Source: Streptosporangiales bacterium (GTDB lineage Bacteria; Actinomycetota; Actinomycetes; Streptosporangiales; WHST01). From it: DNA of 62,356 nt. The notes under the pieces are model-generated. The model saw only the letters and a list, made by a program, of their open reading frames with translations. It did no database searches and was not told the origin of the DNA. Position numbers and translations under genes: made by a program. The stretch spans positions 1-62,356 of the forward strand of contig WHST01000024.1 of NCBI GenBank assembly GCA_009379955.1, written 5' to 3'. Each line of letters starts with the position of its first letter. Within the stretch, counting starts at the first letter, position 1. Positions 1 through 62,356 of this stretch are shown here, piece by piece.

Positions 1-88
1 ACTTCGCCCGCCGAGACCAGCCGATCAGTTGCTCCCGCTCGGCACCGGTCAACACCAACTCCGCCTTCGGACGCCCAGTTCTCGGCAT
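1..88 (-). CDS. IS630-family transposase, N-terminal fragment cut by window edge
   Basis: Only the first 29 codons are present; the gene runs off the left edge. The visible residues begin MPRTGRPKAELVLTGAEREQ, the typical opening of actinobacterial IS630-family transposases, which start the helix-turn-helix DNA-binding domain. The catalytic DDE part lies outside the window, so intactness cannot be judged. It ends 116 bp before a tRNA gene. Terminal inverted repeats could not be assigned. Confidence 0.75.
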   Translation of the reverse strand, partial: MPRTGRPKAELVLTGAEREQLIGWSRRAK

Positions 89-204
89 GCCACCACCATA
101 CCGACTTAACCTACGAATTTCCGGCGGGCGACACTAGCGCGTCACCTCGGCCGGCAGGTAGGACCCAGGGACCGGCCGACGCCGGCCCGGTACGCTTGGC
201 GCGG

Positions 205-277
205 GCCCTCGTAGCTCAGGGGATAGAGCAACGGTTTCCTAAACCGTGTGTCGCAGGTTCGATTCCTGCCGGGGGCA
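205..277 (+). tRNA. tRNA-Arg (anticodon CCT)
   Basis: A 73-nt cloverleaf folds fully. The acceptor stem pairs 205-211 with 270-276, with A277 as discriminator. The D stem pairs 214-217 with 226-229, the anticodon stem pairs 231-235 with 243-247 around loop TTCCTAA, and the T stem pairs 253-257 with 265-269 around TTCGATT. The anticodon at 238-240 is CCT, reading AGG (Arg). CCA is not encoded. No integrase or attachment-site duplication was seen next to it. The 273 bp that follow, to position 550, show no recognisable gene. Confidence 0.95.
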
Positions 278-550
278 CTACACAAACGGTCCCGGAAGGG
301 CGATTACTGGCCGTAGCTTCCGCGGTTCCGTGCTCGGGCTGCGTCGTGTCGGGAATGGGCTGCGGTTCTGTGAGGGCTCGCCCGCTGATACCGGCGATGG
401 TGTCGATGGTGCCGCCAGTCAAGGTGATGCGGCAGGTCGCGGTGCGGGTGTCTGATCGAGCGGAGGCCGGTCATGTCCGGCGGATCCGATGGCTCGCACA
501 CTCCGGTCGTCGGCGTGGCCCGACGGCGTTCTTAACACTCGGCGCGTGCC

Positions 551-790
551 GTGTTCGGCGTGATCTTCGCGACCGTGATCGTGACAGGCGCGTTCCTGGT
601 ACCGGTGGCGCTGATGATCGCCGATCGACTGATCCCCGACGACACGGTGACGGTTGCCCACTGGTGGCACGCCCGCGCGATCGATCGGTGCCTATTCGGC
701 CACCCCGACCTGGTGCAACTCGACGCCGATCTGGAGTTCTGGTACGGCGACCCAACAACCGAACCGTTACCGCCCTCGACCGCTCGCTAG
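551..790 (+). CDS. Small hypothetical membrane protein (79 aa)
   Basis: A GTG-started frame encodes one hydrophobic segment (about residues 2-24) followed by a soluble tail rich in Trp, His and Asp that ends in a proline-rich stretch. No family was recognised. The start has no strong ribosome binding site, so expression is uncertain. The frame reads like protein rather than a shadow because it has a clean amphipathic tail and a single transmembrane helix. It lies 206 bp upstream of the antiporter gene on the same strand, where no other gene was seen. Confidence 0.45.
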   Translation: MFGVIFATVIVTGAFLVPVALMIADRLIPDDTVTVAHWWHARAIDRCLFGHPDLVQLDADLEFWYGDPTTEPLPPSTAR

Positions 791-996
791 CCCCCGCCAC
801 CCTTCCGTCCAGGTTTGGTCTTCGGTGACACGTTCCTCCTCGACCCCGTCCTTTCAGTCACGGTGCTTGACGTGCACCGAGGAAGCGGGTTTGCTCGCAG
901 GTGGCGATGGATCCCGCCCGGGCCTTCTTGGCCCGAACCGCCATCCGCGGCTGATGGTTCCTGGCACTGAGCCATGGAACCCCGCTGGAGGCGAGG

Positions 997-2217
997 ATGG
1001 GATCGGAGTTGTTCGTTGCCGCGGTACTCGCGGCCGTCGCACTGGTCGCCGCGATGATCTCGGTCAAGGTCGGCCTGTCAGTCGCGGTGATCGAAATCGC
1101 CGCGGGCGTGGTGGTCGGCAACGTCGTGCACCTGTCGACGCCGCAATGGCTGGTGTTCCTGGCCAGCTTCGGCAGCGTGGTGTTGACGTTTCTGGCCGGT
1201 GCGGAAGTCGACCCCGGCGAGCTGGCGCAAACCTGGCGGGCGAGCCTGTTGATCGGTGGCCTGTCGTTCCTGATCCCCTTCGGCGCGGCGATGCTGACCT
1301 GCCGGTACGGCTTCGGCTGGACCTGGCAGGCCGCACAGATCGGTGGGATCGCACTGTCCACCACGTCGTTGGCCGTCGTGTACGCGGTTCTGGTGGAGAC
1401 CGGGCTGAACGCCACCGGGATCGGCAAGCTGATCATGTCGGCCACGTTCGTCACCGACATGGGCACCGTGATCGCGCTGTCGGTGTTGTTCGTCTCCCCG
1501 ACCTGGTGGCTGGTCCCGTTCGCCGCGGTCTCGGTGGCGCTGGTGGTCGTGATGCCGCGGCTCGACGAGTGGTTCTTCACCCGCTACGGCAACCGCGTCA
1601 TCGAACCGGAGATCAAGGGCGCGTTCGCGGCCCTGCTGGTGTTGATGTGGCTCGGGGACCAGGCGCACAGCCATGCGGTTCTGCCGGCGTTCGTCCTCGG
1701 GCTCGCGGTGTCGCGCACCCTGGCCCGGCACCGCGCGACCCAACAACGGTTCCGGGTGGTCGCGTTCGCGCTGCTGACCCCGTTCTTCTTCCTCCGCTCC
1801 GGGATGAACGTGTCGCTGCCGCTGGTCGTGGTGAACCTCGGCCTGCTCGCCGCGCTGCTCGGGGTCAAGCTCGCGATGAAATCGGTGACCGTGTACCCGC
1901 TGGCCCGACATTTCGCCCGCCCGCACGCCGGCTTCACCACCTTGTTGATGAGCACCGGACTGACCTTCGGCACGATCTCCGCGACCTACGGGTACAGCAC
2001 CGGCCTAATCAACCAAGCACAGTTCTCCGTCCTCGTCACCGTCGTGGTGCTCTCCGCGGTGATACCGACCGCGATCGCCCAGCGATACTTCTCACCACCA
2101 AGACCAGCCACTACCTCGACGCCAGCCCACCCCGGCCGCGACACCGCCGACGGACCCGTCCCTGCGCCGGCCCAGCCGCGACCCGACACCGACACCTATC
2201 TGGAACGAGAATCCTGA
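997..2217 (+). CDS. CPA2-type cation:proton antiporter (KefB-like membrane domain)
   Basis: This 406-aa integral membrane protein has about 11-13 hydrophobic segments and no TrkA-N or other soluble C-terminal domain. Conserved CPA2 features include LAGAEVDP after the third helix and STTSLAVVYAVL followed by ATFVTDMGTVIAL, the region around the ion-binding Asp. The family exchanges Na+ or K+ for protons across the cytoplasmic membrane. The ATG follows a purine-rich GGAGGCGAGG. The stop overlaps the start of the downstream DUF190 gene (TGATG), so the two are translationally coupled, and the DUF190 protein may regulate the transporter. Ion specificity cannot be told from sequence. Confidence 0.85.
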   Translation: MGSELFVAAVLAAVALVAAMISVKVGLSVAVIEIAAGVVVGNVVHLSTPQWLVFLASFGSVVLTFLAGAEVDPGELAQTWRASLLIGGLSFLIPFGAAMLTCRYGFGWTWQAAQIGGIALSTTSLAVVYAVLVETGLNATGIGKLIMSATFVTDMGTVIALSVLFVSPTWWLVPFAAVSVALVVVMPRLDEWFFTRYGNRVIEPEIKGAFAALLVLMWLGDQAHSHAVLPAFVLGLAVSRTLARHRATQQRFRVVAFALLTPFFFLRSGMNVSLPLVVVNLGLLAALLGVKLAMKSVTVYPLARHFARPHAGFTTLLMSTGLTFGTISATYGYSTGLINQAQFSVLVTVVVLSAVIPTAIAQRYFSPPRPATTSTPAHPGRDTADGPVPAPAQPRPDTDTYLERES

Positions 2218-2570
2218 TGCGCCACCGCGGCCCGGCCCTGCGAGTCAGCATCTTCATCAACGACACCGACCACTGGCACCACAAACCCCTCTACCACGAG
2301 ATCGTGCATCGCGCGTACGAGGCCGGCCTCGCCGGCGCGACCGTGATCCGCGGGGTGGAAGGCTACGGCGCCGGCCGGGTGGTCCACACCATGCGAATCC
2401 TCAGCTTCGCCGACAACCTGCCCCTGATCGTGATCATCGTCGACGACCCAGACCGCGTCCGCGCCTTCCTCCCCCAGCTCGACGAAATCATCACCGATGG
2501 CACCGTGGTCATCGACGAGGTCGAAGCGATCCACTACACCGACCGCCCCGAGGTCAGTGGAACGGCTTAA
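2217..2570 (+). CDS. DUF190 family PII-like protein
   Basis: This 117-aa protein matches DUF190 in size and pattern: an N-terminal strand (LRVSIFIND), a helix with YHEIVHRAYEAGLAGATVIRG, then GYGAG and a C-terminal IVDEVEAIHY. DUF190 proteins adopt a PII-like ferredoxin fold and are thought to be small trimeric regulators. The ATG at 2217 overlaps the antiporter stop by one base, so the protein is probably made in fixed ratio with that transporter. The ligand is unknown. Confidence in family is high, in function low. Confidence 0.8.
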   Translation: MRHRGPALRVSIFINDTDHWHHKPLYHEIVHRAYEAGLAGATVIRGVEGYGAGRVVHTMRILSFADNLPLIVIIVDDPDRVRAFLPQLDEIITDGTVVIDEVEAIHYTDRPEVSGTA

Positions 2571-2592
2571 CGAGGACGGCCAGCAAAGCGCG

Positions 2593-2875
2593 CTAGGGCT
2601 CCTCGAGGGCCGAGAGCTGAACGAGGGCGTCGGCGAGCTTCGCGAGGTCACCGCCCCTGCTTGCCGTCCATGCCCTACCAAGCCTCCACCGTCGCGGCCG
2701 TGCGCTCGGCGTAGTCCGCGATCGAGGGCTCGGCGTACTGCGTGGACTGCGGGCTCAGGACTCGGTTCGGAAGAACCCAGGCTCGACCAGCATGGTCTTG
2801 ATGCCAAAGGGTGCGACCTCGGAAGCATGTCCGATAACCAGCGTTCTGTCTGCGCGCGGGGTGGGCTCTCTTCAC
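2593..2875 (-). pseudogene. Remnant of a short-chain dehydrogenase/reductase, C-terminal part
   Basis: Reading the minus strand in shifting frames recovers an SDR C-terminus: PFGIKTMLVEPGFFRTE, then LSPQSTQYAEPSIADYAERT, then GDLAKLADALVQLSALEEP and a stop at 2593. At least two frameshifts and an in-frame TAG after VEAW separate these pieces. The Rossmann fold and the Ser-Tyr-Lys catalytic part are missing, with homology fading above about 2840. It is clearly a decayed gene. Confidence 0.75.
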
Positions 2876-2939
2876 GTGTCACGTCATGCCCTACCTCGCC
2901 GTAGCTGACCCGGCCCGGCCAGCTGGCAGGCTGACTGAC

Positions 2940-3668
2940 ATGGTCGCCGAGCTCCCCACCTTGTTCGCTGCCGCGGCGACCGCGTTCGCGCTTGCGGTGT
3001 TGTCCGCGGTCGCCGGGTTCGGCGGTGGGGTCCTGCTGCTCCCGGTGTTCACGGCGTTGTTCGGCCTGCGGGTCGCGGTGCCGATGCTGACGCTGACCCA
3101 GCTGTTCAGCAACGCTTCTCGGGTCTGGCTTAACCGCGGTGACCTCCGCTGGCGCCTGATCGGCTGGTTCGCGGTCGGTGCCGTGCCGTGCGCGGTTGCC
3201 GGCGGTCTCCTGCTCGCCCACGCCCCACTCGCGCCGCTGAAACGACTCCTCGGCGTTTTCCTCATCGCCGTGGTCATCTGGCGCCGCCTCCAGCGCCGAC
3301 CACGCCGGCCCGCCGACCCGGTGTTCGCCGCGGTCGGCGCCGGCTCCGGCCTTGGCTCCGCGCTGCTCGGCTCGGTCGGCCCGCTGACGGCGCCGTTCTT
3401 CCTTGCCGCCGGCCTGACCCGCGCCGCCTACATCGGCACCGAAGCCGCCAGCGCCCTGACCATGCACGTCACCAAGATCGCCGCCTACGGCTCCGGCGAC
3501 CTCCTCACTCGCATCGTCTTGGTCTACGGCCTCGCGCTCACCCCGGCGACCCTGCTCGGCGCCTGGGTCGGCAAGAAGCTGGTCAACCGGATCAGCGACC
3601 GCGTCTTTGTCATCGCCGTCGAGGTGGGCCTTCTCGCCGCCGCCGCCCTCTTCCTCGCCGGGCTCTAA
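2940..3668 (+). CDS. TauE/SafE family sulfite/organosulfonate exporter-like permease
   Basis: This 242-aa polytopic membrane protein has about eight hydrophobic segments and the glycine-rich opening typical of TauE/SafE (SAVAGFGGGVLLLPVF) and of its internal repeat (GLGSALLGSVGPLTAPFF). Members move sulfite, sulfoacetate or other small anions. The chosen ATG at 2940 places the first membrane helix close to the N-terminus; an in-frame start 54 bp earlier would add an unlikely hydrophilic leader. The 3' end overlaps the convergent ChrB-like gene by 4 bp. The substrate is not determinable here. Confidence 0.8.
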   Translation: MVAELPTLFAAAATAFALAVLSAVAGFGGGVLLLPVFTALFGLRVAVPMLTLTQLFSNASRVWLNRGDLRWRLIGWFAVGAVPCAVAGGLLLAHAPLAPLKRLLGVFLIAVVIWRRLQRRPRRPADPVFAAVGAGSGLGSALLGSVGPLTAPFFLAAGLTRAAYIGTEAASALTMHVTKIAAYGSGDLLTRIVLVYGLALTPATLLGAWVGKKLVNRISDRVFVIAVEVGLLAAAALFLAGL

Positions 3669-4225
3669 CCAGTCGGGCTGGCGGGGGTGCCTTGGGCTGC
3701 GTAGACGTGTTCGGCGTACTCGTCGAGTCGGGCGGCGCACTGCTTGAGCTGGTGCTCGGCGTCGCTGGCGGCGGGGGTGCCGAGGATGTCGCGGGCGCGT
3801 AGGTCTCGGTACCAGCGGCGGAGCCGGTCGAGGCTGTGTTCTTCCTCGTCGAGTTCGGCGAGGGTGAACTTGCCGATGCGCTCTTCCTTGTCCAACTCGG
3901 CGAGGAACTTGGCGCAGTCGGCGCCGAACTCGGCCCACTCCTCGGCCCGCGCCATCCTGTACTGCTCCTCCAGGCGTTCGGCGGCCTGCTCGTCTCGGCC
4001 CGTTGCCGCCAGCACGACCAGATCACCACCGGCGGCCGCGGCGTGCTCGTGGGCCCGTGTTAGCAACGGCTCGCCGGCGGGGACGTCGGGGAGCGCCCAG
4101 ACTCCCTGGGCGAGTGGGATCGCGCCGGCGCGGCGTAGGTCGCGCCACAACGCCATGCGGTGTCGGGCGGGTTCGGCGGGCATCCGACAGATGAGCACCA
4201 TCCACCGTCGCGGACCGTCGACCAT
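3665..4225 (-). CDS. ChrB N-terminal-domain protein (chromate-resistance regulator-like)
   Basis: This 186-aa protein opens with the ChrB_N pattern: RRWMVLICRMPAEPARHRMA, then LRRAGAIPLAQGVWALPD. ChrB proteins with this domain are linked to chromate sensing. This one ends with a charged helical region (about residues 85-180) instead of the usual ChrB C-terminal domain, and there is no chromate transporter ChrA in the window. A strong ribosome binding site (GGAGGTG) precedes ATG at 4225. It is divergent from the DUF1232 gene, with only 36 bp between them, so the promoters must lie back to back. Function in chromate resistance is unproven. Confidence 0.7.
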   Translation of the reverse strand: MVDGPRRWMVLICRMPAEPARHRMALWRDLRRAGAIPLAQGVWALPDVPAGEPLLTRAHEHAAAAGGDLVVLAATGRDEQAAERLEEQYRMARAEEWAEFGADCAKFLAELDKEERIGKFTLAELDEEEHSLDRLRRWYRDLRARDILGTPAASDAEHQLKQCAARLDEYAEHVYAAQGTPASPTG

Positions 4226-4261
4226 CGCACACCTCCGATGTCACAAGTGTAACGTGGAGAT

Positions 4262-4681
4262 GTGTTCGTTCAGCGTGTGGTGGTGTCGGTCGTCGTGGCC
4301 GCGGCGGTATGGGTCGCCAGCTGGGGGCTGCTGGTCCTGCTCGCTCGGCGTCTGCCGCCCGGGCTACTTCGTGACCTGGCCGCGTTCCTGCCCGCCTGCG
4401 TCACCGCCGCACGGCGACTGCGCAGCCGACCCGAGGTGCCACGGCGCGCGAAGATCGCACTCGCCGTCGCGGTGGTCTGGGTTCTCTCCCCGATCGACCT
4501 GATCCCGGAGTTCCTGCCGGTCATCGGGCCGCTCGACGACGTGGTCGCCGTCGTCTTGCTGCTGCGCTACGCCGCACGCAGCATCCCCCGACCGGTCCTA
4601 CTCGACGCGTGGCCGGAGGACCCGCGGCTGCTCGAACGCCTCCTCGACGGCCGCCACGGCCCACGCCCCGACACGGTCTGA
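4262..4681 (+). CDS. DUF1232 (YkvA-like) small membrane protein
   Basis: This 139-aa protein has an N-terminal transmembrane helix (about residues 7-29) and the DUF1232 signature LSPIDLIPEFLPVIGPLDD near residue 80, followed by a second hydrophobic stretch. The family is widespread and uncharacterised. Translation starts at GTG 4262 after GTGGAG; an ATG two bases earlier is out of frame. The gene is followed by 427 bp without a coding region, filled by three strong inverted repeats. Confidence 0.75.
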   Translation: MFVQRVVVSVVVAAAVWVASWGLLVLLARRLPPGLLRDLAAFLPACVTAARRLRSRPEVPRRAKIALAVAVVWVLSPIDLIPEFLPVIGPLDDVVAVVLLLRYAARSIPRPVLLDAWPEDPRLLERLLDGRHGPRPDTV

Positions 4682-4732
4682 CCGGCTCCACCACGGTGTA
4701 GACGAAGATGGCGTCGGTCACCTCGCGGCCGC

Positions 4733-4790
4733 CACCCGTGAACGGCACCCTCACCGCGCCCCGACACGGTGAGGGTGCCGTTCACGGGTG
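4733..4790. terminator. Long perfect hairpin after the DUF1232 gene
   Basis: The arms at 4733-4756 and 4767-4790 are perfectly complementary over 24 bp around a 10-base loop. No T tract follows, as is usual for high-GC actinobacterial terminators. The arm core at 4738-4755 (GTGAACGGCACCCTCACC) is almost the same as that of a second hairpin at 54225-54276. It lies 51 bp after the DUF1232 stop. Confidence 0.7.
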
Positions 4791-4826
4791 CGCTGCGAGG
4801 GTCGTCGGCGGAGCTTCACCTCACCG

Positions 4827-4868
4827 ACGTGGACTTCACCTCGTCCCGGCACGAGGTGAAGTCCACGT
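4827..4868. terminator. Second strong hairpin in the 4682-5108 gap
   Basis: The arms at 4827-4844 and 4851-4868 pair perfectly over 18 bp around loop CCCGGC. It could be a second transcription terminator protecting tmm from upstream read-through. Its right arm shares three bases with the next palindrome (4866-4891), so the two structures cannot form fully at the same time. Confidence 0.6.
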
Positions 4869-4891
4869 TGATCACGTCAACGTGATCAACG
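4866..4891. repeat. 26-bp palindrome, operator or third hairpin
   Basis: CGTTGATCACGT (4866-4877) is followed by CA and then its exact reverse complement at 4880-4891. A two-base centre is poor for an RNA hairpin loop but suits a dimeric DNA-binding protein, so this may be an operator about 220 bp upstream of tmm. The rest of the gap up to 5108 holds the tmm leader. Confidence 0.5.
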
Positions 4892-5042
4892 GGGCGCCAC
4901 ACCGCACACGCATGGTGAACGAGAGGAGACGGGCACTCGGGCACGTACCGTGACCTCGGTACGCGGCCTCGCCGTTGCCGGCGCTGCCGTACCCGCCCCT
5001 CTGGACACGCTGTCGCGCCTGCAACTAGCATCCACCGGGAGT

Positions 5043-5100
5043 GGACAGAGTCTCATGTCGATGTAGTTCTGGCCGGTGACGTCGACCCCTCCTCGAGGAG
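5043..5100 (+). promoter_or_regulatory. tmm leader sharing blocks with the gmaS leader
   Basis: GGACAGAGT at 5043-5051 and CTGGCCGGTGACGTC at 5069-5083 recur in front of gmaS at 11939-11947 (identical) and 11951-11965 (CTGGCCGTGGACGTC). In both genes CGAGGAG is followed by exactly eight bases and then ATG. The second block ends 25-26 bases before the start codon in both cases. A shared regulator site or a duplicated promoter-leader is inferred. The -10 and -35 boxes could not be assigned. Confidence 0.5.
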
Positions 5101-5108
5101 CGTATGAC

Positions 5109-6446
5109 ATGACTTCACGTGTCGCTGTCGTCGGCGCAGGACCCAGTGGACTCAGCGCGTTGCACGCGTTCGAGGAGGCGCGCAAGAAGGGCGCCGACGT
5201 GCCCGAGCTCGTCTGCTTCGAGAAGCAGAGCGACTGGGCCGGCCTCTGGAACTACACGTGGCGCACCGGACTGGACGAGTTCGGCCAGCCCGTGCACGGA
5301 AGCATGTACAGGTACCTGTGGTCCAACGGCCCGAAGGAGTGCCTGGAGTTCGCCGACTACACGTTCGACGAGCACTTCGGCAAGCCGATCCCCTCGTTCC
5401 CGCCACGCGAGGTGCTGCACGACTACGTCACGGGCCGGGCGAAGAAGGACAACCTGCAGAAGTTCATCCAGTTCAACACCGAGGTCAAGTGGATCAGCTA
5501 CGACGAGGACGAGGGCACGTTCGACGTCCTCGTCGAGTCACTGACCGAGGGACAGACCCGCACCGAGCAGTTCGACTACGTCATCGTCGCCACCGGTCAC
5601 TTCTCCACCCCGAACGTTCCCTCGTACGAGGGGTTCGAGCAGTTCCCCGGCCGGATCATGCACTCGCACGACTTCAGGGACGCGCGGGAGTTCGAGGGCA
5701 GGAACCTGCTCGTCGTCGGCAGCAGCTACTCGGCCGAGGACGTCGCGTTGCAGTCGAAGAAGTACGGCGCGAAGTCGGTGACCATCTCGTACCGCTCCGC
5801 TCCCATGGGCTTCCCCTGGCCCGAGGGCATCGCCGAGGTGCCGTTGCTGGTGAAGCTCGACGGCAAGACCGCGCACTTCACCGACGGCAGCACCCGTGAG
5901 GTCGACGCGATCGTGCTGTGCACGGGCTACCTGCACAACCTGTCGTTCATCGAGGAGAGCCTGCGGCTGCGTACCTCGAACGTGCTCTACACACCCGGCC
6001 TCTACAAGGGTGTCTTCTGGCTGGACAACCCGAAGCTGATGTACCTCAGCATGCAGGACCAGTACTACACGTTCACGCTCTTCGACGCCGAGGCCTGGTA
6101 CTCACGCGACTACGTGCTCGGCAGGATCGAGCTGCCGTCCCGCGCGGAGATGGCCGACGACATCGCGCTGTGGCGTGACCGGCAGGACAAGCTCTCCAGC
6201 GCGTTCGAGGAGATCGACTTCCAGGCCGACCACATGGTCGACCTGCTGAAGGACGTCGACTACCCGAAGTTCGACGTCGATCTCACCCGTGCCCACTTCA
6301 AGAAGTGGGAGCACGACAAGGAGGAGAGCATCATCGGCTACCGCGACCGCGGCTTCTCCTCGCCGTGCACGTCGAGCGAGGCGCCCGTCCATCACACGCC
6401 CTGGTGGACCGAGATGGACGACTCCATGGCCCGCTTCCTTGGGTAG
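5109..6446 (+). CDS. tmm: Trimethylamine monooxygenase (flavin-containing)
   Basis: This 445-aa FAD/NADPH enzyme oxidises trimethylamine to trimethylamine N-oxide in the cytoplasm. The N-terminal VVGAGPSGLSAL (from residue 7) binds FAD, and FPGRIMHSHDF is the flavin-monooxygenase fingerprint. VVGSSYSAED is the second dinucleotide motif; its Tyr207 is at the position reported as important in bacterial Tmm. Long stretches such as CFEKQSDWAGLWNYTWRTGL and YLWSNGPKECLEFADY are characteristic of Tmm rather than of Baeyer-Villiger enzymes, and length equals known Tmm. The ATG at 5109 follows CGAGGAG by eight bases. The tdm operon converges on it from the other strand, 26 bp beyond the stop. Confidence 0.9.
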   Translation: MTSRVAVVGAGPSGLSALHAFEEARKKGADVPELVCFEKQSDWAGLWNYTWRTGLDEFGQPVHGSMYRYLWSNGPKECLEFADYTFDEHFGKPIPSFPPREVLHDYVTGRAKKDNLQKFIQFNTEVKWISYDEDEGTFDVLVESLTEGQTRTEQFDYVIVATGHFSTPNVPSYEGFEQFPGRIMHSHDFRDAREFEGRNLLVVGSSYSAEDVALQSKKYGAKSVTISYRSAPMGFPWPEGIAEVPLLVKLDGKTAHFTDGSTREVDAIVLCTGYLHNLSFIEESLRLRTSNVLYTPGLYKGVFWLDNPKLMYLSMQDQYYTFTLFDAEAWYSRDYVLGRIELPSRAEMADDIALWRDRQDKLSSAFEEIDFQADHMVDLLKDVDYPKFDVDLTRAHFKKWEHDKEESIIGYRDRGFSSPCTSSEAPVHHTPWWTEMDDSMARFLG

Positions 6447-6472
6447 CTGAGTCTTGGCGGCTAGCCGGTGTC

Positions 6473-7159
6473 CTAGCGGGCACGGCGCGCGAGGGCGCGG
6501 TCCAGCACCCGGTCGGTGAGGTCGTACGCGCGCTGCCGCGACTCCGCCTGCCTGGCGACCGTCTCCGCCATCAGCGCGTCGCCGTCGACGCCGACCCTCG
6601 CCAGCGAGTCGGTGTAACGGTCGGCCCAGGTCTGCGCGCTCTCCACCGTCGCCTCCGGGTGGAACTGCGTGCCCGCGTGCGGACCGTACGCGAACGCCTG
6701 AACGCCCTCGGACGTGCGCGCCACCTCCATGCCTGCGGGCAGGTCGTGGATGACGTCGAGGTGCCACACGAGCCACGGGCCCGGCTCGACCAGCTCAGGC
6801 GCCGTGGTGTCGACGGTGAGCCAGCCGATCTCCGGCCGTTCCATCCTGCGCACCCGACCGCCGAGGACGCGGGCGAGCAGCTGGGCGCCGAAGCAGATGC
6901 CGAACACGGGTACGTCGGCCTCGACAGCCGTGCTGAGCAGCTGCCACTCGTCGGGCAGGTGCGGCAACGACTCGTCGTACGCGGCATCGTCGGAACCGAG
7001 CGGCACGACCAGGTCGAAGTCCCGCGGGTCGGGCAACGAACCGTCCTGTGCGCGCACGACCTCGGCGCGCGCACCGCGCTGCGCCAACCGCTCCCCCACA
7101 TAGCCGGGCGGACAGTCGTCCTGATGCTGGACGTACAGGACGCGGAGCGCCTCGGCCAT
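6473..7159 (-). CDS. Class I glutamine amidotransferase-like protein of the TMA cluster
   Basis: This 228-aa protein has the class I GATase triad: nucleophile elbow GICFGAQLLA (Cys near residue 89) and FHPEAT with the catalytic His and Glu near residue 166. Stand-alone proteins of this type (GuaA-like, PuuD/YvdE relatives) hydrolyse gamma-glutamyl bonds or pass ammonia to a partner. It lies 8 bp downstream of tdm and is certainly cotranscribed with it. In this setting it may act on gamma-glutamylated amines or supply glutamate. Amidotransferase-like genes also accompany dimethylamine-oxidation genes in other bacteria, but no dmmABC is present here. Confidence 0.75.
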   Translation of the reverse strand: MAEALRVLYVQHQDDCPPGYVGERLAQRGARAEVVRAQDGSLPDPRDFDLVVPLGSDDAAYDESLPHLPDEWQLLSTAVEADVPVFGICFGAQLLARVLGGRVRRMERPEIGWLTVDTTAPELVEPGPWLVWHLDVIHDLPAGMEVARTSEGVQAFAYGPHAGTQFHPEATVESAQTWADRYTDSLARVGVDGDALMAETVARQAESRQRAYDLTDRVLDRALARRAR

Positions 7160-7167
7160 GACTCACC

Positions 7168-9519
7168 TCAGGAACGGGGGCGGGCCTTCTCCGGGTCGTA
7201 GAAGGGGAAGCGGACGACCTCGGCGGGGATGCGCTTGCGATGACCGTCCAGCTTCCCGACCTCGACCTCGGTGCCGATGTCCGCGTACTGCACGGCCATC
7301 CGGCACAGCGCGATGTTCTTGCGGAGGATCGGCGAACGCGTCGCGCTCGTCACCACGCCGACCTGCGACCTGCCGACGTGCACGCAGTCGCCGTGCTCCG
7401 CCGGCTCGTTGCCGGCGAGCTCGAGTCCCACCAGGGTGCGCTGCGGGCTCGCCTTGCGGGACAGCAGCGCGTCCCTGCCGACGAAGTCGTCGTCCTTCGT
7501 CTTCAACGGGACCGTGAAGCCGATGCCGGCCTCGAACGGGTCGGTCTGGTCGTCGAAGTCGTAGCCGGCGAACACCAGACCGGACTCGATCCGCAGCATG
7601 TCGAGCGCGTCGAGGCCCAGCGGACGGAGACCGTACGACTCCCCCGCCGCCCAGACGGCGTCCCACAGCGCGGGTCCGTCCTTCGGGTGCACCCAGATCT
7701 CGTAGCCGAGCTCTCCCGAGTACCCGGTGCGCGACACGAGCAGCGGGATGCCGTTGTGGTCACCGAGCCTGCCGATCGCGAACCTGAACCAGGTGAGGTC
7801 GGTGAAGTCCGGTTGCGTGGGAGGCGTCCACACCAGCTCCGTCAGCAGGTCCCTGCTCGACGGCCCCTGGACGGCGAGATTGTGCAGCTGGTCGGTGGAG
7901 TGCTTCACCCACACCCGGTCGAGCCCCAGCCGTTCCGCCTGCTCCCGCAGCCACACGCCGTCGTACTCGTCACCGCCGACGAACCTGAAGTTGGTGTCGC
8001 CGAGCCGGAACACGGTGCAGTCGTCGATCATCCCGCCGGTGTCGTTGCACATCGCGGAGTACACGACCTGACCGTGCGAGAGCTTACGGATATTGCGTGT
8101 CACGCACGCCTGCAGCAACGCCTCCGCGTCCGGGCCGAGCACCTCGAACTTGCGCAGCGGTGACAGGTCCATGACCGCCGCATGCTCCCTGCACGCCCAG
8201 TACTCCTCGAGTGCACCGTGGTTGTCGAAGCTCGTCGGCAGCCAGTAGCCGCGGTACTCGGTCAGCTGCCCGGTGCGCTCGGCGATCCGCGTGTGGAACG
8301 CGGTCTCCTTGGTCAACGTGGCCTCGGACTCCGGGGTGACCCGATGCGAGATGGCCATGGAGAACTTCCGTTCCGCGTCGTACACCCGGACGTGGATGTC
8401 GGTGGGCACCCACGCGTTCGCCGGGTCGATGTCGTCGGGACAGGCGGACGACGCGCAGACCAGATCGGTCATCGCGCGCATCAGCACGTAGTCGCCAGGC
8501 CGTGACCAGGGCTCGTCGAAGACCAGCAGGTTCGCGTCGTCGAAGGCAGTGTTGTAGAAGAGGTTCAGCGCCGGCCAGCCCTTACGCGGCGCGATGCGGT
8601 AACGGTCGAGCTGCGCGTTGAAGTTGTCGGTGCAGTTGACGTGGCCCGGGTAGCCGAAGTCCTCGTAGTACTTGGCGTTGCAGGCGAGCCCGAACGTGTC
8701 GTGCCTGCCGACGGTGTCGCGCACGATCTCGATGAGCGGCTGGGTGTCCTGGTCGTAGAACTTGCCGAACAGGCCCGGCTGCGGGTACGCGTTGCCCATG
8801 AAGTACCTGGTCGTGGTCGAGTCGAGACCGCGCTCGACGCCTTCCTGCAACCGGTGGCCGTGGAACGCGAGGAAGTCCGAGCACTGCCGGCCCTCCACGT
8901 CGATCACCTGGATGTACTGGCCCTTCTTCACCTCGTAGCTGCTCACCGTCGCGGCGTCGATGCGCATGTCGAGCACCGGGTCGGCCAGTGGCTCAGGCAC
9001 CATGGCCCCGTGCGAGGGACGTTCCCGCGCCCTGCGCACCTCGAGCATCAGCTCCGACGGCGGGTTGGCGGCCTCCTCGACCACACTCATCACCCGAGCC
9101 GGTGCGGCGACGAGCACCCGTACCGGTTCCTGCGCGGTGAACGTCTCGCTGGCCCCCGCCGGCGACCACTCGCCGAACAGCTCGGTCGCGGTCGTCTGCG
9201 TCGGGTCCACCTCGGCCGCCGCGAGCACGCCGATGATGTGGTCGCGTCCCCCGCCGGGTTCCGCCGCGGCCAGCGCGCGCAGGGTACACGCGGGAGTGTT
9301 GGCGGTGACGCCGAGCGCGGCACCGTCAGCACCGCCGGCGCCGAGCACTGTCAGCTCGGCGGGCTGCCTGCCGGCGCGGTCGATCACGGTCAACCGGTCG
9401 CCGCCGTCCAACGCAACGGCCGTCACGCCGCCGGGACGCACCAGGTAGGTCTCCAGGCCCGGCTCCAGCGGGATGAGTCCGGGCAGTCGCAGTCGCGGTG
9501 CGGGTGTGACTACGGTCAT
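7168..9519 (-). CDS. tdm: Trimethylamine N-oxide demethylase (DUF1989-GcvT fusion)
   Basis: This 783-aa enzyme cleaves TMAO to dimethylamine and formaldehyde. The N-terminal half (to about residue 370) is a DUF1989 domain with the cysteines expected for the zinc site (EGRQCSDFLAFHG, then FGLACNAKYYEDFG and GHVNCTDNFN). The C-terminal half is a GcvT-like tetrahydrofolate-binding domain (RKFEVLGPDAEALLQ, RTGYSGELGYEIW, GIGFTVPLK) that can capture formaldehyde. The order and length match described Tdm. The ATG at 9519 starts MTVVTPAPRLRLPG; the frame upstream is not protein-like. It is preceded by a 36-aa gene ending 8 bp upstream, and followed by the amidotransferase. Confidence 0.88.
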   Translation of the reverse strand: MTVVTPAPRLRLPGLIPLEPGLETYLVRPGGVTAVALDGGDRLTVIDRAGRQPAELTVLGAGGADGAALGVTANTPACTLRALAAAEPGGGRDHIIGVLAAAEVDPTQTTATELFGEWSPAGASETFTAQEPVRVLVAAPARVMSVVEEAANPPSELMLEVRRARERPSHGAMVPEPLADPVLDMRIDAATVSSYEVKKGQYIQVIDVEGRQCSDFLAFHGHRLQEGVERGLDSTTTRYFMGNAYPQPGLFGKFYDQDTQPLIEIVRDTVGRHDTFGLACNAKYYEDFGYPGHVNCTDNFNAQLDRYRIAPRKGWPALNLFYNTAFDDANLLVFDEPWSRPGDYVLMRAMTDLVCASSACPDDIDPANAWVPTDIHVRVYDAERKFSMAISHRVTPESEATLTKETAFHTRIAERTGQLTEYRGYWLPTSFDNHGALEEYWACREHAAVMDLSPLRKFEVLGPDAEALLQACVTRNIRKLSHGQVVYSAMCNDTGGMIDDCTVFRLGDTNFRFVGGDEYDGVWLREQAERLGLDRVWVKHSTDQLHNLAVQGPSSRDLLTELVWTPPTQPDFTDLTWFRFAIGRLGDHNGIPLLVSRTGYSGELGYEIWVHPKDGPALWDAVWAAGESYGLRPLGLDALDMLRIESGLVFAGYDFDDQTDPFEAGIGFTVPLKTKDDDFVGRDALLSRKASPQRTLVGLELAGNEPAEHGDCVHVGRSQVGVVTSATRSPILRKNIALCRMAVQYADIGTEVEVGKLDGHRKRIPAEVVRFPFYDPEKARPRS

Positions 9520-9527
9520 GGTCCCCC

Positions 9528-9638
9528 TCAGAGCTTCTTGACGAACGTCCTCGCCTGGTAGAGGGCGAGCGCGGGCAGGCCGACGAACAGGATCACGGCG
9601 AGCACGGGCCCGAACGCGTACGCGAAGAAGTCCATCAT
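9528..9638 (-). CDS. 36-aa single-helix membrane peptide in the tdm operon
   Basis: This short gene reads MMDFFAYAFGPVLAVILFVG and continues LPALALYQARTFVKKL. It has one transmembrane helix (about residues 5-27) and a short basic tail. Its ATG overlaps the stop of the 99-aa gene (ATGA at 9635-9638), and tdm starts 8 bp after its stop, so it is embedded in a tightly coupled operon. No family is recognised. By analogy with small subunits of membrane transporters it may associate with the DMT transporter encoded two genes upstream. That is inference only. Confidence 0.7.
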   Translation of the reverse strand: MMDFFAYAFGPVLAVILFVGLPALALYQARTFVKKL

Positions 9639-9934
9639 GATGTGGCCTCCAGTAGTCCCGACTGTCGCATGCGTTCGCGGCCGAAGTCGTTGAGAGCGAA
9701 CTTGAACAGGAGCCGTTCCTTGCCGAACGACTTCTCCGGGTCGATCGTCGTCTCGATCTCGTCGACGAGCCCACCGGAGAAGAGGTCGGTGAGGGTGAGC
9801 CGCACCGTGCCGTACCAGTACTCGCCCGCGAGGCCGTACTCCTCGATCACCGCGGCCGCGATCTCGTGGTCCCAGCTCGGTCCCCGCTTCGCGAGCAGCT
9901 GCAGCATGTAACCCTTCATGTGCAGGTCGCTCAT
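9635..9934 (-). CDS. Conserved small protein of the TMA operon (99 aa, possibly winged-helix)
   Basis: The protein begins MSDLHMKGYMLQLLAKRGPS and has a predicted helix-rich N-terminal half, then a DLFSGGLVDEIE segment and FALNDFGRERMRQSG. The pattern of MLQLLAKRG, a recognition-like helix and a beta hairpin recalls PadR- or MarR-type winged helices, but I cannot place it firmly. It overlaps the upstream transporter stop by 4 bp and the downstream 36-aa gene by 4 bp, so all three are translated together. Role unknown: a small regulator or adaptor is possible. Confidence 0.7.
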   Translation of the reverse strand: MSDLHMKGYMLQLLAKRGPSWDHEIAAAVIEEYGLAGEYWYGTVRLTLTDLFSGGLVDEIETTIDPEKSFGKERLLFKFALNDFGRERMRQSGLLEATS

Positions 9935-11013
9935 GAGGACACCTCCTTCGTGGGGGCAGCCGAGGCGCGTGCGGGCACCGCCCTGATCACCTCGAGCACG
10001 TCACGTTTCTCGGTGAACAGGACGAAGCTGCCGATGACCGTGATGACCGCACCGATCGCGAACTGGATGCCCGGCGGCTCCAGCGTGAAGATGAACAGCC
10101 AGACCAGCGCGAGCGGGCCGTAGAGCGCCGCGATGGCCTGGCCGCGGCCGACCCCGATGAGCGGGAACGACTTGTACCAGGACACGTAGCAGAACCCGAA
10201 GGTGAGTCCGAGTAGGACGAGCAGCAGCAGGACGTTCGGGTTGGTGAGCGACCTGCCGACGGTGGCGAAGAACTCGCCGCCGGCGAGGATGATCGTGATC
10301 GGCACGGCGACGATGAGCCACAGCGCGACCTCGGCGGTGAACCGCAACGTCAGGCCGACGTCCGGGTCACTGACGTCGAGCGCGCGTCCCGCGATCGCGC
10401 CCTCGAGTCCCCAGCCGACGAACGCGAGCGCGCCACCGACGTAACCGAGCAAGCCGCCGCCACCCGCGCCCGTCAGCTCACCGACGATGCCAGGCGCGAA
10501 GATGACGACGCCGCCCGCGACGATGACGATGATGCCGATCGCCGCCTGTTTGGTGATGCGCTCGCTGTACCAGACCTTCGCGACGAGCGCGCCGATGATC
10601 GGGTACAGCAGTCCGGCGACAGCGGCGAACGCGGCGCCGACGTAGGCGATGGCGAGGATCGAGCCGAAGATGGCCAGCATGCCGGCGAGGCCCGCGGGTG
10701 CGTACCAGCGGGAGATCTTCACCTGCCGCATGGTGCGGACGTAGTCCTTGGTCTTGCCGAGCACACCGATCCACACGAACATCGCGAGGAGGACGGCGAT
10801 CGCGTTGAGCGACGTGATCACCATCGCCGCGAGCAGGTAGTCACCCGTGGTCTCGGCCAGGTCGACGAACGGGCCCTCCGAGTAGATCGCGGTGCCGGGC
10901 ACGTACCAGGCGCCCCAGAGCACCGCGCACCAGATCGCCCAGATGAAACCCCAGCGAACCTGGCGGTTGCGGTGGTCGACTCGAAGTCGTTGCGCCTTGG
11001 CCTGGTCGGACAT
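9931..11013 (-). CDS. DMT-superfamily (EamA-like) transporter, candidate methylated-amine permease
   Basis: This 360-aa protein has about ten transmembrane helices in two halves and a short hydrophilic N-terminus (MSDQAKAQRLRVDHRN). AGLLYPIIGALVAKVWYSER in the first half resembles DMT transporters. As the first gene of the tdm operon it is a good candidate for import of TMA or TMAO, or export of dimethylamine, since no TMAO ABC transporter is present. The ATG at 11013 follows GGAGGAG; an in-frame extension of 34 residues upstream has no such site. It is probably transcribed separately from the XRE gene 176 bp upstream. Confidence 0.8.
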   Translation of the reverse strand: MSDQAKAQRLRVDHRNRQVRWGFIWAIWCAVLWGAWYVPGTAIYSEGPFVDLAETTGDYLLAAMVITSLNAIAVLLAMFVWIGVLGKTKDYVRTMRQVKISRWYAPAGLAGMLAIFGSILAIAYVGAAFAAVAGLLYPIIGALVAKVWYSERITKQAAIGIIVIVAGGVVIFAPGIVGELTGAGGGGLLGYVGGALAFVGWGLEGAIAGRALDVSDPDVGLTLRFTAEVALWLIVAVPITIILAGGEFFATVGRSLTNPNVLLLLVLLGLTFGFCYVSWYKSFPLIGVGRGQAIAALYGPLALVWLFIFTLEPPGIQFAIGAVITVIGSFVLFTEKRDVLEVIRAVPARASAAPTKEVSS

Positions 11014-11160
11014 CCCACACTCCTCCGGCACCGTGACGCACCACAGCAGCGGCGCCATCTCGATGTCGGCGTCTTCGCACGGAGGTGTCGCCGTCAGTTT
11101 CAGTGGATAGATCATGCGACCAGCGGCGGCTTGCTGTAAACCCCTCGAGGAGACTTCGTT

Positions 11161-11179
11161 GCAGCGAATTCAACGCTGC
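11161..11179. promoter_or_regulatory. Inverted repeat between the XRE gene and the tdm operon
   Basis: GCAGCG-N7-CGCTGC lies 10 bp beyond the XRE stop and about 150 bp upstream of the DMT transporter start. The wide AT-containing centre (AATTCAA) argues for a protein-binding site, for example for the XRE-cupin regulator, but a weak terminator for the XRE gene is equally possible. Confidence 0.35.
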
Positions 11180-11189
11180 GCTACCAGCG

Positions 11190-11813
11190 TCAGCCTCCTG
11201 GATGCACCGATTTCACGGCGATGAACTGGATCGGCAGCGTGATCAGCTCGCCGGGCCCGTGCATCACCTCGCCGACGAACTGCATGGAGTCACCGGGTTC
11301 GAGGACATACCGCGAGCTGCCGTAGCTGTACTCCATCTTCCCCGAGATCATGAAGATCAGCTCGGTGCCCGCGTGCTGGTACAGCGGGAAGACCTCCGAG
11401 CGGTCGGTCAAGGTCACCAGCATCGGCTCGAGGCTGTCGTGCGGCGCGCGCATCGCGCCGAGCATCTGGTACCTGTGCCCCGGGCCCGAGCCCTTGTGGT
11501 GGATGTCGAGGCCCTTGCCCGCCTTGACGAAGACCATGTCCTGCTCTTCGGACAACCCGCGGAAGAACGCCGTCACGGGCACGGTGAGCGCCTCGGACAG
11601 GCGCACCAGGGTCATCAGGCTCGGCGACGCCTGGGCGTTCTCGATCTTCGACAGCATGCTCTTGGAGACGCCGCTCTCGTCGGCGAGCCGGCCGACCGTC
11701 CAGCCCCTGTCCTGGCGGAAGTCGCGCACGCGCTCCGCGATGACGGCACCGAGCGCCTCGCCGATACCACCGGCCACGACGAGCTCGTCGCCCGTCGTCT
11801 CGTCCTCAGTCAT
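11190..11813 (-). CDS. XRE-family regulator with C-terminal cupin sensor domain
   Basis: This 207-aa regulator has an N-terminal helix-turn-helix (about residues 17-83, including GRLADESGVSKSMLSKIENA) and a C-terminal cupin_2 domain (about residues 130-200, with YQHAGTELIFMISGKMEY and LEPGDSMQF). Such proteins bind a small-molecule effector in the cupin and control the neighbouring catabolic genes. It is divergent from gmaS across 178 bp and lies upstream of the tdm operon in the same direction. It is therefore placed to control both halves of the amine pathway. Confidence 0.85.
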   Translation of the reverse strand: MTEDETTGDELVVAGGIGEALGAVIAERVRDFRQDRGWTVGRLADESGVSKSMLSKIENAQASPSLMTLVRLSEALTVPVTAFFRGLSEEQDMVFVKAGKGLDIHHKGSGPGHRYQMLGAMRAPHDSLEPMLVTLTDRSEVFPLYQHAGTELIFMISGKMEYSYGSSRYVLEPGDSMQFVGEVMHGPGELITLPIQFIAVKSVHPGG

Positions 11814-11938
11814 GGGGACGCGCCCCCTTCTCGGTCACCGGTGGAGTATGGCAACCCGGGCGGGACGCATCGTGAACCCCGTGTGCGCTACGGCCCACCG
11901 CGGACGAAATCACCGTCGAGGTGTTGTCTCCTTGCACG

Positions 11939-11983
11939 GGACAGAGTTTACTGGCCGTGGACGTCATGGGCCTGGCCGAGGAG
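11939..11983 (+). promoter_or_regulatory. gmaS leader sharing blocks with the tmm leader
   Basis: This lies inside the 178-bp divergent region between the XRE gene and gmaS. GGACAGAGT (11939-11947) and CTGGCCGTGGACGTC (11951-11965) match the tmm leader, with 3 bases between the blocks here against 17 there. CGAGGAG at 11977-11983 lies eight bases before ATG 11992, exactly as in tmm. A TGTC...GACA pair spans 11924-11944. Confidence 0.5.
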
Positions 11984-11991
11984 ACCATCAG

Positions 11992-13389
11992 ATGAGTTCC
12001 GATCTCGAACAGTTCGTCGGCCGACCAGGCCGCGAGGACCAGATCGCCGAGGTACGTCGCGAGATCGACGAACGCGAGGTCGAGTACATCTACCTCCAGT
12101 TCGTCTCGGTCACCGGCAGGATCGTCGGCAAGGGGGTGCCCGCCAAACACTGGGAGAAGTTCGCCCACGACGGCTTCCAGCTCGTCTACGGCGCGACGGC
12201 GAACCTCTTCACCGACCGGCACGGGGACTACATCGGCTACGGCGCGGAGGCGCGTGAGCTGATCGGCATCCCCGACGTCGAGACGTTCTGCGTCCTGCCC
12301 TGGGACAGCAAGACCGCGCGGGTGTTCTGCACGCTGTTCCGCGGTCGTGAGGAGGACGTCGACGGCGGCGCGTTCCTGACGTCCGACTGCCGGGGCAACC
12401 TGCGACGCCTGCACGAGGACTTCGAACGCGAGACCGGACTGCACCTGCGGGTCGGCACCGAGCCGGAGATGATGTGGCTCAAGCTCAACCCCGACGGCAC
12501 ACCGTCCGTCGAGGGCAAGACGAAGCCCTACTGCTACCACATCGACCAGTTCGCCGAGCTGCAGCCGTTGATCCACAAGGTGAACGAGTACGCCACGGCG
12601 ATGGGTCTCGACATGATCCAGGGCGACCACGAGGACGCGCCCGGGCAGCTCGAGCTGAACTGGCAGTTCGACCGCGCGGAACTCACCGCCGACCGGCTCA
12701 CCACCTACCGGCAGATCTGCCGTCAGGTGGGACGCGAGCTCGGCGCGTTCCCCTGCTTCATGCCGAAGCCGTTCATGGGCGTCTCGGCGAACGGCTGCCA
12801 CCACAACATCTCCCTCTGGACCGGCGACGAGAACGCGTTCCTGCCCGACGGCGACAACCCGCGGATGCCGAGCAAGGTCGGCCTCGCCTCGATCGGCGGC
12901 GTGCTCGAGCACCTCGACGCGCTCACCTGCCTCACCGCGCCGACGGTGAACTCGTACCGGAGGCTCTGGGACACCGGCTTCTGGGCGCCGTTGTACGCAG
13001 ACTGGGGCTTCCAGAACCGCACGACGGCGCTGCGGGTCAGCGCTCCCGGCAGGTTCGAGTACCGCTCGGTCGACTCGGCGGTCAACCCGTACCTGTCGAT
13101 GGCCGGCCTGCTGAAGGCGATGGAGGACGGCATCGCCCGCAACGTCGACCCGGGCCAGCCGGAGGAGCGCAACATCTACGACGCGATGGCCGAGGGCAAG
13201 CAGGTACGCAAGATCCCGATGACCCTCGGCGACGCGCTCGACGCCCTTCGAGCCGACGAGGTCGTCAAGAGCGCGCTGCCCGGTGACATGTATCGAGTCT
13301 TCGAGCACTACAAGCGCGACGAGTGGGAGCGCTTCTGCGCGCAGGTGACCGAGTGGGACGTCGCGGAGTACCTGGACATCCTGCCCTGA
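11992..13389 (+). CDS. gmaS: Gamma-glutamylmethylamide synthetase (glutamine synthetase family)
   Basis: This 465-aa enzyme joins methylamine to glutamate with ATP, giving gamma-glutamylmethylamide, the first step of the indirect methylamine pathway. The GS fold is clear: an N-terminal beta-grasp with LQFVSVTGRIVGKGVPA, catalytic-domain motifs GTEPEMMWLK, DHEDAPGQLELNW, ANGCHHNISLW and SAPGRFEYRSVDSAVNPYL. Context distinguishes it from true GlnA and from polyamine-type GlnA3, since mgsA, mgsB and mgsC follow directly. The ATG has the ribosome binding site CGAGGAG. It starts a six-gene plus-strand run to 18657, divergent from the XRE-cupin regulator. Confidence 0.88.
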   Translation: MSSDLEQFVGRPGREDQIAEVRREIDEREVEYIYLQFVSVTGRIVGKGVPAKHWEKFAHDGFQLVYGATANLFTDRHGDYIGYGAEARELIGIPDVETFCVLPWDSKTARVFCTLFRGREEDVDGGAFLTSDCRGNLRRLHEDFERETGLHLRVGTEPEMMWLKLNPDGTPSVEGKTKPYCYHIDQFAELQPLIHKVNEYATAMGLDMIQGDHEDAPGQLELNWQFDRAELTADRLTTYRQICRQVGRELGAFPCFMPKPFMGVSANGCHHNISLWTGDENAFLPDGDNPRMPSKVGLASIGGVLEHLDALTCLTAPTVNSYRRLWDTGFWAPLYADWGFQNRTTALRVSAPGRFEYRSVDSAVNPYLSMAGLLKAMEDGIARNVDPGQPEERNIYDAMAEGKQVRKIPMTLGDALDALRADEVVKSALPGDMYRVFEHYKRDEWERFCAQVTEWDVAEYLDILP

Positions 13390-13434
13390 TTCCCCCCACC
13401 CACCCTCACTCCGTACGGGGAAGGAGCCGCGCCG

Positions 13435-14364
13435 ATGTGCGGGATCGCCGGCATCATCCATCGAGGCGACAGCGGAGCCGTCGGGCACGAGATGGCATCC
13501 ATGCTGCAGGCCATGAGACACCGCGGCCCGGACTCCACGGGCTACGCGCTGTACGGCGAGAAGACCGACCTCCTCGTCATGCGGTTCAAGCTCGCCGACC
13601 CGAACGACTCCGGCGACTTCTCCTACGGGGACCGGCTCGCGCGCAGCAGGCGCGAGGTGGAGTCGCGGCTCGCCAAGATCGGCGCGACCATCGACAGGGT
13701 CGACGGCGCGAACGAGTACGCGTACCGGGCGACGTTCCGTTACGAGGGTGAGCTGAAGCCGCTCGCCGACTACGTCGAGGACGTGCCCGGCGCCGAGATC
13801 CTCTCCATCGGCTACTCGCTCGAGATCGTGAAGGACCTCGGCGACGCCGCGACGGTCGCCGAGCAGTACCGGCTGGACGACTTCCAGGGCACGCACGCGA
13901 TCGGCCACGTCAGGATGGCGACCGAGTCCGACGTCGACATCGCGGGCGCGCACCCGTACTGGGCGTACCCGTTCTCCGACGTCGCGGTCGTGCACAACGG
14001 ACAGCTGACGAACTACCACGGGTGGCGGCGCCGGCTGGAACGACTCGGGCACAGGTTCCAGTCCGAATGCGACTCGGAGATCATCGCCGTCTACCTCGCC
14101 CAGCGGATGGCCGACGGGCTGTCCCTGGAGACGGCGATGAAGCAGAGCCTCGACGACCTCGACGGCGTGTTCACGTACCTGGTGGTGACCGAGGACAGCC
14201 TCGGCATGGCCAAGGACGAGATGGCCGCCAAGCCGCTCGTCCTGTACGAGACCGACGACCTTGTCGCAATGGCGTCGGAGGAGGGCTCGATCCGTGCGGT
14301 GGTGAACCGGGAGATCGACACGTACGACCCCTACGAAGGGGAGGTGATGGTGTGGCACCGGTGA
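13435..14364 (+). CDS. mgsA: N-methylglutamate synthase subunit A (class II glutamine amidotransferase domain)
   Basis: This 309-aa protein begins MCGIAGI, with Cys2 free after Met removal as the N-terminal nucleophile. The amidotransferase fold shows MRHRGPDSTGYALYG, HVRMATESDVDIAGAHPYWA, VVHNGQLTNYHGWRRRLE and CDSEIIAVYLAQRMADG. In the N-methylglutamate synthase complex this subunit releases methylamine from gamma-glutamylmethylamide for transfer to 2-oxoglutarate or glutamate on the MgsC subunit. It lies 45 bp after gmaS, and its 3' end overlaps mgsB. Confidence 0.85.
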   Translation: MCGIAGIIHRGDSGAVGHEMASMLQAMRHRGPDSTGYALYGEKTDLLVMRFKLADPNDSGDFSYGDRLARSRREVESRLAKIGATIDRVDGANEYAYRATFRYEGELKPLADYVEDVPGAEILSIGYSLEIVKDLGDAATVAEQYRLDDFQGTHAIGHVRMATESDVDIAGAHPYWAYPFSDVAVVHNGQLTNYHGWRRRLERLGHRFQSECDSEIIAVYLAQRMADGLSLETAMKQSLDDLDGVFTYLVVTEDSLGMAKDEMAAKPLVLYETDDLVAMASEEGSIRAVVNREIDTYDPYEGEVMVWHR

Positions 14365-15137
14365 CTCAGCGCGGTAGGTACGACAACCGCGGCCTGGCCG
14401 AGCCCGACACCGTCGCACCCGAGACGGCAGTCGTCAGCGGCCACACCGCGACGCTCGACGCGGCCGACCTGACCACGCGCCAGGTGAACCTCGAGCTCCG
14501 CAGGTTGCTCTACTCCTGCGGCGTCACCGAGGTCACCCTGCAGAACCCGGGCGCGCGTCACTCGCTCGCCGTGGGGCTGCTGCTGCGGTGCAGGATCACG
14601 ATCGAGGGCAGCCTCGGCTACTTCGGCTGCGGCCTGATCGACGGTCCCGAGATCCACATCACGGGACGCGTCGGCTGGTCGGTGGCGGAGAACATGATGT
14701 CCGGCGTCATCGTCATCGACAAGAATGCGGGCTCGCTCACCGGTGCCGCGCTGCGCGGCGGTGACCTCGTGGTGCGAGGTCACGTCGGCGCGCGGACGGG
14801 CATCGACCAGAAGGGCGGCACGATCATCGTCGGCGGCAACGCCGGCTCGATGACCGGGTTCATGATGCAGCGTGGGCGGCAGATCCTCTGCGGTGACGTC
14901 GGCCACGGCATGGGCGACTCGATGTACGACGGCGCGATCTACGTCGCGGGCAAGGTGGCGTCGCTCGGCATCGACTGCGTGGAGGCGGAGCTGGTCGCGG
15001 AGGACGAGGAGTTCCTCGACCGCAAGTTCAAGAGCTACCGGCTCGACCGTCCAGACACCTTCCGCAAGTTCGTGTGCGGCAAGAAGTTGTGGAACTACGA
15101 CAACTTGGAGCCGAACGAACGCAAGCTCGTCCTGTAG
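14352..15137 (+). CDS. mgsB: N-methylglutamate synthase subunit B (GXGXG beta-helix)
   Basis: This 261-aa protein matches the C-terminal GXGXG domain of glutamate synthase, a right-handed beta-helix of Gly-rich repeats (GYFGCGLIDGPEIHITG, AGSLTGAALRGGDLVVRG, VGHGMGDSMYDGAIYVAG). It holds the synthase subunits together rather than catalysing. Start choice: GTG 14352 lies eight bases after AGGGGAGG; GTG 14361 in the same frame is the alternative. Either way the gene overlaps mgsA and is translationally coupled. It ends 10 bp before mgsC. Confidence 0.85.
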   Translation: MAPVTQRGRYDNRGLAEPDTVAPETAVVSGHTATLDAADLTTRQVNLELRRLLYSCGVTEVTLQNPGARHSLAVGLLLRCRITIEGSLGYFGCGLIDGPEIHITGRVGWSVAENMMSGVIVIDKNAGSLTGAALRGGDLVVRGHVGARTGIDQKGGTIIVGGNAGSMTGFMMQRGRQILCGDVGHGMGDSMYDGAIYVAGKVASLGIDCVEAELVAEDEEFLDRKFKSYRLDRPDTFRKFVCGKKLWNYDNLEPNERKLVL

Positions 15138-15147
15138 AGGGGTAGGC

Positions 15148-16557
15148 ATGTCCAACGACGAGTCGGTGCACGCCCTCGGCCGCAGCCGCATCTTCACGCC
15201 CGAGGTCATCAACGACATCCACACGAAGGCCGAGCTCGGTCGGTACCGGATGCGCGGCTTCTCGATGTTCAAGCCGATCCCGCACTGGGACGAGCTGATG
15301 TTCCTGCCGGGCACGCTGACCAGGTTCGTCATCGAGGGGTACCGGGAGAAGTGCACCACCAAGACGGTGCTCGGCGCGCGGTTCGCCAAGAAGCCGCTCG
15401 AGCTCGACATCCCCGTCTACATCACGGGGATGAGCTTCGGCGCGCTGTCACTCGAGGCGAAGATGGCGCTGGCCAAGGGCGCCTCGATGGCCGGTACCGC
15501 GACGTGCTCCGGCGAGGGCGGGATGATCCCGCCGGAACGCGACCTGTCCACCAAGTGGTACTACCAGGTGATCCAGAGCCGGTACGGCTTCAACCCGCAC
15601 CACCTGATGCTGGCCGACGGCGTCGAGTTCTTCATCGGGCAGGGCTGCAAGGTCGGCCTCGGCGGGCACCTGATGGGCCAGAAGGTGACGGAGCAGGTCG
15701 CCGAGATGCGCTCATTGCCGGCCGGCATCGACCAGCGCAGCCCGGCACGTCATCCCGACTGGCTCGGCCCCGACGACCTGTCGCTCAAGGTGCAGGAGAT
15801 CCGCGAGGCCACCGACTACCAGGTGCCGATCCAGCTCAAGCTCGGCGCCGCACGCGTCTACGACGACGTGCGCATGGCCGCGAAGTGCGGGCCCGACATC
15901 ATCTACCTCGACGGGGCTGAAGGTGGAACCGGTGCGGGCCCGCACCTCGCCACGGAGGAGACCGGCGTGCCACTGATGTCGGCGATACCCGAGGCACGTC
16001 GCGCGCTCGAGGACGTCGGCCTCGCGGACGAGATCGACCTCGTCGTCGCGGGCGGGATACGTAACGGTGGCGACGTCGCGAAGTGCATCGCGCTCGGCGC
16101 GACCGCCGTCGCGATCGGGCACTCGTCGCTGATGGCGTTGAACTGCAACAAGGAGATCCCAGGCGTCACCGACTACGAGGGCACGATCGGGGTGCCGGCC
16201 GGCCAGTGCTACCACTGCCACACCGGACGCTGCCCCGTCGGCATCACGACCCAGGACCCCGAGCTGCGCAAGCGGCTGAAGGTCGACGAGGCCGCCGAGC
16301 GCGTCTACAACTTCCTGCACACGCTGACCCTCGAGGTGCAGATGCTGGCGCGCGCGTGCGGCAAGACGAACGTGCACAGCCTCGAGCCCGAGGACCTCTG
16401 CGCGCTCACCACGGAGGCGGCGGCGATGGCCAAGGTGCCGCTGGCCGGCACCAACTACGTGCCGGGCGTCACCGAGGAGCGCACGCTCGGCGAGATCAAG
16501 GCGCTGCTGGAGAAGCACGTGGCGAACGACGGCATGGGAGGCGGCCACGATGTCTGA
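15148..16557 (+). CDS. mgsC: N-methylglutamate synthase subunit C (FMN and Fe-S glutamate synthase-like)
   Basis: This 469-aa protein is the catalytic TIM-barrel subunit. LDGAEGGTGAGP and VVAGGIRNGGDVAKCIALGA form the FMN-binding part, and CYHCHTGRCPVGITTQDP carries the three cysteines of the 3Fe-4S cluster. It resembles the FMN-binding domain of glutamate synthase and here makes N-methylglutamate from released methylamine. The ATG at 15148 follows AGAGGGG. Its last 8 bp overlap the next gene. N-methylglutamate dehydrogenase (mgdABCD), needed to regenerate glutamate and release formaldehyde, is absent from the window. Confidence 0.87.
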   Translation: MSNDESVHALGRSRIFTPEVINDIHTKAELGRYRMRGFSMFKPIPHWDELMFLPGTLTRFVIEGYREKCTTKTVLGARFAKKPLELDIPVYITGMSFGALSLEAKMALAKGASMAGTATCSGEGGMIPPERDLSTKWYYQVIQSRYGFNPHHLMLADGVEFFIGQGCKVGLGGHLMGQKVTEQVAEMRSLPAGIDQRSPARHPDWLGPDDLSLKVQEIREATDYQVPIQLKLGAARVYDDVRMAAKCGPDIIYLDGAEGGTGAGPHLATEETGVPLMSAIPEARRALEDVGLADEIDLVVAGGIRNGGDVAKCIALGATAVAIGHSSLMALNCNKEIPGVTDYEGTIGVPAGQCYHCHTGRCPVGITTQDPELRKRLKVDEAAERVYNFLHTLTLEVQMLARACGKTNVHSLEPEDLCALTTEAAAMAKVPLAGTNYVPGVTEERTLGEIKALLEKHVANDGMGGGHDV

Positions 16558-17017
16558 CGTCTCTCCGAAGACCCAGTTCGACCTGGCCGACCGCCGGCTG
16601 TCCGGCACCAGCGGCATCGACACCGAGGAGCTCACCGGGCGGACGTTCCCCTACCAGTTCGACCAGAGCCTGGTCGACGACATCGACCTGGTCGCCGCGA
16701 CACCCGGCGAGGACCTGAACTGGCTCGAGGACATCCACCTGATGACCGAGGACGGCGTGCCCGCCGTCTTCGACCGCTACACCAACGCATTCCTCAAGAT
16801 CCACTTCGAGATCCCCGCCGGGCGCGAGGACGAGTACGCGCGCAAGGTGCTGATCAAGCACCTGCAGGAGGGCAACTCGTACGGCATCTGGCTCAAACAC
16901 CAGCACGCGAAGTTCCCCCAGCCCGAGCTCGGGTCGTGGCTGCAGGGGTCGGCGACGGTCGGCGAGGACTGGAGCCCACCCCGACTGGAGGGCTGGCAGC
17001 CACCGGTCGGGCACTGA
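16550..17017 (+). CDS. Uncharacterised protein coupled to mgsC (155 aa)
   Basis: A soluble acidic protein beginning MSDVSPKTQFDLADRRLSGT, with no signal peptide or membrane helix. The middle (FDRYTNAFLKIHFEIPAGRE, then ARKVLIKHLQEGNSYGIWLK) looks like an alpha/beta fold; the C-terminus is Trp- and Pro-rich. I do not recognise a family. It overlaps mgsC by 8 bp, so it is translated with the N-methylglutamate synthase subunits and before the permease. It could be an extra subunit, a folding factor or an allosteric regulator. It has no similarity that I can see to Dmm or Mgd subunits. Confidence 0.75.
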   Translation: MSDVSPKTQFDLADRRLSGTSGIDTEELTGRTFPYQFDQSLVDDIDLVAATPGEDLNWLEDIHLMTEDGVPAVFDRYTNAFLKIHFEIPAGREDEYARKVLIKHLQEGNSYGIWLKHQHAKFPQPELGSWLQGSATVGEDWSPPRLEGWQPPVGH

Positions 17018-17058
17018 CCGACACCACCAGCGGGGGTGAGAAATCTGGGGAGCCCGTC

Positions 17059-18657
17059 ATGACGGACAACACGGCGACTCCATCGACGGTCACGGGTACC
17101 GCCGACCACGGTCTGCAGCGCACGATCGGCTGGAAGGGCGCGTTCTGGATCGCCAGCGGCGTCCCGGCGCTCGTGCTGTTCTCCGTCGGCTCGATCGCCG
17201 CGACCATCGGCACGCCGTCCGTCCTGGTATGGACGGTGTCGGTGGTGCTCGGGCTGGTGCAGTGCCTCACCTACGCGGAGATCGCGGGCATGTACCCGCA
17301 GAAGTCCGGCGGCGCGTCCGTCTACGGGGCGATGGCGTGGCTGCCGTACTCGAAGTTCATCGCGCCGGTCTCCGTCTGGTGCAACTGGCTCGCCTGGTCA
17401 CCCGTGCTCACCATCGGCGCGAGCCTCGCCGCGGGGTACGTGCTCACCGCGCTGTTCCCCGCGGACGCCGCGATCAACACCTGGTCGCTCTCGCTCGTCG
17501 ACCTCGGGTTCCTGAAGGACGGCCTGGCGATCAGGCTGAACGCGCAGTTCGTCATCGCGGTGGCGTTCCTGCTGCTGGTGTTCGCGCTGCAGCACCACGG
17601 CATCCTGCGTGCGGCCCGGGTGCAGATGATCGTGGGCATCGCGGTGCTCGTCCCGCTCGTCGTCGTCGGCGTCGTACCGCTGCTCACCGGTGACGTCGTC
17701 AGCACGAGCTTCGCGCCGTTCGCGCCACTGAGCGGAGCGTGGGACCTGGACGGCTGGACGTTGTTCGCCGGCGGCCTGTTCCTCGCGGCGTGGTCGGCGT
17801 ACGCCTTCGAGACCGCGATCTGTTACACGCGCGAGCTGAAGGACCCTGGCCGCGACACGGTGAAGGCGATCGTCTCCGCCGGGCTGGTGTGCCTGTTGAT
17901 CTACACGTTGGTGCCGTTCAGCTTCCAGGGAGCCCTCGGCGTCGAGCGACTGCTGACCGACCCCATCGTGGCCGGCACGGGTGTGGCCTCCGCGATGGTC
18001 GACATGGTCGGCGGTGGGGCCGTGATCGGCAACCTGCTCACCGTGATGCTGATCCTGGCACTGCTGCTCACGATCATGACCACGATGGCCGGCTCGTCGC
18101 GCACCCTGTACCAGGGGTCGCTGGACGGCTGGCTGCCGAAGTACCTGGGCAAGGCGAACAAGCACGGCGCACCGACCCGCGCGATGTGGACCGACCTGGC
18201 GTTCAACCTGGTGCTGCTGCTGTTGAGCGACACGGTGTTCGTGCTCGCGGCGTCCACCGTCTGCTACATGATCTTCAACTTCCTCAACCTGAACGCCGGC
18301 TGGCTGCACCGCATCGACAACAGGGACGCGCACCGACCGTGGCGCGCACCGACCGCGCTCATCGCGATCGGCGGCATCCTCGGCTTCGGCAACGCGCTGC
18401 TGCTCGGCTGGGGCGCGGCGGTCTGGGGACCGGGTGCGCTGTGGACCGGCCTGGTGTTCGCGGCGCTGATCGTGCCGGTGTTCCTGTTCCGCCACTACGG
18501 CAGGGACAAGGGCACGTTCCCGCCGTCCATGTACGAGGGCCCGGAAGGCACCGCCGTAGCGCCGGTACGCCGCGCGGGCGTCCTCCCGTACCTGACGATC
18601 GCAGGCGGCATCACGATGGTGGTCGTCGGGCAGGTCCTCTCCCACCTCGCCGGCTGA
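17059..18657 (+). CDS. APC-superfamily amino acid/amine permease
   Basis: This 532-aa protein has about 12-14 transmembrane helices. The first helix region (GWKGAFWIASGVPALVLFSV) and EIAGMYPQKSGGASVYGAMA carry the APC consensus, and SAYAFETAICYTRELKDPGR is the conserved loop of this superfamily. As the last gene of the gmaS-mgs run it is a likely importer of mono- or dimethylamine, or exporter/importer of N-methylglutamate. The ATG at 17059 lies 41 bp after the preceding stop; the nearest purine stretch (GGGGAG) is about nine bases upstream. It converges with the amidohydrolase gene 4 bp away. Confidence 0.82.
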   Translation: MTDNTATPSTVTGTADHGLQRTIGWKGAFWIASGVPALVLFSVGSIAATIGTPSVLVWTVSVVLGLVQCLTYAEIAGMYPQKSGGASVYGAMAWLPYSKFIAPVSVWCNWLAWSPVLTIGASLAAGYVLTALFPADAAINTWSLSLVDLGFLKDGLAIRLNAQFVIAVAFLLLVFALQHHGILRAARVQMIVGIAVLVPLVVVGVVPLLTGDVVSTSFAPFAPLSGAWDLDGWTLFAGGLFLAAWSAYAFETAICYTRELKDPGRDTVKAIVSAGLVCLLIYTLVPFSFQGALGVERLLTDPIVAGTGVASAMVDMVGGGAVIGNLLTVMLILALLLTIMTTMAGSSRTLYQGSLDGWLPKYLGKANKHGAPTRAMWTDLAFNLVLLLLSDTVFVLAASTVCYMIFNFLNLNAGWLHRIDNRDAHRPWRAPTALIAIGGILGFGNALLLGWGAAVWGPGALWTGLVFAALIVPVFLFRHYGRDKGTFPPSMYEGPEGTAVAPVRRAGVLPYLTIAGGITMVVVGQVLSHLAG

Positions 18658-18661
18658 CCGT

Positions 18662-19495
18662 TCAGGTCAGGCCCAACGCAGAACGCGGGTCACCGTCGAC
18701 GAGCCAGTCGAGGGTCTCGGGACGAATCGCGGGGAAGCCCGGCGGCTGGACGCTCGCGATCTCCCGCAGGCCTTCGACCGCCTCGGTCGGGGTCCACAGC
18801 GGGAAGTCGGAGCCGAACAGCAGCTTGTCCACGACGTCCCACTCCTGAGCTCTCACGAGTGCGTGGTAACCGTCGAACGGTCGGGCCCAGGCCGCCGAGA
18901 CGTCGGTGAAGACCCTGCGGTTCTTTCGGCAGACCACCATGGTCTCGCGCTGCCAAGGGTGACCCATGTGTGCCATCACCTGGGTGAGGTCCGGGTGCCG
19001 TCGAGCGACCTCGTCGACCACGAGTGGCTGGCTGACGGCCAGCTCGCCGGCCGGACTGGGCGTCGCGCCCATGTGCCAGAGAACGACCATCCCCTCGTCG
19101 GCTGCGGCTCGGTAGAACGGATCGAAGCGCTCGTCCCTGGGATCGAACCGCGCCAGGACCGGGTACAGCTTGATCCCGCGCAGACCACGAGCCACGCCGT
19201 CGGCGAACTGTTCGCGCACGTCCTGGTCGGTCGGGTCGAGTGCCATGAAACCGATGGTCTCGGTCGTCGTCTCGGCGCAGAACCATTCGACGTACTCGTT
19301 CGGTGTCGCGACGCCCACGGCCGTCGCCCGTAGACCGAACACCGCGGCAACGGTCACCCCACCGGCGGCCATCGCCTTGTCGTACTCACCGGGGGTGAAG
19401 CTGTCGGCGGCACGGCCGTAGACCGGTCTCCAGTGGTCGTCCCACTCCGGGCCCCAGTGCTGCGGCTGCTGGCAGTGCGTATGGATGTCGAACAC
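18662..19495 (-). CDS. Amidohydrolase-2 family metal-dependent hydrolase/decarboxylase
   Basis: This 277-aa protein opens VFDIHTHCQQPQHW, the metal-binding HxH at the end of the first strand. It has ALDPTDQDVREQF, GIKLYPV, LWHMGATPSP, QVMAHMGHPW and KLLFGSDFPLWTPTEA, which is the typical progression of ACMSD/amidohydrolase_2 TIM barrels. Members hydrolyse C-N or C-O bonds or decarboxylate aromatic acids. The GTG at 19495 is chosen because the conserved fold starts there; the frame continues upstream without protein-like sequence. It is the last gene of the eleven-gene operon, 11 bp after the IclR regulator. Confidence 0.8.
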   Translation of the reverse strand: MFDIHTHCQQPQHWGPEWDDHWRPVYGRAADSFTPGEYDKAMAAGGVTVAAVFGLRATAVGVATPNEYVEWFCAETTTETIGFMALDPTDQDVREQFADGVARGLRGIKLYPVLARFDPRDERFDPFYRAAADEGMVVLWHMGATPSPAGELAVSQPLVVDEVARRHPDLTQVMAHMGHPWQRETMVVCRKNRRVFTDVSAAWARPFDGYHALVRAQEWDVVDKLLFGSDFPLWTPTEAVEGLREIASVQPPGFPAIRPETLDWLVDGDPRSALGLT

Positions 19496-19506
19496 GCGAC
19501 AAGGTC

Positions 19507-20391
19507 CTATCGCTCGTGTACTGCCGGCTGGAGGGACCGACGAGCGACGCGCAGGGCGGCCACGGTGTCCGGGTCGTCGGCCAGCTCGGCAGCGGTCTCG
19601 GTGAGCCGGTCGACGTACGACTGTCGCCGGTCGGGGCCGAACTCGCCCGAGGCACCGGACACGCTCACCGCTGCGAGACACTCGCCGTCGACCGTGACCG
19701 GAACGGCCACGCAGCGGAGCCCGTGGCTGCGCTCGTCGTCGTCGAAGGCATGGCCGCGTCGCCGGGTGCGTCGCAGCTCGCGGACGAACTCGTCGTATCC
19801 GGTGATCGTGTGTTCGGTGAAGGGGACGAACGGTTCGGGCGGCAGGTGCACGGCGAGCTCGTCCGGGTTCGCATGAGCGAGCAGCACCTTGCCCAGGCCC
19901 GTGCAGTACGCGTGGTCGCGCATGCCGACGGCGGCCTGGAACCGGATGGGACGATCGGGCTCGTGCACGCACACGTGGATGACCTGTGTCCCGTCGAGCA
20001 TCCCGAGGTTGGCGGTCTGGCCGGTCCGTTCTGCCAACGGCGCCAGGTAGGGGTCCGCCACGACCGACAGGTCGAGAGCCGCGAGGTAGGCGTCGGACAG
20101 CTGCAGGACCTTGTGTCCCAGTCGATACGACGGTCGCGCATCCACCCGGACCACGTAGTCCATCTCGTCGAGCACACTGAGCAACCGCACGAGAGTGCTC
20201 TTCGGTAGCCCGGTGGCGTCGACGAAGTCGTTGAGGGTCCGTGGCTCCTGGCTGCCGGCCAACGACTCCATCAGAGCGAGCCCACGGGCCAGTGCATTCG
20301 AGTGGTAGGTGGCCGACTCCGGGCCGCCCTCGAGCACTCGAGCCGCGCTCGAGACAGCGCTCTTACGCCTCGAACTAGGTACGCTCGGCAA
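19507..20391 (-). CDS. IclR-family transcriptional regulator
   Basis: This 294-aa regulator has a winged helix (YHSNALARGLALMESL to about residue 95, with FVDATGLPKSTLVRLLSVL as recognition helix) and an IclR effector domain (GMRDHAYCTGLGKVLLAHA, PFTEHTITGYDEFVRELRRT, GLRCVAVPVTVDGECLAAVS). The unusual TTG start at 20391 is favoured because AGGAGG lies a few bases upstream; GTG 20337 would give 276 aa. The 5' end overlaps the ferredoxin reductase gene by 17 bp, so it belongs to the operon it probably controls. The matching site may be the inverted ACATGGAACA pair upstream of the operon. Confidence 0.85.
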   Translation of the reverse strand: MPSVPSSRRKSAVSSAARVLEGGPESATYHSNALARGLALMESLAGSQEPRTLNDFVDATGLPKSTLVRLLSVLDEMDYVVRVDARPSYRLGHKVLQLSDAYLAALDLSVVADPYLAPLAERTGQTANLGMLDGTQVIHVCVHEPDRPIRFQAAVGMRDHAYCTGLGKVLLAHANPDELAVHLPPEPFVPFTEHTITGYDEFVRELRRTRRRGHAFDDDERSHGLRCVAVPVTVDGECLAAVSVSGASGEFGPDRRQSYVDRLTETAAELADDPDTVAALRVARRSLQPAVHER

Positions 20392-21577
20392 CGCAAACCT
20401 CCTGCCATGGAACCTGACCGGCGACCAGGCTACGTGCTCGAAGAAGCTCTCGCGGAGCACGCCATCCGAGCGCGCCCACCACGCGCCCGCCGCTACCGTA
20501 GAGAGCGACGAACGTGTCCTCGTTCGGGTCGCCATGGATCACTGCGAACTCGGTGGCGGCGGTCACACTCCCGTACACCTGGATCTTGACCCCGAACTGG
20601 TCGCTCCAGAAATAGGGCACGGGCAGGTACGGCTCGTCCGCACCGAGCATGTTGCGAGCCGCGGTGATCGCCTGCTCGGTGGCGTTCGTGCGGTGCTCGA
20701 CACGCAGACGGGCTCCGCTCCCCCGGTGAGTCCAGCTGGCGACGTCGCCGGCGGCATGGACTCCGGGTGCCGCCTGACACCTGGGATCGCAGACGACGCC
20801 GTCATCGATGCGCAGGCCACTGTGCCCGAGCCACTGCGTCGCCGGGGTCGCACCGATGGCTATCAGGATGCAGCCGGTCCGCACGACGGTGCCGTCGGTG
20901 AGCACCGCGTCGACGCCGCCGCCGTCTCGGGGCAGGCAGTGCCGGAGCGCGGTCTCCGTCCTGACATCCACCCCACGCTCGGTGTGCAGCCGGTGCAGAC
21001 GCTCCGCGACGACACGACCGAGTTGTCGACGCATCGGAGCCCGCTCGGCGTCGACCATCGTCACCTGCCTGCCGAGCACGGTGAGCGTGGCGGCCACCTC
21101 GGTTCCGAGGAAACCTGCCCCGACGACGAGCACCGGATCGGCGGTCAGAGCCGCGGCCCGGAAGGCGAGGGCGTCGTCCAGCGTTCGCAACACGTGTACG
21201 CCGGGGGATCCGGCCATGGCCGGGATCTCACGGGGTCGCACGCCTGTCGCGATCAGCAGCGCGTCGTACTCGAGCCGGCTCGCGTCGTCGAGCGTCACCG
21301 TCCGGTCGCGCACGTCGAGGCCGACGGCCGACCTCCCCAGGCGCATGCTCAGGTCGAGCTCCTCGTAGCTCGCCTCGGGTCTCAGCTCGGTCCGCGACGG
21401 CGCCCACGTGCCCGAGAGAACCTGCTTGGACAGGGGCGGACGATCATAGGGTGCTCGTCTCTCGGCGCCCACGAGAGTGATCTCTCCGTCGAACGCTTCT
21501 GCCCGCAGCGTCTCCACGGCGGTGAGACCGGCCGCCGACGCACCCACGACCACGATGCGTCGAGGTGCGACCGTCAC
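20375..21577 (-). CDS. Ferredoxin reductase (FAD/NAD(P)H), P450 partner
   Basis: This 400-aa protein has two nucleotide folds: IVVVGASAAGLTAVETL for FAD, and PVLVVGAGFLGTEVAATL for NAD(P)H. It ends with the reductase C-terminal domain (FWSDQFGVKIQVYG). PYDRPPLSKQVLSG and CDPRCQAAPGVHAAGDV are typical of putidaredoxin/rhodocoxin reductases. It passes electrons to the adjacent ferredoxin for the P450. The GTG at 21577 overlaps the ferredoxin stop (GTGA), and its 3' end overlaps the IclR start. Confidence 0.88.
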   Translation of the reverse strand: MTVAPRRIVVVGASAAGLTAVETLRAEAFDGEITLVGAERRAPYDRPPLSKQVLSGTWAPSRTELRPEASYEELDLSMRLGRSAVGLDVRDRTVTLDDASRLEYDALLIATGVRPREIPAMAGSPGVHVLRTLDDALAFRAAALTADPVLVVGAGFLGTEVAATLTVLGRQVTMVDAERAPMRRQLGRVVAERLHRLHTERGVDVRTETALRHCLPRDGGGVDAVLTDGTVVRTGCILIAIGATPATQWLGHSGLRIDDGVVCDPRCQAAPGVHAAGDVASWTHRGSGARLRVEHRTNATEQAITAARNMLGADEPYLPVPYFWSDQFGVKIQVYGSVTAATEFAVIHGDPNEDTFVALYGSGGRVVGALGWRAPRELLRARSLVAGQVPWQEVCVAERT

Positions 21578-21768
21578 GCGTCGTCCACGGTGATCGCCCG
21601 GGCAGGACACAGTCGGGCCGCCAACCTGACCGCGTCGGCCTGGTCCTGGCCGGGAGCGCTCTGCAGGACCAGGACCAGACCGTCGTCGTCCTGGTCGAAC
21701 ACGTCGGAGGCGGCGAGGACACACTGACCACCGCCGACGCAGGCATCGACATCCACGCTGACCTTCAT
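21574..21768 (-). CDS. 3Fe-4S type ferredoxin, P450 redox partner
   Basis: This 64-aa protein has cysteines at 10, 16 and 54 (CVGGGQC and LCP) and lacks the fourth cysteine of a 4Fe-4S site, as in the small ferredoxins encoded beside actinobacterial P450 genes. It starts MKVSVDVDACVGGGQC. It overlaps the P450 stop by 4 bp on one side and the reductase start by 4 bp on the other, giving a complete electron-transfer cassette. Confidence 0.92.
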   Translation of the reverse strand: MKVSVDVDACVGGGQCVLAASDVFDQDDDGLVLVLQSAPGQDQADAVRLAARLCPARAITVDDA

Positions 21769-23012
21769 GCCCGGACTCCTTGTCGGTCGCCGTCCACGGG
21801 CGGGTCCCACGTGATCGGCAGCTCCACGAGGCTGAGGAACGCGTACTCCTTGACGGTGAGCTGACCGGTCTCGACCGCCAGACGCAGGGTGGGGATGCGC
21901 CGGAACAATGTCTCGAAGACCACCTGGAGCTCGATCCGTGCCAGTGACTGACCGAGGCACTGATGCACGCCGTAACCGAACGCGACATGGTGCCGCGCCT
22001 CCCGGTGGATGTCGAACGCGTCAGGGTCGGGAAAGGCGGCTCCGTCGCGGTTGGCGCCCGCGATCACCGGGATCACACCGTCGCCTGCCGCGATGACCTC
22101 TCCCGCGATCTCGATGGCGTCGGTGGCGACCCGGGTCGGCGAGATGTGGAACACGCTGATGTAGCGCAGCAGCTCCTCGACCGCCTGCGGCACGAGCGTG
22201 GGATCTGTCCGCAGCTGGGCGAGCTGCTCGGGATTGCTCAGCAGGGTGAGGACGCCGAGGCCGATCATGTTCGTGGTTGTCTCGTGGCCCGCCGTGATGA
22301 GGAGCCGGATCGCCGCGATCAGCTCGTCGCGCTCGATCGTCCCGGCCGCGAGCTGTTCCTGCACCAGCACGCTGACGAGCCCGTCGTCGGGCTGACGTTG
22401 CTTGACGGCGATGAGCCGGTCGACGTAGTCGAGCATCTGGTCGGTGGCACGCCGGACGGCCTCGGGAGACGTGCCCAAGGTGTTGCGCTCGTTGTCGAGC
22501 CGCTGGAAGAAGAACCGCTCCTCCACCGGGATGCCGAGTACGCGGCAGATCGTCCGGGCAGGCACCTCACGCGCCAACAGCTCCACGAGATCCACCGGTG
22601 GGCCGAGGTTCGCGATGCCCGTGACGAGGTCGTCCACGATCTCCTGCACGATCGGCCGGAGGGTCTCGATTCGCTTGATGGCGAAGTAGCGCGTGAAGAC
22701 GCGACGCAGCCTGCCGTGCTCGGGCGGGTCCATCATGATGAAGGTCCGGCCCGACGTCTCCAGCGCCGCACGCCCCGGACTCGGATAGGGGAAGTCCTCG
22801 TTGGTCCGGTCGGCGCTGATCCGCGGATCGCTCAGCAACGAGCGCGCCTCCTCGTAACCGGTCACGAGCCAGGCCACCCGACCGTCCCAGAGCCTGACCC
22901 TTGCCAGCCCCCCGGCGTCTCGTACCCGCCGATATCCCGACGGGGGATCGAGCGGCGACTCCCTCGTCATCGGGAAGTCAGGAAGCATGGGAACGGGGTC
23001 GTCGATCCTCAC
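21765..23012 (-). CDS. Cytochrome P450 monooxygenase
   Basis: This 415-aa soluble bacterial P450 shows the oxygen-binding I-helix AGHETTTN, the K-helix ELLR (ExxR), and the heme loop FGYGVHQCLG with the axial Cys at residue 352. The meander and the PERF-like DPDAFDIHR are in place, so it should be active. The family (CYP number) cannot be given without a search. Its gene sits between the ABC transporter and the ferredoxin, overlapping both by 4 bp. This implies that the imported compound is hydroxylated or dealkylated here. Confidence 0.92.
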   Translation of the reverse strand: MRIDDPVPMLPDFPMTRESPLDPPSGYRRVRDAGGLARVRLWDGRVAWLVTGYEEARSLLSDPRISADRTNEDFPYPSPGRAALETSGRTFIMMDPPEHGRLRRVFTRYFAIKRIETLRPIVQEIVDDLVTGIANLGPPVDLVELLAREVPARTICRVLGIPVEERFFFQRLDNERNTLGTSPEAVRRATDQMLDYVDRLIAVKQRQPDDGLVSVLVQEQLAAGTIERDELIAAIRLLITAGHETTTNMIGLGVLTLLSNPEQLAQLRTDPTLVPQAVEELLRYISVFHISPTRVATDAIEIAGEVIAAGDGVIPVIAGANRDGAAFPDPDAFDIHREARHHVAFGYGVHQCLGQSLARIELQVVFETLFRRIPTLRLAVETGQLTVKEYAFLSLVELPITWDPPVDGDRQGVRA

Positions 23013-24049
23013 CGAGGTCCCTCACCTTCGTCGAGCGGCTGATGTGCGGACGACGAGACGTTCGTCGTCGACGAGGTCAGCGGGGCCGCGTAGTGACACG
23101 CACTCGGGTGACGTGCCTCGCCACGTACGCTCAGCGCCGGGTCCTCGTCGGCGCAACGCTCGTCGGCCTTCCAGCAGCGCGTGCGGAAGTGGCAGCCCGA
23201 CGGCAGGTCGTACGGCGTGGGCAGTTCGCCCTGGACCCGGATGCGCGCCTGCTGCCCGCGCAGCCGTGGATCGGAGACGGGTACAGCCGAGAAGAGCGCC
23301 TGCGTGTACGGGTGGTTCGCGTACCGGTAGATCTCGTCACGGGACCCTGACTCGACGATCCGGCCGAGATACATGACCGCCACCTGGTCGCAGATGTGGT
23401 GCACCACGGACAGGTCGTGAGCGATGAGCAGGTAGGCGACACCGAGTTCTCGTTGCAGCCTGGCGAGCAGGTTGATGATCTGCGCCTGGATGGAGACGTC
23501 GAGCGCCGAGACCGGCTCGTCCAGGATCAGGAGGCTCGGGTCGAGCATCAGCGCCCGGGCGATCACGATGCGCTGGCGCTGACCGCCGGAGAACTCGTGC
23601 GGGAACCTGTTCAGGTGGTCGGGGCTGAGGCCGACGAGCTCGAGCATCTCCTGCACGCGCACGTTCGACGCTCGACCTTCGTAGCACCCCTGCGCCCGCA
23701 GCGGTTCGGTCAGCAGCTGCCTGACGGTGCTGCGGGGGTTCAGCGACGCGTACGGATCCTGGAAGACGAACTGCACCTGCCGGCGAATCGGGCGCAGTCG
23801 TCGAGAGTCGTAGCGGGTGATGTCCTCCCCGCGGAAGCTCACCGTTCCCGACGTGGGCTCGATCAGCCGAGCCGCCGTCCGGCCGACGGTCGACTTGCCA
23901 CAGCCCGACTCCCCCACGAGTCCGAAGGTCTCACCCGCCCGCAGGGTCAGCGAGACGCCGTCCACCGCCTTGACGATAGAGCCGGACCTTCCGGCGGCCG
24001 GACGGAAGTGCTTGACCAGGTTGTCGACACGGAGCACGACCTCAGACAT
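23009..24049 (-). CDS. Peptide-type ABC transporter ATPase (OppF/DppF-like)
   Basis: This 346-aa ATPase has Walker A GLVGESGCGKST, Q-loop, signature SGGQRQRIVIARAL and Walker B LLILDEPVSALDVSIQ. The C-terminal oligopeptide-transporter extension carries cysteines near PSGCHFRTRC. It is paired with the OppD-like gene, which it overlaps by 8 bp. It energises the import complex at the membrane. The frame overlaps the P450 start by 4 bp. Confidence 0.9.
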   Translation of the reverse strand: MSEVVLRVDNLVKHFRPAAGRSGSIVKAVDGVSLTLRAGETFGLVGESGCGKSTVGRTAARLIEPTSGTVSFRGEDITRYDSRRLRPIRRQVQFVFQDPYASLNPRSTVRQLLTEPLRAQGCYEGRASNVRVQEMLELVGLSPDHLNRFPHEFSGGQRQRIVIARALMLDPSLLILDEPVSALDVSIQAQIINLLARLQRELGVAYLLIAHDLSVVHHICDQVAVMYLGRIVESGSRDEIYRYANHPYTQALFSAVPVSDPRLRGQQARIRVQGELPTPYDLPSGCHFRTRCWKADERCADEDPALSVRGEARHPSACHYAAPLTSSTTNVSSSAHQPLDEGEGPR

Positions 24050-25109
24050 CGATCCGGCTCTCCGCGAACGCCTGCACCTCGTCGGTCCAATGGCACCTGG
24101 ACGTGTGCGACTCGCCGACGTCGACCAGCTCGGGTGGGTCCTCGCGACAGACGGCCCGGTCGCCGGAGAGCTGGCAACGTGGCTGGAACGAGCACCCCTT
24201 CGCCGGGTTCAGCGCACTCGGCGGCTGCCCGGGGATCGCAGCGAGGTCGTGACCGTCCTTGCCCGGCCCGCCGATGGCCGGCTTGCTCGCGATCAGACCG
24301 ACCGTGTACGGATGCCTGGGAGCGTGGAAGATCTGGTCGACGTCACCGCACTCGACGACCTGGCCCGCGTACATGACGACCACCCGGTCGGCGAACTCGG
24401 CGATCACGGACAGGTCATGGGTGATCAGGACGAGCGACGCCCGAGTCTCGGCCTTCAGGCGGTGGAGCACCTCGAGCACCTGCGCCTGGATGGTGACGTC
24501 CAGTGCGGTCGTCGGCTCGTCGGCGATCAGCACCTGGGGACCGTTGGCGATGGCGATCGCGATACCGACCCGCTGTCGCATGCCGCCGGAGAGCTCGTGC
24601 GGGTAGCGCGTGAGTTGTCTGGCCGGGCTCGGCAACCCGACCATGTCCAGCAGCTCGGTCGCCCGCGCCCTGAGGCGCGCACGCGACTGCTGTGGTGAGT
24701 GCGCCTTGACGGCCTCGGCGACCTGCTTCCCGATGGGCATGACCGGGTTCAACGACGTCATCGGATCCTGGAAGACCATGCCGATCTGCGCGCCGCGCAC
24801 CTGGCGCATCTCGCCCGCCGACAGGGTCAGCAGGTCTCGGCCGTCGAGGATCGCCTCTCCTCCGAGGATGCGACCCGGCGGCCGGGGAATCAGACCGAGG
24901 ACGCTGAGGACCGTCTGGGTCTTCCCCGAGCCGCTCTCCCCGACGACCCCGAGAGTCTCTCCCGGCCGTACGTCGAAGCTCACCCGGTTGAGCACCTTCA
25001 CCAGACCCTGGTCGGTCGCGTAGGCGACCTCCAACTCCCTGATCGAGAGGCCACCCGCTCGATCAGAGTCCGGCTGCCTCGGATCGTCGACCGCCGCGCC
25101 GCAGGTCAT
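24042..25109 (-). CDS. Peptide-type ABC transporter ATPase (OppD/DppD-like)
   Basis: This 355-aa ATPase has Walker A GVVGESGSGKTQ, signature SGGMRQRVGIAIAIA and Walker B VLIADEPTTALDVTIQ. The usual OppD C-terminal cysteine cluster is present (GCSFQPRCQLSGDRAVC). The ATG overlaps the stop of the binding-protein gene by 4 bp. Together with the OppF-like subunit it forms the nucleotide-binding pair. Confidence 0.9.
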   Translation of the reverse strand: MTCGAAVDDPRQPDSDRAGGLSIRELEVAYATDQGLVKVLNRVSFDVRPGETLGVVGESGSGKTQTVLSVLGLIPRPPGRILGGEAILDGRDLLTLSAGEMRQVRGAQIGMVFQDPMTSLNPVMPIGKQVAEAVKAHSPQQSRARLRARATELLDMVGLPSPARQLTRYPHELSGGMRQRVGIAIAIANGPQVLIADEPTTALDVTIQAQVLEVLHRLKAETRASLVLITHDLSVIAEFADRVVVMYAGQVVECGDVDQIFHAPRHPYTVGLIASKPAIGGPGKDGHDLAAIPGQPPSALNPAKGCSFQPRCQLSGDRAVCREDPPELVDVGESHTSRCHWTDEVQAFAESRIDV

Positions 25110-26677
25110 CGCTGTTTCCAGGTGTCACGCAAGAGCAGGTAGTTCTGCGAGTTCGCGACGAACCCGTGGACGTTCGCACTGCGGGCCACCGGCACGGTCC
25201 GACCGCCGACGACGATCATGGCCTGCCCGTCCATGCCGAGGTTCTGCAGCTCCTTCAGATCGGCCGCGTACGCCGCCTTGTCGGTCTGGGTACGCGCACT
25301 CGCCAACAGCCGGTAGAACTCGGGCGCCTGCTCCTGCCACCCGGTGGCGGCACCGAGAGCCTTGCCCCAGGTGTGCGCGATGTAGTCGTAGTCGGTGGGC
25401 TTCGGCACGGCACCGCCGAGCGCGATCCCGTACTTCTCCTTCGCGAGGACGGTGTCGGCCCAGGTCGCCAGGTCGACGGTACGGATCTTCATCGTGATGC
25501 CCGCCTTGGCGGCCGAGTCCTGGATGACCTGAGCCAGCACCTGGTAGTCGCTGCCGGCGTCGCTGTAGACGTACATCTCTCCGGCGTCGAACCCGTTCGG
25601 GTGCCCGGCGTCGGCGAGTAGCTGCTTGGCCTTGGCGATGTTCTGCTCGTCGTAAGACGCGGCGGCGTCGCTGAAGTCCGCCCTGCTGCTCGGCACGGGA
25701 TTCGACGTCGGGGTGAAGATCCCGGGGAGCACCTTCTTGACCCCCGGGCGGTCGATGGCGTAGCTGAGTGCCTGGCGTACCCGCTTGTCCGACCACGGCT
25801 TCTCACGCGTGTTGACGAAGATCTCGTAGTAACCGCCCGGGACCTTGTCGCGCGGGACCTCGAGGGCCGCACCCCCCTTGGTGACCTGGTCGGTCTGCGC
25901 GTAGGACACCTCCGCCATCATGTCCACCTGGCCGCTCTGCAACTGCAGGAGAGCGGTGGACTGGTCCGGGATGACCTTGAACGTCACCTTGTCCAGGTAA
26001 GGCCGAGCGTCGCGCCAGTACCCGTCGTACTTCTCGAGCACGACCTGGTTGTTCGGGCTCCAGGACACGAACTTGAAGGGCCCGGACCCGATCGGCTCGG
26101 CGTTGTAGTCGGCCTTGGGACGTGCCGGTGCGACGAAGACGTCCTCGAGCGTGTTGAAGATCTCGATGTCCGGCTTGCTCAGCGCGAGGACGACGGTCAG
26201 CGGGTCCTTCGCCTCGACGGTCTCGACCGCACTCAGCAACGCCGACGTGCGTGACGCGGCCGGGTCCCGCGCCTGCTCGATCGAGAAGACCACGTCCTTG
26301 GACGTCAGCTTCGAACCGTCGTGGAACGTGACGCCGTCCTGGAGGTTCAGCGTTGCCGTCAGGCCGTCCTTCGACACGCTCCAGGTCTTGGCGATGGAGG
26401 GCTTCAGGGTGAAGTCGACGGGACTCCGTTCGATGAGCCGATCGTAGACGTTGACCAGCACATGGCGGTCGACCACCGAGGAGTACTGCCATGGATGCAG
26501 GCTGGTCGGGTCCGCGTTGACGGCTGCCACCAGCTCGCCGCCGGAGACGGGTTTGCCGGGGCCGCTTCCGCCGTTCGACGGCGACGCCGTCCCTCCGCCG
26601 GACGAGCAGCCGGTCAACGCCAGTCCGATCGCCAGCGTCACGCAGACGAGTCGTCGTCTGGCTGAGATACCCCTCAT
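25106..26677 (-). CDS. ABC transporter substrate-binding lipoprotein (SBP_bac_5, peptide/nickel/opine type)
   Basis: This 523-aa protein has a lipoprotein signal (LALTGCSSGGG, Cys near residue 24) and the SBP_bac_5 fold: ADPTSLHPWQYSSVVDRHVL, LQDGVTFHDGSKLTSKDVVF, GSGPFKFVSW and VRQALSYAIDRPGVKKVLPG. The family binds peptides, opines, amino-sugar conjugates or metal chelates outside the membrane. AAGGAG precedes the ATG. The 31-bp gap to the permease gene is the widest in the ten-gene series from the dehydrogenase to IclR. Confidence 0.9.
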   Translation of the reverse strand: MRGISARRRLVCVTLAIGLALTGCSSGGGTASPSNGGSGPGKPVSGGELVAAVNADPTSLHPWQYSSVVDRHVLVNVYDRLIERSPVDFTLKPSIAKTWSVSKDGLTATLNLQDGVTFHDGSKLTSKDVVFSIEQARDPAASRTSALLSAVETVEAKDPLTVVLALSKPDIEIFNTLEDVFVAPARPKADYNAEPIGSGPFKFVSWSPNNQVVLEKYDGYWRDARPYLDKVTFKVIPDQSTALLQLQSGQVDMMAEVSYAQTDQVTKGGAALEVPRDKVPGGYYEIFVNTREKPWSDKRVRQALSYAIDRPGVKKVLPGIFTPTSNPVPSSRADFSDAAASYDEQNIAKAKQLLADAGHPNGFDAGEMYVYSDAGSDYQVLAQVIQDSAAKAGITMKIRTVDLATWADTVLAKEKYGIALGGAVPKPTDYDYIAHTWGKALGAATGWQEQAPEFYRLLASARTQTDKAAYAADLKELQNLGMDGQAMIVVGGRTVPVARSANVHGFVANSQNYLLLRDTWKQR

Positions 26678-26708
26678 GGAAACTCCTTGGGTTCGGGCGA
26701 GCTGGAGG

Positions 26709-27614
26709 TCATACCGACTGCCTCACGAGCTTTCGCGCTCCGGAGGTGAGTTGCCGAGGATCGACCGCGTCCCGCAGCGCATCTCCGATGAGGCTGAGGC
26801 TCAGGACGGTGAGGAAGATCGCTCCGCCGGTGAAGATGCTGTAGGTGGGGCTCTGTGCCATGAAGCTCCTGGCCGTCTGCAGCATCCCGCCCCAGGCGGC
26901 CGTCGGCGGCTGGACTCCGAGACCGAGATAGCTCAACGAGGCCTCGATGAGCACCGCGGTGGCGAAGGTGAGGGTGAACTGGACGGTGGCGATGGGAACC
27001 ACGTTGGGCAGGATCGCTCGGCGGATGATGAACAGGTTGGTGGCGCCGAACGATCGTGCGGCGGCGACGAAGTCGCGTTCCCGCAGGCTCAGCACCTCAC
27101 CACGTATCAGGCGGGTGAACCGGGGAGCCTGGATCACACCGATGGCGATGACGAGGTTGACGGTGCTCGGCCCGGCGACGGCCACCACCGCCAGGGCCAG
27201 GATGATCCCGGGGAAGGCGAGTAGTGCATCGGTGAGTCTCATCGAGGCGGCATCCGCCCAGCTGCCGTAGAACCCGCTGAGCAGACCCCAGGGCATCCCG
27301 ATCAGCAACGAGATCACGCTTGCCAGCACACCGACGGTGAGCGACGTGCGAGCCCCGTACAGGACGCGGCTGAAGATGTCGCGGCCCAACTCGTCAGTGC
27401 CGAACCAGTGCGCACCCGAGGGAGGTTGGAGGGGGATGCCGGCGAGCTCTCGCTCGGTGAACGGCGCCAGCAGCGGCGCCATGACGGCCACGAACATGAA
27501 GAGGAGGAAGACCACGGTCGCGAACACCGTGACGCGGTCGCGGAGGAACAGCCGGAGTGTTCGCCCCATGAGGAACCGCTGCCCGGTGCTCTGTGTCGCC
27601 GATCCCTCAGGCAT
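26709..27614 (-). CDS. ABC transporter permease (DppC/OppC-like)
   Basis: This 301-aa permease has six helices, the N-terminal cytoplasmic OppC_N segment and a loop SGAHWFGTDELGRDIFSRVLYG characteristic of DppC. The EAA motif region (REVLSLRERDFVAAARSFGA) contacts the ATPases. Its gene overlaps the DppB-like gene by 8 bp. Confidence 0.9.
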   Translation of the reverse strand: MPEGSATQSTGQRFLMGRTLRLFLRDRVTVFATVVFLLFMFVAVMAPLLAPFTERELAGIPLQPPSGAHWFGTDELGRDIFSRVLYGARTSLTVGVLASVISLLIGMPWGLLSGFYGSWADAASMRLTDALLAFPGIILALAVVAVAGPSTVNLVIAIGVIQAPRFTRLIRGEVLSLRERDFVAAARSFGATNLFIIRRAILPNVVPIATVQFTLTFATAVLIEASLSYLGLGVQPPTAAWGGMLQTARSFMAQSPTYSIFTGGAIFLTVLSLSLIGDALRDAVDPRQLTSGARKLVRQSV

Positions 27615-28554
27615 GGGTGATCCTCGGGTCGATGACGCGATAGGAGATGTCGACGAGAGTGTTGACGACGACGAAGCTCAGTGCCGTGATCAGGACGGCG
27701 CCCTGGACGAGGTCGTAGGACCTACTGAGGATCGCCTGCACCATGAGCAGTCCGATGCCGGGCCAGTTGAAGACCTGCTCGACCACGACCAGGCCGCCGA
27801 CGAGGAGACCGAACTGCATCCCGACGACCGTCACGAAGGGGAGCAGTGCGTTGCGAAGTGCGTGCTGGTACGACACGCGGCGTTCGGTCACGCCCTTGGC
27901 CTGGGCGGTACGGATGTAGTCCTGCCCGAGAGCCTCCAACATGCTGGCACGGAGGAAACGGATGAAGATGCCGGCGAGGATGACGCTCACGGCGACGGCT
28001 GGCAGCGTCACCGAACGGATGTAGCCGATCGGCGACTCGGCGAAGGGCACGTAGCCTCCGGCCGGGAACCAACCGAGAGCCTGCGAGAACAGCAGCAGGA
28101 GCAGGATCCCCAGCCAGAACGACGGGAGGCTGAACCCGACGATCGCCAACGCCCTGCTCACCTGGTCGACGACGGAGCCCGGCCGGACCGCGGACGCCTT
28201 GGCCAGCGGGATCGAGATCACGATCGCGAGGACGGTCGCGATCACGGCGAGCTCGAGCGTCCGCAGCAGCGGGCCGCCGAGCAGATCGAGGACCGGTTGA
28301 CGGCCCTGCGCGTACGCCACCCCCAGGTCGCCGCGCAGGAGCCTGCCGAGCCAGGTCAGGTACTGCTCGAAGAGCGGCCTGTCGAGGCCCATCTCATGCC
28401 GGATCGCGGCGCGGGACTCCTTCGACGCGTCCACGCCGAGAGTGATCGCCGCGGGATCTCCAGGAAGCACCCTGAAGAGGAAGAACGTCGTGGTCGCCAC
28501 GAGCCACATGACCAGAACCGTCTGCCCCGCTCTCAGCAGCAGATAGCGAGGCAT
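27607..28554 (-). CDS. ABC transporter permease (DppB/OppB-like)
   Basis: This 315-aa permease starts MPRYLLLRAGQTVLVMWLVA, and contains FLFRVLPGDPAAITLG in the first periplasmic loop and ALGQDYIRTAQAKGVTERRV as the EAA motif. Six transmembrane helices are apparent. The ATG at 28554 shares its A with the stop of the dehydrogenase gene (TAATG). An upstream extension in the same frame is not protein-like. Confidence 0.9.
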   Translation of the reverse strand: MPRYLLLRAGQTVLVMWLVATTTFFLFRVLPGDPAAITLGVDASKESRAAIRHEMGLDRPLFEQYLTWLGRLLRGDLGVAYAQGRQPVLDLLGGPLLRTLELAVIATVLAIVISIPLAKASAVRPGSVVDQVSRALAIVGFSLPSFWLGILLLLLFSQALGWFPAGGYVPFAESPIGYIRSVTLPAVAVSVILAGIFIRFLRASMLEALGQDYIRTAQAKGVTERRVSYQHALRNALLPFVTVVGMQFGLLVGGLVVVEQVFNWPGIGLLMVQAILSRSYDLVQGAVLITALSFVVVNTLVDISYRVIDPRITHA

Positions 28555-29525
28555 TATCGCCGACCCACCCGTACGGCCTCGGGATTCAGGACGCGAGGCA
28601 CGACTCCCGACCGCTCGAACTCGAGCGCGATCTCGGCCGCGGTGCGACCCAGCTGATCCCTGGCGGCACCGGAGTACCAGGCCACGTGCGGGGTGACGAC
28701 GACGTCGTCGCGCCGGAGCAGCGAGACGCACCGCGAGACGTCTGGTTCCTCGTCGAGCACGTCGAGGCCCGCGCCGGAGACCAACCCCGCCTCGAGGGCG
28801 TGTTCGAGCGCCGGGGTGTCGACCAGTGCGCCTCTGGCCGTGTTGACGATGATCGGGGATCGACGCATCCTGCCGAACGCCTCGGCGTTCAACAGGTGGC
28901 GGTTCTCCGGCGTCGAAGGGACATGCAGGCTGATGACGTCGCTGAGCTCGAGGAGCTCGGTCAACGACACCGAACGGGCCGTGACCGCAGCGAACCTCTC
29001 GGCCGGCGCCCACGGATCATGGGCGATGACCGACATTCCCAGCGCCGTCACACGGGCGGCCACGGCCGAGCCGATGGCGCCGAGACCGACCAGTCCACAG
29101 GTACGACCGCTGAGTCGACCCACCGGGAGATACGAGGCGTCCGCCCAGTCGGACTCGTTCTGGCGGACGAAGTACGTGAGGCGTCTCGCGGCAGCGAGCA
29201 TCAGCAGCAGCGAGTGGTCGGCGACCTCCTGGATTCCGTAGTCCGTGACGTTCGTGACCATCACGCCTCGTCGGGTCGCCTCGTCGATGTCGATCTTCTC
29301 GACGCCGACGCCGGCGCGGACGAGGAGCTCGAGCCGGGGAAGGCGGGCGAGGACCTCCCGGGTCACGGGGCTCCCGCCCACGATCAGCACCTCGGACCCT
29401 GCCGCCCTGTCGAAGTCACTGTCGGCGGGCTCTTCGGCAAGGACGCTGTACGACGCTCCCGCCTCGTCGAGGTGCAGCCGTGTCGCGGGAAGGAACGGCG
29501 CACCCGCGCTCCAGACGGCGATCAT
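28554..29525 (-). CDS. D-isomer-specific 2-hydroxyacid dehydrogenase (NAD-dependent)
   Basis: This 323-aa enzyme has the Rossmann motif GLVGLGAIGSAVAARV, the substrate-binding RAGVGVEKID, the catalytic region NTARGALVDTPAL with Arg, DVLDEEP with Glu, and a catalytic His in TPHVAWYSG. It reduces 2-oxoacids or oxidises 2-hydroxyacids. ATG 29525 fits the domain start; GTG 29555 adds ten residues and cannot be excluded. It is the first gene of the operon, so the controlling promoter should lie in 29526-29821. Confidence 0.85.
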   Translation of the reverse strand: MIAVWSAGAPFLPATRLHLDEAGASYSVLAEEPADSDFDRAAGSEVLIVGGSPVTREVLARLPRLELLVRAGVGVEKIDIDEATRRGVMVTNVTDYGIQEVADHSLLLMLAAARRLTYFVRQNESDWADASYLPVGRLSGRTCGLVGLGAIGSAVAARVTALGMSVIAHDPWAPAERFAAVTARSVSLTELLELSDVISLHVPSTPENRHLLNAEAFGRMRRSPIIVNTARGALVDTPALEHALEAGLVSGAGLDVLDEEPDVSRCVSLLRRDDVVVTPHVAWYSGAARDQLGRTAAEIALEFERSGVVPRVLNPEAVRVGRR

Positions 29526-29564
29526 CTCCGCCGCCTGAGGCCATCGAAGCCACACATAGGACGC

Positions 29565-29705
29565 TGTTCCATGTGGAGGGACTGTAATGACGGCTGACTC
29601 GGCACGTCAAGATATGCCTGCAGATACGCGCAGTAGACGCGACCTGACCTGTCGTCTGCGTGACTTGCGTAGGAGCCCAGGCCGTCTACGTGTCGACATG
29701 GAACA
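29565..29705. promoter_or_regulatory. Divergent regulatory region with inverted ACATGGAACA sites
   Basis: TGTTCCATGT at 29565-29574 and its exact reverse complement ACATGGAACA at 29696-29705 face each other across the region between the eleven-gene operon and the aminotransferase gene. The right copy is part of CATGG-N9-CCATG. Each copy lies on the side of one transcription unit, as expected for an IclR regulator acting on both. The rest of the 296-bp gap has no coding signal. Confidence 0.5.
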
Positions 29706-29821
29706 CTTTGCCATGCTCTTGCCAGGGCGCTGTCCGACCGTCTAATCTCCGGTCAACACCCACGAGCAGAACGCGATCGCGCGGCCGGGTCGCCGACTCG
29801 ATCCGCTGGATTGGAGACCTG

Positions 29822-31171
29822 ATGCCTTCGGCGATCAGCACCGTCGCGCCCGAGGTGGCACCGCGCGGGAGGGCGCTTGCCGACGCCGCGGAGCGACTGA
29901 TCCCCGGTGGCGTCAACTCGGCGACTCGCTCCATCGGTGTCCCCTACGCGTTCAGCTCAGGAGACGGCGCGAACCTGGTCGATGCCGACGGCCGCAGCTA
30001 CGTCGACTACCACGCCGCCTTCGGCGCCATCCTGCTCGGCTACCGGTGCGACCTCGTGGACGAGGCCGTCCACCGGGCCGTCCGCGACGCCAAGTTCTTC
30101 GGCATCGGAGTGACCGATCTCGAGGTCGAGCTTGCCCGACGGGTCGTCGACGCGATCCCGTCGGCGGAGATGATGATCGCCACCATGAGTGGATCCGAGG
30201 CCGTCTCGCAGGCCGTGCGACTGGCCAGAGCCGCCACCGGTCGCCCCCTTCTGGTCAAGTTCCAGGGTGGATTCCACGGTTCGAACGACGCGGTGGCACG
30301 CAACGTGATCTCCGCTCCGGAGAAGGCCTACGGCGATGATCCCCTGTCGGCAGGGATCCTCCCGGACGCCTTCCACTCGACGTTGGTGGCCGAGTTCAAC
30401 GATCTCGAGTCGGTGCGCACCCTGTTCGAGCTGCACCCGGATCGGATCGCGGCTGTCATCCTCGAGCCGATCCCGCACAACGTCGGGGCGTTGCTCCCCA
30501 CGGCAGCGTTCGTGGAAGGACTGCGAGCACTCACCTCGGACAACGGCGCGCTGCTGGTCTTCGACGAGGTCATCACCGGCTTCCGGCACGCGTTCGGCGG
30601 GTACCAGGAGATCTGCGGCGTCCACCCGGACCTGACCACGTTCGGCAAGGGCATGGCCAACGGCTATCCGATCGGAGGTCTCGCCGGTTCGAGGCACCTG
30701 ATGGAGCGCTTCGACGGCCGCGGTGGCGACGTGCTCCTCGCCGGCACCTTCAACGGCCATCCGGTGGGCGTCGGCGCAGCCATCGCCACCATCGACTACC
30801 TCGCCGGGAATCCGAGCTTCTACCAACGGACGTACGAGCTCGGTGACGCGATGCGCAGCGGGCTGCGTGACATCGTCACCGAGCTCGACATCGAGGCCAC
30901 GGTCGCCGGGTTCGGTGGTGTGTTCTCGCTGTACTTCACGTCCGGCCCGATCCGGGGCTACCGCGACCTGATGTCCAACGACGATGTCGCGTACTCCACC
31001 TTCCACCGGCGCATGACCGACGCAGGCTTCCTGATGATTCCGCTCGCTCTCAAGAGGAACCACGTGTCCGGCGCGCACACGCGTGAGCACATCGACGACA
31101 CGTTGACGGCGGCACGTTCGGTGTTGAAGGGCATGCGCGACGACGGGACCATCGGCGCCGCTCGGCGTTGA
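29822..31171 (+). CDS. PLP-dependent aminotransferase/aminomutase, glutamate-1-semialdehyde-aminomutase type
   Basis: This 449-aa class III PLP enzyme resembles GSA aminomutase: RLIPGGVNSATRSIG at the N-terminus, MSGSEAVSQAVRLARAATG, FQGGFHGSNDAVA, LVFDEVITGFRHAFGGYQ, and TTFGKGMANGYPIGG with the PLP lysine. It is not the heme-pathway HemL, since it stands alone beside a catabolic operon. Members include many aminotransferases for beta- or omega-amino acids and amino sugars. ATG 29822 follows GGAGACCTG. It is divergent from the P450/ABC operon and presumably acts on the same substrate. Confidence 0.85.
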   Translation: MPSAISTVAPEVAPRGRALADAAERLIPGGVNSATRSIGVPYAFSSGDGANLVDADGRSYVDYHAAFGAILLGYRCDLVDEAVHRAVRDAKFFGIGVTDLEVELARRVVDAIPSAEMMIATMSGSEAVSQAVRLARAATGRPLLVKFQGGFHGSNDAVARNVISAPEKAYGDDPLSAGILPDAFHSTLVAEFNDLESVRTLFELHPDRIAAVILEPIPHNVGALLPTAAFVEGLRALTSDNGALLVFDEVITGFRHAFGGYQEICGVHPDLTTFGKGMANGYPIGGLAGSRHLMERFDGRGGDVLLAGTFNGHPVGVGAAIATIDYLAGNPSFYQRTYELGDAMRSGLRDIVTELDIEATVAGFGGVFSLYFTSGPIRGYRDLMSNDDVAYSTFHRRMTDAGFLMIPLALKRNHVSGAHTREHIDDTLTAARSVLKGMRDDGTIGAARR

Positions 31172-31293
31172 CCGGCGTTGACCTGTGGGTCATCGCGCAG
31201 CCGTACCTCACGCGTCGGGCGGCCAGGCTCCGACCGCACGAGTGACACGGCATCCGGACACAGAACGTCCGCAATGGGCTCTACGGTGGCGCC

Positions 31294-31899
31294 ATGACCG
31301 ACAGCGACTACCCGTGGGAGCCCCCACTCGCCGGCACCGAGCTCGAGCACCTGATCGGTGCGCTCGACCGCCTGCGCACGACCTTCCGCTGGAAGGCCGA
31401 CGACCTCGACGCGGCCGGACTGCAGACCCGCATCGGCGCCTCCTCGCTGACCCTCGGCGGCCTGCTCAAGCATCTTGCTGCCGTGGAGGACTACATCTTC
31501 ACCGCCAAGCTGACCGGGGATCCGATCGGCGCGCCGTGGGACACCACCGACTGGGACGGCAGCAACGACTGGGAGTTCGCCTCCGCCACCGACGACACCC
31601 CCGACCAGCTCTACGCGCTCTGGGACGGCGCCGTCGAACGGTCCCGCGCGAGGCTCCACGCGGCCTTGGCCGACGGCGGGCTCGACCAGCTCGTCCACGT
31701 CTCCGGGCCCGACGGTCGCCATGCCAGCCTGCGTCGGCTCGTCTGCGACCTGATCGAGGAGTACGGCAGGCACACCGGGCACGCCGACCTGCTCCGCGAG
31801 GCGGTCGACGGTCTGGCCGGCGAGGACCCGCCGGCCGGATGGCGCGTGAGCAGGCCGACGGAGCGGAGCACATCACCGAGGACACCGCGTGAGGGGTGA
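31294..31899 (+). CDS. DinB-family protein (DUF664, mycothiol-dependent enzyme-like)
   Basis: This 201-aa four-helix-bundle protein has LTLGGLLKHLAAVEDYIFTA with the first metal-binding His and EEYGRHTGHADLLREAVDG with the C-terminal His motif. These are typical of actinobacterial DUF664/DinB proteins, some of which are mycothiol-dependent isomerases or transferases. The substrate is unknown. The next gene begins before this one ends, if its GTG start is used. Confidence 0.8.
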   Translation: MTDSDYPWEPPLAGTELEHLIGALDRLRTTFRWKADDLDAAGLQTRIGASSLTLGGLLKHLAAVEDYIFTAKLTGDPIGAPWDTTDWDGSNDWEFASATDDTPDQLYALWDGAVERSRARLHAALADGGLDQLVHVSGPDGRHASLRRLVCDLIEEYGRHTGHADLLREAVDGLAGEDPPAGWRVSRPTERSTSPRTPREG

Positions 31900-32206
31900 T
31901 CCTGACGGGATGCACCTGGACTTCACCGGCGACATCTGGCACTGGCGGGGCCCGTCGCCGTACTACTTCGTCTCGGTGCCGGACGAGGAGTGCCTCGACC
32001 TGCACGCGGTGTCCAAGGCCGTGACCTACGGCTGGGGGATGATCCCGGTCCGGGCGCGGATCGGTGCCACCGAGTGGGCGACCTCGCTGTTCCCCAAGGA
32101 CGGGCTGTACGTCCTACCGGTGAAGGATGCGGTGCGCCGGACCGAAGGGCTCGACGAGGGCGATACCGTCACGGTGCGGCTGGTCGTGGACGTCAGTCCC
32201 AGGTGA
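31889..32206 (+). CDS. DUF1905 domain protein
   Basis: This 105-aa protein has the DUF1905 pattern: LDFTGDIWHWRGPSPYYFVS, AVSKAVTYGWGMIPVRARIG, WATSLFPKDGLYVLPVK. The domain is a small beta-barrel of unknown function. GTG 31889 has GAGGA seven bases upstream and overlaps the DinB gene; ATG 31910 is a possible alternative that begins closer to the domain. The 3' end overlaps the convergent dehydrogenase gene by 14 bp. Confidence 0.75.
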   Translation: MRGDPDGMHLDFTGDIWHWRGPSPYYFVSVPDEECLDLHAVSKAVTYGWGMIPVRARIGATEWATSLFPKDGLYVLPVKDAVRRTEGLDEGDTVTVRLVVDVSPR

Positions 32207-33275
32207 GGCACACCTTGCCGGCCTGGCCCTCGTCGGCGATCCGGTACGCGGTGTTCGCCTCGGCGAGGGGCAGGCGGTGGGTCACGATCTGCTCGGGCCG
32301 CACGTCCCAGCGGATCAGGTTCTCGAGAAGCTGCTCCATGTGATGCATCGATGTGACCCACGAGCCGTGCAACCGAATCTGCTTGTGAATCAACAGGTCT
32401 GACACCGCGAAGGTGACCGTGCCACCTTCGCCGACGAAGACGCACCGCCCCCACGCTCGCGTGTTGCGCAGCGCGTCCTCGCGTGCATGGGCGCTGCCGG
32501 AGCAGTCGACGGCGACCTCACAGCCCAGGCCACCCGTGACGTCGGCGACGGCGTCGTCGAGAGCGCCCGGGTCGACGACCGCGTGGTCGACCAGGTCGAG
32601 GCGCTCGGCCAGGGCCACCCGGTCCGCCGACGGGTCCGAGCCGATGATCGTGGACGCGCCGAGCGCCCGCCCGAGCATCGCGGTGGCGAGGCCGACAGGC
32701 CCGAGCCCGGTGACCAGCAGCCGGTCCCGTGCCGTCAGGTCGGCCCGCAGCAGGCCCTCGTACGCCGTGCCGAACCCGCAGGAGACGAGCGCACCGTCGA
32801 CGAAGGTCAGTGGCTCGGGCAACAGGATGCAGGACGCCTCCTCGGCCAGCAGGTAGTCGGCGTGACCGCCGTCACGCTGCCAGCCGTGCGCGGCGCGGAA
32901 GGGCGAATGGCAGCCGACCGCGTAGCCGCGGCGACACTCGTCGCACATCCCGCAGCCGGCGATGTGGTAGACGACGACACGGTCGCCCTCGGTCAGGCGA
33001 CGCGTGCCGGCGCCGAGCGCCACCACCTCCCCGCACGGTTCATGACCCGCGATGACGCCCTGGTACGCCTCGGCGCCGTGCCCGAGATGCTCGCGGTAGA
33101 TGGCACGGATGTCACTGCCACAGATCGACGAGGCGCGCATGCGCACCAGCACCTGGCCATGGCCCGGTTCGGGGACCGGGACCTCGACGTGCTCGACAGT
33201 GCTGTCGCCCGGCAGCCGGACGCCGCGCATCATCGCCGTTCCACCGGTTCGCCCTCGGGACGCTGCCATCGTCAT
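32193..33275 (-). CDS. Zinc-dependent medium-chain alcohol/polyol dehydrogenase
   Basis: This 360-aa MDR protein has catalytic-zinc residues in SSICGSDIRAIYREH and GHEPCGEVVALG, the structural-zinc cysteines in CGMCDECRRGYAVGC, and the NAD motif GLGPVGLATAMLGRALGAS. Sorbitol, threonine and idonate dehydrogenases have this form. The ATG at 33275 follows CGAGGAG. It lies 27 bp downstream of the SorC regulator and is cotranscribed with it, divergent from the sugar transporter and sulfatase. Oxidation of a desulfated polyol is a reasonable guess. Confidence 0.85.
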   Translation of the reverse strand: MTMAASRGRTGGTAMMRGVRLPGDSTVEHVEVPVPEPGHGQVLVRMRASSICGSDIRAIYREHLGHGAEAYQGVIAGHEPCGEVVALGAGTRRLTEGDRVVVYHIAGCGMCDECRRGYAVGCHSPFRAAHGWQRDGGHADYLLAEEASCILLPEPLTFVDGALVSCGFGTAYEGLLRADLTARDRLLVTGLGPVGLATAMLGRALGASTIIGSDPSADRVALAERLDLVDHAVVDPGALDDAVADVTGGLGCEVAVDCSGSAHAREDALRNTRAWGRCVFVGEGGTVTFAVSDLLIHKQIRLHGSWVTSMHHMEQLLENLIRWDVRPEQIVTHRLPLAEANTAYRIADEGQAGKVCLTWD

Positions 33276-33302
33276 GGTGGTGCTCCTCGTTGCGGTATCG
33301 GG

Positions 33303-34247
33303 TCAGGGCAGCGCGAGGAGCTCTTCCGCGGCGCTGCGGTGGGTGATGAGGCTGTTGAGCAGGCCACCCACGATGCCGGCGCGGGTGGCGGAAGCCTTGC
33401 CGGAGCCGAAGGCGATTCCGACCCTCGTCGGGATCCTCGTCAGCTCGTCGAACGACGGCGCGAGAGTGTGCTGTTCGATGCGCGGGTGCATCGGCACGCC
33501 GTCACGATCCAGATAGATGCCGGCAATCTCGGCGTGGACACCGACCTCGGCCGCTTGCTGCCGGTCGGCGTCGGTGACCGCGTCGTAGACCGTCGACAAC
33601 CCCGGCGCCCACGCCCCGACTCCGAGGACAGCGGCGGTGAGCCTGGGGACCATGGCGAAGGCACGGGCGACGTCGGGATTGCGCCGCAGATCGTCTGCCC
33701 GTGCCGCGCCGACGATGGGTGCGTAGTAGACGTAGGCCTCGCCGCCGCCGACCTTCGTGACGTCACGGATGCTCTGGATGATGTCGAGGGCATCGGGGCG
33801 TGAGACCGCCCCGGTGAGCTGGACCACCGTGCATGCAGGGAAGGCGTCCACGTCCTCGCGGATGCCCAGCAGCGGGCGCGCGGAGGCCAGGCCGATCACG
33901 TCATCGGCCGTGGCCACCTCGCCCAGCAGCTCCACCGCCGCCCGGCCGAGCCTGCGCAGCAGGTCCCTGCCACCCTCGTCCGGCACGTCGAGGACGACGA
34001 CGCGGCCGAGGCCGAACCGCTGCTCCAGCTCCAGACGCAGTCCCGCGTCCTGTTGTCCTGGAAGGCCGACCTCGATGCGGACGATGCCCTCCTCACGCGC
34101 CCGCTCGAGCAGCCTGGCCACCCGGAACCGGCTGATCCCGAGCACGTCGGCGATCTCGTTCTTGGACTGCCCGTGCAGGTAGTAGCGGCGCCCCACATTG
34201 GTCATCAGCACCGCCTCACTGGTGGTCACCCGGTGCCGCGACCCCAT
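33303..34247 (-). CDS. SorC/DeoR-type sugar-binding transcriptional regulator
   Basis: This 314-aa protein has an N-terminal helix-turn-helix (GQSKNEIADVLGISRFRVARL) and the SorC sugar-phosphate-binding domain (LASARPLLGIREDVD, VVQLTGAVSRPDA, AYVYYAPIVGA, VGIAFGSGKASATRAGIVGG). Family members are tetramers that sense phosphorylated sugars or polyols. The ATG at 34247 follows GAGGGAG; the longer frame upstream is not conserved-looking. Two matching palindromes lie in the intergenic region that it faces. Confidence 0.87.
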   Translation of the reverse strand: MGSRHRVTTSEAVLMTNVGRRYYLHGQSKNEIADVLGISRFRVARLLERAREEGIVRIEVGLPGQQDAGLRLELEQRFGLGRVVVLDVPDEGGRDLLRRLGRAAVELLGEVATADDVIGLASARPLLGIREDVDAFPACTVVQLTGAVSRPDALDIIQSIRDVTKVGGGEAYVYYAPIVGAARADDLRRNPDVARAFAMVPRLTAAVLGVGAWAPGLSTVYDAVTDADRQQAAEVGVHAEIAGIYLDRDGVPMHPRIEQHTLAPSFDELTRIPTRVGIAFGSGKASATRAGIVGGLLNSLITHRSAAEELLALP

Positions 34248-34276
34248 GACGACCGCTCCCTCACAGAACATCTGAA

Positions 34277-34290
34277 CGCTCGTTTGAGCG
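34277..34290. promoter_or_regulatory. Operator-like palindrome 1 (CGCTC-N4-GAGCG)
   Basis: CGCTC, GTTT, GAGCG. It lies 30 bp upstream of the SorC start. The same half-sites with the same spacing recur 83 bp away (centre to centre) at 34360-34373, close to eight helical turns. This is the arrangement expected for a SorC tetramer binding both sites. Confidence 0.6.
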
Positions 34291-34358
34291 ATCAGCGACG
34301 CCGGCTTGACCGCCGATCTCCCAGTCACTTCAATCTACACGTGAGCGGACGCGTGAAC

Positions 34359-34374
34359 ACGCTCATACGAGCGT
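34359..34374. promoter_or_regulatory. Operator-like palindrome 2 (ACGCTC-N4-GAGCGT)
   Basis: ACGCTC, ATAC, GAGCGT: a perfect palindrome 24 bp upstream of the sugar-binding-protein start. At this position bound protein would block or overlap the transporter promoter. It shares CGCTC-N4-GAGCG with the site at 34277-34290. Confidence 0.6.
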
Positions 34375-34398
34375 CCACGGCGGACCCGAGGAGGAGAC

Positions 34399-35811
34399 GT
34401 GTCAGACCCGATGAAGCCCCTCACCCGGCGGAACCTGCTGCGGGGCGGCGCCGCGCTGGGAGGACTGTGGGCACTGTCGGCCTGCGCGGCCGGCGGGGGC
34501 GGTGCGCCGGCGACGGACGCCCCGAGCCTGGGTGGCGGCACCGACGCCTTCCTGAAGAAGATCGGCCCGACGCTGGGCACCACCGACCTCACGGTGCTCG
34601 CCTACGCCGCGCCTCAGGCGGACGCCATCAAGGCGATCATCGGCCAGTTCACCGAGCTGACCGGGATCAAGGTCAGGTGGACGAGCCTGGACGAGCAGTC
34701 GGCGGTGAACCGGGCGGCCGTCGCCCTCGGGTCGGGCAGCGGCGGGTACGACGTCGTGCAGTCGACATCCGGTCTGGTGCCCACGTATGTCGAGCGGGAG
34801 TGGCTCGCCGACATGACGAAGCTGAAGGCGTCCTCCAAGGCCACCGTTCCGGCGTGGGACCCGGCAGCGTACGGGAAGGGCACCACCGCACAGCTCAGCG
34901 TGGACGGTCGGCTCTACGCAGCCCCGTCGTTCATCGGGACCCAGATCTTCTTCTATCGCACGGACATCTTCGAGGCGAAGAAGGTCGAGCCGCCCACCAC
35001 CCTCGGTGAGCTGAGGAAGGCCTGCCGGACCGTACACAGCGACAGCGTCTCGGCGATCGCGCTGCGCAGCGCCCCGAGCCCTTCGCAGCTGATGTTCGTG
35101 TGGTCGGCCTGGCTGTACGCGTTCGGCGGTCGCTACTACGACTCCTACCGGGACGGCGCCTACTCCGGCGTCGCCATCGACAGTCCTGAGGCCCTGCAGG
35201 CGCTCGAACTGTACATCGACCTGACGCGCCACTACGCGCCCACCGGTTCCACGAACTGGAGCGTCGAGGACGTGACTCGGGCCTTCACCACCGGGCAGGT
35301 GGCGATGGTGCAGGAGGGCGCGGTCTTCGGTGACACCTTCAACGATCCCGACGCCTCCCGGGCCGCCGGCAAGGTCGGGACGTTCGCCATCCCGGCCGGA
35401 CCCGAAGGATCCTTCGTGCCCTACAACGCCCATGGCTGGTCCATCTCGGCGAAGAGCAAGGCCGCCGACGCGGCGTGGCTGTTCACGCAGTGGGCCACGC
35501 TCAGCCAGACGCTGACCGCGGCCACCACGGGAAAGGTCGCCTTCTCGACACCGCCGCTGGCGTCCGTCTACGACAGCCCGGCGTACCGGAAGCGGTACGC
35601 GTTCGACGACTTCGTCGACTCGGTCAAGGGGACGATCGCGACCGCGAACAAGGGAGGATTCACCCCCTTCGACGACGCGAGCTACCTGCCGCGGACCTCA
35701 CGGTGGAACACGCTCGGCCAGCGCGTCTCCGAGGAGCTGAGCAAGGCGGTGACGGGCCAGACCTCGGCTGCCAAGGCACTCCAGGCCGCCGCGCGAGCCA
35801 TGGGCTCTTGA
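34399..35811 (+). CDS. CUT1-type sugar ABC transporter substrate-binding lipoprotein
   Basis: This 470-aa protein has a twin-arginine-type leader with lipobox (TRRNLLRGGAALGG, then LSACAAG), so it is probably folded before export and lipid-anchored. The mature part has the SBP_bac_1 fold (VLAYAAPQADAIKAIIGQFTE, AFTTGQVAMVQEGAVFGDTF, GWSISAKSKAADAAWLFTQW). The GTG at 34399 follows GAGGAGGAGAC. It is the first of four plus-strand genes (binding protein, two permeases, sulfatase). No ATPase gene is present, so a shared MsmK-type ATPase must be used. Confidence 0.88.
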   Translation: MSDPMKPLTRRNLLRGGAALGGLWALSACAAGGGGAPATDAPSLGGGTDAFLKKIGPTLGTTDLTVLAYAAPQADAIKAIIGQFTELTGIKVRWTSLDEQSAVNRAAVALGSGSGGYDVVQSTSGLVPTYVEREWLADMTKLKASSKATVPAWDPAAYGKGTTAQLSVDGRLYAAPSFIGTQIFFYRTDIFEAKKVEPPTTLGELRKACRTVHSDSVSAIALRSAPSPSQLMFVWSAWLYAFGGRYYDSYRDGAYSGVAIDSPEALQALELYIDLTRHYAPTGSTNWSVEDVTRAFTTGQVAMVQEGAVFGDTFNDPDASRAAGKVGTFAIPAGPEGSFVPYNAHGWSISAKSKAADAAWLFTQWATLSQTLTAATTGKVAFSTPPLASVYDSPAYRKRYAFDDFVDSVKGTIATANKGGFTPFDDASYLPRTSRWNTLGQRVSEELSKAVTGQTSAAKALQAAARAMGS

Positions 35812-35816
35812 CGGCG

Positions 35817-36683
35817 GTGTCGCGGCACCGACGGTGGCAGCGGGGTTTCATGGCACCGCTGGTCGTGGTCCTGGTGACCACGACCATCCTGCCGATCGGG
35901 TACATGGTCGCTCTCGCGCTCGGCGACGAAGATGGCGACCTCGGGATCACGTCGGTACAGGGCGTGGCGAACTTCGGTACCGCCTTGGCAAGCGGCGCAC
36001 TTTGGCGGTCGGTCGCACTGGCTGTCGAGTTCCTCGTCGGCGCCCTTGCCATCGAGATCGTCCTCGGCGTCTCGGCGGCGCTGCTGCTGGACCGGCTCGT
36101 CCCGCGGAACCCCGTGGTGCGGATGCTGTTGCTCTGGCCGGCGGTCCTCCCGCCCATCGCCGTGGCGCTGGTCTTCAAGTACCTGCTGCAAGGTGACATC
36201 GGACTGGTGTCGTACTACCTGTCCGCGGTGGGCATCGACCAGGCCTGGCTCACGCAGGCAGAGTCGGCCATGGGCGTCATCATCGCCGTCGACGTCTGGC
36301 AGTACACCCCGTTCGTCATCCTGCTCACCCTGGCCGCCCTTGCCGGCTTTCCGCCGGAGCTGCGCGAGGCGGCACACATCGACGGTGCCGGGCCACTCAC
36401 GGTGATCCGGTACGTCGTGCTGCCCGTCATCGCCCCGGCCATCGTCGCGATCACCCTGCTGCGCTTCATCGACGCGATCCAGGTCTTCCCGACCATCTAC
36501 GTGCTGACCCGAGGCGGTCCCGGCAGCAGCACCCAGCTGCTCACCTACTTCAACTACCAGGTCTTCTTCGGGGAGCTGCGCTTCGGTCTCGGCGCGGCGA
36601 TCGCGGTCCTGGTCGTGGTGTTCACCATGGCCTGCGTCGTCATGCTGCTCGCCCTGCAGCGGCGGATGGAGCGCGCCCTGTGA
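35817..36683 (+). CDS. Sugar ABC transporter permease (MalF/UgpA-like)
   Basis: This 288-aa permease has six helices and the EAA loop ELREAAHIDGAGPLTVIRYV. The start is uncertain: GTG 35817 gives MSRHRRWQRGFMAPLVVVLV, TTG 35808 overlaps the previous stop, and ATG 35850 would cut into the first helix. Its 3' end overlaps the next permease gene by 4 bp (GTGA). It forms the membrane channel with that protein. Confidence 0.85.
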   Translation: MSRHRRWQRGFMAPLVVVLVTTTILPIGYMVALALGDEDGDLGITSVQGVANFGTALASGALWRSVALAVEFLVGALAIEIVLGVSAALLLDRLVPRNPVVRMLLLWPAVLPPIAVALVFKYLLQGDIGLVSYYLSAVGIDQAWLTQAESAMGVIIAVDVWQYTPFVILLTLAALAGFPPELREAAHIDGAGPLTVIRYVVLPVIAPAIVAITLLRFIDAIQVFPTIYVLTRGGPGSSTQLLTYFNYQVFFGELRFGLGAAIAVLVVVFTMACVVMLLALQRRMERAL

Positions 36684-37549
36684 GCAAGCGCCGGAGCACG
36701 TCCGGTCCCCCGACGGCAGCCGGTAGGCGCCGTCCGAGAGGACTGTCCGCCGTGGTCGGCTACGCGGTCCTCGTCCTGCTGCTCGGATTCTTCCTGTTGC
36801 CCATCGTGTACGCCGTGCTGACCGCCTTCCAGCCGCGGATCGTGAGCAACGAGCCGACACCGCAGTGGATCTTCACGCCGACACTGGAGAGCTTCCGCTC
36901 ACTCTTCGCCGAGTACTCGTTCACCGGGCCGCTCCTGAACAGCCTGCAGTCGAGTCTGGGATCGGCCGTGCTCGCCCTCGTCATCGCCACGCCGGCTGCC
37001 TACGCGCTCAGCCGTTCTCGTTCGTCGGCGGCCGGTCCGATGGGGTTCTGGCTGCTGTGCGCACGCGCCCTTCCCGCCATCGGCCTGAGCATCCCGGCCT
37101 ACGCCATCTTCAACCGGATCGGCCTCGACGACACCCTGGTGGCGCTGCTCATCGTCTACCTGCCGTACAACGTCGCCCTGGCCACCGTCCTCCTCAAGGT
37201 GTTCCTCGACGGCATCCCGCGGGAGATCGACGAGGCCGCCGCCATCGACGGCGCGGGCCCGATGCGAACCCTCTGGTCGGTCATCCTGCCGATCGCCCGG
37301 CCGGGTACGGCGTCGGTGGCGATCATGACGTTCCTGTTCTCGTGGAACAACTTCCTCTTCCCCTTGGTCCTCACCGGCAGCCGAGCCGGTACCGTGCCGC
37401 TGGCGCTGCAGCAGTTCCTTGGCAGCTACTCGTTGCAGTGGAACCAGATGATGGCCGGGGTCGTGCTCCTCTCCCTGCCTCTCATCCTGCTGGCCGTCGT
37501 GTTCGGTAAGTACATGATCGGCGGCCTTTCGGTGGGAAGCATCAAGTGA
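36680..37549 (+). CDS. Sugar ABC transporter permease (MalG/UgpE-like)
   Basis: This 289-aa protein has a basic N-terminus, six helices and the conserved loop REIDEAAAIDGAGPMRTLWS. GTG 36680 overlaps the previous stop. With its partner it makes a CUT1 heterodimer, the class that carries oligosaccharides and glycerol-phosphate-like compounds. Confidence 0.87.
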   Translation: MSKRRSTSGPPTAAGRRRPRGLSAVVGYAVLVLLLGFFLLPIVYAVLTAFQPRIVSNEPTPQWIFTPTLESFRSLFAEYSFTGPLLNSLQSSLGSAVLALVIATPAAYALSRSRSSAAGPMGFWLLCARALPAIGLSIPAYAIFNRIGLDDTLVALLIVYLPYNVALATVLLKVFLDGIPREIDEAAAIDGAGPMRTLWSVILPIARPGTASVAIMTFLFSWNNFLFPLVLTGSRAGTVPLALQQFLGSYSLQWNQMMAGVVLLSLPLILLAVVFGKYMIGGLSVGSIK

Positions 37550-37577
37550 TGTCCTTCGTTCAGAGAGGCGTTTCGAC

Positions 37578-39041
37578 GTGCCGCGTCGCCCCAATGTCCT
37601 GATCATCTGCACCGACCAGCACCGCTACGACGTGATCTCCACGCACCCGGGGAGCGTGGCAAGAACACCCAGCCTGCAGCGGCTCGCCGACGAGGGAGCG
37701 GTGTTCGACGGCTGCTATTCACCCAGCCCCGTGTGTTCGCCGGCACGGGCGTCCATGCTGACGGGCGAGTACCCGAGCGCCCATGGGCTCTGGGCGAACG
37801 GCGTGACGATGCCCGAGCGCACCGACATGATCTCGCGTGAGCTGGCCACCGACGGCTACCGGACCGGGCTGATCGGCAAGCTCCACCTCTCTGCGGCCTA
37901 CCAGGGCCTGACCGAGCAGCGGGTGGACGACGGCTTCCAGGTCTTCCGGTGGGCGCACGACCCGTTCCACGGTTCGCCGGAGAACGCGTACCACCAGTGG
38001 CTCGCCGAAAGGTTCCCCGGGCTCTGGGCCGCCGCGGTCGGTGACGTGGTCACTCCCGACCTGGAGGGCTTCACACACGCCAACACCGCCTTCGACGAGA
38101 TGCCGACGGAGGCGCACTACTCGACCTGGGTCACCGAGGAGGTGCTGCAGTTCCTCGACGGTCAGCCCGAGGACCAGCCGTTCTTCCTGGTCGCGAACTA
38201 CTTCGATCCGCACCATCCGTTCGCGGCTCCACCGGAGTATCTCGAGATGTATCCGCCGGGGTCGGTGCCAGGACCGGTGGGCGGACCGGACGAGCTCGCC
38301 GCGAAGCCGCCGTTCCAGACCGAGTCGTCGCACACCAGTTATGCGGGCCACGGTCCGGCATTCGCCGACTTCGACCCTGCCGGCATCGACGAGATCCGGC
38401 GCACGTACCACGCCATGGTGACGCTGGTCGACGACTGCGTCGGCCGGGTGCTCGACCACCTCGACGAACGTGACCTGGCGCGCGACACCCTGGTGATCTT
38501 CACCAGCGACCACGGGGAGATGCTCGGCGACCACGCCATGCTGCTCAAGGGCCCGATGATGTACGACGTCGCGGTGCGGGTTCCGATGGTCGTCCGGTGG
38601 CCGGGACACGTGCCGGCAGGCGTCCGCGAGCCAGGCTTCGTCGGCGTCCACGACGTGGCGCGCACCGTGCGGGTGGCGGCCGACGTCGAGCCCTCTCCCA
38701 GGGACCAGGGCCTCGACCTCGTCGCGGTCGCACGCGGCGACTGCGCCGCACGGACCTGGGCCCTGTCGCAGTACCGCGACTCCGGCTACGCCAACGAGCC
38801 TGAGGTCCACACGACGATGCTGCGCTCCGGCGACCACAAGCTCGTCGTGTGGCACGGACACCCGACCACCGAACGCGAACGAAGCGGCGAGCTCTACGAC
38901 CTGACCGCCGACCCCGACGAGCTGGTCAACCTCTGGGACGACCCACAGCACCTCACGACGCGGGCCGCGCTACTACACGAACTGGCCGACGTCTCGGTGT
39001 CGGTAGAAGGCCGTTCGGCCCCCCGGACGAAGCCCTGGTAG
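37578..39041 (+). CDS. Type I sulfatase, probably cytoplasmic
   Basis: This 487-aa enzyme has the formylglycine motif C53-S-P-A-R in SPVCSPARASMLTG, the metal ligands TDQHRYD (Asp13, Gln14) and FTSDHGEMLGDH. Cys53 needs a formylglycine-generating enzyme, which is not in the window. There is no signal peptide, so the sulfate ester would be cleaved after import. The sequence is nearest in feel to choline-sulfatase and arylsulfatase-A-like proteins. It is the last gene of the CUT1 operon, 28 bp after the permease, starting at GTG 37578 after GAGAGG. Confidence 0.87.
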   Translation: MPRRPNVLIICTDQHRYDVISTHPGSVARTPSLQRLADEGAVFDGCYSPSPVCSPARASMLTGEYPSAHGLWANGVTMPERTDMISRELATDGYRTGLIGKLHLSAAYQGLTEQRVDDGFQVFRWAHDPFHGSPENAYHQWLAERFPGLWAAAVGDVVTPDLEGFTHANTAFDEMPTEAHYSTWVTEEVLQFLDGQPEDQPFFLVANYFDPHHPFAAPPEYLEMYPPGSVPGPVGGPDELAAKPPFQTESSHTSYAGHGPAFADFDPAGIDEIRRTYHAMVTLVDDCVGRVLDHLDERDLARDTLVIFTSDHGEMLGDHAMLLKGPMMYDVAVRVPMVVRWPGHVPAGVREPGFVGVHDVARTVRVAADVEPSPRDQGLDLVAVARGDCAARTWALSQYRDSGYANEPEVHTTMLRSGDHKLVVWHGHPTTERERSGELYDLTADPDELVNLWDDPQHLTTRAALLHELADVSVSVEGRSAPRTKPW

Positions 39042-39061
39042 GCAGCCGGATGGATCGTTGG

Positions 39062-39316
39062 TCACGCCTGGACGGTCAGCCCGTCGACATACTTCCCACC
39101 CTCACCGGTCGCCTCCGCCAGCGCGCGTAGCTCGTCGCGCTCGGCGGGGGTGACGGGCGCCTTGTGCTTGGCGAGCGTGGCTAAGAGGTCGTCTACCAGT
39201 TCGCCCCACTCACCGCCGGCAGCATGTGAGCGAAGGATGGACAGCTCGTCACCCACCCGGTCCGCGAACCGGTCGGGCAACGCCTTCGCACGCCGCGCAG
39301 TCTCCTTCTCATCCAT
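39062..39316 (-). CDS. Small acidic/helical protein, candidate EndoU immunity protein
   Basis: This 84-aa protein, beginning MDEKETARRAKALPDRFADR, is predicted all-helical with no known domain. Its ATG lies 2 bp after the stop of the EndoU-domain gene, the position where immunity genes sit in polymorphic toxin loci. Immunity function is inferred from position and size only. It converges on the sulfatase gene. Confidence 0.6.
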   Translation of the reverse strand: MDEKETARRAKALPDRFADRVGDELSILRSHAAGGEWGELVDDLLATLAKHKAPVTPAERDELRALAEATGEGGKYVDGLTVQA

Positions 39317-39318
39317 GC

Positions 39319-39639
39319 TCACTCCTCCGGGTTCTGTCTGACACCACGGCCTCCCGGCAGCGGATAGCCCGTCACGATCCCATCCCTCCGGTGCACCACA
39401 GCCACCACATCGACGCCGTCGTGCAGTCCATGGGTGTACCACTTGCCGTTGTTCTGCAGCCGCGGCGTCTCATCCGGTGACTGTGCCACCGACAGGACGC
39501 GCTGCACGATCGTCTCGTCGCTCCACGCCTGGGGGAACTCAGTCTTGCCCGGCCTCCCGGTGCCGTACCGGTGACCGCCGCTGGTGCTGTCCGGGTCACC
39601 GTCCAGGATGTGCCGGCGGCGCCGGTCCGACAGCGTCAA
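39319..39639 (-). CDS. EndoU-type ribonuclease toxin domain, possibly truncated at its N-terminus
   Basis: This 106-aa frame holds a bacterial EndoU nuclease domain: RRHILDGDPDSTSGGHRYG, then GRPGKTEFPQAW and the C-terminal GIVTGYPLPGG. The domain is the C-terminal toxin of many polymorphic toxins and cleaves RNA. The apparent start is a TTG without a ribosome binding site. Upstream codons in another frame (LRNASNYISEQRASHSF) look protein-like, so the original gene was probably longer and a frameshift near 39630-39700 may have cut it. The predicted immunity gene follows at 2 bp. Confidence 0.7.
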   Translation of the reverse strand: MTLSDRRRRHILDGDPDSTSGGHRYGTGRPGKTEFPQAWSDETIVQRVLSVAQSPDETPRLQNNGKWYTHGLHDGVDVVAVVHRRDGIVTGYPLPGGRGVRQNPEE

Positions 39640-39750
39640 CGATGCTGGCCGCCGGGGATGGTCGCCAACGCCTGATGCCTCCCATCCTGAACGAATGGGA
39701 GGCTCGCTGCTCGCTGATGTAGTTGCTGGCGTTCCTGAGCCTCGCGGCAG

Positions 39751-40020
39751 TCAATCGCCACCCGAGCCCTTCGCCTGCTCGCACGCGGCCACGTAGTCAT
39801 CCAGCGCGCCCCGCGCCTGCACCAGGTACTCCCGTGCACGGGTCAGCGCGTCGCTGCCAGCCTGCTGCAGTACCTGCGCGGGCGTCTCGGAACCGAGCGC
39901 CACGAACCGACCGGCCACGTCACCGGTCTCGGAGTCCAGCTCGGACACCACACCCTCGGGCGTGTCGAGCGCATCCCTCGCCGCCTGCGCCTTGGTCTGC
40001 AGATCATCGAGCGCCGACAC
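39751..40020 (-). CDS. Small helical protein upstream of the EndoU toxin (89 aa)
   Basis: GTG 40020 follows GGGGAGGCCAC and gives an acidic helix-rich protein (SALDDLQTKAQAARDALDTP to YVAACEQAKGSGGD). Short helical proteins of this kind often precede small secreted toxins in actinobacteria and may act as carrier or chaperone, somewhat like WXG100 proteins, but no WXG motif is present. It lies 111 bp upstream of the EndoU frame on the same strand. The family was not recognised. Confidence 0.6.
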   Translation of the reverse strand: MSALDDLQTKAQAARDALDTPEGVVSELDSETGDVAGRFVALGSETPAQVLQQAGSDALTRAREYLVQARGALDDYVAACEQAKGSGGD

Positions 40021-40168
40021 GTGGCCTCCCCGAGCGGTGATCATCGTCCGCACGCATACTGCCGGACCGGTCACCGGGGGGCCGTACCGGGCTCTCATCG
40101 TCTTCTCATGCCGGTTGCCGGACGCTGGTAGACGACCTGACAGAAGGCGACGAGAGGCGAGACGGCAA

Positions 40169-40402
40169 ATGCGCCATGAGCAGACCGCACAAGCAGTCAG
40201 GTTCACCTGCTGGCATTGCCAGTACGTCTGGGTCACCGAGTACGACGTCAGGCACGTGGAGGACGACCATGGCCACGGCTGCGACTACTACTCGCTGGGC
40301 GGCGTGCCCACCGTCACACCGACCGTCCCTGGCGGGATCGCCTGTCCGAGATGCGGTGCGCTGCGCGTGACCGTGCAGGTGGACAGCCGCCCGCCGGAGT
40401 GA
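40169..40402 (+). CDS. Small zinc-ribbon protein (77 aa)
   Basis: The protein begins MRHEQTAQAVRFTCWHCQYV and has two CxxC pairs (CWHC near residue 14, CPRC near residue 60), enough for a zinc ribbon. Between them is an acidic, His-rich loop (RHVEDDHGHGC). It resembles small actinobacterial C2C2 zinc-ribbon proteins of unknown role. AGAGGCGAGA lies just upstream of the ATG. It is divergent from the 89-aa gene. Confidence 0.65.
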   Translation: MRHEQTAQAVRFTCWHCQYVWVTEYDVRHVEDDHGHGCDYYSLGGVPTVTPTVPGGIACPRCGALRVTVQVDSRPPE

Positions 40403-40437
40403 CGTGGGGAGGATGCGACCGGTCGACGATCGACGGG

Positions 40438-41112
40438 TCAGCCTTCGACGTCGAGCCGGTAGCCGGCGCCGCGTACAGTACGGACGCTGTGCCGGCCGAA
40501 CGGTCGGTCGAGCTTGTCGCGCAGGTAGCGGACGTACACGTCGACGATGTTGGATCCGCCGTCATAGGCGAAGTCCCATACGTGCTCGATCAGGTACGTC
40601 CGACTGAGCACTTCCCCGGAGCGACGCATCAATTCATGCAGGAGCGCGAACTCCTTGGGCGAGAGCGGTATCTCGGTCATACCCCGTCGCACGACCCGGG
40701 TGCTCGGGTCGAGCATGAGATCACCGACCCGGACGATGGGCGGACGTTCCAACGGGTCGCGGCGCGTCAGCGCCCGGATGCGTGCGAACAGCTCGGCCAG
40801 CGCGAACGGCTTGGTGACGTAGTCGTCGGCACCTGCGTCCAGGCCACGCACCCGGTCGGGCACGGTGTCGCGGGCGGTGAGCATGAGCACGGGCACCCAC
40901 CGCTGGGCGGCGCGCATCCGCCGGCACACCTCGAACCCGTCCGGCGGCGGGATCATCGCGTCGAGCACGACGACGTCGTAGTCGTTCTCGAGCACGCTCC
41001 ACAGAGCACTGTCGCCGTCAGCTGCCGTGTCGACGGCGTAGCCCTCCCTGCGCAATCCACGGACGAGCAGCGAGGCCATGCCGACATCGTCCTCGACGAC
41101 GAGGACCCTCAT
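40438..41112 (-). CDS. OmpR-family response regulator
   Basis: This 224-aa regulator has a receiver domain with the acidic pocket VVEDD and phospho-acceptor Asp51 in VVVLDAMIPP, Lys in YVTKPFALAE, and a C-terminal winged helix (LSPKEFALLHELMRRSGEVLSR, NIVDVYVRYLRDKLD, VRTVRGAGYRL). It pairs with the histidine kinase encoded divergently 89 bp away. ATG 41112 is chosen because the conserved domain begins MRVLVVEDD. Confidence 0.92.
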   Translation of the reverse strand: MRVLVVEDDVGMASLLVRGLRREGYAVDTAADGDSALWSVLENDYDVVVLDAMIPPPDGFEVCRRMRAAQRWVPVLMLTARDTVPDRVRGLDAGADDYVTKPFALAELFARIRALTRRDPLERPPIVRVGDLMLDPSTRVVRRGMTEIPLSPKEFALLHELMRRSGEVLSRTYLIEHVWDFAYDGGSNIVDVYVRYLRDKLDRPFGRHSVRTVRGAGYRLDVEG

Positions 41113-41201
41113 GAGGTCCAGACTAGGCGCATCTGGTCGGCGCATGGGGCCAGCCTGGCCGTGCGTCGATGAGAGGATCATGAGGACACGGAGGTGGGAA
41201 C

Positions 41202-42542
41202 GTGCGGTTGCTGCCGCGCTCGTTGCGCGCCCGACTCGTGGTGGGGTTCGCCTGCGGCGCGTCCGCAGCGGTGGTGCTCTGCCTCGTCCTGCTCTACGTG
41301 CTGCTCGACCGTCAGCTCGGCGCCGCGCTCGACGCCGGCCTCGCCAACCGGGCCACCGACCTCACCGCCACGGCGAACACGGGAGACCTCACCGTCATCC
41401 GGCGCGACGCACTGGCGCAGCTCTACGCACCCGACGGCAGCATCGTCGCCAGCTCCACGTCCCTGTCTGGTAGCCGGCTGCTCGACACCGGCCAGGTACG
41501 GGCGGTCGATGGCAGGACGTTCCTCACTCGGCGACTCACCTTGGGTCCAGGACAGCAGGCAGAGCCGGTGCGGCTACTGTCGCAACGCCTGCCCGCGGGA
41601 CGCGTGCTGAGCGTCGCCGCGTCGGCGGAACCGATCGAGGCAGCCCGAGGTCGCCTACTCGTCGTGCTCCTGCTCGCCGCGCCTCTCCTGGTCGGAACCC
41701 TGTCCGTGGCCGGCTGGCTCGTCGTCCGCGCAGCGTTGAGGCCCGTCGACGCGCTCACCAGGGAGGCGGCCGCGATCTCCTCGTTCGACGGCCGTCGCCG
41801 GCTCCCCGCGATACCCGGCGACGACGAGATCGCCCGGTTGGCCCGCACGCTCGACGACATGTTCACTCGGCTCGACGTCGCCTTCACCAGGGAACGGGCG
41901 TTCGTCGACGACGCCAGCCACGAGCTGCGCACGCCCATCGCTGTGCTGCGCGGAGAGATCGAGCTCGCGCTGACCGCCGCCGACGACCGCGAGGAGGTAG
42001 AGCGGTCGTTGCGTGCCGCTCTCGGTCAGGCCAACCGGCTGGCCGACGTCGCCGACGACCTGCTACTCCTCGCACGTGCCCAAGCCGGCGCGGTCATGGT
42101 CGACCGGCAACCGGTCGACATCCACGACGTGCTCGCCACCGAGGCAACTGCTCTCGAACGGGTCCTCGGACTCCGCATCGACGTCACCGGCGACGCGGCC
42201 GTGGTGGACGGCGACGCCGACCGGCTGAACCAGGTGCTGGCCAACGTCACCGGCAACAGCGCTGCGGCCGGCGCAGCGCAGGTACAGGTGCGGGTGACGC
42301 GAGGGCGCGACACCGTCACCATCGAGATCGCCGACGACGGCCCGGGCTTCCCGCCCTCACTCATGAGCTCAGCCTTCGAACGATTCGTCCGCGACGACGC
42401 CGGCCCCGCACGCCACACCGGCGCCGGGCTCGGCCTTGCCATCGTCCGCGCACTCGTCGCCGCCCATGACGGCGCCGCGCACGTCAGGAACGGCGAGCCG
42501 CTCGGCGGTGCCGTCGTCACCCTCACCCTGCCAGCAGCCTGA
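41202..42542 (+). CDS. Sensor histidine kinase
   Basis: This 446-aa kinase has an N-terminal helix (about residues 12-34), an extracytoplasmic sensor of about 115 residues, a second helix near residue 155, a HAMP domain, HisKA with FVDDASHELRTPIAVLRGEI, and an ATPase with ADDGPGFP and GAGLGLAIVRALV. All catalytic residues look intact. GTG 41202 follows GGAGGTGGGAAC. It belongs with the divergent OmpR regulator. The stimulus is unknown. Confidence 0.92.
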   Translation: MRLLPRSLRARLVVGFACGASAAVVLCLVLLYVLLDRQLGAALDAGLANRATDLTATANTGDLTVIRRDALAQLYAPDGSIVASSTSLSGSRLLDTGQVRAVDGRTFLTRRLTLGPGQQAEPVRLLSQRLPAGRVLSVAASAEPIEAARGRLLVVLLLAAPLLVGTLSVAGWLVVRAALRPVDALTREAAAISSFDGRRRLPAIPGDDEIARLARTLDDMFTRLDVAFTRERAFVDDASHELRTPIAVLRGEIELALTAADDREEVERSLRAALGQANRLADVADDLLLLARAQAGAVMVDRQPVDIHDVLATEATALERVLGLRIDVTGDAAVVDGDADRLNQVLANVTGNSAAAGAAQVQVRVTRGRDTVTIEIADDGPGFPPSLMSSAFERFVRDDAGPARHTGAGLGLAIVRALVAAHDGAAHVRNGEPLGGAVVTLTLPAA

Positions 42543-42577
42543 GCCACGGCGACGCATCGTTGACGGCACTTTGGATC

Positions 42578-42587
42578 TTAGATCTAA
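42578..42587. promoter_or_regulatory. Palindrome TTAGATCTAA upstream of the deacetylase operon
   Basis: This perfect 10-bp AT-rich palindrome stands out in GC-rich DNA, 43 bp upstream of the deacetylase start. GntR/FCD regulators often bind short palindromes of this style, and a broken GntR/FCD gene lies at the other end of the operon. Confidence 0.4.
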
Positions 42588-42630
42588 TGAGCTCGCTTAG
42601 CGGATCCTGCCCGCCCGAGCTGGAGGCACC

Positions 42631-43539
42631 GTGACGGTCGAGTCCTGGCAGTGGTCGGAGGACGACTGGCGGCGGCCGGTCGCACGGGTGCGGGCAGGTC
42701 GACGGCTCGTGCGCACGTGGCCGGACGACGCGCACGTCGCCGTCGCGATCTCGTTCGACTCCGACCACGAGACGTCCGCCCTGCGAGACGGGAACACCCA
42801 TCCGGGGCGGCTGTCGCAGGGTGAGTACGGCGCGCGGGTCGCCGTACCGAGGATCCTGCGGCTGCTCGAACGCTTCCGCACACCCGCCACGTTCTTCATG
42901 CCCGCGGTCTCCGGTCTGCTGCATCCCCACGAGCCGCGCAGCTACGTGGAACACGGCCACGAGGTCGGCGTGCACGGCTGGATCCACGAACGCAACACGC
43001 TGCTCAGCGCGGCAGTCGAACGCGAACTCACGGAGCGGAGCCTGGACACGCTCGAACGACTGTCCGGCACGCGGCCCGTCGGCATCCGCACGCCGTCGTG
43101 GGAGTTCAGCGACCACACTCTCGACGTGATCAGGCAGCTCGGATTCCGCTACGACTCCTCACTGATGGGCGACGACGAGCCGTACGAGATCATCGCCGAC
43201 GGCGTGGAGACGGGCATCGTCGAACTCCCCGTCGAGTGGATCCGCGACGACGCGCCGTACCTCATGATGGACCGGTTCGCGGGCATCAGGCCGCACACAC
43301 CGCCGCGAGCGCTCGGCACGATCTGGCGCGACGAGTTCGACCAGGCGCGTGCGGAACGGGGGATGTTCCAGCTGACCCTGCACCCGCATGTCATCGGGCA
43401 CAGGTCGCGCATCGTGGTGCTCGAGGAGCTGCTCGACCACATCACCGGACACGACGACGTGTGGCTGGCAACACACCAGCAGGTCGTCGAGCATGTGGCG
43501 GCCGACCTGCGATCCGTAGAGTCGGAGGGCACCCCATGA
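42631..43539 (+). CDS. Polysaccharide-deacetylase-fold hydrolase (HpPgdA/cyclic-imidase/PuuE-like)
   Basis: This 302-aa NodB-fold enzyme has AISFDSDHETSA with Asp43 and Asp45, the zinc-binding EVGVHGWIHE, RTPSWEFSDHTL and the C-terminal FQLTLHPHVIGH. This arrangement is closer to the cytoplasmic PuuE/cyclic-imidase/HpPgdA group than to secreted chitin deacetylases, and there is no signal peptide. Next to a transporter, SDR and ketopantoate reductase it more likely opens a small cyclic amide or imide than a polymer. GTG 42631 follows GGAGG. The MFS gene starts inside its stop (ATGA). Confidence 0.82.
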   Translation: MTVESWQWSEDDWRRPVARVRAGRRLVRTWPDDAHVAVAISFDSDHETSALRDGNTHPGRLSQGEYGARVAVPRILRLLERFRTPATFFMPAVSGLLHPHEPRSYVEHGHEVGVHGWIHERNTLLSAAVERELTERSLDTLERLSGTRPVGIRTPSWEFSDHTLDVIRQLGFRYDSSLMGDDEPYEIIADGVETGIVELPVEWIRDDAPYLMMDRFAGIRPHTPPRALGTIWRDEFDQARAERGMFQLTLHPHVIGHRSRIVVLEELLDHITGHDDVWLATHQQVVEHVAADLRSVESEGTP

Positions 43540-44825
43540 CCACCGCCGTTCGAGCCACACCGGGATTGGGAGAGCGTCGACGATCCGTCGTCGCCGGCAG
43601 CGTCGGCAACGCGGTCGAGTTCGTCGACTGGAACATCTACGCGACGTTCGCGCCTGTCTTCGCCAGCCAGTTCTTCCCGAACGCGGACAAGACGGCGGCG
43701 CTCCTGTCGGCCCTCGCGGTCTTCGCTGTCGGATTCATCATGCGGCCCATCGGCGGCGCGGTCCTCGGGCCGTACGTCGACAAGTTCGGCCGGAAGCGCG
43801 GTCTCACCCTGACCGTCGGCATCATGGCCGGTGCGTCCCTGGTGATCGCCCTGTGCCCCGGCTACGCGACCATCGGGATCGCCGCACCCATCATCTTGTG
43901 TCTCGCCCGGCTGGCGCAGGGCTTCTCCAACGGAGGAGAGTTCGGCGCCTCGTCCGCGTACCTGGTCGAGACCGCACCGCCGGGCCGGCGCGCGTTCTAC
44001 GGCTCCTGGCAACAGGTGACCGTCGCCGGAGCGCACATCATCGTGGCCGGCCTCGGATCCGCTCTCACCTTCCTCATCCCGGACGCACAGATGGAGTCCT
44101 GGGGATGGCGGATCCCGTTCGCCTTCGGGGCAGTGCTCGGTCTCGTCGGACTGTGGCTGCGGGTGGCGGCGAAGGACAGCGGTGAGTTCCGCGACAAGGA
44201 GAAGGCGGCGCAACGCCGTCGGTCGCGGCCGTTGTTCGACGTGCTCAAGTATCACCCGCGGGCGGCACTGCGCGTGGTCGGCATCACGATCGCGGGCACG
44301 CTCTTCTACTACGTGTGGATCTCGTACATGCCGGCCTACGTCAACGTCGCCACCGGTATGCCACTCTCGGAAGCCCTGCTGATCAAGACCATCTCGATCA
44401 CCTGCTTCACCGTGGCCCTCCCGTTCGTTGGCATCCTGTCGGACCGCGTCGGTCGCAAGGTGACGATGTCGGTGTTCGCGGGCGGGTTCCTGGTGTTCTC
44501 GTGGCCCGCATTCGCGTTGCTGCGCAACGACTTCTGGACGATCCTCGGCATCGAGCTCGTCGGCATGTTGTTCCTGCTCGGCTACTCGGCCAACTGCGCG
44601 GCGATCATGTCCGAGCAGTTCCCCGCCGCGGTGCGCGGCACCGGGATCGCCTTGCCGTACGCGCTCGCGGTCGCGTTGTTCGGTGGCACCGCGCCGTACA
44701 TCACCACGTGGTTGCAGGCGAACGAGCTGGCCGCCTGGACACCGCTGTACCTCGGTGTGGCCGCCGCGATCGGGCTCGTCGTGTACCTGACGATGCCGGA
44801 GACCAAGGACAAACCGTTGGACTAG
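43536..44825 (+). CDS. MFS transporter, metabolite:H+ symporter (MHS) family
   Basis: This 429-aa protein has 12 helices. VGNAVEFVDWNIYATFAPVF, IMRPIGGAVLGPYVDKFGRK and ARLAQGFSNGGEFGASSAYL are MHS signatures found in citrate, ketoglutarate and proline/betaine symporters. The ATG at 43536 overlaps the deacetylase stop, so both are made together. It probably imports the organic-acid-like substrate of this operon. Confidence 0.88.
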   Translation: MTTAVRATPGLGERRRSVVAGSVGNAVEFVDWNIYATFAPVFASQFFPNADKTAALLSALAVFAVGFIMRPIGGAVLGPYVDKFGRKRGLTLTVGIMAGASLVIALCPGYATIGIAAPIILCLARLAQGFSNGGEFGASSAYLVETAPPGRRAFYGSWQQVTVAGAHIIVAGLGSALTFLIPDAQMESWGWRIPFAFGAVLGLVGLWLRVAAKDSGEFRDKEKAAQRRRSRPLFDVLKYHPRAALRVVGITIAGTLFYYVWISYMPAYVNVATGMPLSEALLIKTISITCFTVALPFVGILSDRVGRKVTMSVFAGGFLVFSWPAFALLRNDFWTILGIELVGMLFLLGYSANCAAIMSEQFPAAVRGTGIALPYALAVALFGGTAPYITTWLQANELAAWTPLYLGVAAAIGLVVYLTMPETKDKPLD

Positions 44826-44835
44826 GGTGTGTCTG

Positions 44836-45609
44836 ATGTCTGCCCGACATGTGGTGGTGACCGGCGCAGCGAGTGGAATCGGTGCCGCGGTGTGTGAGTC
44901 GTTCAGGCTCGATGGCGACCGCGTGACCGCCGTCGATCTACGTGAGCCGCGGAACCACGTCGGCGAGTTCGTCCAGGGCGACCTGGCTGACGCCGCGTTC
45001 GCTGGTGGTGTCGTGTCTACCGCGTGGGAACGCCAGGGGCCGGTCGACCTCGTCGTCGCGGCCGCCGGCATCTATCCGGCGACACCGTTCGTCGAGATGA
45101 CCGCCGAGGTATGGGATCGGGTGCAGGCGGTCAACGTCCGCGCGCCGATGCTGCTCGTCAAGGAGCTCGGTCGACTGGTGGCAGGGGCAGGTCGTACCGC
45201 TTGCGCCGTGCTGATCTCGTCCGGCGCGGCCAACAGGGCACGGCCCGGTGCTGCCCACTACTGCGCGTCGAAAGCGGCCCTGGAGATGCTGACCCGGGCC
45301 GCGGCACTCGAGCTCGGCCAGCACGGCATTCGGGTGAACGCGGTGAGTCCCGGGTTCGTCGACGTGGCGAGCCAGGTCAATCCCGTCACCGAGGACTACG
45401 CGACCAGGGTCTCCGTGAACCCGCTCGGTCGGCGAGGTCAGCCGGCGGACATCGTCCGTGCGATCCGCTGGCTCGCGTCGTCCGACGCGTCGTGGATCAC
45501 CGGGACGACGGTCCGCGTCGACGGCGGCGCGAGCGCTGGCAACCTGCAGCTTCCGTTGCACTGGGCCGACGCGACCGAGGTACAGACCGGGAACGAGGCG
45601 CCGTTGTGA
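44836..45609 (+). CDS. Short-chain dehydrogenase/reductase
   Basis: This 257-aa classical SDR has the cofactor motif VVVTGAASGIGAAV, NxxP-like DLVVAAAGIY, the catalytic Ser in VLISSGAANR and Tyr-Lys in HYCASKAALEM, and the C-terminal PLGRRGQPADIVRAIRWLAS. ATG 44836 lies 10 bp after the transporter stop. The GTG start of the ketopantoate reductase overlaps its 3' end by 4 bp. Confidence 0.9.
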   Translation: MSARHVVVTGAASGIGAAVCESFRLDGDRVTAVDLREPRNHVGEFVQGDLADAAFAGGVVSTAWERQGPVDLVVAAAGIYPATPFVEMTAEVWDRVQAVNVRAPMLLVKELGRLVAGAGRTACAVLISSGAANRARPGAAHYCASKAALEMLTRAAALELGQHGIRVNAVSPGFVDVASQVNPVTEDYATRVSVNPLGRRGQPADIVRAIRWLASSDASWITGTTVRVDGGASAGNLQLPLHWADATEVQTGNEAPL

Positions 45610-46637
45610 CCGTACGGGCGTACACGGTGATCGGCGGTGGCGCCATCGGTGGAACCCTGGCGAGCGCACTGGTGACCGCGGGGCATCCCGTCGTGGTCGT
45701 CGATGTCGACGATGACCATGTGGCCAGCATCTCGCGGAACGGCCTGGTGATCCGATCACCCGACGGTACGGAGCGCGGCGCCCGGCTGTCCGCGTACACC
45801 CCTGCACAGGCCGACGGCCTGGAGTTGCGGTTCGAGCGTGTCCTGCTCGCGGTCAAGGGCCCGGGTGCGACCGCCCAGGCCGCCGACTGGCTCGCCCCGA
45901 GGCTCGCGCCCGACGGGTTCGTCGTATCGGTCCAGAACGGCCTGCACGAGCCGGTGATCGCCGCACGGGTGGGGCAGGAACGTACGGTCGGAGCGTTCGT
46001 CGACTTCTTCGCCGACGTGACGGAGCCCGGCGTGATCGCCGACGGCGGGGCGGGTTCGCTCGTCGTGGGCGAACTCGACGGCACACCGTCCGTGCGAGTC
46101 GACACCCTTGCGGAGGATCTGAGTGCCTGGGGCCCCGCCGCCGTCACGGACAACGTCATGGGCTTCCTGTGGTCGAAGCTCGGATTCGGTGCCATGCTCG
46201 CCGCCACCGCGCTGGCCGACGCACCGATGGCGGATCTGATCGACCGGCACCGAGACGTGATGGCACGGCTCGCGCGTGACGTCTACCGGGTCGCCGCGAC
46301 GGTGCCCGTTCGGCTCGAACCGTTCGACGGGTACCAGCCGCATGCGTTCGTCGACGGAGCCGAGCCCGACGTACGCGCTGCCGGCTTCGACCGGCTCGTC
46401 ACCTGGCTCGCCGGTCAGAGCAAGACCAGAAGCGGCGTGTGGCGGGACATCGCCGTCCGGCGTCGACCGAGCGAGGCGACCGACCGCCAGGAGGAGTTGG
46501 TCGCTATGGGCGAACGCGCGGGAGTAGCGACTCCGCACCTCGCGCTCCTCGCGAGTACGTTGCGACAGCTGGAATCGGGCGACCGTGCCATGTCCGAGGA
46601 CAACCTGCGGATCCTGGAGGACGCCACGTGCTCGTGA
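45606..46637 (+). CDS. Ketopantoate reductase-family 2-oxoacid reductase
   Basis: This 343-aa protein has an NADP-binding VIGGGAIGGTLASALVTAG, the conserved LLAVKGPGATAQAADWLAP and VQNGLHEPVIA, and a helical ApbA C-terminal domain containing FLWSKLGFGAML. Because it is in a catabolic operon it is unlikely to be the pantothenate-pathway PanE. Together with the SDR it could handle a branched 2-oxoacid made from the ring-opened substrate. GTG 45606 overlaps the SDR gene. Confidence 0.85.
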   Translation: MTVRAYTVIGGGAIGGTLASALVTAGHPVVVVDVDDDHVASISRNGLVIRSPDGTERGARLSAYTPAQADGLELRFERVLLAVKGPGATAQAADWLAPRLAPDGFVVSVQNGLHEPVIAARVGQERTVGAFVDFFADVTEPGVIADGGAGSLVVGELDGTPSVRVDTLAEDLSAWGPAAVTDNVMGFLWSKLGFGAMLAATALADAPMADLIDRHRDVMARLARDVYRVAATVPVRLEPFDGYQPHAFVDGAEPDVRAAGFDRLVTWLAGQSKTRSGVWRDIAVRRRPSEATDRQEELVAMGERAGVATPHLALLASTLRQLESGDRAMSEDNLRILEDATCS

Positions 46638-46650
46638 GGCACGGCGGCCG

Positions 46651-47193
46651 TCAGGCCAGCGTTTCGTCCCTCGCCCGCGTGTAGCGGTAGAAGGCCTCGG
46701 CGGACTTGCGCACGTGGCTACGACACTCGTTCTCCGCGCGTACCGGGTCGCCCGCCGCGATCGCGTCGATGATGTCGGCGTGCTCGTGCAATGCGGTGGT
46801 CAACCGGCCGGGCACGCCACCAGATCGCCGGCGGTCGCGACGGCCTCATGCTCGGCGAGCAGGTCGCGTAGCCGTGCCGCGAACTCGTGCTCTTGCTGTC
46901 CGGCGGCGCTACGACCGGCGATCCCGTCGATGACCTCCCGCAGCTCGTAGATCTCCCGCATGTCCCGCGCGGTCACCTCGGACACGAAGTACCCGCGGTG
47001 CGGAACGGCGGTCAGGAACCCCTCCTGCTCGAGCACGGCGAGCGCTGCCTTCAACGGAGTGGCGGACAGCCCGAGGCGCTCGCTCAGTGGCTGCGTCGCC
47101 ACCTTGGCACCCGGCCGCAAGTCGGCCGTTGAGGATCTCTTCCCTGATGGCCGCGTACGCGCTCTTCACGTGGGTCTGTCGTAGAATTGTCAT
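46651..47193 (-). pseudogene. GntR/FCD-family regulator broken by two frameshifts
   Basis: The N-terminus MTILRQTHVKSAYAAIREEI is followed in another frame by PGAKVATQPLSERLGLSATP (winged helix) and the FCD start YELREVIDGIAGRSAAG. After a second shift near 46805 comes LTTALHEHADIIDAIAAGDP and RSHVRKSAEAFYRYTRARDE, stop at 46651. Frame changes lie near 47115 (GCGGCCGGG) and near 46805. The complete gene would be about 180-220 aa. It probably once controlled the convergent deacetylase operon. Either real decay or base-calling errors could explain it. Confidence 0.8.
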
Positions 47194-47213
47194 CTGTCCC
47201 CTTCCGAGGACAG
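47194..47213. promoter_or_regulatory. Inverted repeat CTGTCC-N8-GGACAG at the GntR start
   Basis: The arms at 47194-47199 and 47208-47213 touch the start codon of the broken GntR gene and could be an autoregulatory operator or a leader hairpin. The 147 bp on to the SRPBCC start hold nothing else I can identify. Confidence 0.3.
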
Positions 47214-47360
47214 TGTGCACCGCCGAGTGGCTCGGGTCAGCTCGGCCACACCGCGGACCGGAGGCGCGCCCCACCACTACCGCCGAGAGCGTGTGGTCCG
47301 CCGGCGGTTCGGGTAGGTGATCAGAACGCCAACAGGTCGGAACGGAAGGGGTTACCCACC

Positions 47361-47804
47361 ATGCCGACAGTTGAGGAGTCTATCGACGTCGAGGTCCCGG
47401 TCGGTGCGGCCTACGATCGGTGGACCCAGTTCGAGTCGTTCCCTCGGTTCATGGTCGGCGTCGACTCGATCGTGCGGACCGACGACACGCATCTGCACTG
47501 GGTGATCACGCTCGCGGGTGTGACCCGCGAGTTCAATGCGGAGATCACCGAGCAGCGCCCGGACGAGCGGATCGCCTGGATGTCCCGCGGTGGCACCAGC
47601 AGCCACGCCGGCGTGGTCACGTTTCACAGGCTCGGCGAGGGCTCGTCCCGGGTTACGGTCGAGCTGAGTTGGTCGCCGGAGGATCTCGTGGAGCATGCCG
47701 GCTCGGTCGTCGGCGCCGACGACCTGCTGGTCAGAGTCGATCTCAACCGGTTCAAGTCACTGGTCGAGGACGAGCATGGTGCGCACGGCCGACGTCAGGT
47801 TTAG
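47361..47804 (+). CDS. SRPBCC-family (polyketide cyclase/dehydrase-like) protein, copy 1
   Basis: This 147-aa protein starts MPTVEESIDVEVPVGAAYDR, with the START-like fold hallmarks RWTQFESFPRFM, TDDTHLHWVITLAG, EITEQRPDERIAW and RVTVELSWSPE. The family binds hydrophobic ligands; the role of this branch is unknown, and it is often stress-related. A close paralogue is encoded at 54304-54756 on the other strand. GGAAGGGG lies upstream of ATG 47361. Confidence 0.85.
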   Translation: MPTVEESIDVEVPVGAAYDRWTQFESFPRFMVGVDSIVRTDDTHLHWVITLAGVTREFNAEITEQRPDERIAWMSRGGTSSHAGVVTFHRLGEGSSRVTVELSWSPEDLVEHAGSVVGADDLLVRVDLNRFKSLVEDEHGAHGRRQV

Positions 47805-47852
47805 GCCGTACACCTGTGGGGAGAACGTCCTCATCGGCTCGTGCGGAGTGCC

Positions 47853-48206
47853 ATGGACACGCGGATCAGCCTGGACGTGGACGGGGAGCGGCACAAGCTC
47901 GCAGTCGACGTCCGCGCGACGCTGATCGACACGCTGCGCGAACGGCTCGGCGTGACGTCGCCGAAGAAGCGTTGCGACCACGGCCAGTGCGGCAGCTGCA
48001 CAGTGTTGGTGGATTCCGGCCAGATCTGCTCCACCGTCGGCATGCTCGACAAGGTCACCGCCGGATGGCCGAGTCACGCGACGAGAGACCTCGCGGCCAC
48101 CGCCGCGCTTGACGACGACGAGATCAGGGAGCGGATGAGCGGCAACCTGTGCCGCTGCGGTGCGTACGTCACCATCGTGGCGACGATCAGGGAGGTTGCC
48201 CGATGA
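47853..48206 (+). pseudogene. Xanthine-dehydrogenase-type [2Fe-2S] subunit with internal deletion
   Basis: The N-terminal plant-ferredoxin-type cluster motif is present (RCDHGQCGSCTVLVDSG), and the end has QICSTVGMLDKVTAGWPSHA and GNLCRCGAY. The segment normally linking them, including the first cysteine pair of the second cluster (CGxC) and about 50 residues, is missing with the frame kept. With the second cluster lacking two ligands the product cannot be a normal electron-transfer subunit. Its stop overlaps the next fragment start (ATGA), as in intact XDH operons. Confidence 0.75.
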
Positions 48207-48328
48207 GACCTCTCGCGTACGAGCGAGCCAGCGACCCGACGCGTGCCGTGGCCGCCGTGGCGGCGAACCCGGGAGCGATGTTCCTCGGCTCGAGCACGGC
48301 GAGTTCGCCTTCAAGTCCTGGGCCGTAG
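48203..48328 (+). pseudogene. Truncated XDH-type FAD-binding subunit, N-terminal 41 codons
   Basis: The frame begins MRPLAYERASDPTRAVAAVA and ANPGAMFLGSST, the usual start of the FAD-binding subunit (FxYERA, then GGGT for FAD). It is then joined to unrelated sequence and stops. A possible foreign C-terminus (GEFAFKSWAVVGGSAAVEV) in another frame ends at 48357. The molybdopterin subunit is gone. This is the relic of a molybdenum hydroxylase operon. Confidence 0.7.
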
Positions 48329-48385
48329 TCGGTGGCAGCGCGGCCGTCGAGGTGTAAACCGGTGCAGCGTGGGAACGCAGTAGTC

Positions 48386-49909
48386 ATGGACGTTCATCGG
48401 ACCGGCGAGTCGTACTGGGTCGAGACGACGGAGGCCACGGCCTACCCTCCGCTCGACGGCCACCTGAGCGTCGACGTGGCGATGATCGGTGGCGGAGTGG
48501 CCGGGTTGTGCACCGCCTGGGAGCTGGTCTCGGCCGGCCGCTCGGTCGCCGTGCTCGAGGCCGACCGCATCGCGTCGGGGGTCACCGGCCACACCACGGC
48601 GAAGTTGTCGGCGCTGCAGACGTTCACGTACGACCGACTGCGCAGGTCTGCGGGTGCGGACACAGCACGCTGGTACGCGCGCACCCAGCAGGACGCGATC
48701 GACCGCGTCGAGCTGACGGCAGAATCCCTCGGCGTCGACTGCGACTTCGAGCGCGCCGCCGCGTACACCTACGTGGAGTCGCCGGACGGCGTCGACCAAG
48801 CGCGCGCCGAGGCCGACGCGGCACGCGACGCTGGCCTCTCCGCGTCACTCGTCACCGACACTCCGTTGCCGTACGACGTGGCCGGAGCGGTCAAGGTCGA
48901 GAACCAGGCGCAGTTCCATCCGAGGCGGTACCTGCTCGCGGTAGCCGAGGGGATCGTGGAGCGTCGTGGAGTGATCCATGAACGCACCCGTGTCGTCGAC
49001 CTCGACGAGGGTGAACCCTGCGAGCTCACCACCGATACCGGCGCCACCGTCACCGCGCGCGACGTCGTCGTCGCCACGCACTACCCGATCTTCGATCGCG
49101 CGCTGCTCTTCGCTCGGCTCGTACCGCACCGCGAGGTCGTGGTCGCCGGCCCGCTTCCGGAGGACCGGGCACCGGACGGCATGTACATCACGCCTGAGCA
49201 CGGCAAGCGGTCGGTACGCACCGCGCCGTATCGACCAGGACAGCGACTGCTCATCGTCACCGGCGAGTCGTTCACTCCGGGCGAGGCCGACGTGACCGAG
49301 AGGTACGAGCGACTAGAGTCGTGGACCAGGGAACGGTTCGCGCTGAAGGAGATCACGCACCGCTGGGCCGCACAGGACAATCAGCCGACCGACGGCCTGC
49401 CGTACATCGGCCTGCTCCACGCCGCCGCGAAGCATGCCTACGTCGCCACCGGCTTCGGCGGCTGGGGCCTCACCAACGGGGTGGTGAGCGGCCTGCTGCT
49501 CGCGGCTCTGATCACCGACCAGGTGGCGCAGCCGCCGTGGGCGGACATCTACGATCCGCGCCGGCTTCATCCGCTGCGAGAGGCGGGCGCCGCGGTGACG
49601 GCCCAGGCCAAGGTGGCCAGGCACCTCGTCGGGGACAGGCTGCGACCGACGCATGTGGACTCCGTCGAGGACGTCGACCCGGGATCCGGCGCGATCGTGC
49701 GCCTGCGGGGAGAACGCTGCGCGGTCTACCGCGACGGCGCCGGCGCCGCACACGCGGTGTCCGCGACATGCACGCACCTCGGCTGCGTCGTCGCGTTCAA
49801 CGACGCCGAGACGTCGTGGGACTGCCCATGCCACGGGTCACGGTTCGGTGTGGACGGCGCCGTGCTGAACGGCCCGGCCACCCGGCCGCTGGAAGGACGC
49901 GACACGTGA
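48386..49909 (+). CDS. FAD-dependent oxidoreductase with C-terminal Rieske domain
   Basis: This 507-aa protein has a DAO-type FAD fold (VAMIGGGVAGLCTAWELVSAGR near residue 33, and GHTTAKLSALQ) ending near residue 400, followed by a Rieske [2Fe-2S] domain with CTHLGC and CPCHGSRF supplying the two Cys-x-His pairs. Such fusions are found in bacteria and presumably pass electrons from a substrate amine or thiol through the Rieske cluster. The substrate is unknown. GTG of the next gene overlaps its stop. Confidence 0.87.
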   Translation: MDVHRTGESYWVETTEATAYPPLDGHLSVDVAMIGGGVAGLCTAWELVSAGRSVAVLEADRIASGVTGHTTAKLSALQTFTYDRLRRSAGADTARWYARTQQDAIDRVELTAESLGVDCDFERAAAYTYVESPDGVDQARAEADAARDAGLSASLVTDTPLPYDVAGAVKVENQAQFHPRRYLLAVAEGIVERRGVIHERTRVVDLDEGEPCELTTDTGATVTARDVVVATHYPIFDRALLFARLVPHREVVVAGPLPEDRAPDGMYITPEHGKRSVRTAPYRPGQRLLIVTGESFTPGEADVTERYERLESWTRERFALKEITHRWAAQDNQPTDGLPYIGLLHAAAKHAYVATGFGGWGLTNGVVSGLLLAALITDQVAQPPWADIYDPRRLHPLREAGAAVTAQAKVARHLVGDRLRPTHVDSVEDVDPGSGAIVRLRGERCAVYRDGAGAAHAVSATCTHLGCVVAFNDAETSWDCPCHGSRFGVDGAVLNGPATRPLEGRDT

Positions 49910-50901
49910 GCCGGGAAGGCGGGCCGCTCCCCCGGGCGCGCGGCCCGCTGTCCGGGGCCGTGCTCGACGCGTTGCGCGGCGTCCCAGGTCACACCTCGTT
50001 CGCCGACATTCCCGTTCCCACGGATGCGTACGGCGACGACGTCCAACTGACCCTCTACCTCAGCTACGAGCTGAGCTACCGCGGCTTCGACGATGTCGAC
50101 CCCGAGTGGGAGTGGGACGCGGGCCTACTCGGCCTGCGCGGCGCGCTCGAACGACGCTTCCTGCGTGCCCTGCGCGAGGACGCCCCCCGCCACGACGACG
50201 TCGCCTCTGCCCTCGACGAACTGCTCGTCGAGCCGATCGACGCGGCCGGTGTCTCGCACTTCCTGCGCGACGACGGCGAGTGGTGGCACATGCGCGAGTA
50301 CGCCGCGCACCGGTCGATCTACCACCTGAAGGAGGCCGACCCGTACGCCTGGGTAATCCCGCGTATCGACGGGCAGGCCAAAGCGGCCCTCGTCGCCGTC
50401 GAGTACGACGAGTTCGGCGGCGGACGCGGCGAACGCGTCCACTCGCGGCTCTTTGCGGACCTGATGGACGGCATGGGCCTCGACCACACCTACGGCGGCT
50501 ACCTCGACACGGCACCCGCCCAGATGCTCGCGATCGTGAACGTCATCTCGCTGTTCGGACTCCACCGGTCGCTGCGCGGTGCCCTCGTCGGCCACTTCGC
50601 GACGGTCGAGATCACCTCAGGACCGGCCGCCCGCCGCCTGGTGCAGGCACTCGAACGACTCGCCGCCCACCCCGCGTGCCTCCACTACTACACCGAGCAC
50701 ATCGAGGCCGATGCCGTCCACGAGCAGGTGCTGCGTCACGACGTCATCGCCGACCTGGTCCGGCACGAACCGCACCTCGCGTCCGACGTCGTCTTCGGCA
50801 TCGGCGCCGCCACCCTCACCGAGGACCGCTTCGCCGACTACACGCTGACTGCATGGCGGGCCGGGCGCACCTCGATGCGCGAGACGCTACCCGCGCCCTA
50901 A
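49906..50901 (+). CDS. Iron-containing redox enzyme family protein (heme-oxygenase-like fold)
   Basis: This 331-aa, mostly helical protein has HMREYAAHRSIYHLKEADPY, VEYDEFGGGRGERVHSRLFA, YYTEHIEADAVHEQVL and ADLVRHEPHLASDVVFG. The spaced Glu and His residues are those of heme-oxygenase-like diiron oxidases/oxygenases. GTG 49906 overlaps the FAD-Rieske stop, and the CDGSH gene overlaps the 3' end from the other strand by 4 bp. It may form an oxidative system with the FAD-Rieske protein. Confidence 0.8.
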   Translation: MSREGGPLPRARGPLSGAVLDALRGVPGHTSFADIPVPTDAYGDDVQLTLYLSYELSYRGFDDVDPEWEWDAGLLGLRGALERRFLRALREDAPRHDDVASALDELLVEPIDAAGVSHFLRDDGEWWHMREYAAHRSIYHLKEADPYAWVIPRIDGQAKAALVAVEYDEFGGGRGERVHSRLFADLMDGMGLDHTYGGYLDTAPAQMLAIVNVISLFGLHRSLRGALVGHFATVEITSGPAARRLVQALERLAAHPACLHYYTEHIEADAVHEQVLRHDVIADLVRHEPHLASDVVFGIGAATLTEDRFADYTLTAWRAGRTSMRETLPAP

Positions 50902-51131
50902 CGGTGCTCCTCGGACGGCGCACCGTCTCGCACACGCTTGCGGTGGCTGGTGTCGCACAGAGGGAAGCGGTGGCTGCGACGGCACGTGCACAGGGCGACT
51001 TGGAACCTGTCGCACCGCATCACACCGCCATCGTCGAGCACCACCTCAACTGGTCCCTCGACCAGCACAGGGCCGCCCGGCACCACCCGTACTCTGCGGA
51101 CGTCCTCGTGTCGTCGCTCACTGTCCTGCAT
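50898..51131 (-). CDS. CDGSH iron-sulfur domain protein
   Basis: This 77-aa protein contains ALCTCRRSHRFPLCDTSH, the C-x-C-x2-S ... P-x-C-D-x-S-H pattern that binds a redox-active 2Fe-2S cluster through three Cys and one His. The upstream part (VVPGGPVLVEGPVEVVLDDG) is the usual strand-rich lead-in. The ATG at 51131 is preferred, though a clear ribosome binding site is lacking. It is convergent with the two redox genes. Confidence 0.85.
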   Translation of the reverse strand: MQDSERRHEDVRRVRVVPGGPVLVEGPVEVVLDDGGVMRCDRFQVALCTCRRSHRFPLCDTSHRKRVRDGAPSEEHR

Positions 51132-51209
51132 GCACAACACGTACCGCCGGCGGGGTGTCGTAAACACGGCACTACGGGATTCCCGGCTACCACTTGCCCG
51201 GGCCGAGAT

Positions 51210-51934
51210 TCAGCGCTCCTGGGTCCGGTCGCTCGGTAGTTGGTGGACCGACTCGACGATATGCGCAGCGATCTGCCGTACCTTCACGTTGTTGTTCTGT
51301 GAGGTGGTGGACAGAAACGCGAACGCTGCCTCGGGCGAGCACCGGTTCTGCGCCATGACGATCCCGATCGCATGATCGATCGTGGCTCGGCTCGTCAGTG
51401 CCTGATTGAGCTGACCGATCAGCTCGTCCTGGCCGGCGAAACGCGTGGCAGCAGTGACCATCACTGCGACCTCGTTCGCGAACACCCTGGTGGCCAGGAG
51501 TTCGCCGTCGGTATATCGGCGGGCCGGCGAGCGGTACATATTCAACACACCGGAGGTATGCGCTTCGTGCTGAAGAGGCAGGAACAGCATCGCGTGGACG
51601 TCGAACCGGTCGAGCGCCTGCTTGCCGAACCGCGGCCACCGCCGCTCACCGGCCAGGTCGGGCAACCGCACCACGACACCGTCTCGCAGGCAGGTCAACG
51701 ATGGGCCCTCGTCGAGATCGTACTGGAGCTGATCGATCTCGAAGGCCAACTGACCGCTACCGGCGATCGTCTTCGCCCGGCAGGTTCGTCGCTTGCAGCG
51801 ATCGTCACACTGCACGCCGTCGCCTCCGGCAGCGCGTCGGCAGCGAGCATCGCCACCCGCTCCAGCAACCGGTTCACGTCCATGGGCTGCTCGGTGAGCA
51901 GCAGTTCGGCCACCTTGGGCACCGCGGCCAGCAC
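51210..51934 (-). pseudogene. GAF-ANTAR regulator interrupted by a frameshift
   Basis: The N-terminal part (MLAAVPKVAELLLTEQPMDV, then ERVAMLAADALPEATACSVT) is in one frame. From about 51770 the continuation (TIAGSGQLAFEIDQLQYDLD, then MLFLPLQHEAHTSGVLNMY) is in another. The C-terminal ANTAR RNA-binding domain (LTSRATIDHAIGIVMAQNRC to FLSTTSQNNNVKVRQIAAHI) is intact. One base change at CCGGGCGAAG restores the frame. If the frameshift is real, a shorter product from an internal start could still carry most of the GAF and all of the ANTAR domain. Confidence 0.78.
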
Positions 51935-52039
51935 GTCAATGCGTCGTCACCGGTCCGCTCCGCGCCCATGGCACCGCCCACGTCTTCCACCAGGCCGGCG
52001 ACAAGGGCCGGATCACCCGTGCGGGACAGTACCAGCGGT

Positions 52040-52145
52040 CGACCGGGTCCGGCCGCTGGTCGCCGACGGAGGACGCCAGCATCGCCTCCTCGAGCTCCGG
52101 TGGTCGCGGCAGGCTGCCGGTATGGGTGGTGCGAACGCGATCGAC
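52040..52145 (-). pseudogene. Fragment of a MetE-like/UROD-fold protein, N-terminus
   Basis: RTTHTGSLPRPPELEEAMLA on the minus strand is the conserved opening of cobalamin-independent methionine-synthase-like (UROD/MetE) proteins, whose barrel starts with this metal/substrate loop. It decays after about 35 residues into unrelated sequence, and its upstream end runs into an opposite-strand fragment. Confidence 0.55.
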
Positions 52146-52259
52146 ACTTCGCTGCTCTTCCTCGACTTCAGCCGGAACCACAGCAGACGCTGGTGCAGCA
52201 TGAACGGCTGCGGGGCACGCGCCAAGATGCGCCGCTACCGCGCCGGGCGTTCGCGCTGA
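52138..52259 (+). pseudogene. Fragment of a CGNR zinc-finger (ABATE) regulator, C-terminus
   Basis: LLFLDFSRNHSRRWCSMNGC followed by GARAKMRRYRAGRSR and a stop at 52257-52259 is the CGNR zinc-finger end of actinobacterial stress regulators, with CGNR changed to CGAR. The N-terminal stress-binding domain is missing. It abuts the MetE-like fragment on the opposite strand, marking a rearrangement point near 52140. Confidence 0.65.
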
Positions 52260-52398
52260 TCGAGGTACCCGGTCTGCGCGACGGTGTGCCACCCGATGCC
52301 TGCGTCTGCGATTCGCTGCGGGCGGCATGGGGCGGCAGCCACGACCGTGTCATCGGCCGCTGCGAGCGTTTGATCGCGCGCGAGTGGGGAACGAGACA

Positions 52399-52944
52399 AG
52401 CATGGCGGATGCGACCGCGTACGTGTCGGCCGAGGCGTCGCTGACGGAGCTTGCGGGGGGGCGGCGCAACTGTGCCGCGGCCGCGAGCCGTATGAGAACG
52501 CCACGCAGGCGGTCCTCGGCGAGGGGGCGAGCGACACCGCCATTCTCCTGCTCGGTGAGCAGCCGGGCGACCGGGAGGATGAGCAGGGCAAGCCGTTCGT
52601 GGGGCCGGCGGGTGGGTTGCTGGAGAAGGCGCTCGGCGAGGCGGGCATCGAGCCGGCGCGGACGTACCGCACCAACGTCGTCAAGCATTTCAAGTACGGC
52701 GAGGTCCGCGGCAAGCGGCGGATCCACGAGACGCCGAACCGCACCGAGATCCGGGAGTGCCGTCCATGGCTGCTGGCCGAGATGGCGCTCCTGCGTCCCA
52801 CGGTGCTGGTGTGTCTCGGCGCGACCGCGGCGAAGGCGATCTTCGGTCCGTCGTTCCGCGTCACCAAGGACGTGGCATCCCGCTGGACTGCCCGGAACTG
52901 GCGCACGACGACGACCGGGCCGAGCGCGGGGTGGCGACGCCTGA
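52399..52944 (+). pseudogene. UdgX-type uracil-DNA glycosylase, frameshifted and truncated
   Basis: MADATAYVSAEASLTELAGG in one frame continues, after a run of seven G (52454-52461 region), as CRGREPYENATQAVLGEG, LLLGEQPGDREDEQGKPFVG and the UdgX hallmark KRRIHETPNRTEIRECRPWL in another. One extra G would restore the frame. The C-terminus after CLGATAAKAIFGPSFRVTK lacks the conserved HPS motif and runs into Ku sequence, so the gene is truncated as well as shifted. UdgX normally removes uracil and can cross-link to DNA. Confidence 0.75.
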
Positions 52945-53236
52945 CGTCGTCGTCAGGTCGATGACCACGGCATGGAAGCCGGAGCAATACGCCGACACCT
53001 ACCGCGAGAAGGTCGACAAGCTGATCAGGGCGAAGCGCAGGGGTAGGGAGGTCATCGAGGAGAACGAGCCGCCGGAGTCGACCAATGTCGTGAACCTCAT
53101 TGGACGCGCTGCAGGAGAGCGTCGCGCAGGCGAGGAAGACCAAGGACGGCAAGTCCTCCGGCTCCTCGACGTCGACGGGTCCGGGAAGGCCGCCAAGAAG
53201 GGCACCTCGCGCAAGCAACGGAAGAAGGCTTCGTGA
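52945..53236 (+). pseudogene. C-terminal fragment of a bacterial Ku protein, frameshifted
   Basis: SMTTAWKPEQYADTYREKVD, then KLIRAKRRGREVI matches the bacterial Ku C-terminal core. After a shift near 53098, MDALQESVAQARKTKDGKSS continues it. A second shift returns to a Lys-rich tail (GKAAKKGTSRKQRKKAS) with the stop at 53234-53236. The DNA-encircling N-terminal two-thirds are absent. It is joined directly to the UdgX remnant, so a deletion between the two genes is likely. Confidence 0.72.
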
Positions 53237-53418
53237 CGCCCGCGCTCTCCCCGACATGCTCCTGGTGCGTGCGGGGCTGGGACCACTGCCACGGCCCGCT
53301 CATCCGCCACGACGACGGCGAGCTCGAGTGCATGGTCGACGTCCGTTGCGCCCGCACCGAGGACGCACACGACATCGTCGTCTCCTGCACCGTCGTCGCC
53401 GGCTGCGGATGTGCCTAG
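53233..53418 (+). CDS. Small cysteine-rich protein (61 aa)
   Basis: The protein begins MTPALSPTCSWCVRGWDHCH and has seven cysteines, including CSWC and a C-terminal CGCA, suggesting a small metal-binding fold. Short proteins with this Trp-Cys pattern occur in actinobacteria without assigned function. GTG 53233 overlaps the end of the Ku remnant by 4 bp. It ends 4 bp before the Fpg start. Unlike its neighbours it shows no frameshift. Confidence 0.5.
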   Translation: MTPALSPTCSWCVRGWDHCHGPLIRHDDGELECMVDVRCARTEDAHDIVVSCTVVAGCGCA

Positions 53419-53422
53419 GCCG

Positions 53423-54208
53423 ATGCCGGAGCTCCCCGACGTCGAGGGCTTCCGCCGCGTCGCGGCACGGGCCGCGGGACGACGTTGTCGTGGTGACGGA
53501 CATCGGCGTGCTCCGAGACACGACGGGCGCCCGCCTGCGCCGAGCCCTGCCGGGGGGCGGTGCTCGGCACCCCGCAACGGCACGGCAAGTGGCTCGGCGT
53601 CCCGCTGCGCGACGCCGGCAGGCGCCACCGCAAGGACCAACCCACGGTCGCCTACCACTTCGGCATGACCGGCTCCCTCGCCTGGTGCACCGCCGACGAG
53701 GATCGTCACCGCCACGACCGCGTCATCCTGGTGACGGACAGGGGAGAGCTGCGCTACCGCGACATGCGCAAGCTGACCGGTATCAGGCTGCTCGCCGACG
53801 ACACCGCATGGGCCGACCTGGTGGAAGGCCTCGGTCCCGACGCCGCCGGAATGTCCCGCCGCGACCTCGCCGACCTGCTCTCCGGCCGTCGCGGCCGCAT
53901 CAAGTCCGCACTGATGGACCAGACGGTGGTCACCGGCCTGGGCAACCTCACGGTCGACGAGATCCACTGGCGCGCGTGCATCGACCCGCGGGCGCCGGTC
54001 GGCGAGCTCAGTGAGCACGCTGTGGCGCGGATCCACCGCCGGACGGGCGAGGTGCTCCACTCCGCCTCCAGGGTCGGCCACGTCTCCGGCCACCGCTCCT
54101 GGCTCACCGGCCGCCGCGACGACCCCGACGGCGGTCGCTGCCCGCGTTGCGGCACGCCACTGCAGCGCGGGCAGGTCGGTGGGCGTACCACCCTGCCAGT
54201 CCGTCTAG
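53423..54208 (+). pseudogene. Formamidopyrimidine-DNA glycosylase (Fpg/Nei) gene with about three frameshifts
   Basis: The start MPELPDVEGFRRVAARAAG has the catalytic Pro/Glu. Reading shifts to DVVVVTDIGVLRDTTGARL near 53478, then to VLGTPQRHGKWLGVPLRDAG near 53557 (in a run of six G). The remainder is colinear: KSALMDQTVVTGLGNLTVDE (helix-two-turn-helix) and zinc finger CPRCGTPLQRGQVGGRTT. A last shift near 54192 leads to CQSV and a stop at 54206-54208. The gene order and length are otherwise normal. Either recent inactivation or read errors are possible. Confidence 0.78.
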
Positions 54209-54224
54209 ACGGTGGTCGTCGGAT

Positions 54225-54276
54225 GTGTGAAGGGCACCGTCACCACACCATGACGTGGTGACGGTGCCCTTCACAC
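54225..54276. terminator. Long hairpin between convergent Fpg and SRPBCC genes
   Basis: The arms at 54225-54246 and 54255-54276 pair perfectly over 22 bp around an 8-base loop. It lies between convergent genes, as expected for a bidirectional terminator. The arm core GTGAAGGGCACCGTCACC (54227-54244) differs at two positions from that of the hairpin at 4733-4790. Confidence 0.75.
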
Positions 54277-54303
54277 CGTGCGCGTTGCCGGCCGCTGCCC
54301 GCG

Positions 54304-54756
54304 TCAGTCGCGGGGGACCTCGCCGCGCCAGCCGCCGGCGCCGCCCTTGTCCTCGACCAGGCTCTTGAAGCGCTTGAGGTCGGCCTTGACCTGCAGGTCG
54401 TCGGCCTTGACCGCCGCGCCGGCCTTCTCCACAAGGCCCTCGGGAGACCAGCTCATCTGGACCATGACCCGCGACGAGCTGTCGCTCAGCCTGTGGAACG
54501 TGACGACTCCCGCGTGGCCGGCGCCCTCGGTGGACGTCCAGGCGATCCGCTCGTCCGGGTGCTGCTCGGTGATCTCCGCGTCGAACTCGCGCGTCCGGCC
54601 CGCGACCGAGATCACCCAGTGCAGGTGCGTGTCGTCGGTCTGGGTGATCGAGTCGACGCCCTCCATGAACTCGGGGAAGGACTCGAACTGGGTCCACTGG
54701 TTGTACGCGGCGCTCACCGGTACGTCGACCTCGATTGACTCCTCGACTGTTGGCAT
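54304..54756 (-). CDS. SRPBCC-family protein, copy 2
   Basis: This 150-aa paralogue of the 47361-47804 protein starts MPTVEESIEVDVPVSAAYNQ and keeps WTQFESFPEFMEGVDSI, DDTHLHWVISVAGRTREF and EITEQHPDERIAW. Identity to copy 1 looks well above half. ATG 54756 is the conserved start; an in-frame ATG 36 bp earlier has no support from copy 1. The two copies lie in opposite orientation about 6.5 kb apart, flanking most of the decayed genes. Confidence 0.85.
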   Translation of the reverse strand: MPTVEESIEVDVPVSAAYNQWTQFESFPEFMEGVDSITQTDDTHLHWVISVAGRTREFDAEITEQHPDERIAWTSTEGAGHAGVVTFHRLSDSSSRVMVQMSWSPEGLVEKAGAAVKADDLQVKADLKRFKSLVEDKGGAGGWRGEVPRD

Positions 54757-54913
54757 CGTCGACAGCTCCTTCCGTCTCGGTGTGTGGTTCACCGCCTACC
54801 CGCTCGTGCCGGAACGACACCAACTCCGGGTACGCCATCTCCTCACCGCCGGCGGATCGGCTGATCTGTCGGTCGGTGGTTACCCGACCCTCCGCACGGG
54901 TAGGCGCCCTGCC

Positions 54914-55192
54914 ATGAATGCACTCACGAGACTCCGTCGACGCGTGGCCGAACTGTTCGAAGGGAAGGCGGCGGCGCGTCGCGGCACGGAGGCCGATGTG
55001 GAGCACGACGACCACCAGGCGCTGCGTCGCCGGACCGGCGGTGTGAGCGGCACGGCCGACGAGTCGACGACGGGGACCGGGAAGAACGAGACCTTCGTCG
55101 GGCGCGTCGCGGGCGAGGATCCCGCTGACCAGGAGACCGGCGCCGAACGCCGCGCACGGCTCCGCGACCACACGAAGGACGAGGACAGGTAG
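54914..55192 (+). CDS. Hydrophilic hypothetical protein (92 aa)
   Basis: MNALTRLRRRVAELFEGKAA is followed by a highly charged tail rich in Asp, Glu, Arg, Gly and Thr, probably disordered. No family is recognised. It lies divergent from the SRPBCC gene across 157 bp and 12 bp upstream of the Vms1/baeRF-like gene. It could be a small DNA- or membrane-surface-associated protein. Confidence 0.55.
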   Translation: MNALTRLRRRVAELFEGKAAARRGTEADVEHDDHQALRRRTGGVSGTADESTTGTGKNETFVGRVAGEDPADQETGAERRARLRDHTKDEDR

Positions 55193-55204
55193 GCGTGAAC
55201 GACG

Positions 55205-56295
55205 GTGGACCTGACTTTCCTCCAACCCGTGTACGCGGACGGCGGGCCGTATGCGAGCGTCGTCCTCGAGACCGGCCGCGGGGCCCAGGACGCCGGCCAC
55301 GCGATCGCATTTGCGCTGGCGAGGACTGCGGGACGAGCTCGTCGCGGAAGGCGCGGACCAGGCCACTCTCGCCGCACTGGACGACGTCGTCGGCGCCCGT
55401 CCGGCATCGGTGGTGAGCAGGGCCAGGTCGTCGTCGCCAACTCGCGACGCGTCCTGCTGGCCGAGCGCCTCGTCACGCATCGCGGACAGGGCGCCAGCTG
55501 GGGATGGCTGCCCGACGTGATACCTCTGCTGCGCGGCATGGCGCCCCGGGTTCCGCACCTCGTGATTCGTATGGACAGGGCAGGCGCCGACATCGATGTA
55601 CACGGTCCTACCGACGACACGGTGGTCCAGGTCGACGGCGACGAGCACCCGCTCCACAAGACGCGCGGAGGCGGTCTCGCGCACCGCAGGATCCACCAGC
55701 GCGTGGACGACACCGCCCAGCACAACGCGAAGGTGGTGGCCGAGCGCGTCGACGCACTCGCCAGGCGCAGCCACACGCGGCTGATCGTCGTCACCGGTGG
55801 ACCGCAGGCCGTGTCGAGCCTGCGCGACGAGCTGCCGAAGGCCAGCACCGAGCTCGCGGTGGAGCTGGAGTCCGGCGGCCGCCACGGCAATGGCGGCGAG
55901 ACCGACCGGCAGGTGACCGACGTGCTCGAGGCGCACGTCCGCGAGTCCGAGGCGGAGCTCCTCGAATCGTTCCGTGCGGAGCTCGGCCGGCACAGCAACG
56001 CGGTCGCCGGCCTCGACGCCACAGTCGACCGGTTGCGGCAGGCGCGCGTCGACACGGTCCTCGTCGAGGACCCCGCAACGGAGACGCCACTGTGTGGACA
56101 GGACCTGACCCGTTGACACTGGGACGCGACAACGCCGACCTCGACACCGTCGACCAGGCCGACCGGCGCGAGGCCCCGGCCCTGTCGGCCGTCGTCCGCG
56201 CGGCCACCGCGACGGACGCGAACCTCGTCCTGACCGAACCGGGTGCCACCGGCCACCGCGACGGCATCGGCGCGCTTCTCCGATACTCCTACTGA
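55205..56295 (+). pseudogene. Vms1/baeRF-type (eRF1-like, Rv2629-related) gene with frameshifts
   Basis: LTFLQPVYADGGPYASVVLE starts the fold. Between about 55310 and 55405 the true frame reads WRGLRDELVAEGADQATLAA before switching back to VVVANSRRVLLAERL. The middle part (LPDVIPLLRGMAPRVPHLVI, HNAKVVAERVDALARRSHTR) is intact, and a third shift near 56104 leads to LGRDNADLDTVDQADRREAP and the stop at 56293-56295. Proteins of this group resemble peptidyl-tRNA hydrolases/release factors and ribosome-associated stress factors. Full length would be about 360 aa. Confidence 0.72.
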
Positions 56296-56362
56296 CCGGC
56301 CACCGCGGTCCGTCGGTTCCCTGCGCAACGAGGAACCGTTCCACCACTGACGTCGGGCGCGG

Positions 56363-57046
56363 TCAACCCCCGATACCGGTCATGGCGTGCGACGTGCCGA
56401 CGGGCTTCGACTCCGGTGAGCCGCGCTGCCGCAGGTAGATGCTGAACGCCGCCATCGAGGCGACCGCGAGGAACTCCGACTGCCAGTTCTGCAGCGTCCT
56501 GTTCCAGAACTCCGTCGAGGCGACGTAGGCGACCCACGTGACCGGGTCCTGGTACGACGCCAGCTGGTCGGCGTTGTAGGCGGCGCGTCCGGCGACGGAC
56601 TGGCCCACCCAGGACAGCAGGAAGACCACGCCCATCACGATGCCGAGCGAACGTGAGAACACGGCACGACGCCACCCGCCCGCCGCCGCCCATCGCGGAG
56701 ACTCGGCGGTGGCGTACGCGCCGACGCGCTGCTCCTCGTCGGTCTCGCGGCCTTCCTTGCCCGGTGGCTTCGACTCCGGCGAGCCGCGCTGGACCAGCCA
56801 CACGGTGACGAAGACGTAGAGGTAGAACTGCAGGAACTCCGACTGCCAGTTCTCCGCGATGTCCACCGCGAACGACGACGAGGTGAGGTACTGCAGCAGC
56901 GAGACCGTCGCACCGGCCGAGGCGAGCTGCTCGTCGTTGTGCATCGACCACCCGGAGATCGCCTGGCCGACCAGGGCGAGCACGAGCGCGACGAGGAAGA
57001 ACAGGGTCAGGGCATTGTCCCGCAGGAACCCACGCATGAGCGTCAC
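56363..57046 (-). CDS. DUF6766-type four-helix membrane protein with internal duplication
   Basis: This 227-aa protein has four transmembrane helices arranged as two similar halves. Each ends with NWQSEFL, a helix, and QRGSPESKP (near residues 68-96 and 190-217). The halves are separated by a polar linker. The family is uncharacterised. The start may be GTG 57046, which overlaps the 27-aa gene stop, or ATG 57037. It is the last gene of a three-gene unit with a lipoprotein. Confidence 0.75.
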   Translation of the reverse strand: MTLMRGFLRDNALTLFFLVALVLALVGQAISGWSMHNDEQLASAGATVSLLQYLTSSSFAVDIAENWQSEFLQFYLYVFVTVWLVQRGSPESKPPGKEGRETDEEQRVGAYATAESPRWAAAGGWRRAVFSRSLGIVMGVVFLLSWVGQSVAGRAAYNADQLASYQDPVTWVAYVASTEFWNRTLQNWQSEFLAVASMAAFSIYLRQRGSPESKPVGTSHAMTGIGG

Positions 57047-57126
57047 CTTCCCAGCAGCCCGATGACGAAGACGTACGCGAGTCCGGCGACGATGACCGCC
57101 AGGACCGTGACGAAGACGGTGCGCAT
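57043..57126 (-). CDS. 27-aa single-helix membrane peptide
   Basis: The peptide reads MRTVFVTVLAVIVAGLAYVF plus VIGLLGR: one transmembrane helix with a basic start and end. Its ATG lies 1 bp after the lipoprotein stop and its TGA overlaps the GTG of the DUF6766 gene (GTGA). This is the pattern of real, coupled translation. No homologue is known to me. It may be a small subunit of the DUF6766 membrane protein. Confidence 0.65.
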   Translation of the reverse strand: MRTVFVTVLAVIVAGLAYVFVIGLLGR

Positions 57127-57127
57127 G

Positions 57128-57523
57128 TCAGGCCTCGACCTCGCACTCGTACGGTCCCTCGGCCCTCGGTCGGCAGCCGGCCGCGGTCACCCGCCACGCC
57201 GCGCCGTACCTGGCGAGGAACAGGGTGTCCCCCGAGGTCTTCACCTGCGCGCGGTCGCCCCACACCGCGACCGCGGAGATCGTGGCGTCGCCGTCGAGCG
57301 AGCGCTGGGCGAGCTCGTCCGCGCAGGTACCGCCGCCCGCGGTGAGGTCGTCGACCACCTTCTGCGCGAACACCTCACACGCGCGTGCGCCGTCCTGCAT
57401 CCGCACCGCTCCGAGGAACGCCTGAGCGGACTCGCGTACCGCCGCGGCATCGACGGACTGACCACACCCCGCGCACAGGACGGCCACGGCGACCACCACG
57501 ACACCCCGCCGGACAGCAGCCAT
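57128..57523 (-). CDS. Secreted lipoprotein of unknown function (131 aa)
   Basis: MAAVRRGVVVVAVAVLCAGC gives a lipoprotein signal with the lipobox Cys at residue 20. The mature part is about 110 residues with four further cysteines, which could form disulfides outside the membrane (ACEVF, GTCADEL, AGCRP, YECEVE). ATG 57523 has AAGGAG five bases upstream and is preferred to GTG 57529. The fold resembles small NTF2-like or DUF4878-type lipoproteins, but this is uncertain. Confidence 0.75.
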   Translation of the reverse strand: MAAVRRGVVVVAVAVLCAGCGQSVDAAAVRESAQAFLGAVRMQDGARACEVFAQKVVDDLTAGGGTCADELAQRSLDGDATISAVAVWGDRAQVKTSGDTLFLARYGAAWRVTAAGCRPRAEGPYECEVEA

Positions 57524-57577
57524 TTCCACTCCTTCCCCCGGCGGCAGGAACGTCGCGGTGTCGCCCGCCGTGACGTC

Positions 57578-57999
57578 TCAACCAGAGGGCGGGATGTTCC
57601 AGGCGTCGATCACCGGCCGGTCGTGCTCGGCGCCGAGGAACGACATCGTGCCGGTGCCGAGACGGAAGAATCGGCCGGCGTCCGGTGGCAGGCCGAGCCA
57701 GCACGCGGTGAGCACCCGCAGCACGTGACCGTGCGCGACGATCGCCACGTCCTCCTCGTTCAGAAAGGGACGTACTCGTTCCAGCACGGCGTCGACCCGA
57801 GCACCGACCTGCTCGACGGACTCGCCCGGGTGGTCGTCGTCGCCCGGCGGTACGCCGTCGCGCCACAGGTACCAGTCGGGAGAGTCCACTGTGGCTCGTC
57901 GCCGAAGACGAACCGGCTCAGCAGCAGACGGTCGTCGCGGATGACGACGGCGTACGCGGCGACGCGGGTCCTGCGCGTCTCCTCGGACCTGATGCTCAT
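57578..57999 (-). pseudogene. Chimeric remnant: NUDIX N-terminus joined to histidine-phosphatase C-terminus
   Basis: From ATG 57999 the frame reads a NUDIX start (SIRSEETRRTRVAAYAVVIR, FGDEPQWTLPTG) but loses the GX5EX7REUXEE box. At about 57880-57890 a different frame takes over with the second half of a phosphoglycerate-mutase-like phosphatase (DWYLWRDGVPPGDDDHPGES, VAIVAHGHVLRVLTACWLGL), ending at 57578. CTCCCGACTGG is read as TLPTG in one frame and SPDW in the other, so a deletion at short homology is the likely origin. Neither enzyme can be complete. Confidence 0.75.
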
Positions 58000-58086
58000 G
58001 TCCGTCCATTTTGCCGCACCCGTCGCGGCGCGGACGAATCCACCCGCCGGTGGCATACGCGACGGGCAGGGTGAAGACTCTGTGTC

Positions 58087-59517
58087 GTGGCACGCAGTGA
58101 CGTCCCCCTGGGATCGGGCTTCGGCAACGGCGACGTGTCGTTCTGGTACCGCGAGGTCGGCCTGCCCGGCAGGGGCACGACGTTGCCCGGCGCGCGGCAC
58201 GTCGACGTGTGCGTGGTCGGCGGCGGCTACACCGGCCTCTGGACCGCGTACTACCTCAAACGGGCCGAGCCCGACCTGCGGATCGCCGTGTGCGAGCAGG
58301 AGTTCGCGGGCTTCGGTGCGTCCGGACGCAACGGCGGGTGGCTCGTGGGTGAGCTGGCCGGGTCGCACCGGCGGTACGCGGCGCGGCACGGGCGCGACGC
58401 GACGGTTGTCTTGCAGCGGGCGATGGACGACAGCGTCGCCGAGGTGATCGCCGTCGCCGCCGCCGAGGGCATCGACGCGGACGTCGTCAGGGGTGGCATG
58501 CTCGGCGTCGCTACCAACGCCGCGCAGCGTCGCAGGCTCGACGCCGAGCTCGCCGAGTCACGCGAGTGGGGGTCAGGCGAGGACGACCTGCGGCTGCTCG
58601 ACCCGGACGAGCTCGCGACGCGGTTGCGTGTCGCCGGTGCGCGCGGTGCGGTCTGGAGCCCGCACGGTGCGCGGATCCAGCCGGCCAAGCTCGTTCGCGG
58701 GCTCGTCGCGACGGTGCGGCGGCTCGGCGTCGACGTCTACGAGCACACGCCTGTGACGGAGCTGCGTGCGGGCACGGGCGCGCGGCCCGCCGCCGCGGTC
58801 ACGCCGCACGGCGTGCTGACCGCCGACCACGTCATCCGGGCGACGGAGGGCTACACCGCGGCCCTGCCGGGTGAGCGGCGCAGCTGGCTGCCGATGAACA
58901 GCTCGATGATCGTCACCGAGCCGCTGCCGGCCGAGGTCTGGGACGAGATCGGCTGGACGGGCTGCGAGGTGCTCGGCGACCTCGCGCACTACTACATGTA
59001 CGCGCAGCGCACGGCGGACGGCCGTATCGCGTTCGGCGGACGCGGTGTGCCGTACCACTACGGCTCGCGCTGGGACGCCAGCGGACGCACGCAGGAGGAG
59101 ACGATCACCTCGCTGTGGCGGATGCTCACCGCGATGTTCCCGGCCGCGGGCACGAGCCGGGTGGAGCACGCGTGGTCGGGCGTGCTCGGCGTGCCGCGCG
59201 ACTGGTGCTCGACCGTGCACGTCGACCACGCGACGGGCCTCGGGCACGCCGGCGGCTACACCGGGCACGGCGTCGCGACGACGAACCTCGCCGGACGCAC
59301 CCTGCGCGACCTCGTGCTGCGGCGCGACACCGAGCTGACCCGGCTGCCGTGGGTCGACTGGCGCGTACGGCGATGGGAACCCGAGCCGCTGCGCTGGCTC
59401 GGCGTGCACGCGCTGTACGCGTTGTACCGCGTCGCCGACGGCCGCGAGAATGCCGGCCGTACTGCTGGTCGCACGTCGTCCCTGGCGCGACTCGCCGACG
59501 TCATCTCGGGACGGTGA
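58087..59517 (+). CDS. DAO-family FAD oxidoreductase (PuuB/OrdL-like amine oxidase)
   Basis: This 476-aa enzyme has the FAD motif VCVVGGGYTGLWTAYYLKRA near residue 42, FGASGRNGGWLVGELAG typical of gamma-glutamylputrescine oxidase/OrdL proteins, and a C-terminal TGHGVATTNLAGRTLRDLV for FAD closure. It oxidises secondary or primary amines to aldehydes with release of H2O2 or electron transfer. GTG 58087 is the start. The DUF488 gene begins inside its stop codon (GTGA). Confidence 0.85.
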   Translation: MARSDVPLGSGFGNGDVSFWYREVGLPGRGTTLPGARHVDVCVVGGGYTGLWTAYYLKRAEPDLRIAVCEQEFAGFGASGRNGGWLVGELAGSHRRYAARHGRDATVVLQRAMDDSVAEVIAVAAAEGIDADVVRGGMLGVATNAAQRRRLDAELAESREWGSGEDDLRLLDPDELATRLRVAGARGAVWSPHGARIQPAKLVRGLVATVRRLGVDVYEHTPVTELRAGTGARPAAAVTPHGVLTADHVIRATEGYTAALPGERRSWLPMNSSMIVTEPLPAEVWDEIGWTGCEVLGDLAHYYMYAQRTADGRIAFGGRGVPYHYGSRWDASGRTQEETITSLWRMLTAMFPAAGTSRVEHAWSGVLGVPRDWCSTVHVDHATGLGHAGGYTGHGVATTNLAGRTLRDLVLRRDTELTRLPWVDWRVRRWEPEPLRWLGVHALYALYRVADGRENAGRTAGRTSSLARLADVISGR

Positions 59518-60059
59518 ACGACGTGACCCTGTGCACCTTCGGCCACGGCACCGCGTCCGAGGAGCGCATCGTGGAGCTGCTGCGAGCCGCCGGCGTCGAG
59601 TTGCTGGTGGACGTGCGTGCCGCGCCCGGCAGCCGATTCAACCCGCACGTCGCCCGCTCGGCGCTCGAGCGCTGGCTGCCGGACAACCGGATCGCGTACC
59701 GCCACGAGGACCGCCTCGGTGGCCGGCGCTCCGTCCCGTACGACTCGCCCGACACCGCGCTCGACGACGCGTTCGCGGGTTACGCGGCGCACATGCGGAC
59801 GGCGGAGTTCCGTGCCGCGGTCGACGACCTGATGGCCGACACGCAGCGGAAGGTCACGGCGGTGATGTGCGCCGAGTCGGCGTGGACGCGCTGCCACCGT
59901 TCGATGATCGCCGACTTCCTCGTCGCGGTACGCGACGTTCCCGTCGTGCACCTGGGCCATGACGGCGGCAGCGAGACACACCGCGTGAGCGAGATGGCGA
60001 GGCGGCGCGACGACGGCATGCTGGTCTACGACCAGGGTCAGTTGGACCTGTTCACATAA
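59514..60059 (+). CDS. DUF488 family protein
   Basis: This 181-aa protein has the DUF488 pattern: [35 protein letters not shown], the central RLGGRR and [18 protein letters not shown] with conserved cysteines. Function of the family is unknown; the Cys-rich C-terminus may bind metal. It overlaps the oxidase gene by 4 bp and precedes the SDR by 13 bp, so it is translated as part of the same operon. Confidence 0.82.
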
Positions 60060-60072
60060 CGGAAGGCAGGAG

Positions 60073-60816
60073 ATGACGAACCCGTCGAACGTCGCGGTGG
60101 TGACCGGTGCCGGCTCCGGCCTCGGACGTCGCATCGCGCGTGCGCTGCTCGGCCGCGGCTATCTGGTGGCGCTGGCCGGCCGCCGGGAGGGCGCTCTCCG
60201 CGAGACGGCGGAGGAGTCGGGTGACGCGCTCGTCGTGCCGACCGATGTCGGCGACCCGGAGTCCGTGGCGGCGCTGTTCGACGCCGTCGACCGTACGTGG
60301 GGGCGTGTCGACCTGCTCGTCAACAACGCCGGCATCTCCGCCGGCGGCGCAGTCGACGAGACGAGCCCGGACGACTGGAACCGTACGGTGGCGACGAACC
60401 TCACCGGCTCGTTCCTCTGCGCCCACCACGCCGTGCGGATGATGAAGTCGCAGCGACCGCGTGGCGGCCGCATCATCAACAACGGCTCGATCTCCGCCCA
60501 CGCGCCGCGCCCGAACAGCGTCGCGTACACGGCGACCAAGCACGCGATCACCGGACTCACGAAGTCGATCTCGCTCGACGGCCGCGCCCACGACATCGCC
60601 TGCGGCCAGATCGACATCGGCAACGCCGCCACCGAGATGACCGAACCGATGAGCGCGGGTGTCGCCCAGCCCGACGGCCGCGTCGTCCCCGAGCCGACCT
60701 TCGACGCCGAGCACGTCGCAGAGGCCGTGCTCTACATGGCGGGACTGCCCCTGGGGGCCAATGTCCAGTTCCTGACCCTGATGGCGACGACGATGCCCTA
60801 CGTCGGTCGTGGCTGA
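60073..60816 (+). CDS. Short-chain dehydrogenase/reductase
   Basis: This 247-aa classical SDR has the cofactor motif [31 protein letters not shown], catalytic Ser in [14 protein letters not shown] and Tyr/Lys in [20 protein letters not shown]. The C-terminus has [22 protein letters not shown] 60073 follows GGAAGGCAGGAG. It probably acts on the product of the upstream oxidase or the convergent aminotransferase. Confidence 0.9.
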
Positions 60817-60848
60817 CGCCAGGCCGCCGGCCCCCCGAATGCCGGCGG

Positions 60849-62222
60849 TCAGACGCGGGTGCCGGCCTCGGTGAGGACGGTACGGAGGATGCCCGCGATC
60901 TCGTCGAAGTGCTCCTGCGTGCACGTCAACGGCGGGGCGAGCTGGATGACCGGGTCGCCGCGGTCGTCGGCGCGGCAGACGAGGCCGGCGTCGAAGAGGG
61001 CGGACGACAGGTAGCCGCGGAGCAGGCGTTCGCACTCGTCGTCGTCGAACGTCTCCTTCGTGTCCTTGTCCTTGACGAGCTCGATGCCGTAGAAGTAGCC
61101 GTCGCCGCGGACGTCGCCCACGATCGGCAGGTCGCGGAGATCGTCGAGGACGGCGCGGAAGCCCGCCGCGTTCGCCTTGACGTTGCCGAGGATGTCCTCC
61201 TTCTCGAACACGTCGAGGTTCGCCAGTGCCACCGCCGTCGACACCGGGTGGCCGGCGAAGGTCGCGCCGTGCAGGAAGCTCGCGGTGCCGGTGAGGAACG
61301 GCTCCACGAGCCGCTCGCTCGTGATCATGCCGCCGAGCGGTGCGTAGCCCGACGTGACGCCCTTGGCGAACGTGATGATGTCCGGCTGGTAGCCGTATCG
61401 CTGCGAGCCGAAGTACTCGCCGAGGCGGCCGAACGCGCAGATGACCTCGTCGGAGACGAGCAGTACGCCGTGCCGGTCGCAGATCTCGCGCACCCGCTGG
61501 AAGTAGCCGGGTGGCGGTGGGAAGCAGCCGCCGGAGTTCTGCACGGGCTCGAGATACACGGCGGCGACGGATTCCGCACCCTCGCGCAGGATCGCGCGCT
61601 CGATCTCGTCGGCGGCCCATCGGCCGAAGGCCGCTTCGTCGTCGCCGTGTTCGGGTGCGCGGTAGAAGTTGGTGTTCGGTACGCGGACGGAGCCCGGCAC
61701 CAGCGGCTCGAACGGCGCCTTGATGTCGGCCAGGCCCGTCACCGACAGTGCGCCCATGGTGGTGCCGTGGTACGCGATGTCGCGGCTGAGCACCTTGTAC
61801 CGCGACGGCTCGCCGGTCAGCTTGAAGTACTGCCGCGCCAGCTTCCACGCGGACTCGACGGCCTCGGATCCGCTCGTGGTGAAGAAGACGCGGTCGAGGT
61901 CGCCGGGCGCCAGGTCGCTGAGGCGTTCGGCCAGCTCGATGGCGTTCGGATGGGCGTACGACCAGATCGGGAAGTAGCCGAGCTGGGCCGCCTGACGTCC
62001 TGCCGCCTCCGCGAGCTCGGTGCGACCGTGCCCGATCTGGCTGGTGTAGAGCCCGGCCAGGCCGTCGAGGTAGCGCTTGCCGTGCTGGTCGTAGACGTAC
62101 GGGCCCTCGCCGCGGACGATGACGGGCACGTCGCCATCGGCGTAGGTGGAGAGTCGGGTGAAGTGCATCCACAGGTGGCGCTTCGCCGCAGCCTGGAGCT
62201 TCTCGACGTCGTACCCGGTCAC
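60849..62222 (-). CDS. Class III PLP aminotransferase (putrescine/beta-alanine:pyruvate type)
   Basis: This 457-aa enzyme has RYLDGLAGLYTSQIGHGRTE, TTSGSEAVESAWKLARQYFK, AYHGTTMGALSVTG, VSDEVICAFGRLGEYFGSQR and TFAKGVTSGYAPLGG with the PLP Lys. These features are shared with SpuC-like omega-amino acid and diamine aminotransferases. GTG 62222 lies nine bases after AAGGATGG; longer forms toward 62330 are not protein-like. It converges with the SDR gene. The last 134 bp of the window beyond it hold only its upstream region. Confidence 0.87.
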   Translation of the reverse strand: MTGYDVEKLQAAAKRHLWMHFTRLSTYADGDVPVIVRGEGPYVYDQHGKRYLDGLAGLYTSQIGHGRTELAEAAGRQAAQLGYFPIWSYAHPNAIELAERLSDLAPGDLDRVFFTTSGSEAVESAWKLARQYFKLTGEPSRYKVLSRDIAYHGTTMGALSVTGLADIKAPFEPLVPGSVRVPNTNFYRAPEHGDDEAAFGRWAADEIERAILREGAESVAAVYLEPVQNSGGCFPPPPGYFQRVREICDRHGVLLVSDEVICAFGRLGEYFGSQRYGYQPDIITFAKGVTSGYAPLGGMITSERLVEPFLTGTASFLHGATFAGHPVSTAVALANLDVFEKEDILGNVKANAAGFRAVLDDLRDLPIVGDVRGDGYFYGIELVKDKDTKETFDDDECERLLRGYLSSALFDAGLVCRADDRGDPVIQLAPPLTCTQEHFDEIAGILRTVLTEAGTRV

Positions 62223-62356
62223 TAGGGCACCATCCTTGTTGTGGGCACCGGTACGGTGCTCGCTGTTGGGACTCGGCGGGAGCCGGGGTGACGGCCTTGC
62301 TCGGTCGCTCGTTGAGGGCCTGCATGACACTGCCGCCCCTGGCTCTGCCGAGGCCG

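Follow-up and report, generated by a model that had tools for sequence, protein, structure and literature searches.

A 36-amino-acid (aa) membrane protein encoded beside tdm in a Streptosporangiales bacterium is, by sequence comparison, the product of a real, conserved gene. It is probably a single-span microprotein that acts as a small subunit or dedicated regulator of a DMT-superfamily permease, and the permease most likely imports trimethylamine (TMA). The gene is real and conserved, and it is linked exclusively to the genes for the permease (DMT) and a 99-aa PadR-like protein and, beyond these, to enzymes of TMA metabolism. The three genes together constitute a single transferable module. 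The window, i.e., the whole stretch of DNA analyzed (62,356 nucleotides), contains the following features around this module.

5076..6446 (+), tmm, trimethylamine monooxygenase (NF058570, 781 bits; cut-off, 675)
7168..9519 (-), tdm, TMAO demethylase (NF053776, 1183 bits; cut-off, 1100), a neighbor and no obligate part of the DMT-99-36 unit
9528..9638 (-), 36-aa single-helix membrane protein, with a predicted transmembrane segment at residues 8-26, an acidic N-terminus, and a basic C-terminal tail, ARTFVKKL
9635..9934 (-), PadR-like winged-helix protein of 99 aa (from a fold model), the invariant companion
9931..11013 (-), DMT-superfamily permease (EamA), proposed trimethylamine permease, starting at MSDQAKAQRL
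11161..11179 (-), inverted repeat GCAGCG-TTGAATT-CGCTGC, candidate operator, found by eye only and with no chance test
11190..11813 (-), HTH-cupin regulator, a separate protein upstream of the cassette
17059..18657 (+), TmoP, TMAO permease of the APC superfamily (NF053774, 799 bits; cut-off, 690)

Gene junctions and predicted product

The 36-aa open reading frame (ORF) begins with ATG at 9638, ends with a stop codon at 9528-9530, and encodes MMDFFAYAFGPVLAVILFVGLPALALYQARTFVKKL. Its start and the end of the 99-aa gene share 4 bp (ATGA), an overlap also present between the 99-aa gene and DMT, and 8 bp (GGGGGACC) separate it from the ATG of tdm. The motif GGAGG precedes its ATG by 7 nt and recurs in most orthologs. 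The product has one hydrophobic segment, whose best Kyte-Doolittle 19-mer scores 2.36 (residues 8-26). Likewise, 25 orthologs have a single hydrophobic helix, with values of 1.7-2.7 over 19 residues. The first-pass annotation had described a frame joined to the operon by these two junctions, a product with a single transmembrane helix, and tdm as its neighbor, and the coordinates, the hydropathy profile, and the NF053776 score bear out all three. The positive-inside rule predicts that the protein is most likely oriented N-out/C-in. Scans against Pfam and NCBIfam, including small transporter subunits of the MetS type, gave no match over cut-off, and the sub-threshold matches were limited to DUF1206, DUF3149, MerF, and MtrF.

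Conservation of the 36-aa gene

Orthologs with 42-82% identity occur in actinobacteria, Paracoccus, Azoarcus, and Cupriavidus (Actinomycetota, Alphaproteobacteria, and Betaproteobacteria). The tail ALYxARTFVKKL is conserved among them, and L21, L26, A29, R30, F32, and V33 are invariant in the C-terminal half of the alignment. A scan for tdm in one genome per species gave 66 named loci, 14 of which contain the whole gene by tblastn (61-82% identity), always behind the DMT and 99-aa genes. The E values for the peptide in contigs of other organisms were 1e-9 to 1e-14 by tblastn, and a separate profile search gave 1e-17 to 1e-22 per genome. Changes within close pairs are mostly synonymous, with few informative sites (dN 0 and dS 0.14 for L123/L124, 0.03 and 0.15 for L048/L092, 0 and 0.24 for L114/L116, and 0.04 and 0.32 for L041/L099). 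The pN/pS pooled across all pairs, 0.53, is saturated and was left out of the argument.

An open frame by itself proves nothing, because two further frames of this stretch (+2 and -0) are likewise open in the majority of orthologs, and it was dropped as evidence. Conservation across phyla, taken with the synonymous excess in close pairs, excludes a chance frame. A leader peptide, a translational coupler, or a chance frame, none of which would be a functional protein, might be expected from so short an ORF with ATGA coupling and two other open frames. Such readings are refuted by the conservation and retain next to no probability. Beyond the frame, conservation across phyla extends to the amino acid sequence, some residues of which are invariant, and the synonymous excess points the same way. 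The gene also has its own ribosome-binding site, which is kept where tens of bases part it from the 99-aa gene (L048 and L092), and it is present without tdm downstream.

A three-gene module

Linkage was assessed in 346 Pseudonocardiaceae genomes, which were searched with the 36-aa profile without reference to tdm and, separately, with a DMT profile. The 36-aa profile matched 15 genomes, with 16 complete copies and a fragment among them, and the DMT profile matched the identical 15 and none besides. The chance of an identical set is 1/C(346,15), or ~1e-26, before allowing for relatedness. Some of these genomes contributed sequences to the profiles; their detection was expected, but the exclusivity was not. 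For 15 of the 16 full copies, the 36-aa gene comes directly after DMT and the 99-aa gene. For the remaining one, the contig opens with a 99-aa gene cut short, the 36-aa gene is next, and a DMT gene is on another contig. In tdm loci that gave no match to DMT (Methylocella, Sinorhizobium, marine gammaproteobacteria, and Streptomyces), both small genes are absent. On these comparisons, the 36-aa gene is strictly linked to those for DMT and the 99-aa protein.

Two loci indicate how the cassette comes and goes. L040 is closely related to the cluster in the window, and its tdm is 85% identical. There, tdm comes 114 bp after the regulator without an intervening cassette, and the sequence on either side of the missing cassette aligns to the window. 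In L039, a single deletion runs from early in DMT to the second half of the 36-aa gene. Absence of the whole cassette in the one and loss by one deletion in the other imply that all three genes are acquired and lost together. The remnant (L039:6417-6690) consists of the DMT N-terminus fused to the end of the 36-aa gene, and tdm downstream of it is intact. When the same small frame was sought in other genomes, as the first-pass annotation had suggested, it was intact in all bacterial loci with the DMT and 99-aa genes, the sole exception being this remnant, which has lost most of all three genes. Where DMT was missing, the frame was missing too.

The placement of the gene “inside the tdm operon” holds in part: it adjoins tdm in the window, but the unit is DMT-99-36, some copies of which lie by tmm without tdm or in clusters with trimethylamine dehydrogenase (TMADH). 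Linkage to tdm itself was considered and rejected, as most tdm loci lack the gene and the cassettes of L130 and L131 lead into tmm with tdm absent. The same distribution bears on a function with another target in the pathway, as an anchor for Tmm or Tdm or as a subunit of TmoP. The 8 bp between the gene and tdm in the window, and its location mostly near tmm and tdm in actinobacteria, would suit such a role. However, copies occur not only without tdm but also, on a Paracoccus plasmid carrying TMADH, without tmm and tdm nearby, and tmm or TmoP loci lacking DMT also lack the gene. A role of this kind is disfavored and very unlikely.

The genomes containing L130, L131, and L132 (G1428 and G1456) have two cassette copies each, one per genome leading into tmm without tdm.

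Pairwise distances of the 36-aa protein correlate no more than moderately with those of DMT (r = 0.59); the values for the 99-aa protein and TDM are r = 0.64 and r = 0.55. The correlation barely separates DMT from TDM as partner, and coevolution adds little. The module looks rare and patchy in the genomes searched: the 99-aa profile matched only the window among 345 genomes of the window's own order and none of 385 alphaproteobacterial genomes, a set that had no positive control. Viral contigs gave no match.

Copies outside the Actinomycetota

The 99-aa protein is encoded in 4 of 72,556 plasmid records (two of Paracoccus aminovorans, one of Azoarcus sp. KH32C, and one of Cupriavidus oxalaticus), and all four also encode DMT. 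A 36-37-aa gene follows the 99-aa gene in the three records that were read, and the fourth has it by search. When the Paracoccus peptide alone was searched against all plasmids, the Azoarcus and Cupriavidus copies ranked right after those of Paracoccus (E 0.01-0.02). The 36-aa position is blank for Paracoccus and Azoarcus in the plasmid gene table, which is known to be incomplete, and annotation tends to skip the gene.

All four records contain TMADH, at 72% identity or more to the Paracoccus enzyme (73-100% for the other records), which in turn matches PDB 1djn over its full length (1315 bits). The module lies near TMADH in Paracoccus aminovorans, Azoarcus KH32C, and Cupriavidus oxalaticus. 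In P. aminovorans, TMADH is in the same gene run as the cassette, and tmm and tdm are both absent nearby.

A DMT gene on a plasmid of the methylotrophic methanogen (archaeon) Methanohalobium evestigatum (L106:6001-7086) encodes a protein 40% identical to that of the window and is near an IS630 transposase. At this locus, it stands without the 99-aa and 36-aa genes. The wider DMT family is therefore not always in need of the small genes.

Substrate of the permease

DMT matches Pfam EamA with 39.6 bits (cut-off, 28.2) and is modeled with a 10-helix DMT fold (pLDDT 83). The closest solved structure by sequence profile is LicB (E 3e-4), which is also the best match by fold (E 1e-7, TM 0.60-0.80). 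LicB, the pneumococcal choline importer of the DMT superfamily (PDB 7b0k and 7paf), has a substrate that bears a trimethylammonium group. Identity between the two is ~15%, and LicB has 292 residues versus 360 in DMT. We know of no small subunit of LicB.

Assignment of DMT as TmoP was rejected. TmoP belongs to the same pathway and gene cluster but is a different gene of the APC superfamily, and it is the protein at 17059..18657, and not DMT, that matches NF053774. TMAO is thus covered by a separate permease, and this, together with the likeness to LicB, makes TMA rather than TMAO the likely substrate. The feature common to DMT loci across phyla is a TMA-using enzyme, Tmm or TMADH. Import of TMA is our best guess, drawn from the neighbors and LicB only. 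DMT could instead carry dimethylamine, choline, or a quaternary amine, or function as an exporter, with the 36-aa protein still its subunit; such a reading overlaps the preferred one and differs solely in substrate. It is consistent with choline import by LicB, the nearest structure, and has a small but appreciable likelihood; against it, the neighbors shared across phyla, Tmm and TMADH, are users of TMA.

The 99-aa companion

Modeling gives the 99-aa protein a winged-helix fold (pLDDT 91.7, order H-H-H-E-E-H), for which TA0346, RosR, and PadR are the best matches. Pfam PadR matches only 1 of 18 members of the family (E 8e-4). A putative DNA-binding protein, it may be a conventional repressor of the module or, alternatively, partner the permease from the cytosolic side.

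The 36-aa protein might then work with the winged-helix protein rather than with DMT, serving as its membrane tether, so that the two together control transcription in response to amine or to the state of the permease. The 99-aa protein accompanies the 36-aa protein as invariably as DMT does, folds as a PadR/RosR winged helix, and is followed slightly better by the distances of the 36-aa protein (r = 0.64 versus 0.59). An HTH-cupin regulator is already present upstream, so the 99-aa protein may serve another role. However, the 36-aa protein has hardly any cytosolic part beyond ARTFVKKL for holding a regulator, DMT is equally strictly linked to its gene, and a PadR-like protein can serve as a plain soluble repressor. 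A tether is unlikely.

Proposed role of the 36-aa protein and comparison with known systems

The proposal of the first-pass annotation that the protein is a small subunit of the adjacent DMT transporter is still the best explanation, in view of the exclusive linkage to DMT. How the protein sits in the membrane, contacts DMT, and acts, and what DMT carries, we infer as follows. DMT would import TMA, Tmm would oxidize it to TMAO, and Tdm would demethylate the TMAO. The 36-aa helix may pack on the exterior of the ten DMT helices, its basic tail facing the cytosol, and would there stabilize the permease or tune its activity or turnover, as do AcrZ and MgtS. A further possibility, itself unlikely, is a three-part methylamine permease shared by bacteria and archaea, with the microprotein linking permease state to the winged-helix protein. 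If so, transport itself would control pathway expression.

The protein is in the same size class (about 28-49 aa) as AcrZ, MgtS, MgtU, and KdpF, the last of which is also a small membrane protein partner of one transporter. The transporters of these four belong to other families (RND, PiT, and P-type ATPase), and the Pfam and NCBIfam scans found no sequence relation between the 36-aa protein and any of them. AcrZ, MgtS, and MgtU, all small membrane proteins, each bind a single transporter and modulate its activity or stability (PMC10710835).

A strikingly similar arrangement occurs in Methanosarcina mazei. sORF_05 (MM_RS18880), reported from Ribo-seq in 2024, is translated and membrane associated and belongs to a dimethylamine degradation operon with MM_1691, annotated as a TMA permease, and the hypothetical protein MM_1692 (PMC11456600). 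Its authors speculate about a role as a subunit of the permease, report that overexpression slowed growth, and found homologues within Methanosarcinaceae in an archaeal search (PMC11456600). Like the 36-aa gene, sORF_05 encodes a small hydrophobic helix, shares its operon with genes for a permease and for a small hypothetical protein, and has a methylotrophic context. Unlike the 36-aa gene, sORF_05 is archaeal and lies in a dimethylamine degradation operon, and the likeness of the two is one of arrangement and description. The nearest archaeal proxy for comparison is the 40% identical Methanohalobium plasmid DMT, which lacks both small genes. By arrangement, sORF_05 is likely the archaeal counterpart of the bacterial family. 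Consequently, the statement that a small subunit would be new for methylated-amine uptake was too strong, since a small membrane protein at the equivalent location, with the same speculation, was described in M. mazei in 2024. What is new is the bacterial 36-aa family; small transporter partners in general and the M. mazei arrangement were known. The bacterial family backs the speculation made for the one archaeal protein.

The 36-aa family, which spans phyla and has no Pfam or NCBIfam model, would join a short list of one-helix transporter partners. To our knowledge, no dedicated trimethylamine importer has been described in aerobic methylotrophic bacteria, and we know of no established small subunit in the DMT superfamily. 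The DMT-99-36 module points to such an importer, in the form of three defined, transferable genes.

Other features of the cluster

The inverted repeat at 11161-11179 sits between the HTH-cupin regulator and the start of DMT. The sequence CCTCGAGGGGTTTACAG beside it is kept in L040, which has no cassette. A class I glutamine amidotransferase-like gene (6473..7159, -) lies between tmm and tdm and matches no equivalog over cut-off; such genes recur near tmm and tdm in many actinobacterial loci. The region at 11994..18657 (+) contains a glutamine synthetase-like gene, three glutamate-synthase-like genes, which we take to be of the N-methylglutamate pathway type, and TmoP. With these genes, the cluster of the window is a nearly complete TMA-to-methylamine set in an actinobacterium.

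Follow-up and report, generated by a model that had tools for sequence, protein, structure and literature searches.

In Streptomyces, the genes for non-homologous end joining (NHEJ) can be divided into a nearly ubiquitous core, in which a Ku gene lies beside a polymerase gene, and a variable part, in which extra Ku, ligase and polymerase genes differ by species (Hoff et al. 2016, PMC5124664, available portion). A search of that paper for the term "pseudogene" gave 0 matches. Bacterial NHEJ genes have been lost repeatedly, and this pattern is itself known (PMC7719229, available portion). A narrow literature search found no paper joining UdgX, LigD and NHEJ.

A locus that can be compared with these systems is found in a Streptosporangiales bacterium. 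The window, meaning the whole stretch of DNA analyzed, is 62,356 nucleotides long and makes up an entire contig (C24) of a draft genome of 6.61 Mb in 225 contigs, with 97.4% completeness and an estimated contamination of 3.8%. Between positions 51210 and 56295 it contains what we read, with a probability of about 0.8, as an accessory set of stress-response and DNA-repair genes that is undergoing real decay. The genes in and around this interval are as follows.

46669-47181, minus strand: remnant of a GntR-family regulator in three frames, with about 34 residues missing inside; matches GntR (PF00392) and only 1-46/125 of FCD
47342-47804, plus strand: SRPBCC gene, copy 1, open (PF03364, 8e-15)
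47841-48206, plus strand: CoxS-like [2Fe-2S] protein with an internal deletion, running from Fer2 (2-54/77) straight into Fer2_2 (22-74/75)
48332-49909, plus strand: FAD-dependent oxidoreductase with a Rieske-like C-terminus (named by eye), ORF intact
49904-50901, plus strand: iron-containing redox enzyme (Haem_oxygenas_2), intact (PF14518, 2.1e-55)
51210-51937, minus strand: GAF-ANTAR regulator (ANTAR 2-54/54, GAF_2 35-134/136)
52149-52244, plus strand: CGNR zinc finger of an ABATE/CGNR-type regulator (PF11706, 2.3e-13), the remainder of the gene unrecognizable
52402-52930, plus strand: UdgX remnant (TIGR03914, 51-190/231)
52949-53235, plus strand: remnant of an accessory second Ku (Ku2), C-terminal part only, spread over more than one frame (TIGR02772, 199-252/259)
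53233-53418, plus strand: small cysteine-rich ORF of 61 aa, open, between Ku2 and Fpg
53423-54200, plus strand: Fpg/Nei-family glycosylase in three frames, with the last part of the zinc finger missing
54304-54792, minus strand: SRPBCC gene, copy 2, intact (PF03364, 5.9e-19)
54914-55192, plus strand: small ORF of 92 aa, open; an ORF of this kind also precedes the hibernation-factor gene in the congeners G001 and G002
55205-56295, plus strand: Rv2629-family ribosome hibernation factor (baeRF family 2), its frame switching at three points (PF18844, 2.4e-38)
57578-58040, minus strand: Nudix-like start (named by eye) joined to the C-terminal half of a histidine phosphatase (PF00300, 96-193/194 only)

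The first-pass annotation held that the genes on both sides of the interval are intact. This is wrong for the GntR regulator, the CoxS-like gene and the Nudix/phosphatase gene, all of which are broken. The pieces of the GntR remnant are 52% and 50% identical to an intact gene in G001 (L074). Intact genes, among them a DUF6766 gene, lie between and beside the broken ones. Inside the interval, the second SRPBCC gene and the two small ORFs are open; these three genes are too short to exclude error. A family search with the 61-aa ORF gave no match.

The two SRPBCC genes lie in opposite orientation, separated by about 6.5 kb, and constitute an inverted repeat whose arms are 82% identical over 259 bases and 76% over 193 bases. 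The segment between them could be invertible by recombination. In a plasmid search, SRPBCC matches were seen among the best 10 of 220 records. Elsewhere in the window, a stretch of 69 bases (4813-4881) is 96% identical to positions 139-207 of L032, a locus on the contig with the intact Ku.

Reading frames were tracked on both strands by a codon-usage model that has seven states and was trained on the window, and a single filter was used for all sequences. The control consisted of 20 other stretches of the same genome, 391,148 bases in total. Within its 5,086 bases, the interval contains 10 frame switches supported by codon usage. Over the control there are 44, which corresponds to a mean of 0.57 per 5,086 bases, with a maximum of 3 in any span of that length. 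The description of the GAF-ANTAR, UdgX, Ku, Fpg and baeRF-type genes as frameshifted is thus confirmed. The remainder of the window has 10 switches, several of them among the broken genes at 47.1-48.3 and 57.9 kb. A stricter filter leaves 5 candidates in the window, 4 of which fall between 51785 and 57877, and 10 in the 391 kb of control. The original filter gives 7 switches in 100 kb of G060, 4 in 100 kb of G049, 2 in 60 kb of G054 and 23 in 140 kb of G001, a comparison in which a model trained on the window may favor the window. One stretch of the window's own genome (L091, contig C50, 1-20000) is 32% non-coding by the frame model, the mean over the 20 stretches being 11%. The switches, and the two G runs that coincide with switches, are located as follows.

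51785: frame switch in the GAF-ANTAR gene
52032: frame switch upstream of UdgX
52455-52461, plus strand: G7 run at the first UdgX frame switch, the only run of at least seven in the window
52871: frame switch between UdgX and Ku
53098 and 53150: frame switches in Ku
53215: counted switch that completes the filter's ten, probably an ordinary gene overlap
53476 and 53557: frame switches in Fpg
53552-53557, plus strand: G6 run at the second Fpg frame switch
55321 and 55397: frame switches in the baeRF gene
56113: frame switch in the baeRF gene, seen by the model and left out by the count filter

In the GAF-ANTAR gene, the ANTAR domain and most of the GAF domain share one frame, and the N-terminal part lies in another.

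Such a cluster might also arise if the contig were simply bad between 51 and 56 kb and the genes were intact in the organism. The genome is a draft, the codon-supported frames contain no in-frame stop, and residue conservation in Fpg and baeRF is normal. Some of the frameshifts had been placed in runs of six or seven G, and both runs do exist, with a switch at each. These two, at the start of UdgX and at the second Fpg switch, are the only switches at runs of six or more, so homopolymer read error was rejected as a general cause. Most switches lie away from long runs, and switches are few in the rest of the genome. Moreover, whole parts of the Ku, UdgX, CGNR, GntR and phosphatase genes are absent, and base-level errors do not yield losses of this kind. 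In G002, the corresponding Ku2 and Fpg genes are open despite a coverage of 1.4 in the contig header. We therefore regard local assembly or read error as an improbable account of the interval as a whole. The first-pass annotation had offered a locally poor assembly as its second option; this fails for the core of UdgX and Ku and is possible for Fpg and baeRF, where the indels are small.

Real decay is supported for UdgX and Ku2. The UdgX remnant scores 191.1 bits, above the TIGR03914 cut-off of 189.95, on a partial profile. Motif A (GEQPG, in the frame match at 52554) and the R-loop (KRRIH, at 52713) are still encoded. Motif B, HPS(S/A)(L/V)(L/V)R, does not occur in any of the six reading frames of 52300-53450, and an Arg stands where at least 90% of 17 relatives have a Cys; that Cys would be an iron-sulphur ligand. 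Because motif B is missing and this near-invariant Cys is lost, the window copy, judged by its sequence, should not function as UdgX. It departs from its relatives at 6 of 61 conserved columns, where the relatives' median is about 3% and 2 of the 17 are as high or higher. For these counts, rows were dropped if they had less than 80% query coverage (70% for Ku2) or at least 98% identity, or were duplicates.

The Ku remnant starts about where UdgX ends and is directly joined to it. Since its match to TIGR02772 covers only the positions listed above and begins at this junction, most of the gene must be gone. It scores 34.6 bits against a cut-off of 150, PF02735 gives no match in it, and the beta-barrel core of Ku was not found. 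Its closest relative is Ku2 of G002, at 41% over a gapped stretch; housekeeping Ku proteins are more distant, at 31-33%. The leave-one-out conservation test for Ku2 carries little weight, as just 4 relatives entered it. No further piece of Ku was found in the genome besides the intact Ku gene and this remnant. The exact 32-base junction pattern was found in none of the viral contigs.

Fpg and the hibernation factor are damaged in a different manner, with lesions that are nearly all small indels, for which local assembly error is a possible alternative. Fpg is spread over three frames: one holds the first 20 or so residues (91% identity to G002), a second the stretch that follows and a third all the rest (61%). 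The N-terminal domain, H2TH and the zinc finger do not occur together in one frame. The zf-FPG match extends over 3-20/30 in the window (E 0.065), against 4-30/30 in G002.

The gene that had been named "Vms1/baeRF" does belong to baeRF family 2 by PF18844, and its best match, NF052289, makes Rv2629-family ribosome hibernation factor the better name. The main readable stretch matches 96-301/357 of this model in one frame (3.8e-47, 161.2 bits), below the 320-bit cut-off; the G002 copy is also below it, with 256.5 bits over 5-357. When the hibernation-factor piece was searched against the genome, the window copy was the sole match, and a scan of genome contigs with the baeRF piece gave no matches.

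These two genes raise the possibility of a mixed origin, in which the pseudogenes UdgX and Ku2 are real and older, and the indels in Fpg, in the hibernation factor or in both are assembly errors in working genes. Sequence and conserved residues are missing from UdgX, whereas Fpg (departures at 2/62 conserved columns) and baeRF (0/17) look conserved, and all codon-supported pieces keep a strong codon signal. On the other hand, the end of the Fpg zinc finger is also missing, and a total of five switches over two genes and 2.9 kb is exceptional for this genome. We consider a mixed origin conceivable but unlikely. Since the pieces are well conserved and have no in-frame stop, assembly error and very recent inactivation cannot be told apart for Fpg and baeRF.

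Although one UdgX, one Ku and one Fpg are broken together, decay of the set need not mean that base excision and end joining are no longer available to the strain. On another contig (C192), Ku, an ATP-dependent ligase and LigD-Pol lie together and are intact. Searches of the same genome found LigD-Pol four times, so three further times besides C192, and LigD_N once, together with three other genes of the UDG superfamily and three other H2TH (Fpg/Nei) genes. No stops were reported in the other Ku, ligase, LigD-Pol, LigD_N, UDG-superfamily or H2TH genes. With these intact genes elsewhere, a loss of end joining and base excision is not supported, and we hold it to be highly improbable. Intact paralogues, proposed in the first-pass annotation as a check, were thus found for Ku, the UDG superfamily and Fpg/Nei; no intact copy of UdgX or of the Rv2629-family hibernation factor was found in the genome. 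Its picture of a DNA-repair graveyard survives for the core of UdgX and Ku, with their large missing parts, the lost residue and a broken UdgX in G001, and fails where it extends to loss of function.

UdgX is present in 15 of 61 genomes. The congener G001 has a broken copy with lesions of its own, which differ from those of the window species: it is read in two frames, the stretch with motif A is missing and KRRIH is altered. This copy adjoins an intact LigD-Pol gene. In G002 (77% complete), UdgX gave no match; this genome has two intact Ku genes and an open copy of the window-type Fpg. Both congeners have an open hibernation-factor gene. The gene order UdgX-Ku-Fpg is not conserved around Fpg in 83 loci (80 plus L033-L035).

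Several other features were seen in G001. On its contig C16 (L073, 4.5-9.6 kb), gas-vesicle genes lie directly beside the LigD-Pol gene and the broken UdgX, with a luciferase-like remnant adjoining. The switches at 4.5-6.4 kb of this locus were considered as decay and rejected, as the family matches are to a gas-vesicle operon; they are probably gene overlaps. Two further LigD-Pol genes, at C4:17796-25119 (L245) and C5:805-8635 (L244), are each interrupted by some 6.5-7 kb of inserted DNA. In C4 the inserted DNA opens with a serine recombinase (PF07508, PF00239), so LigD-Pol genes may be used as integration sites.

Real decay is the best reading of the window because parts are missing, a conserved residue is lost, lesions lie away from homopolymers, neighboring genes are broken and a second species has a broken UdgX. 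The following course of events would fit. The island carried UdgX, Ku2, an extra Fpg/Nei, a ribosome hibernation factor and several regulators. With the housekeeping need covered by core copies, these genes would have escaped selection. UdgX would then have lost its end, and Ku2 most of its length, to a deletion, and small indels would have built up, some of them by slippage in G runs. Such an island would be a dispensable, lineage-variable extra, whose loss should leave end joining and base excision in the strain.

The breakdown of what look like spare copies while the main repair genes remain intact is fairly ordinary gene loss. A more speculative and rather doubtful suggestion is that accessory UdgX/Ku2 modules have been lost repeatedly within one actinobacterial genus, with the core Ku-ligase-LigD-Pol set kept, as if accessory uracil and break repair were actively disfavored. 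The apparent loss of DNA repair in the window is a loss of extras, and the lineage should not be annotated as deficient in either end joining or base excision. With different UdgX lesions in two congeners and an intact Ku2 and Fpg in one, the group offers a small testable case of accessory repair gene turnover with the core kept.

The individual genes can be compared with described families. The window copy of UdgX has GEQPG and KRRIH, as in the uracil-DNA binding proteins of the UdgX family (TIGR03914; PMC10359453, available portion), and differs from them in lacking motif B and the near-invariant Cys. The hibernation factor resembles the Rv2629 family (NF052289; PMC10901736, available portion) in its main readable stretch, but is split by three frame switches.

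At the level of the whole system, the genome resembles the core and variable NHEJ sets of Streptomyces, as far as the available portion of PMC5124664 describes them. The intact Ku-ligase-LigD-Pol set is accompanied by a second Ku, whose G002 copy is intact and whose window copy is a remnant. Unlike in the Streptomyces sets, the variable Ku of the window is a remnant fused to a broken UdgX. Compared with the repeated loss of NHEJ genes, as given in the available portion of PMC7719229, the difference is that here the core set stays and only the accessory Ku is lost.
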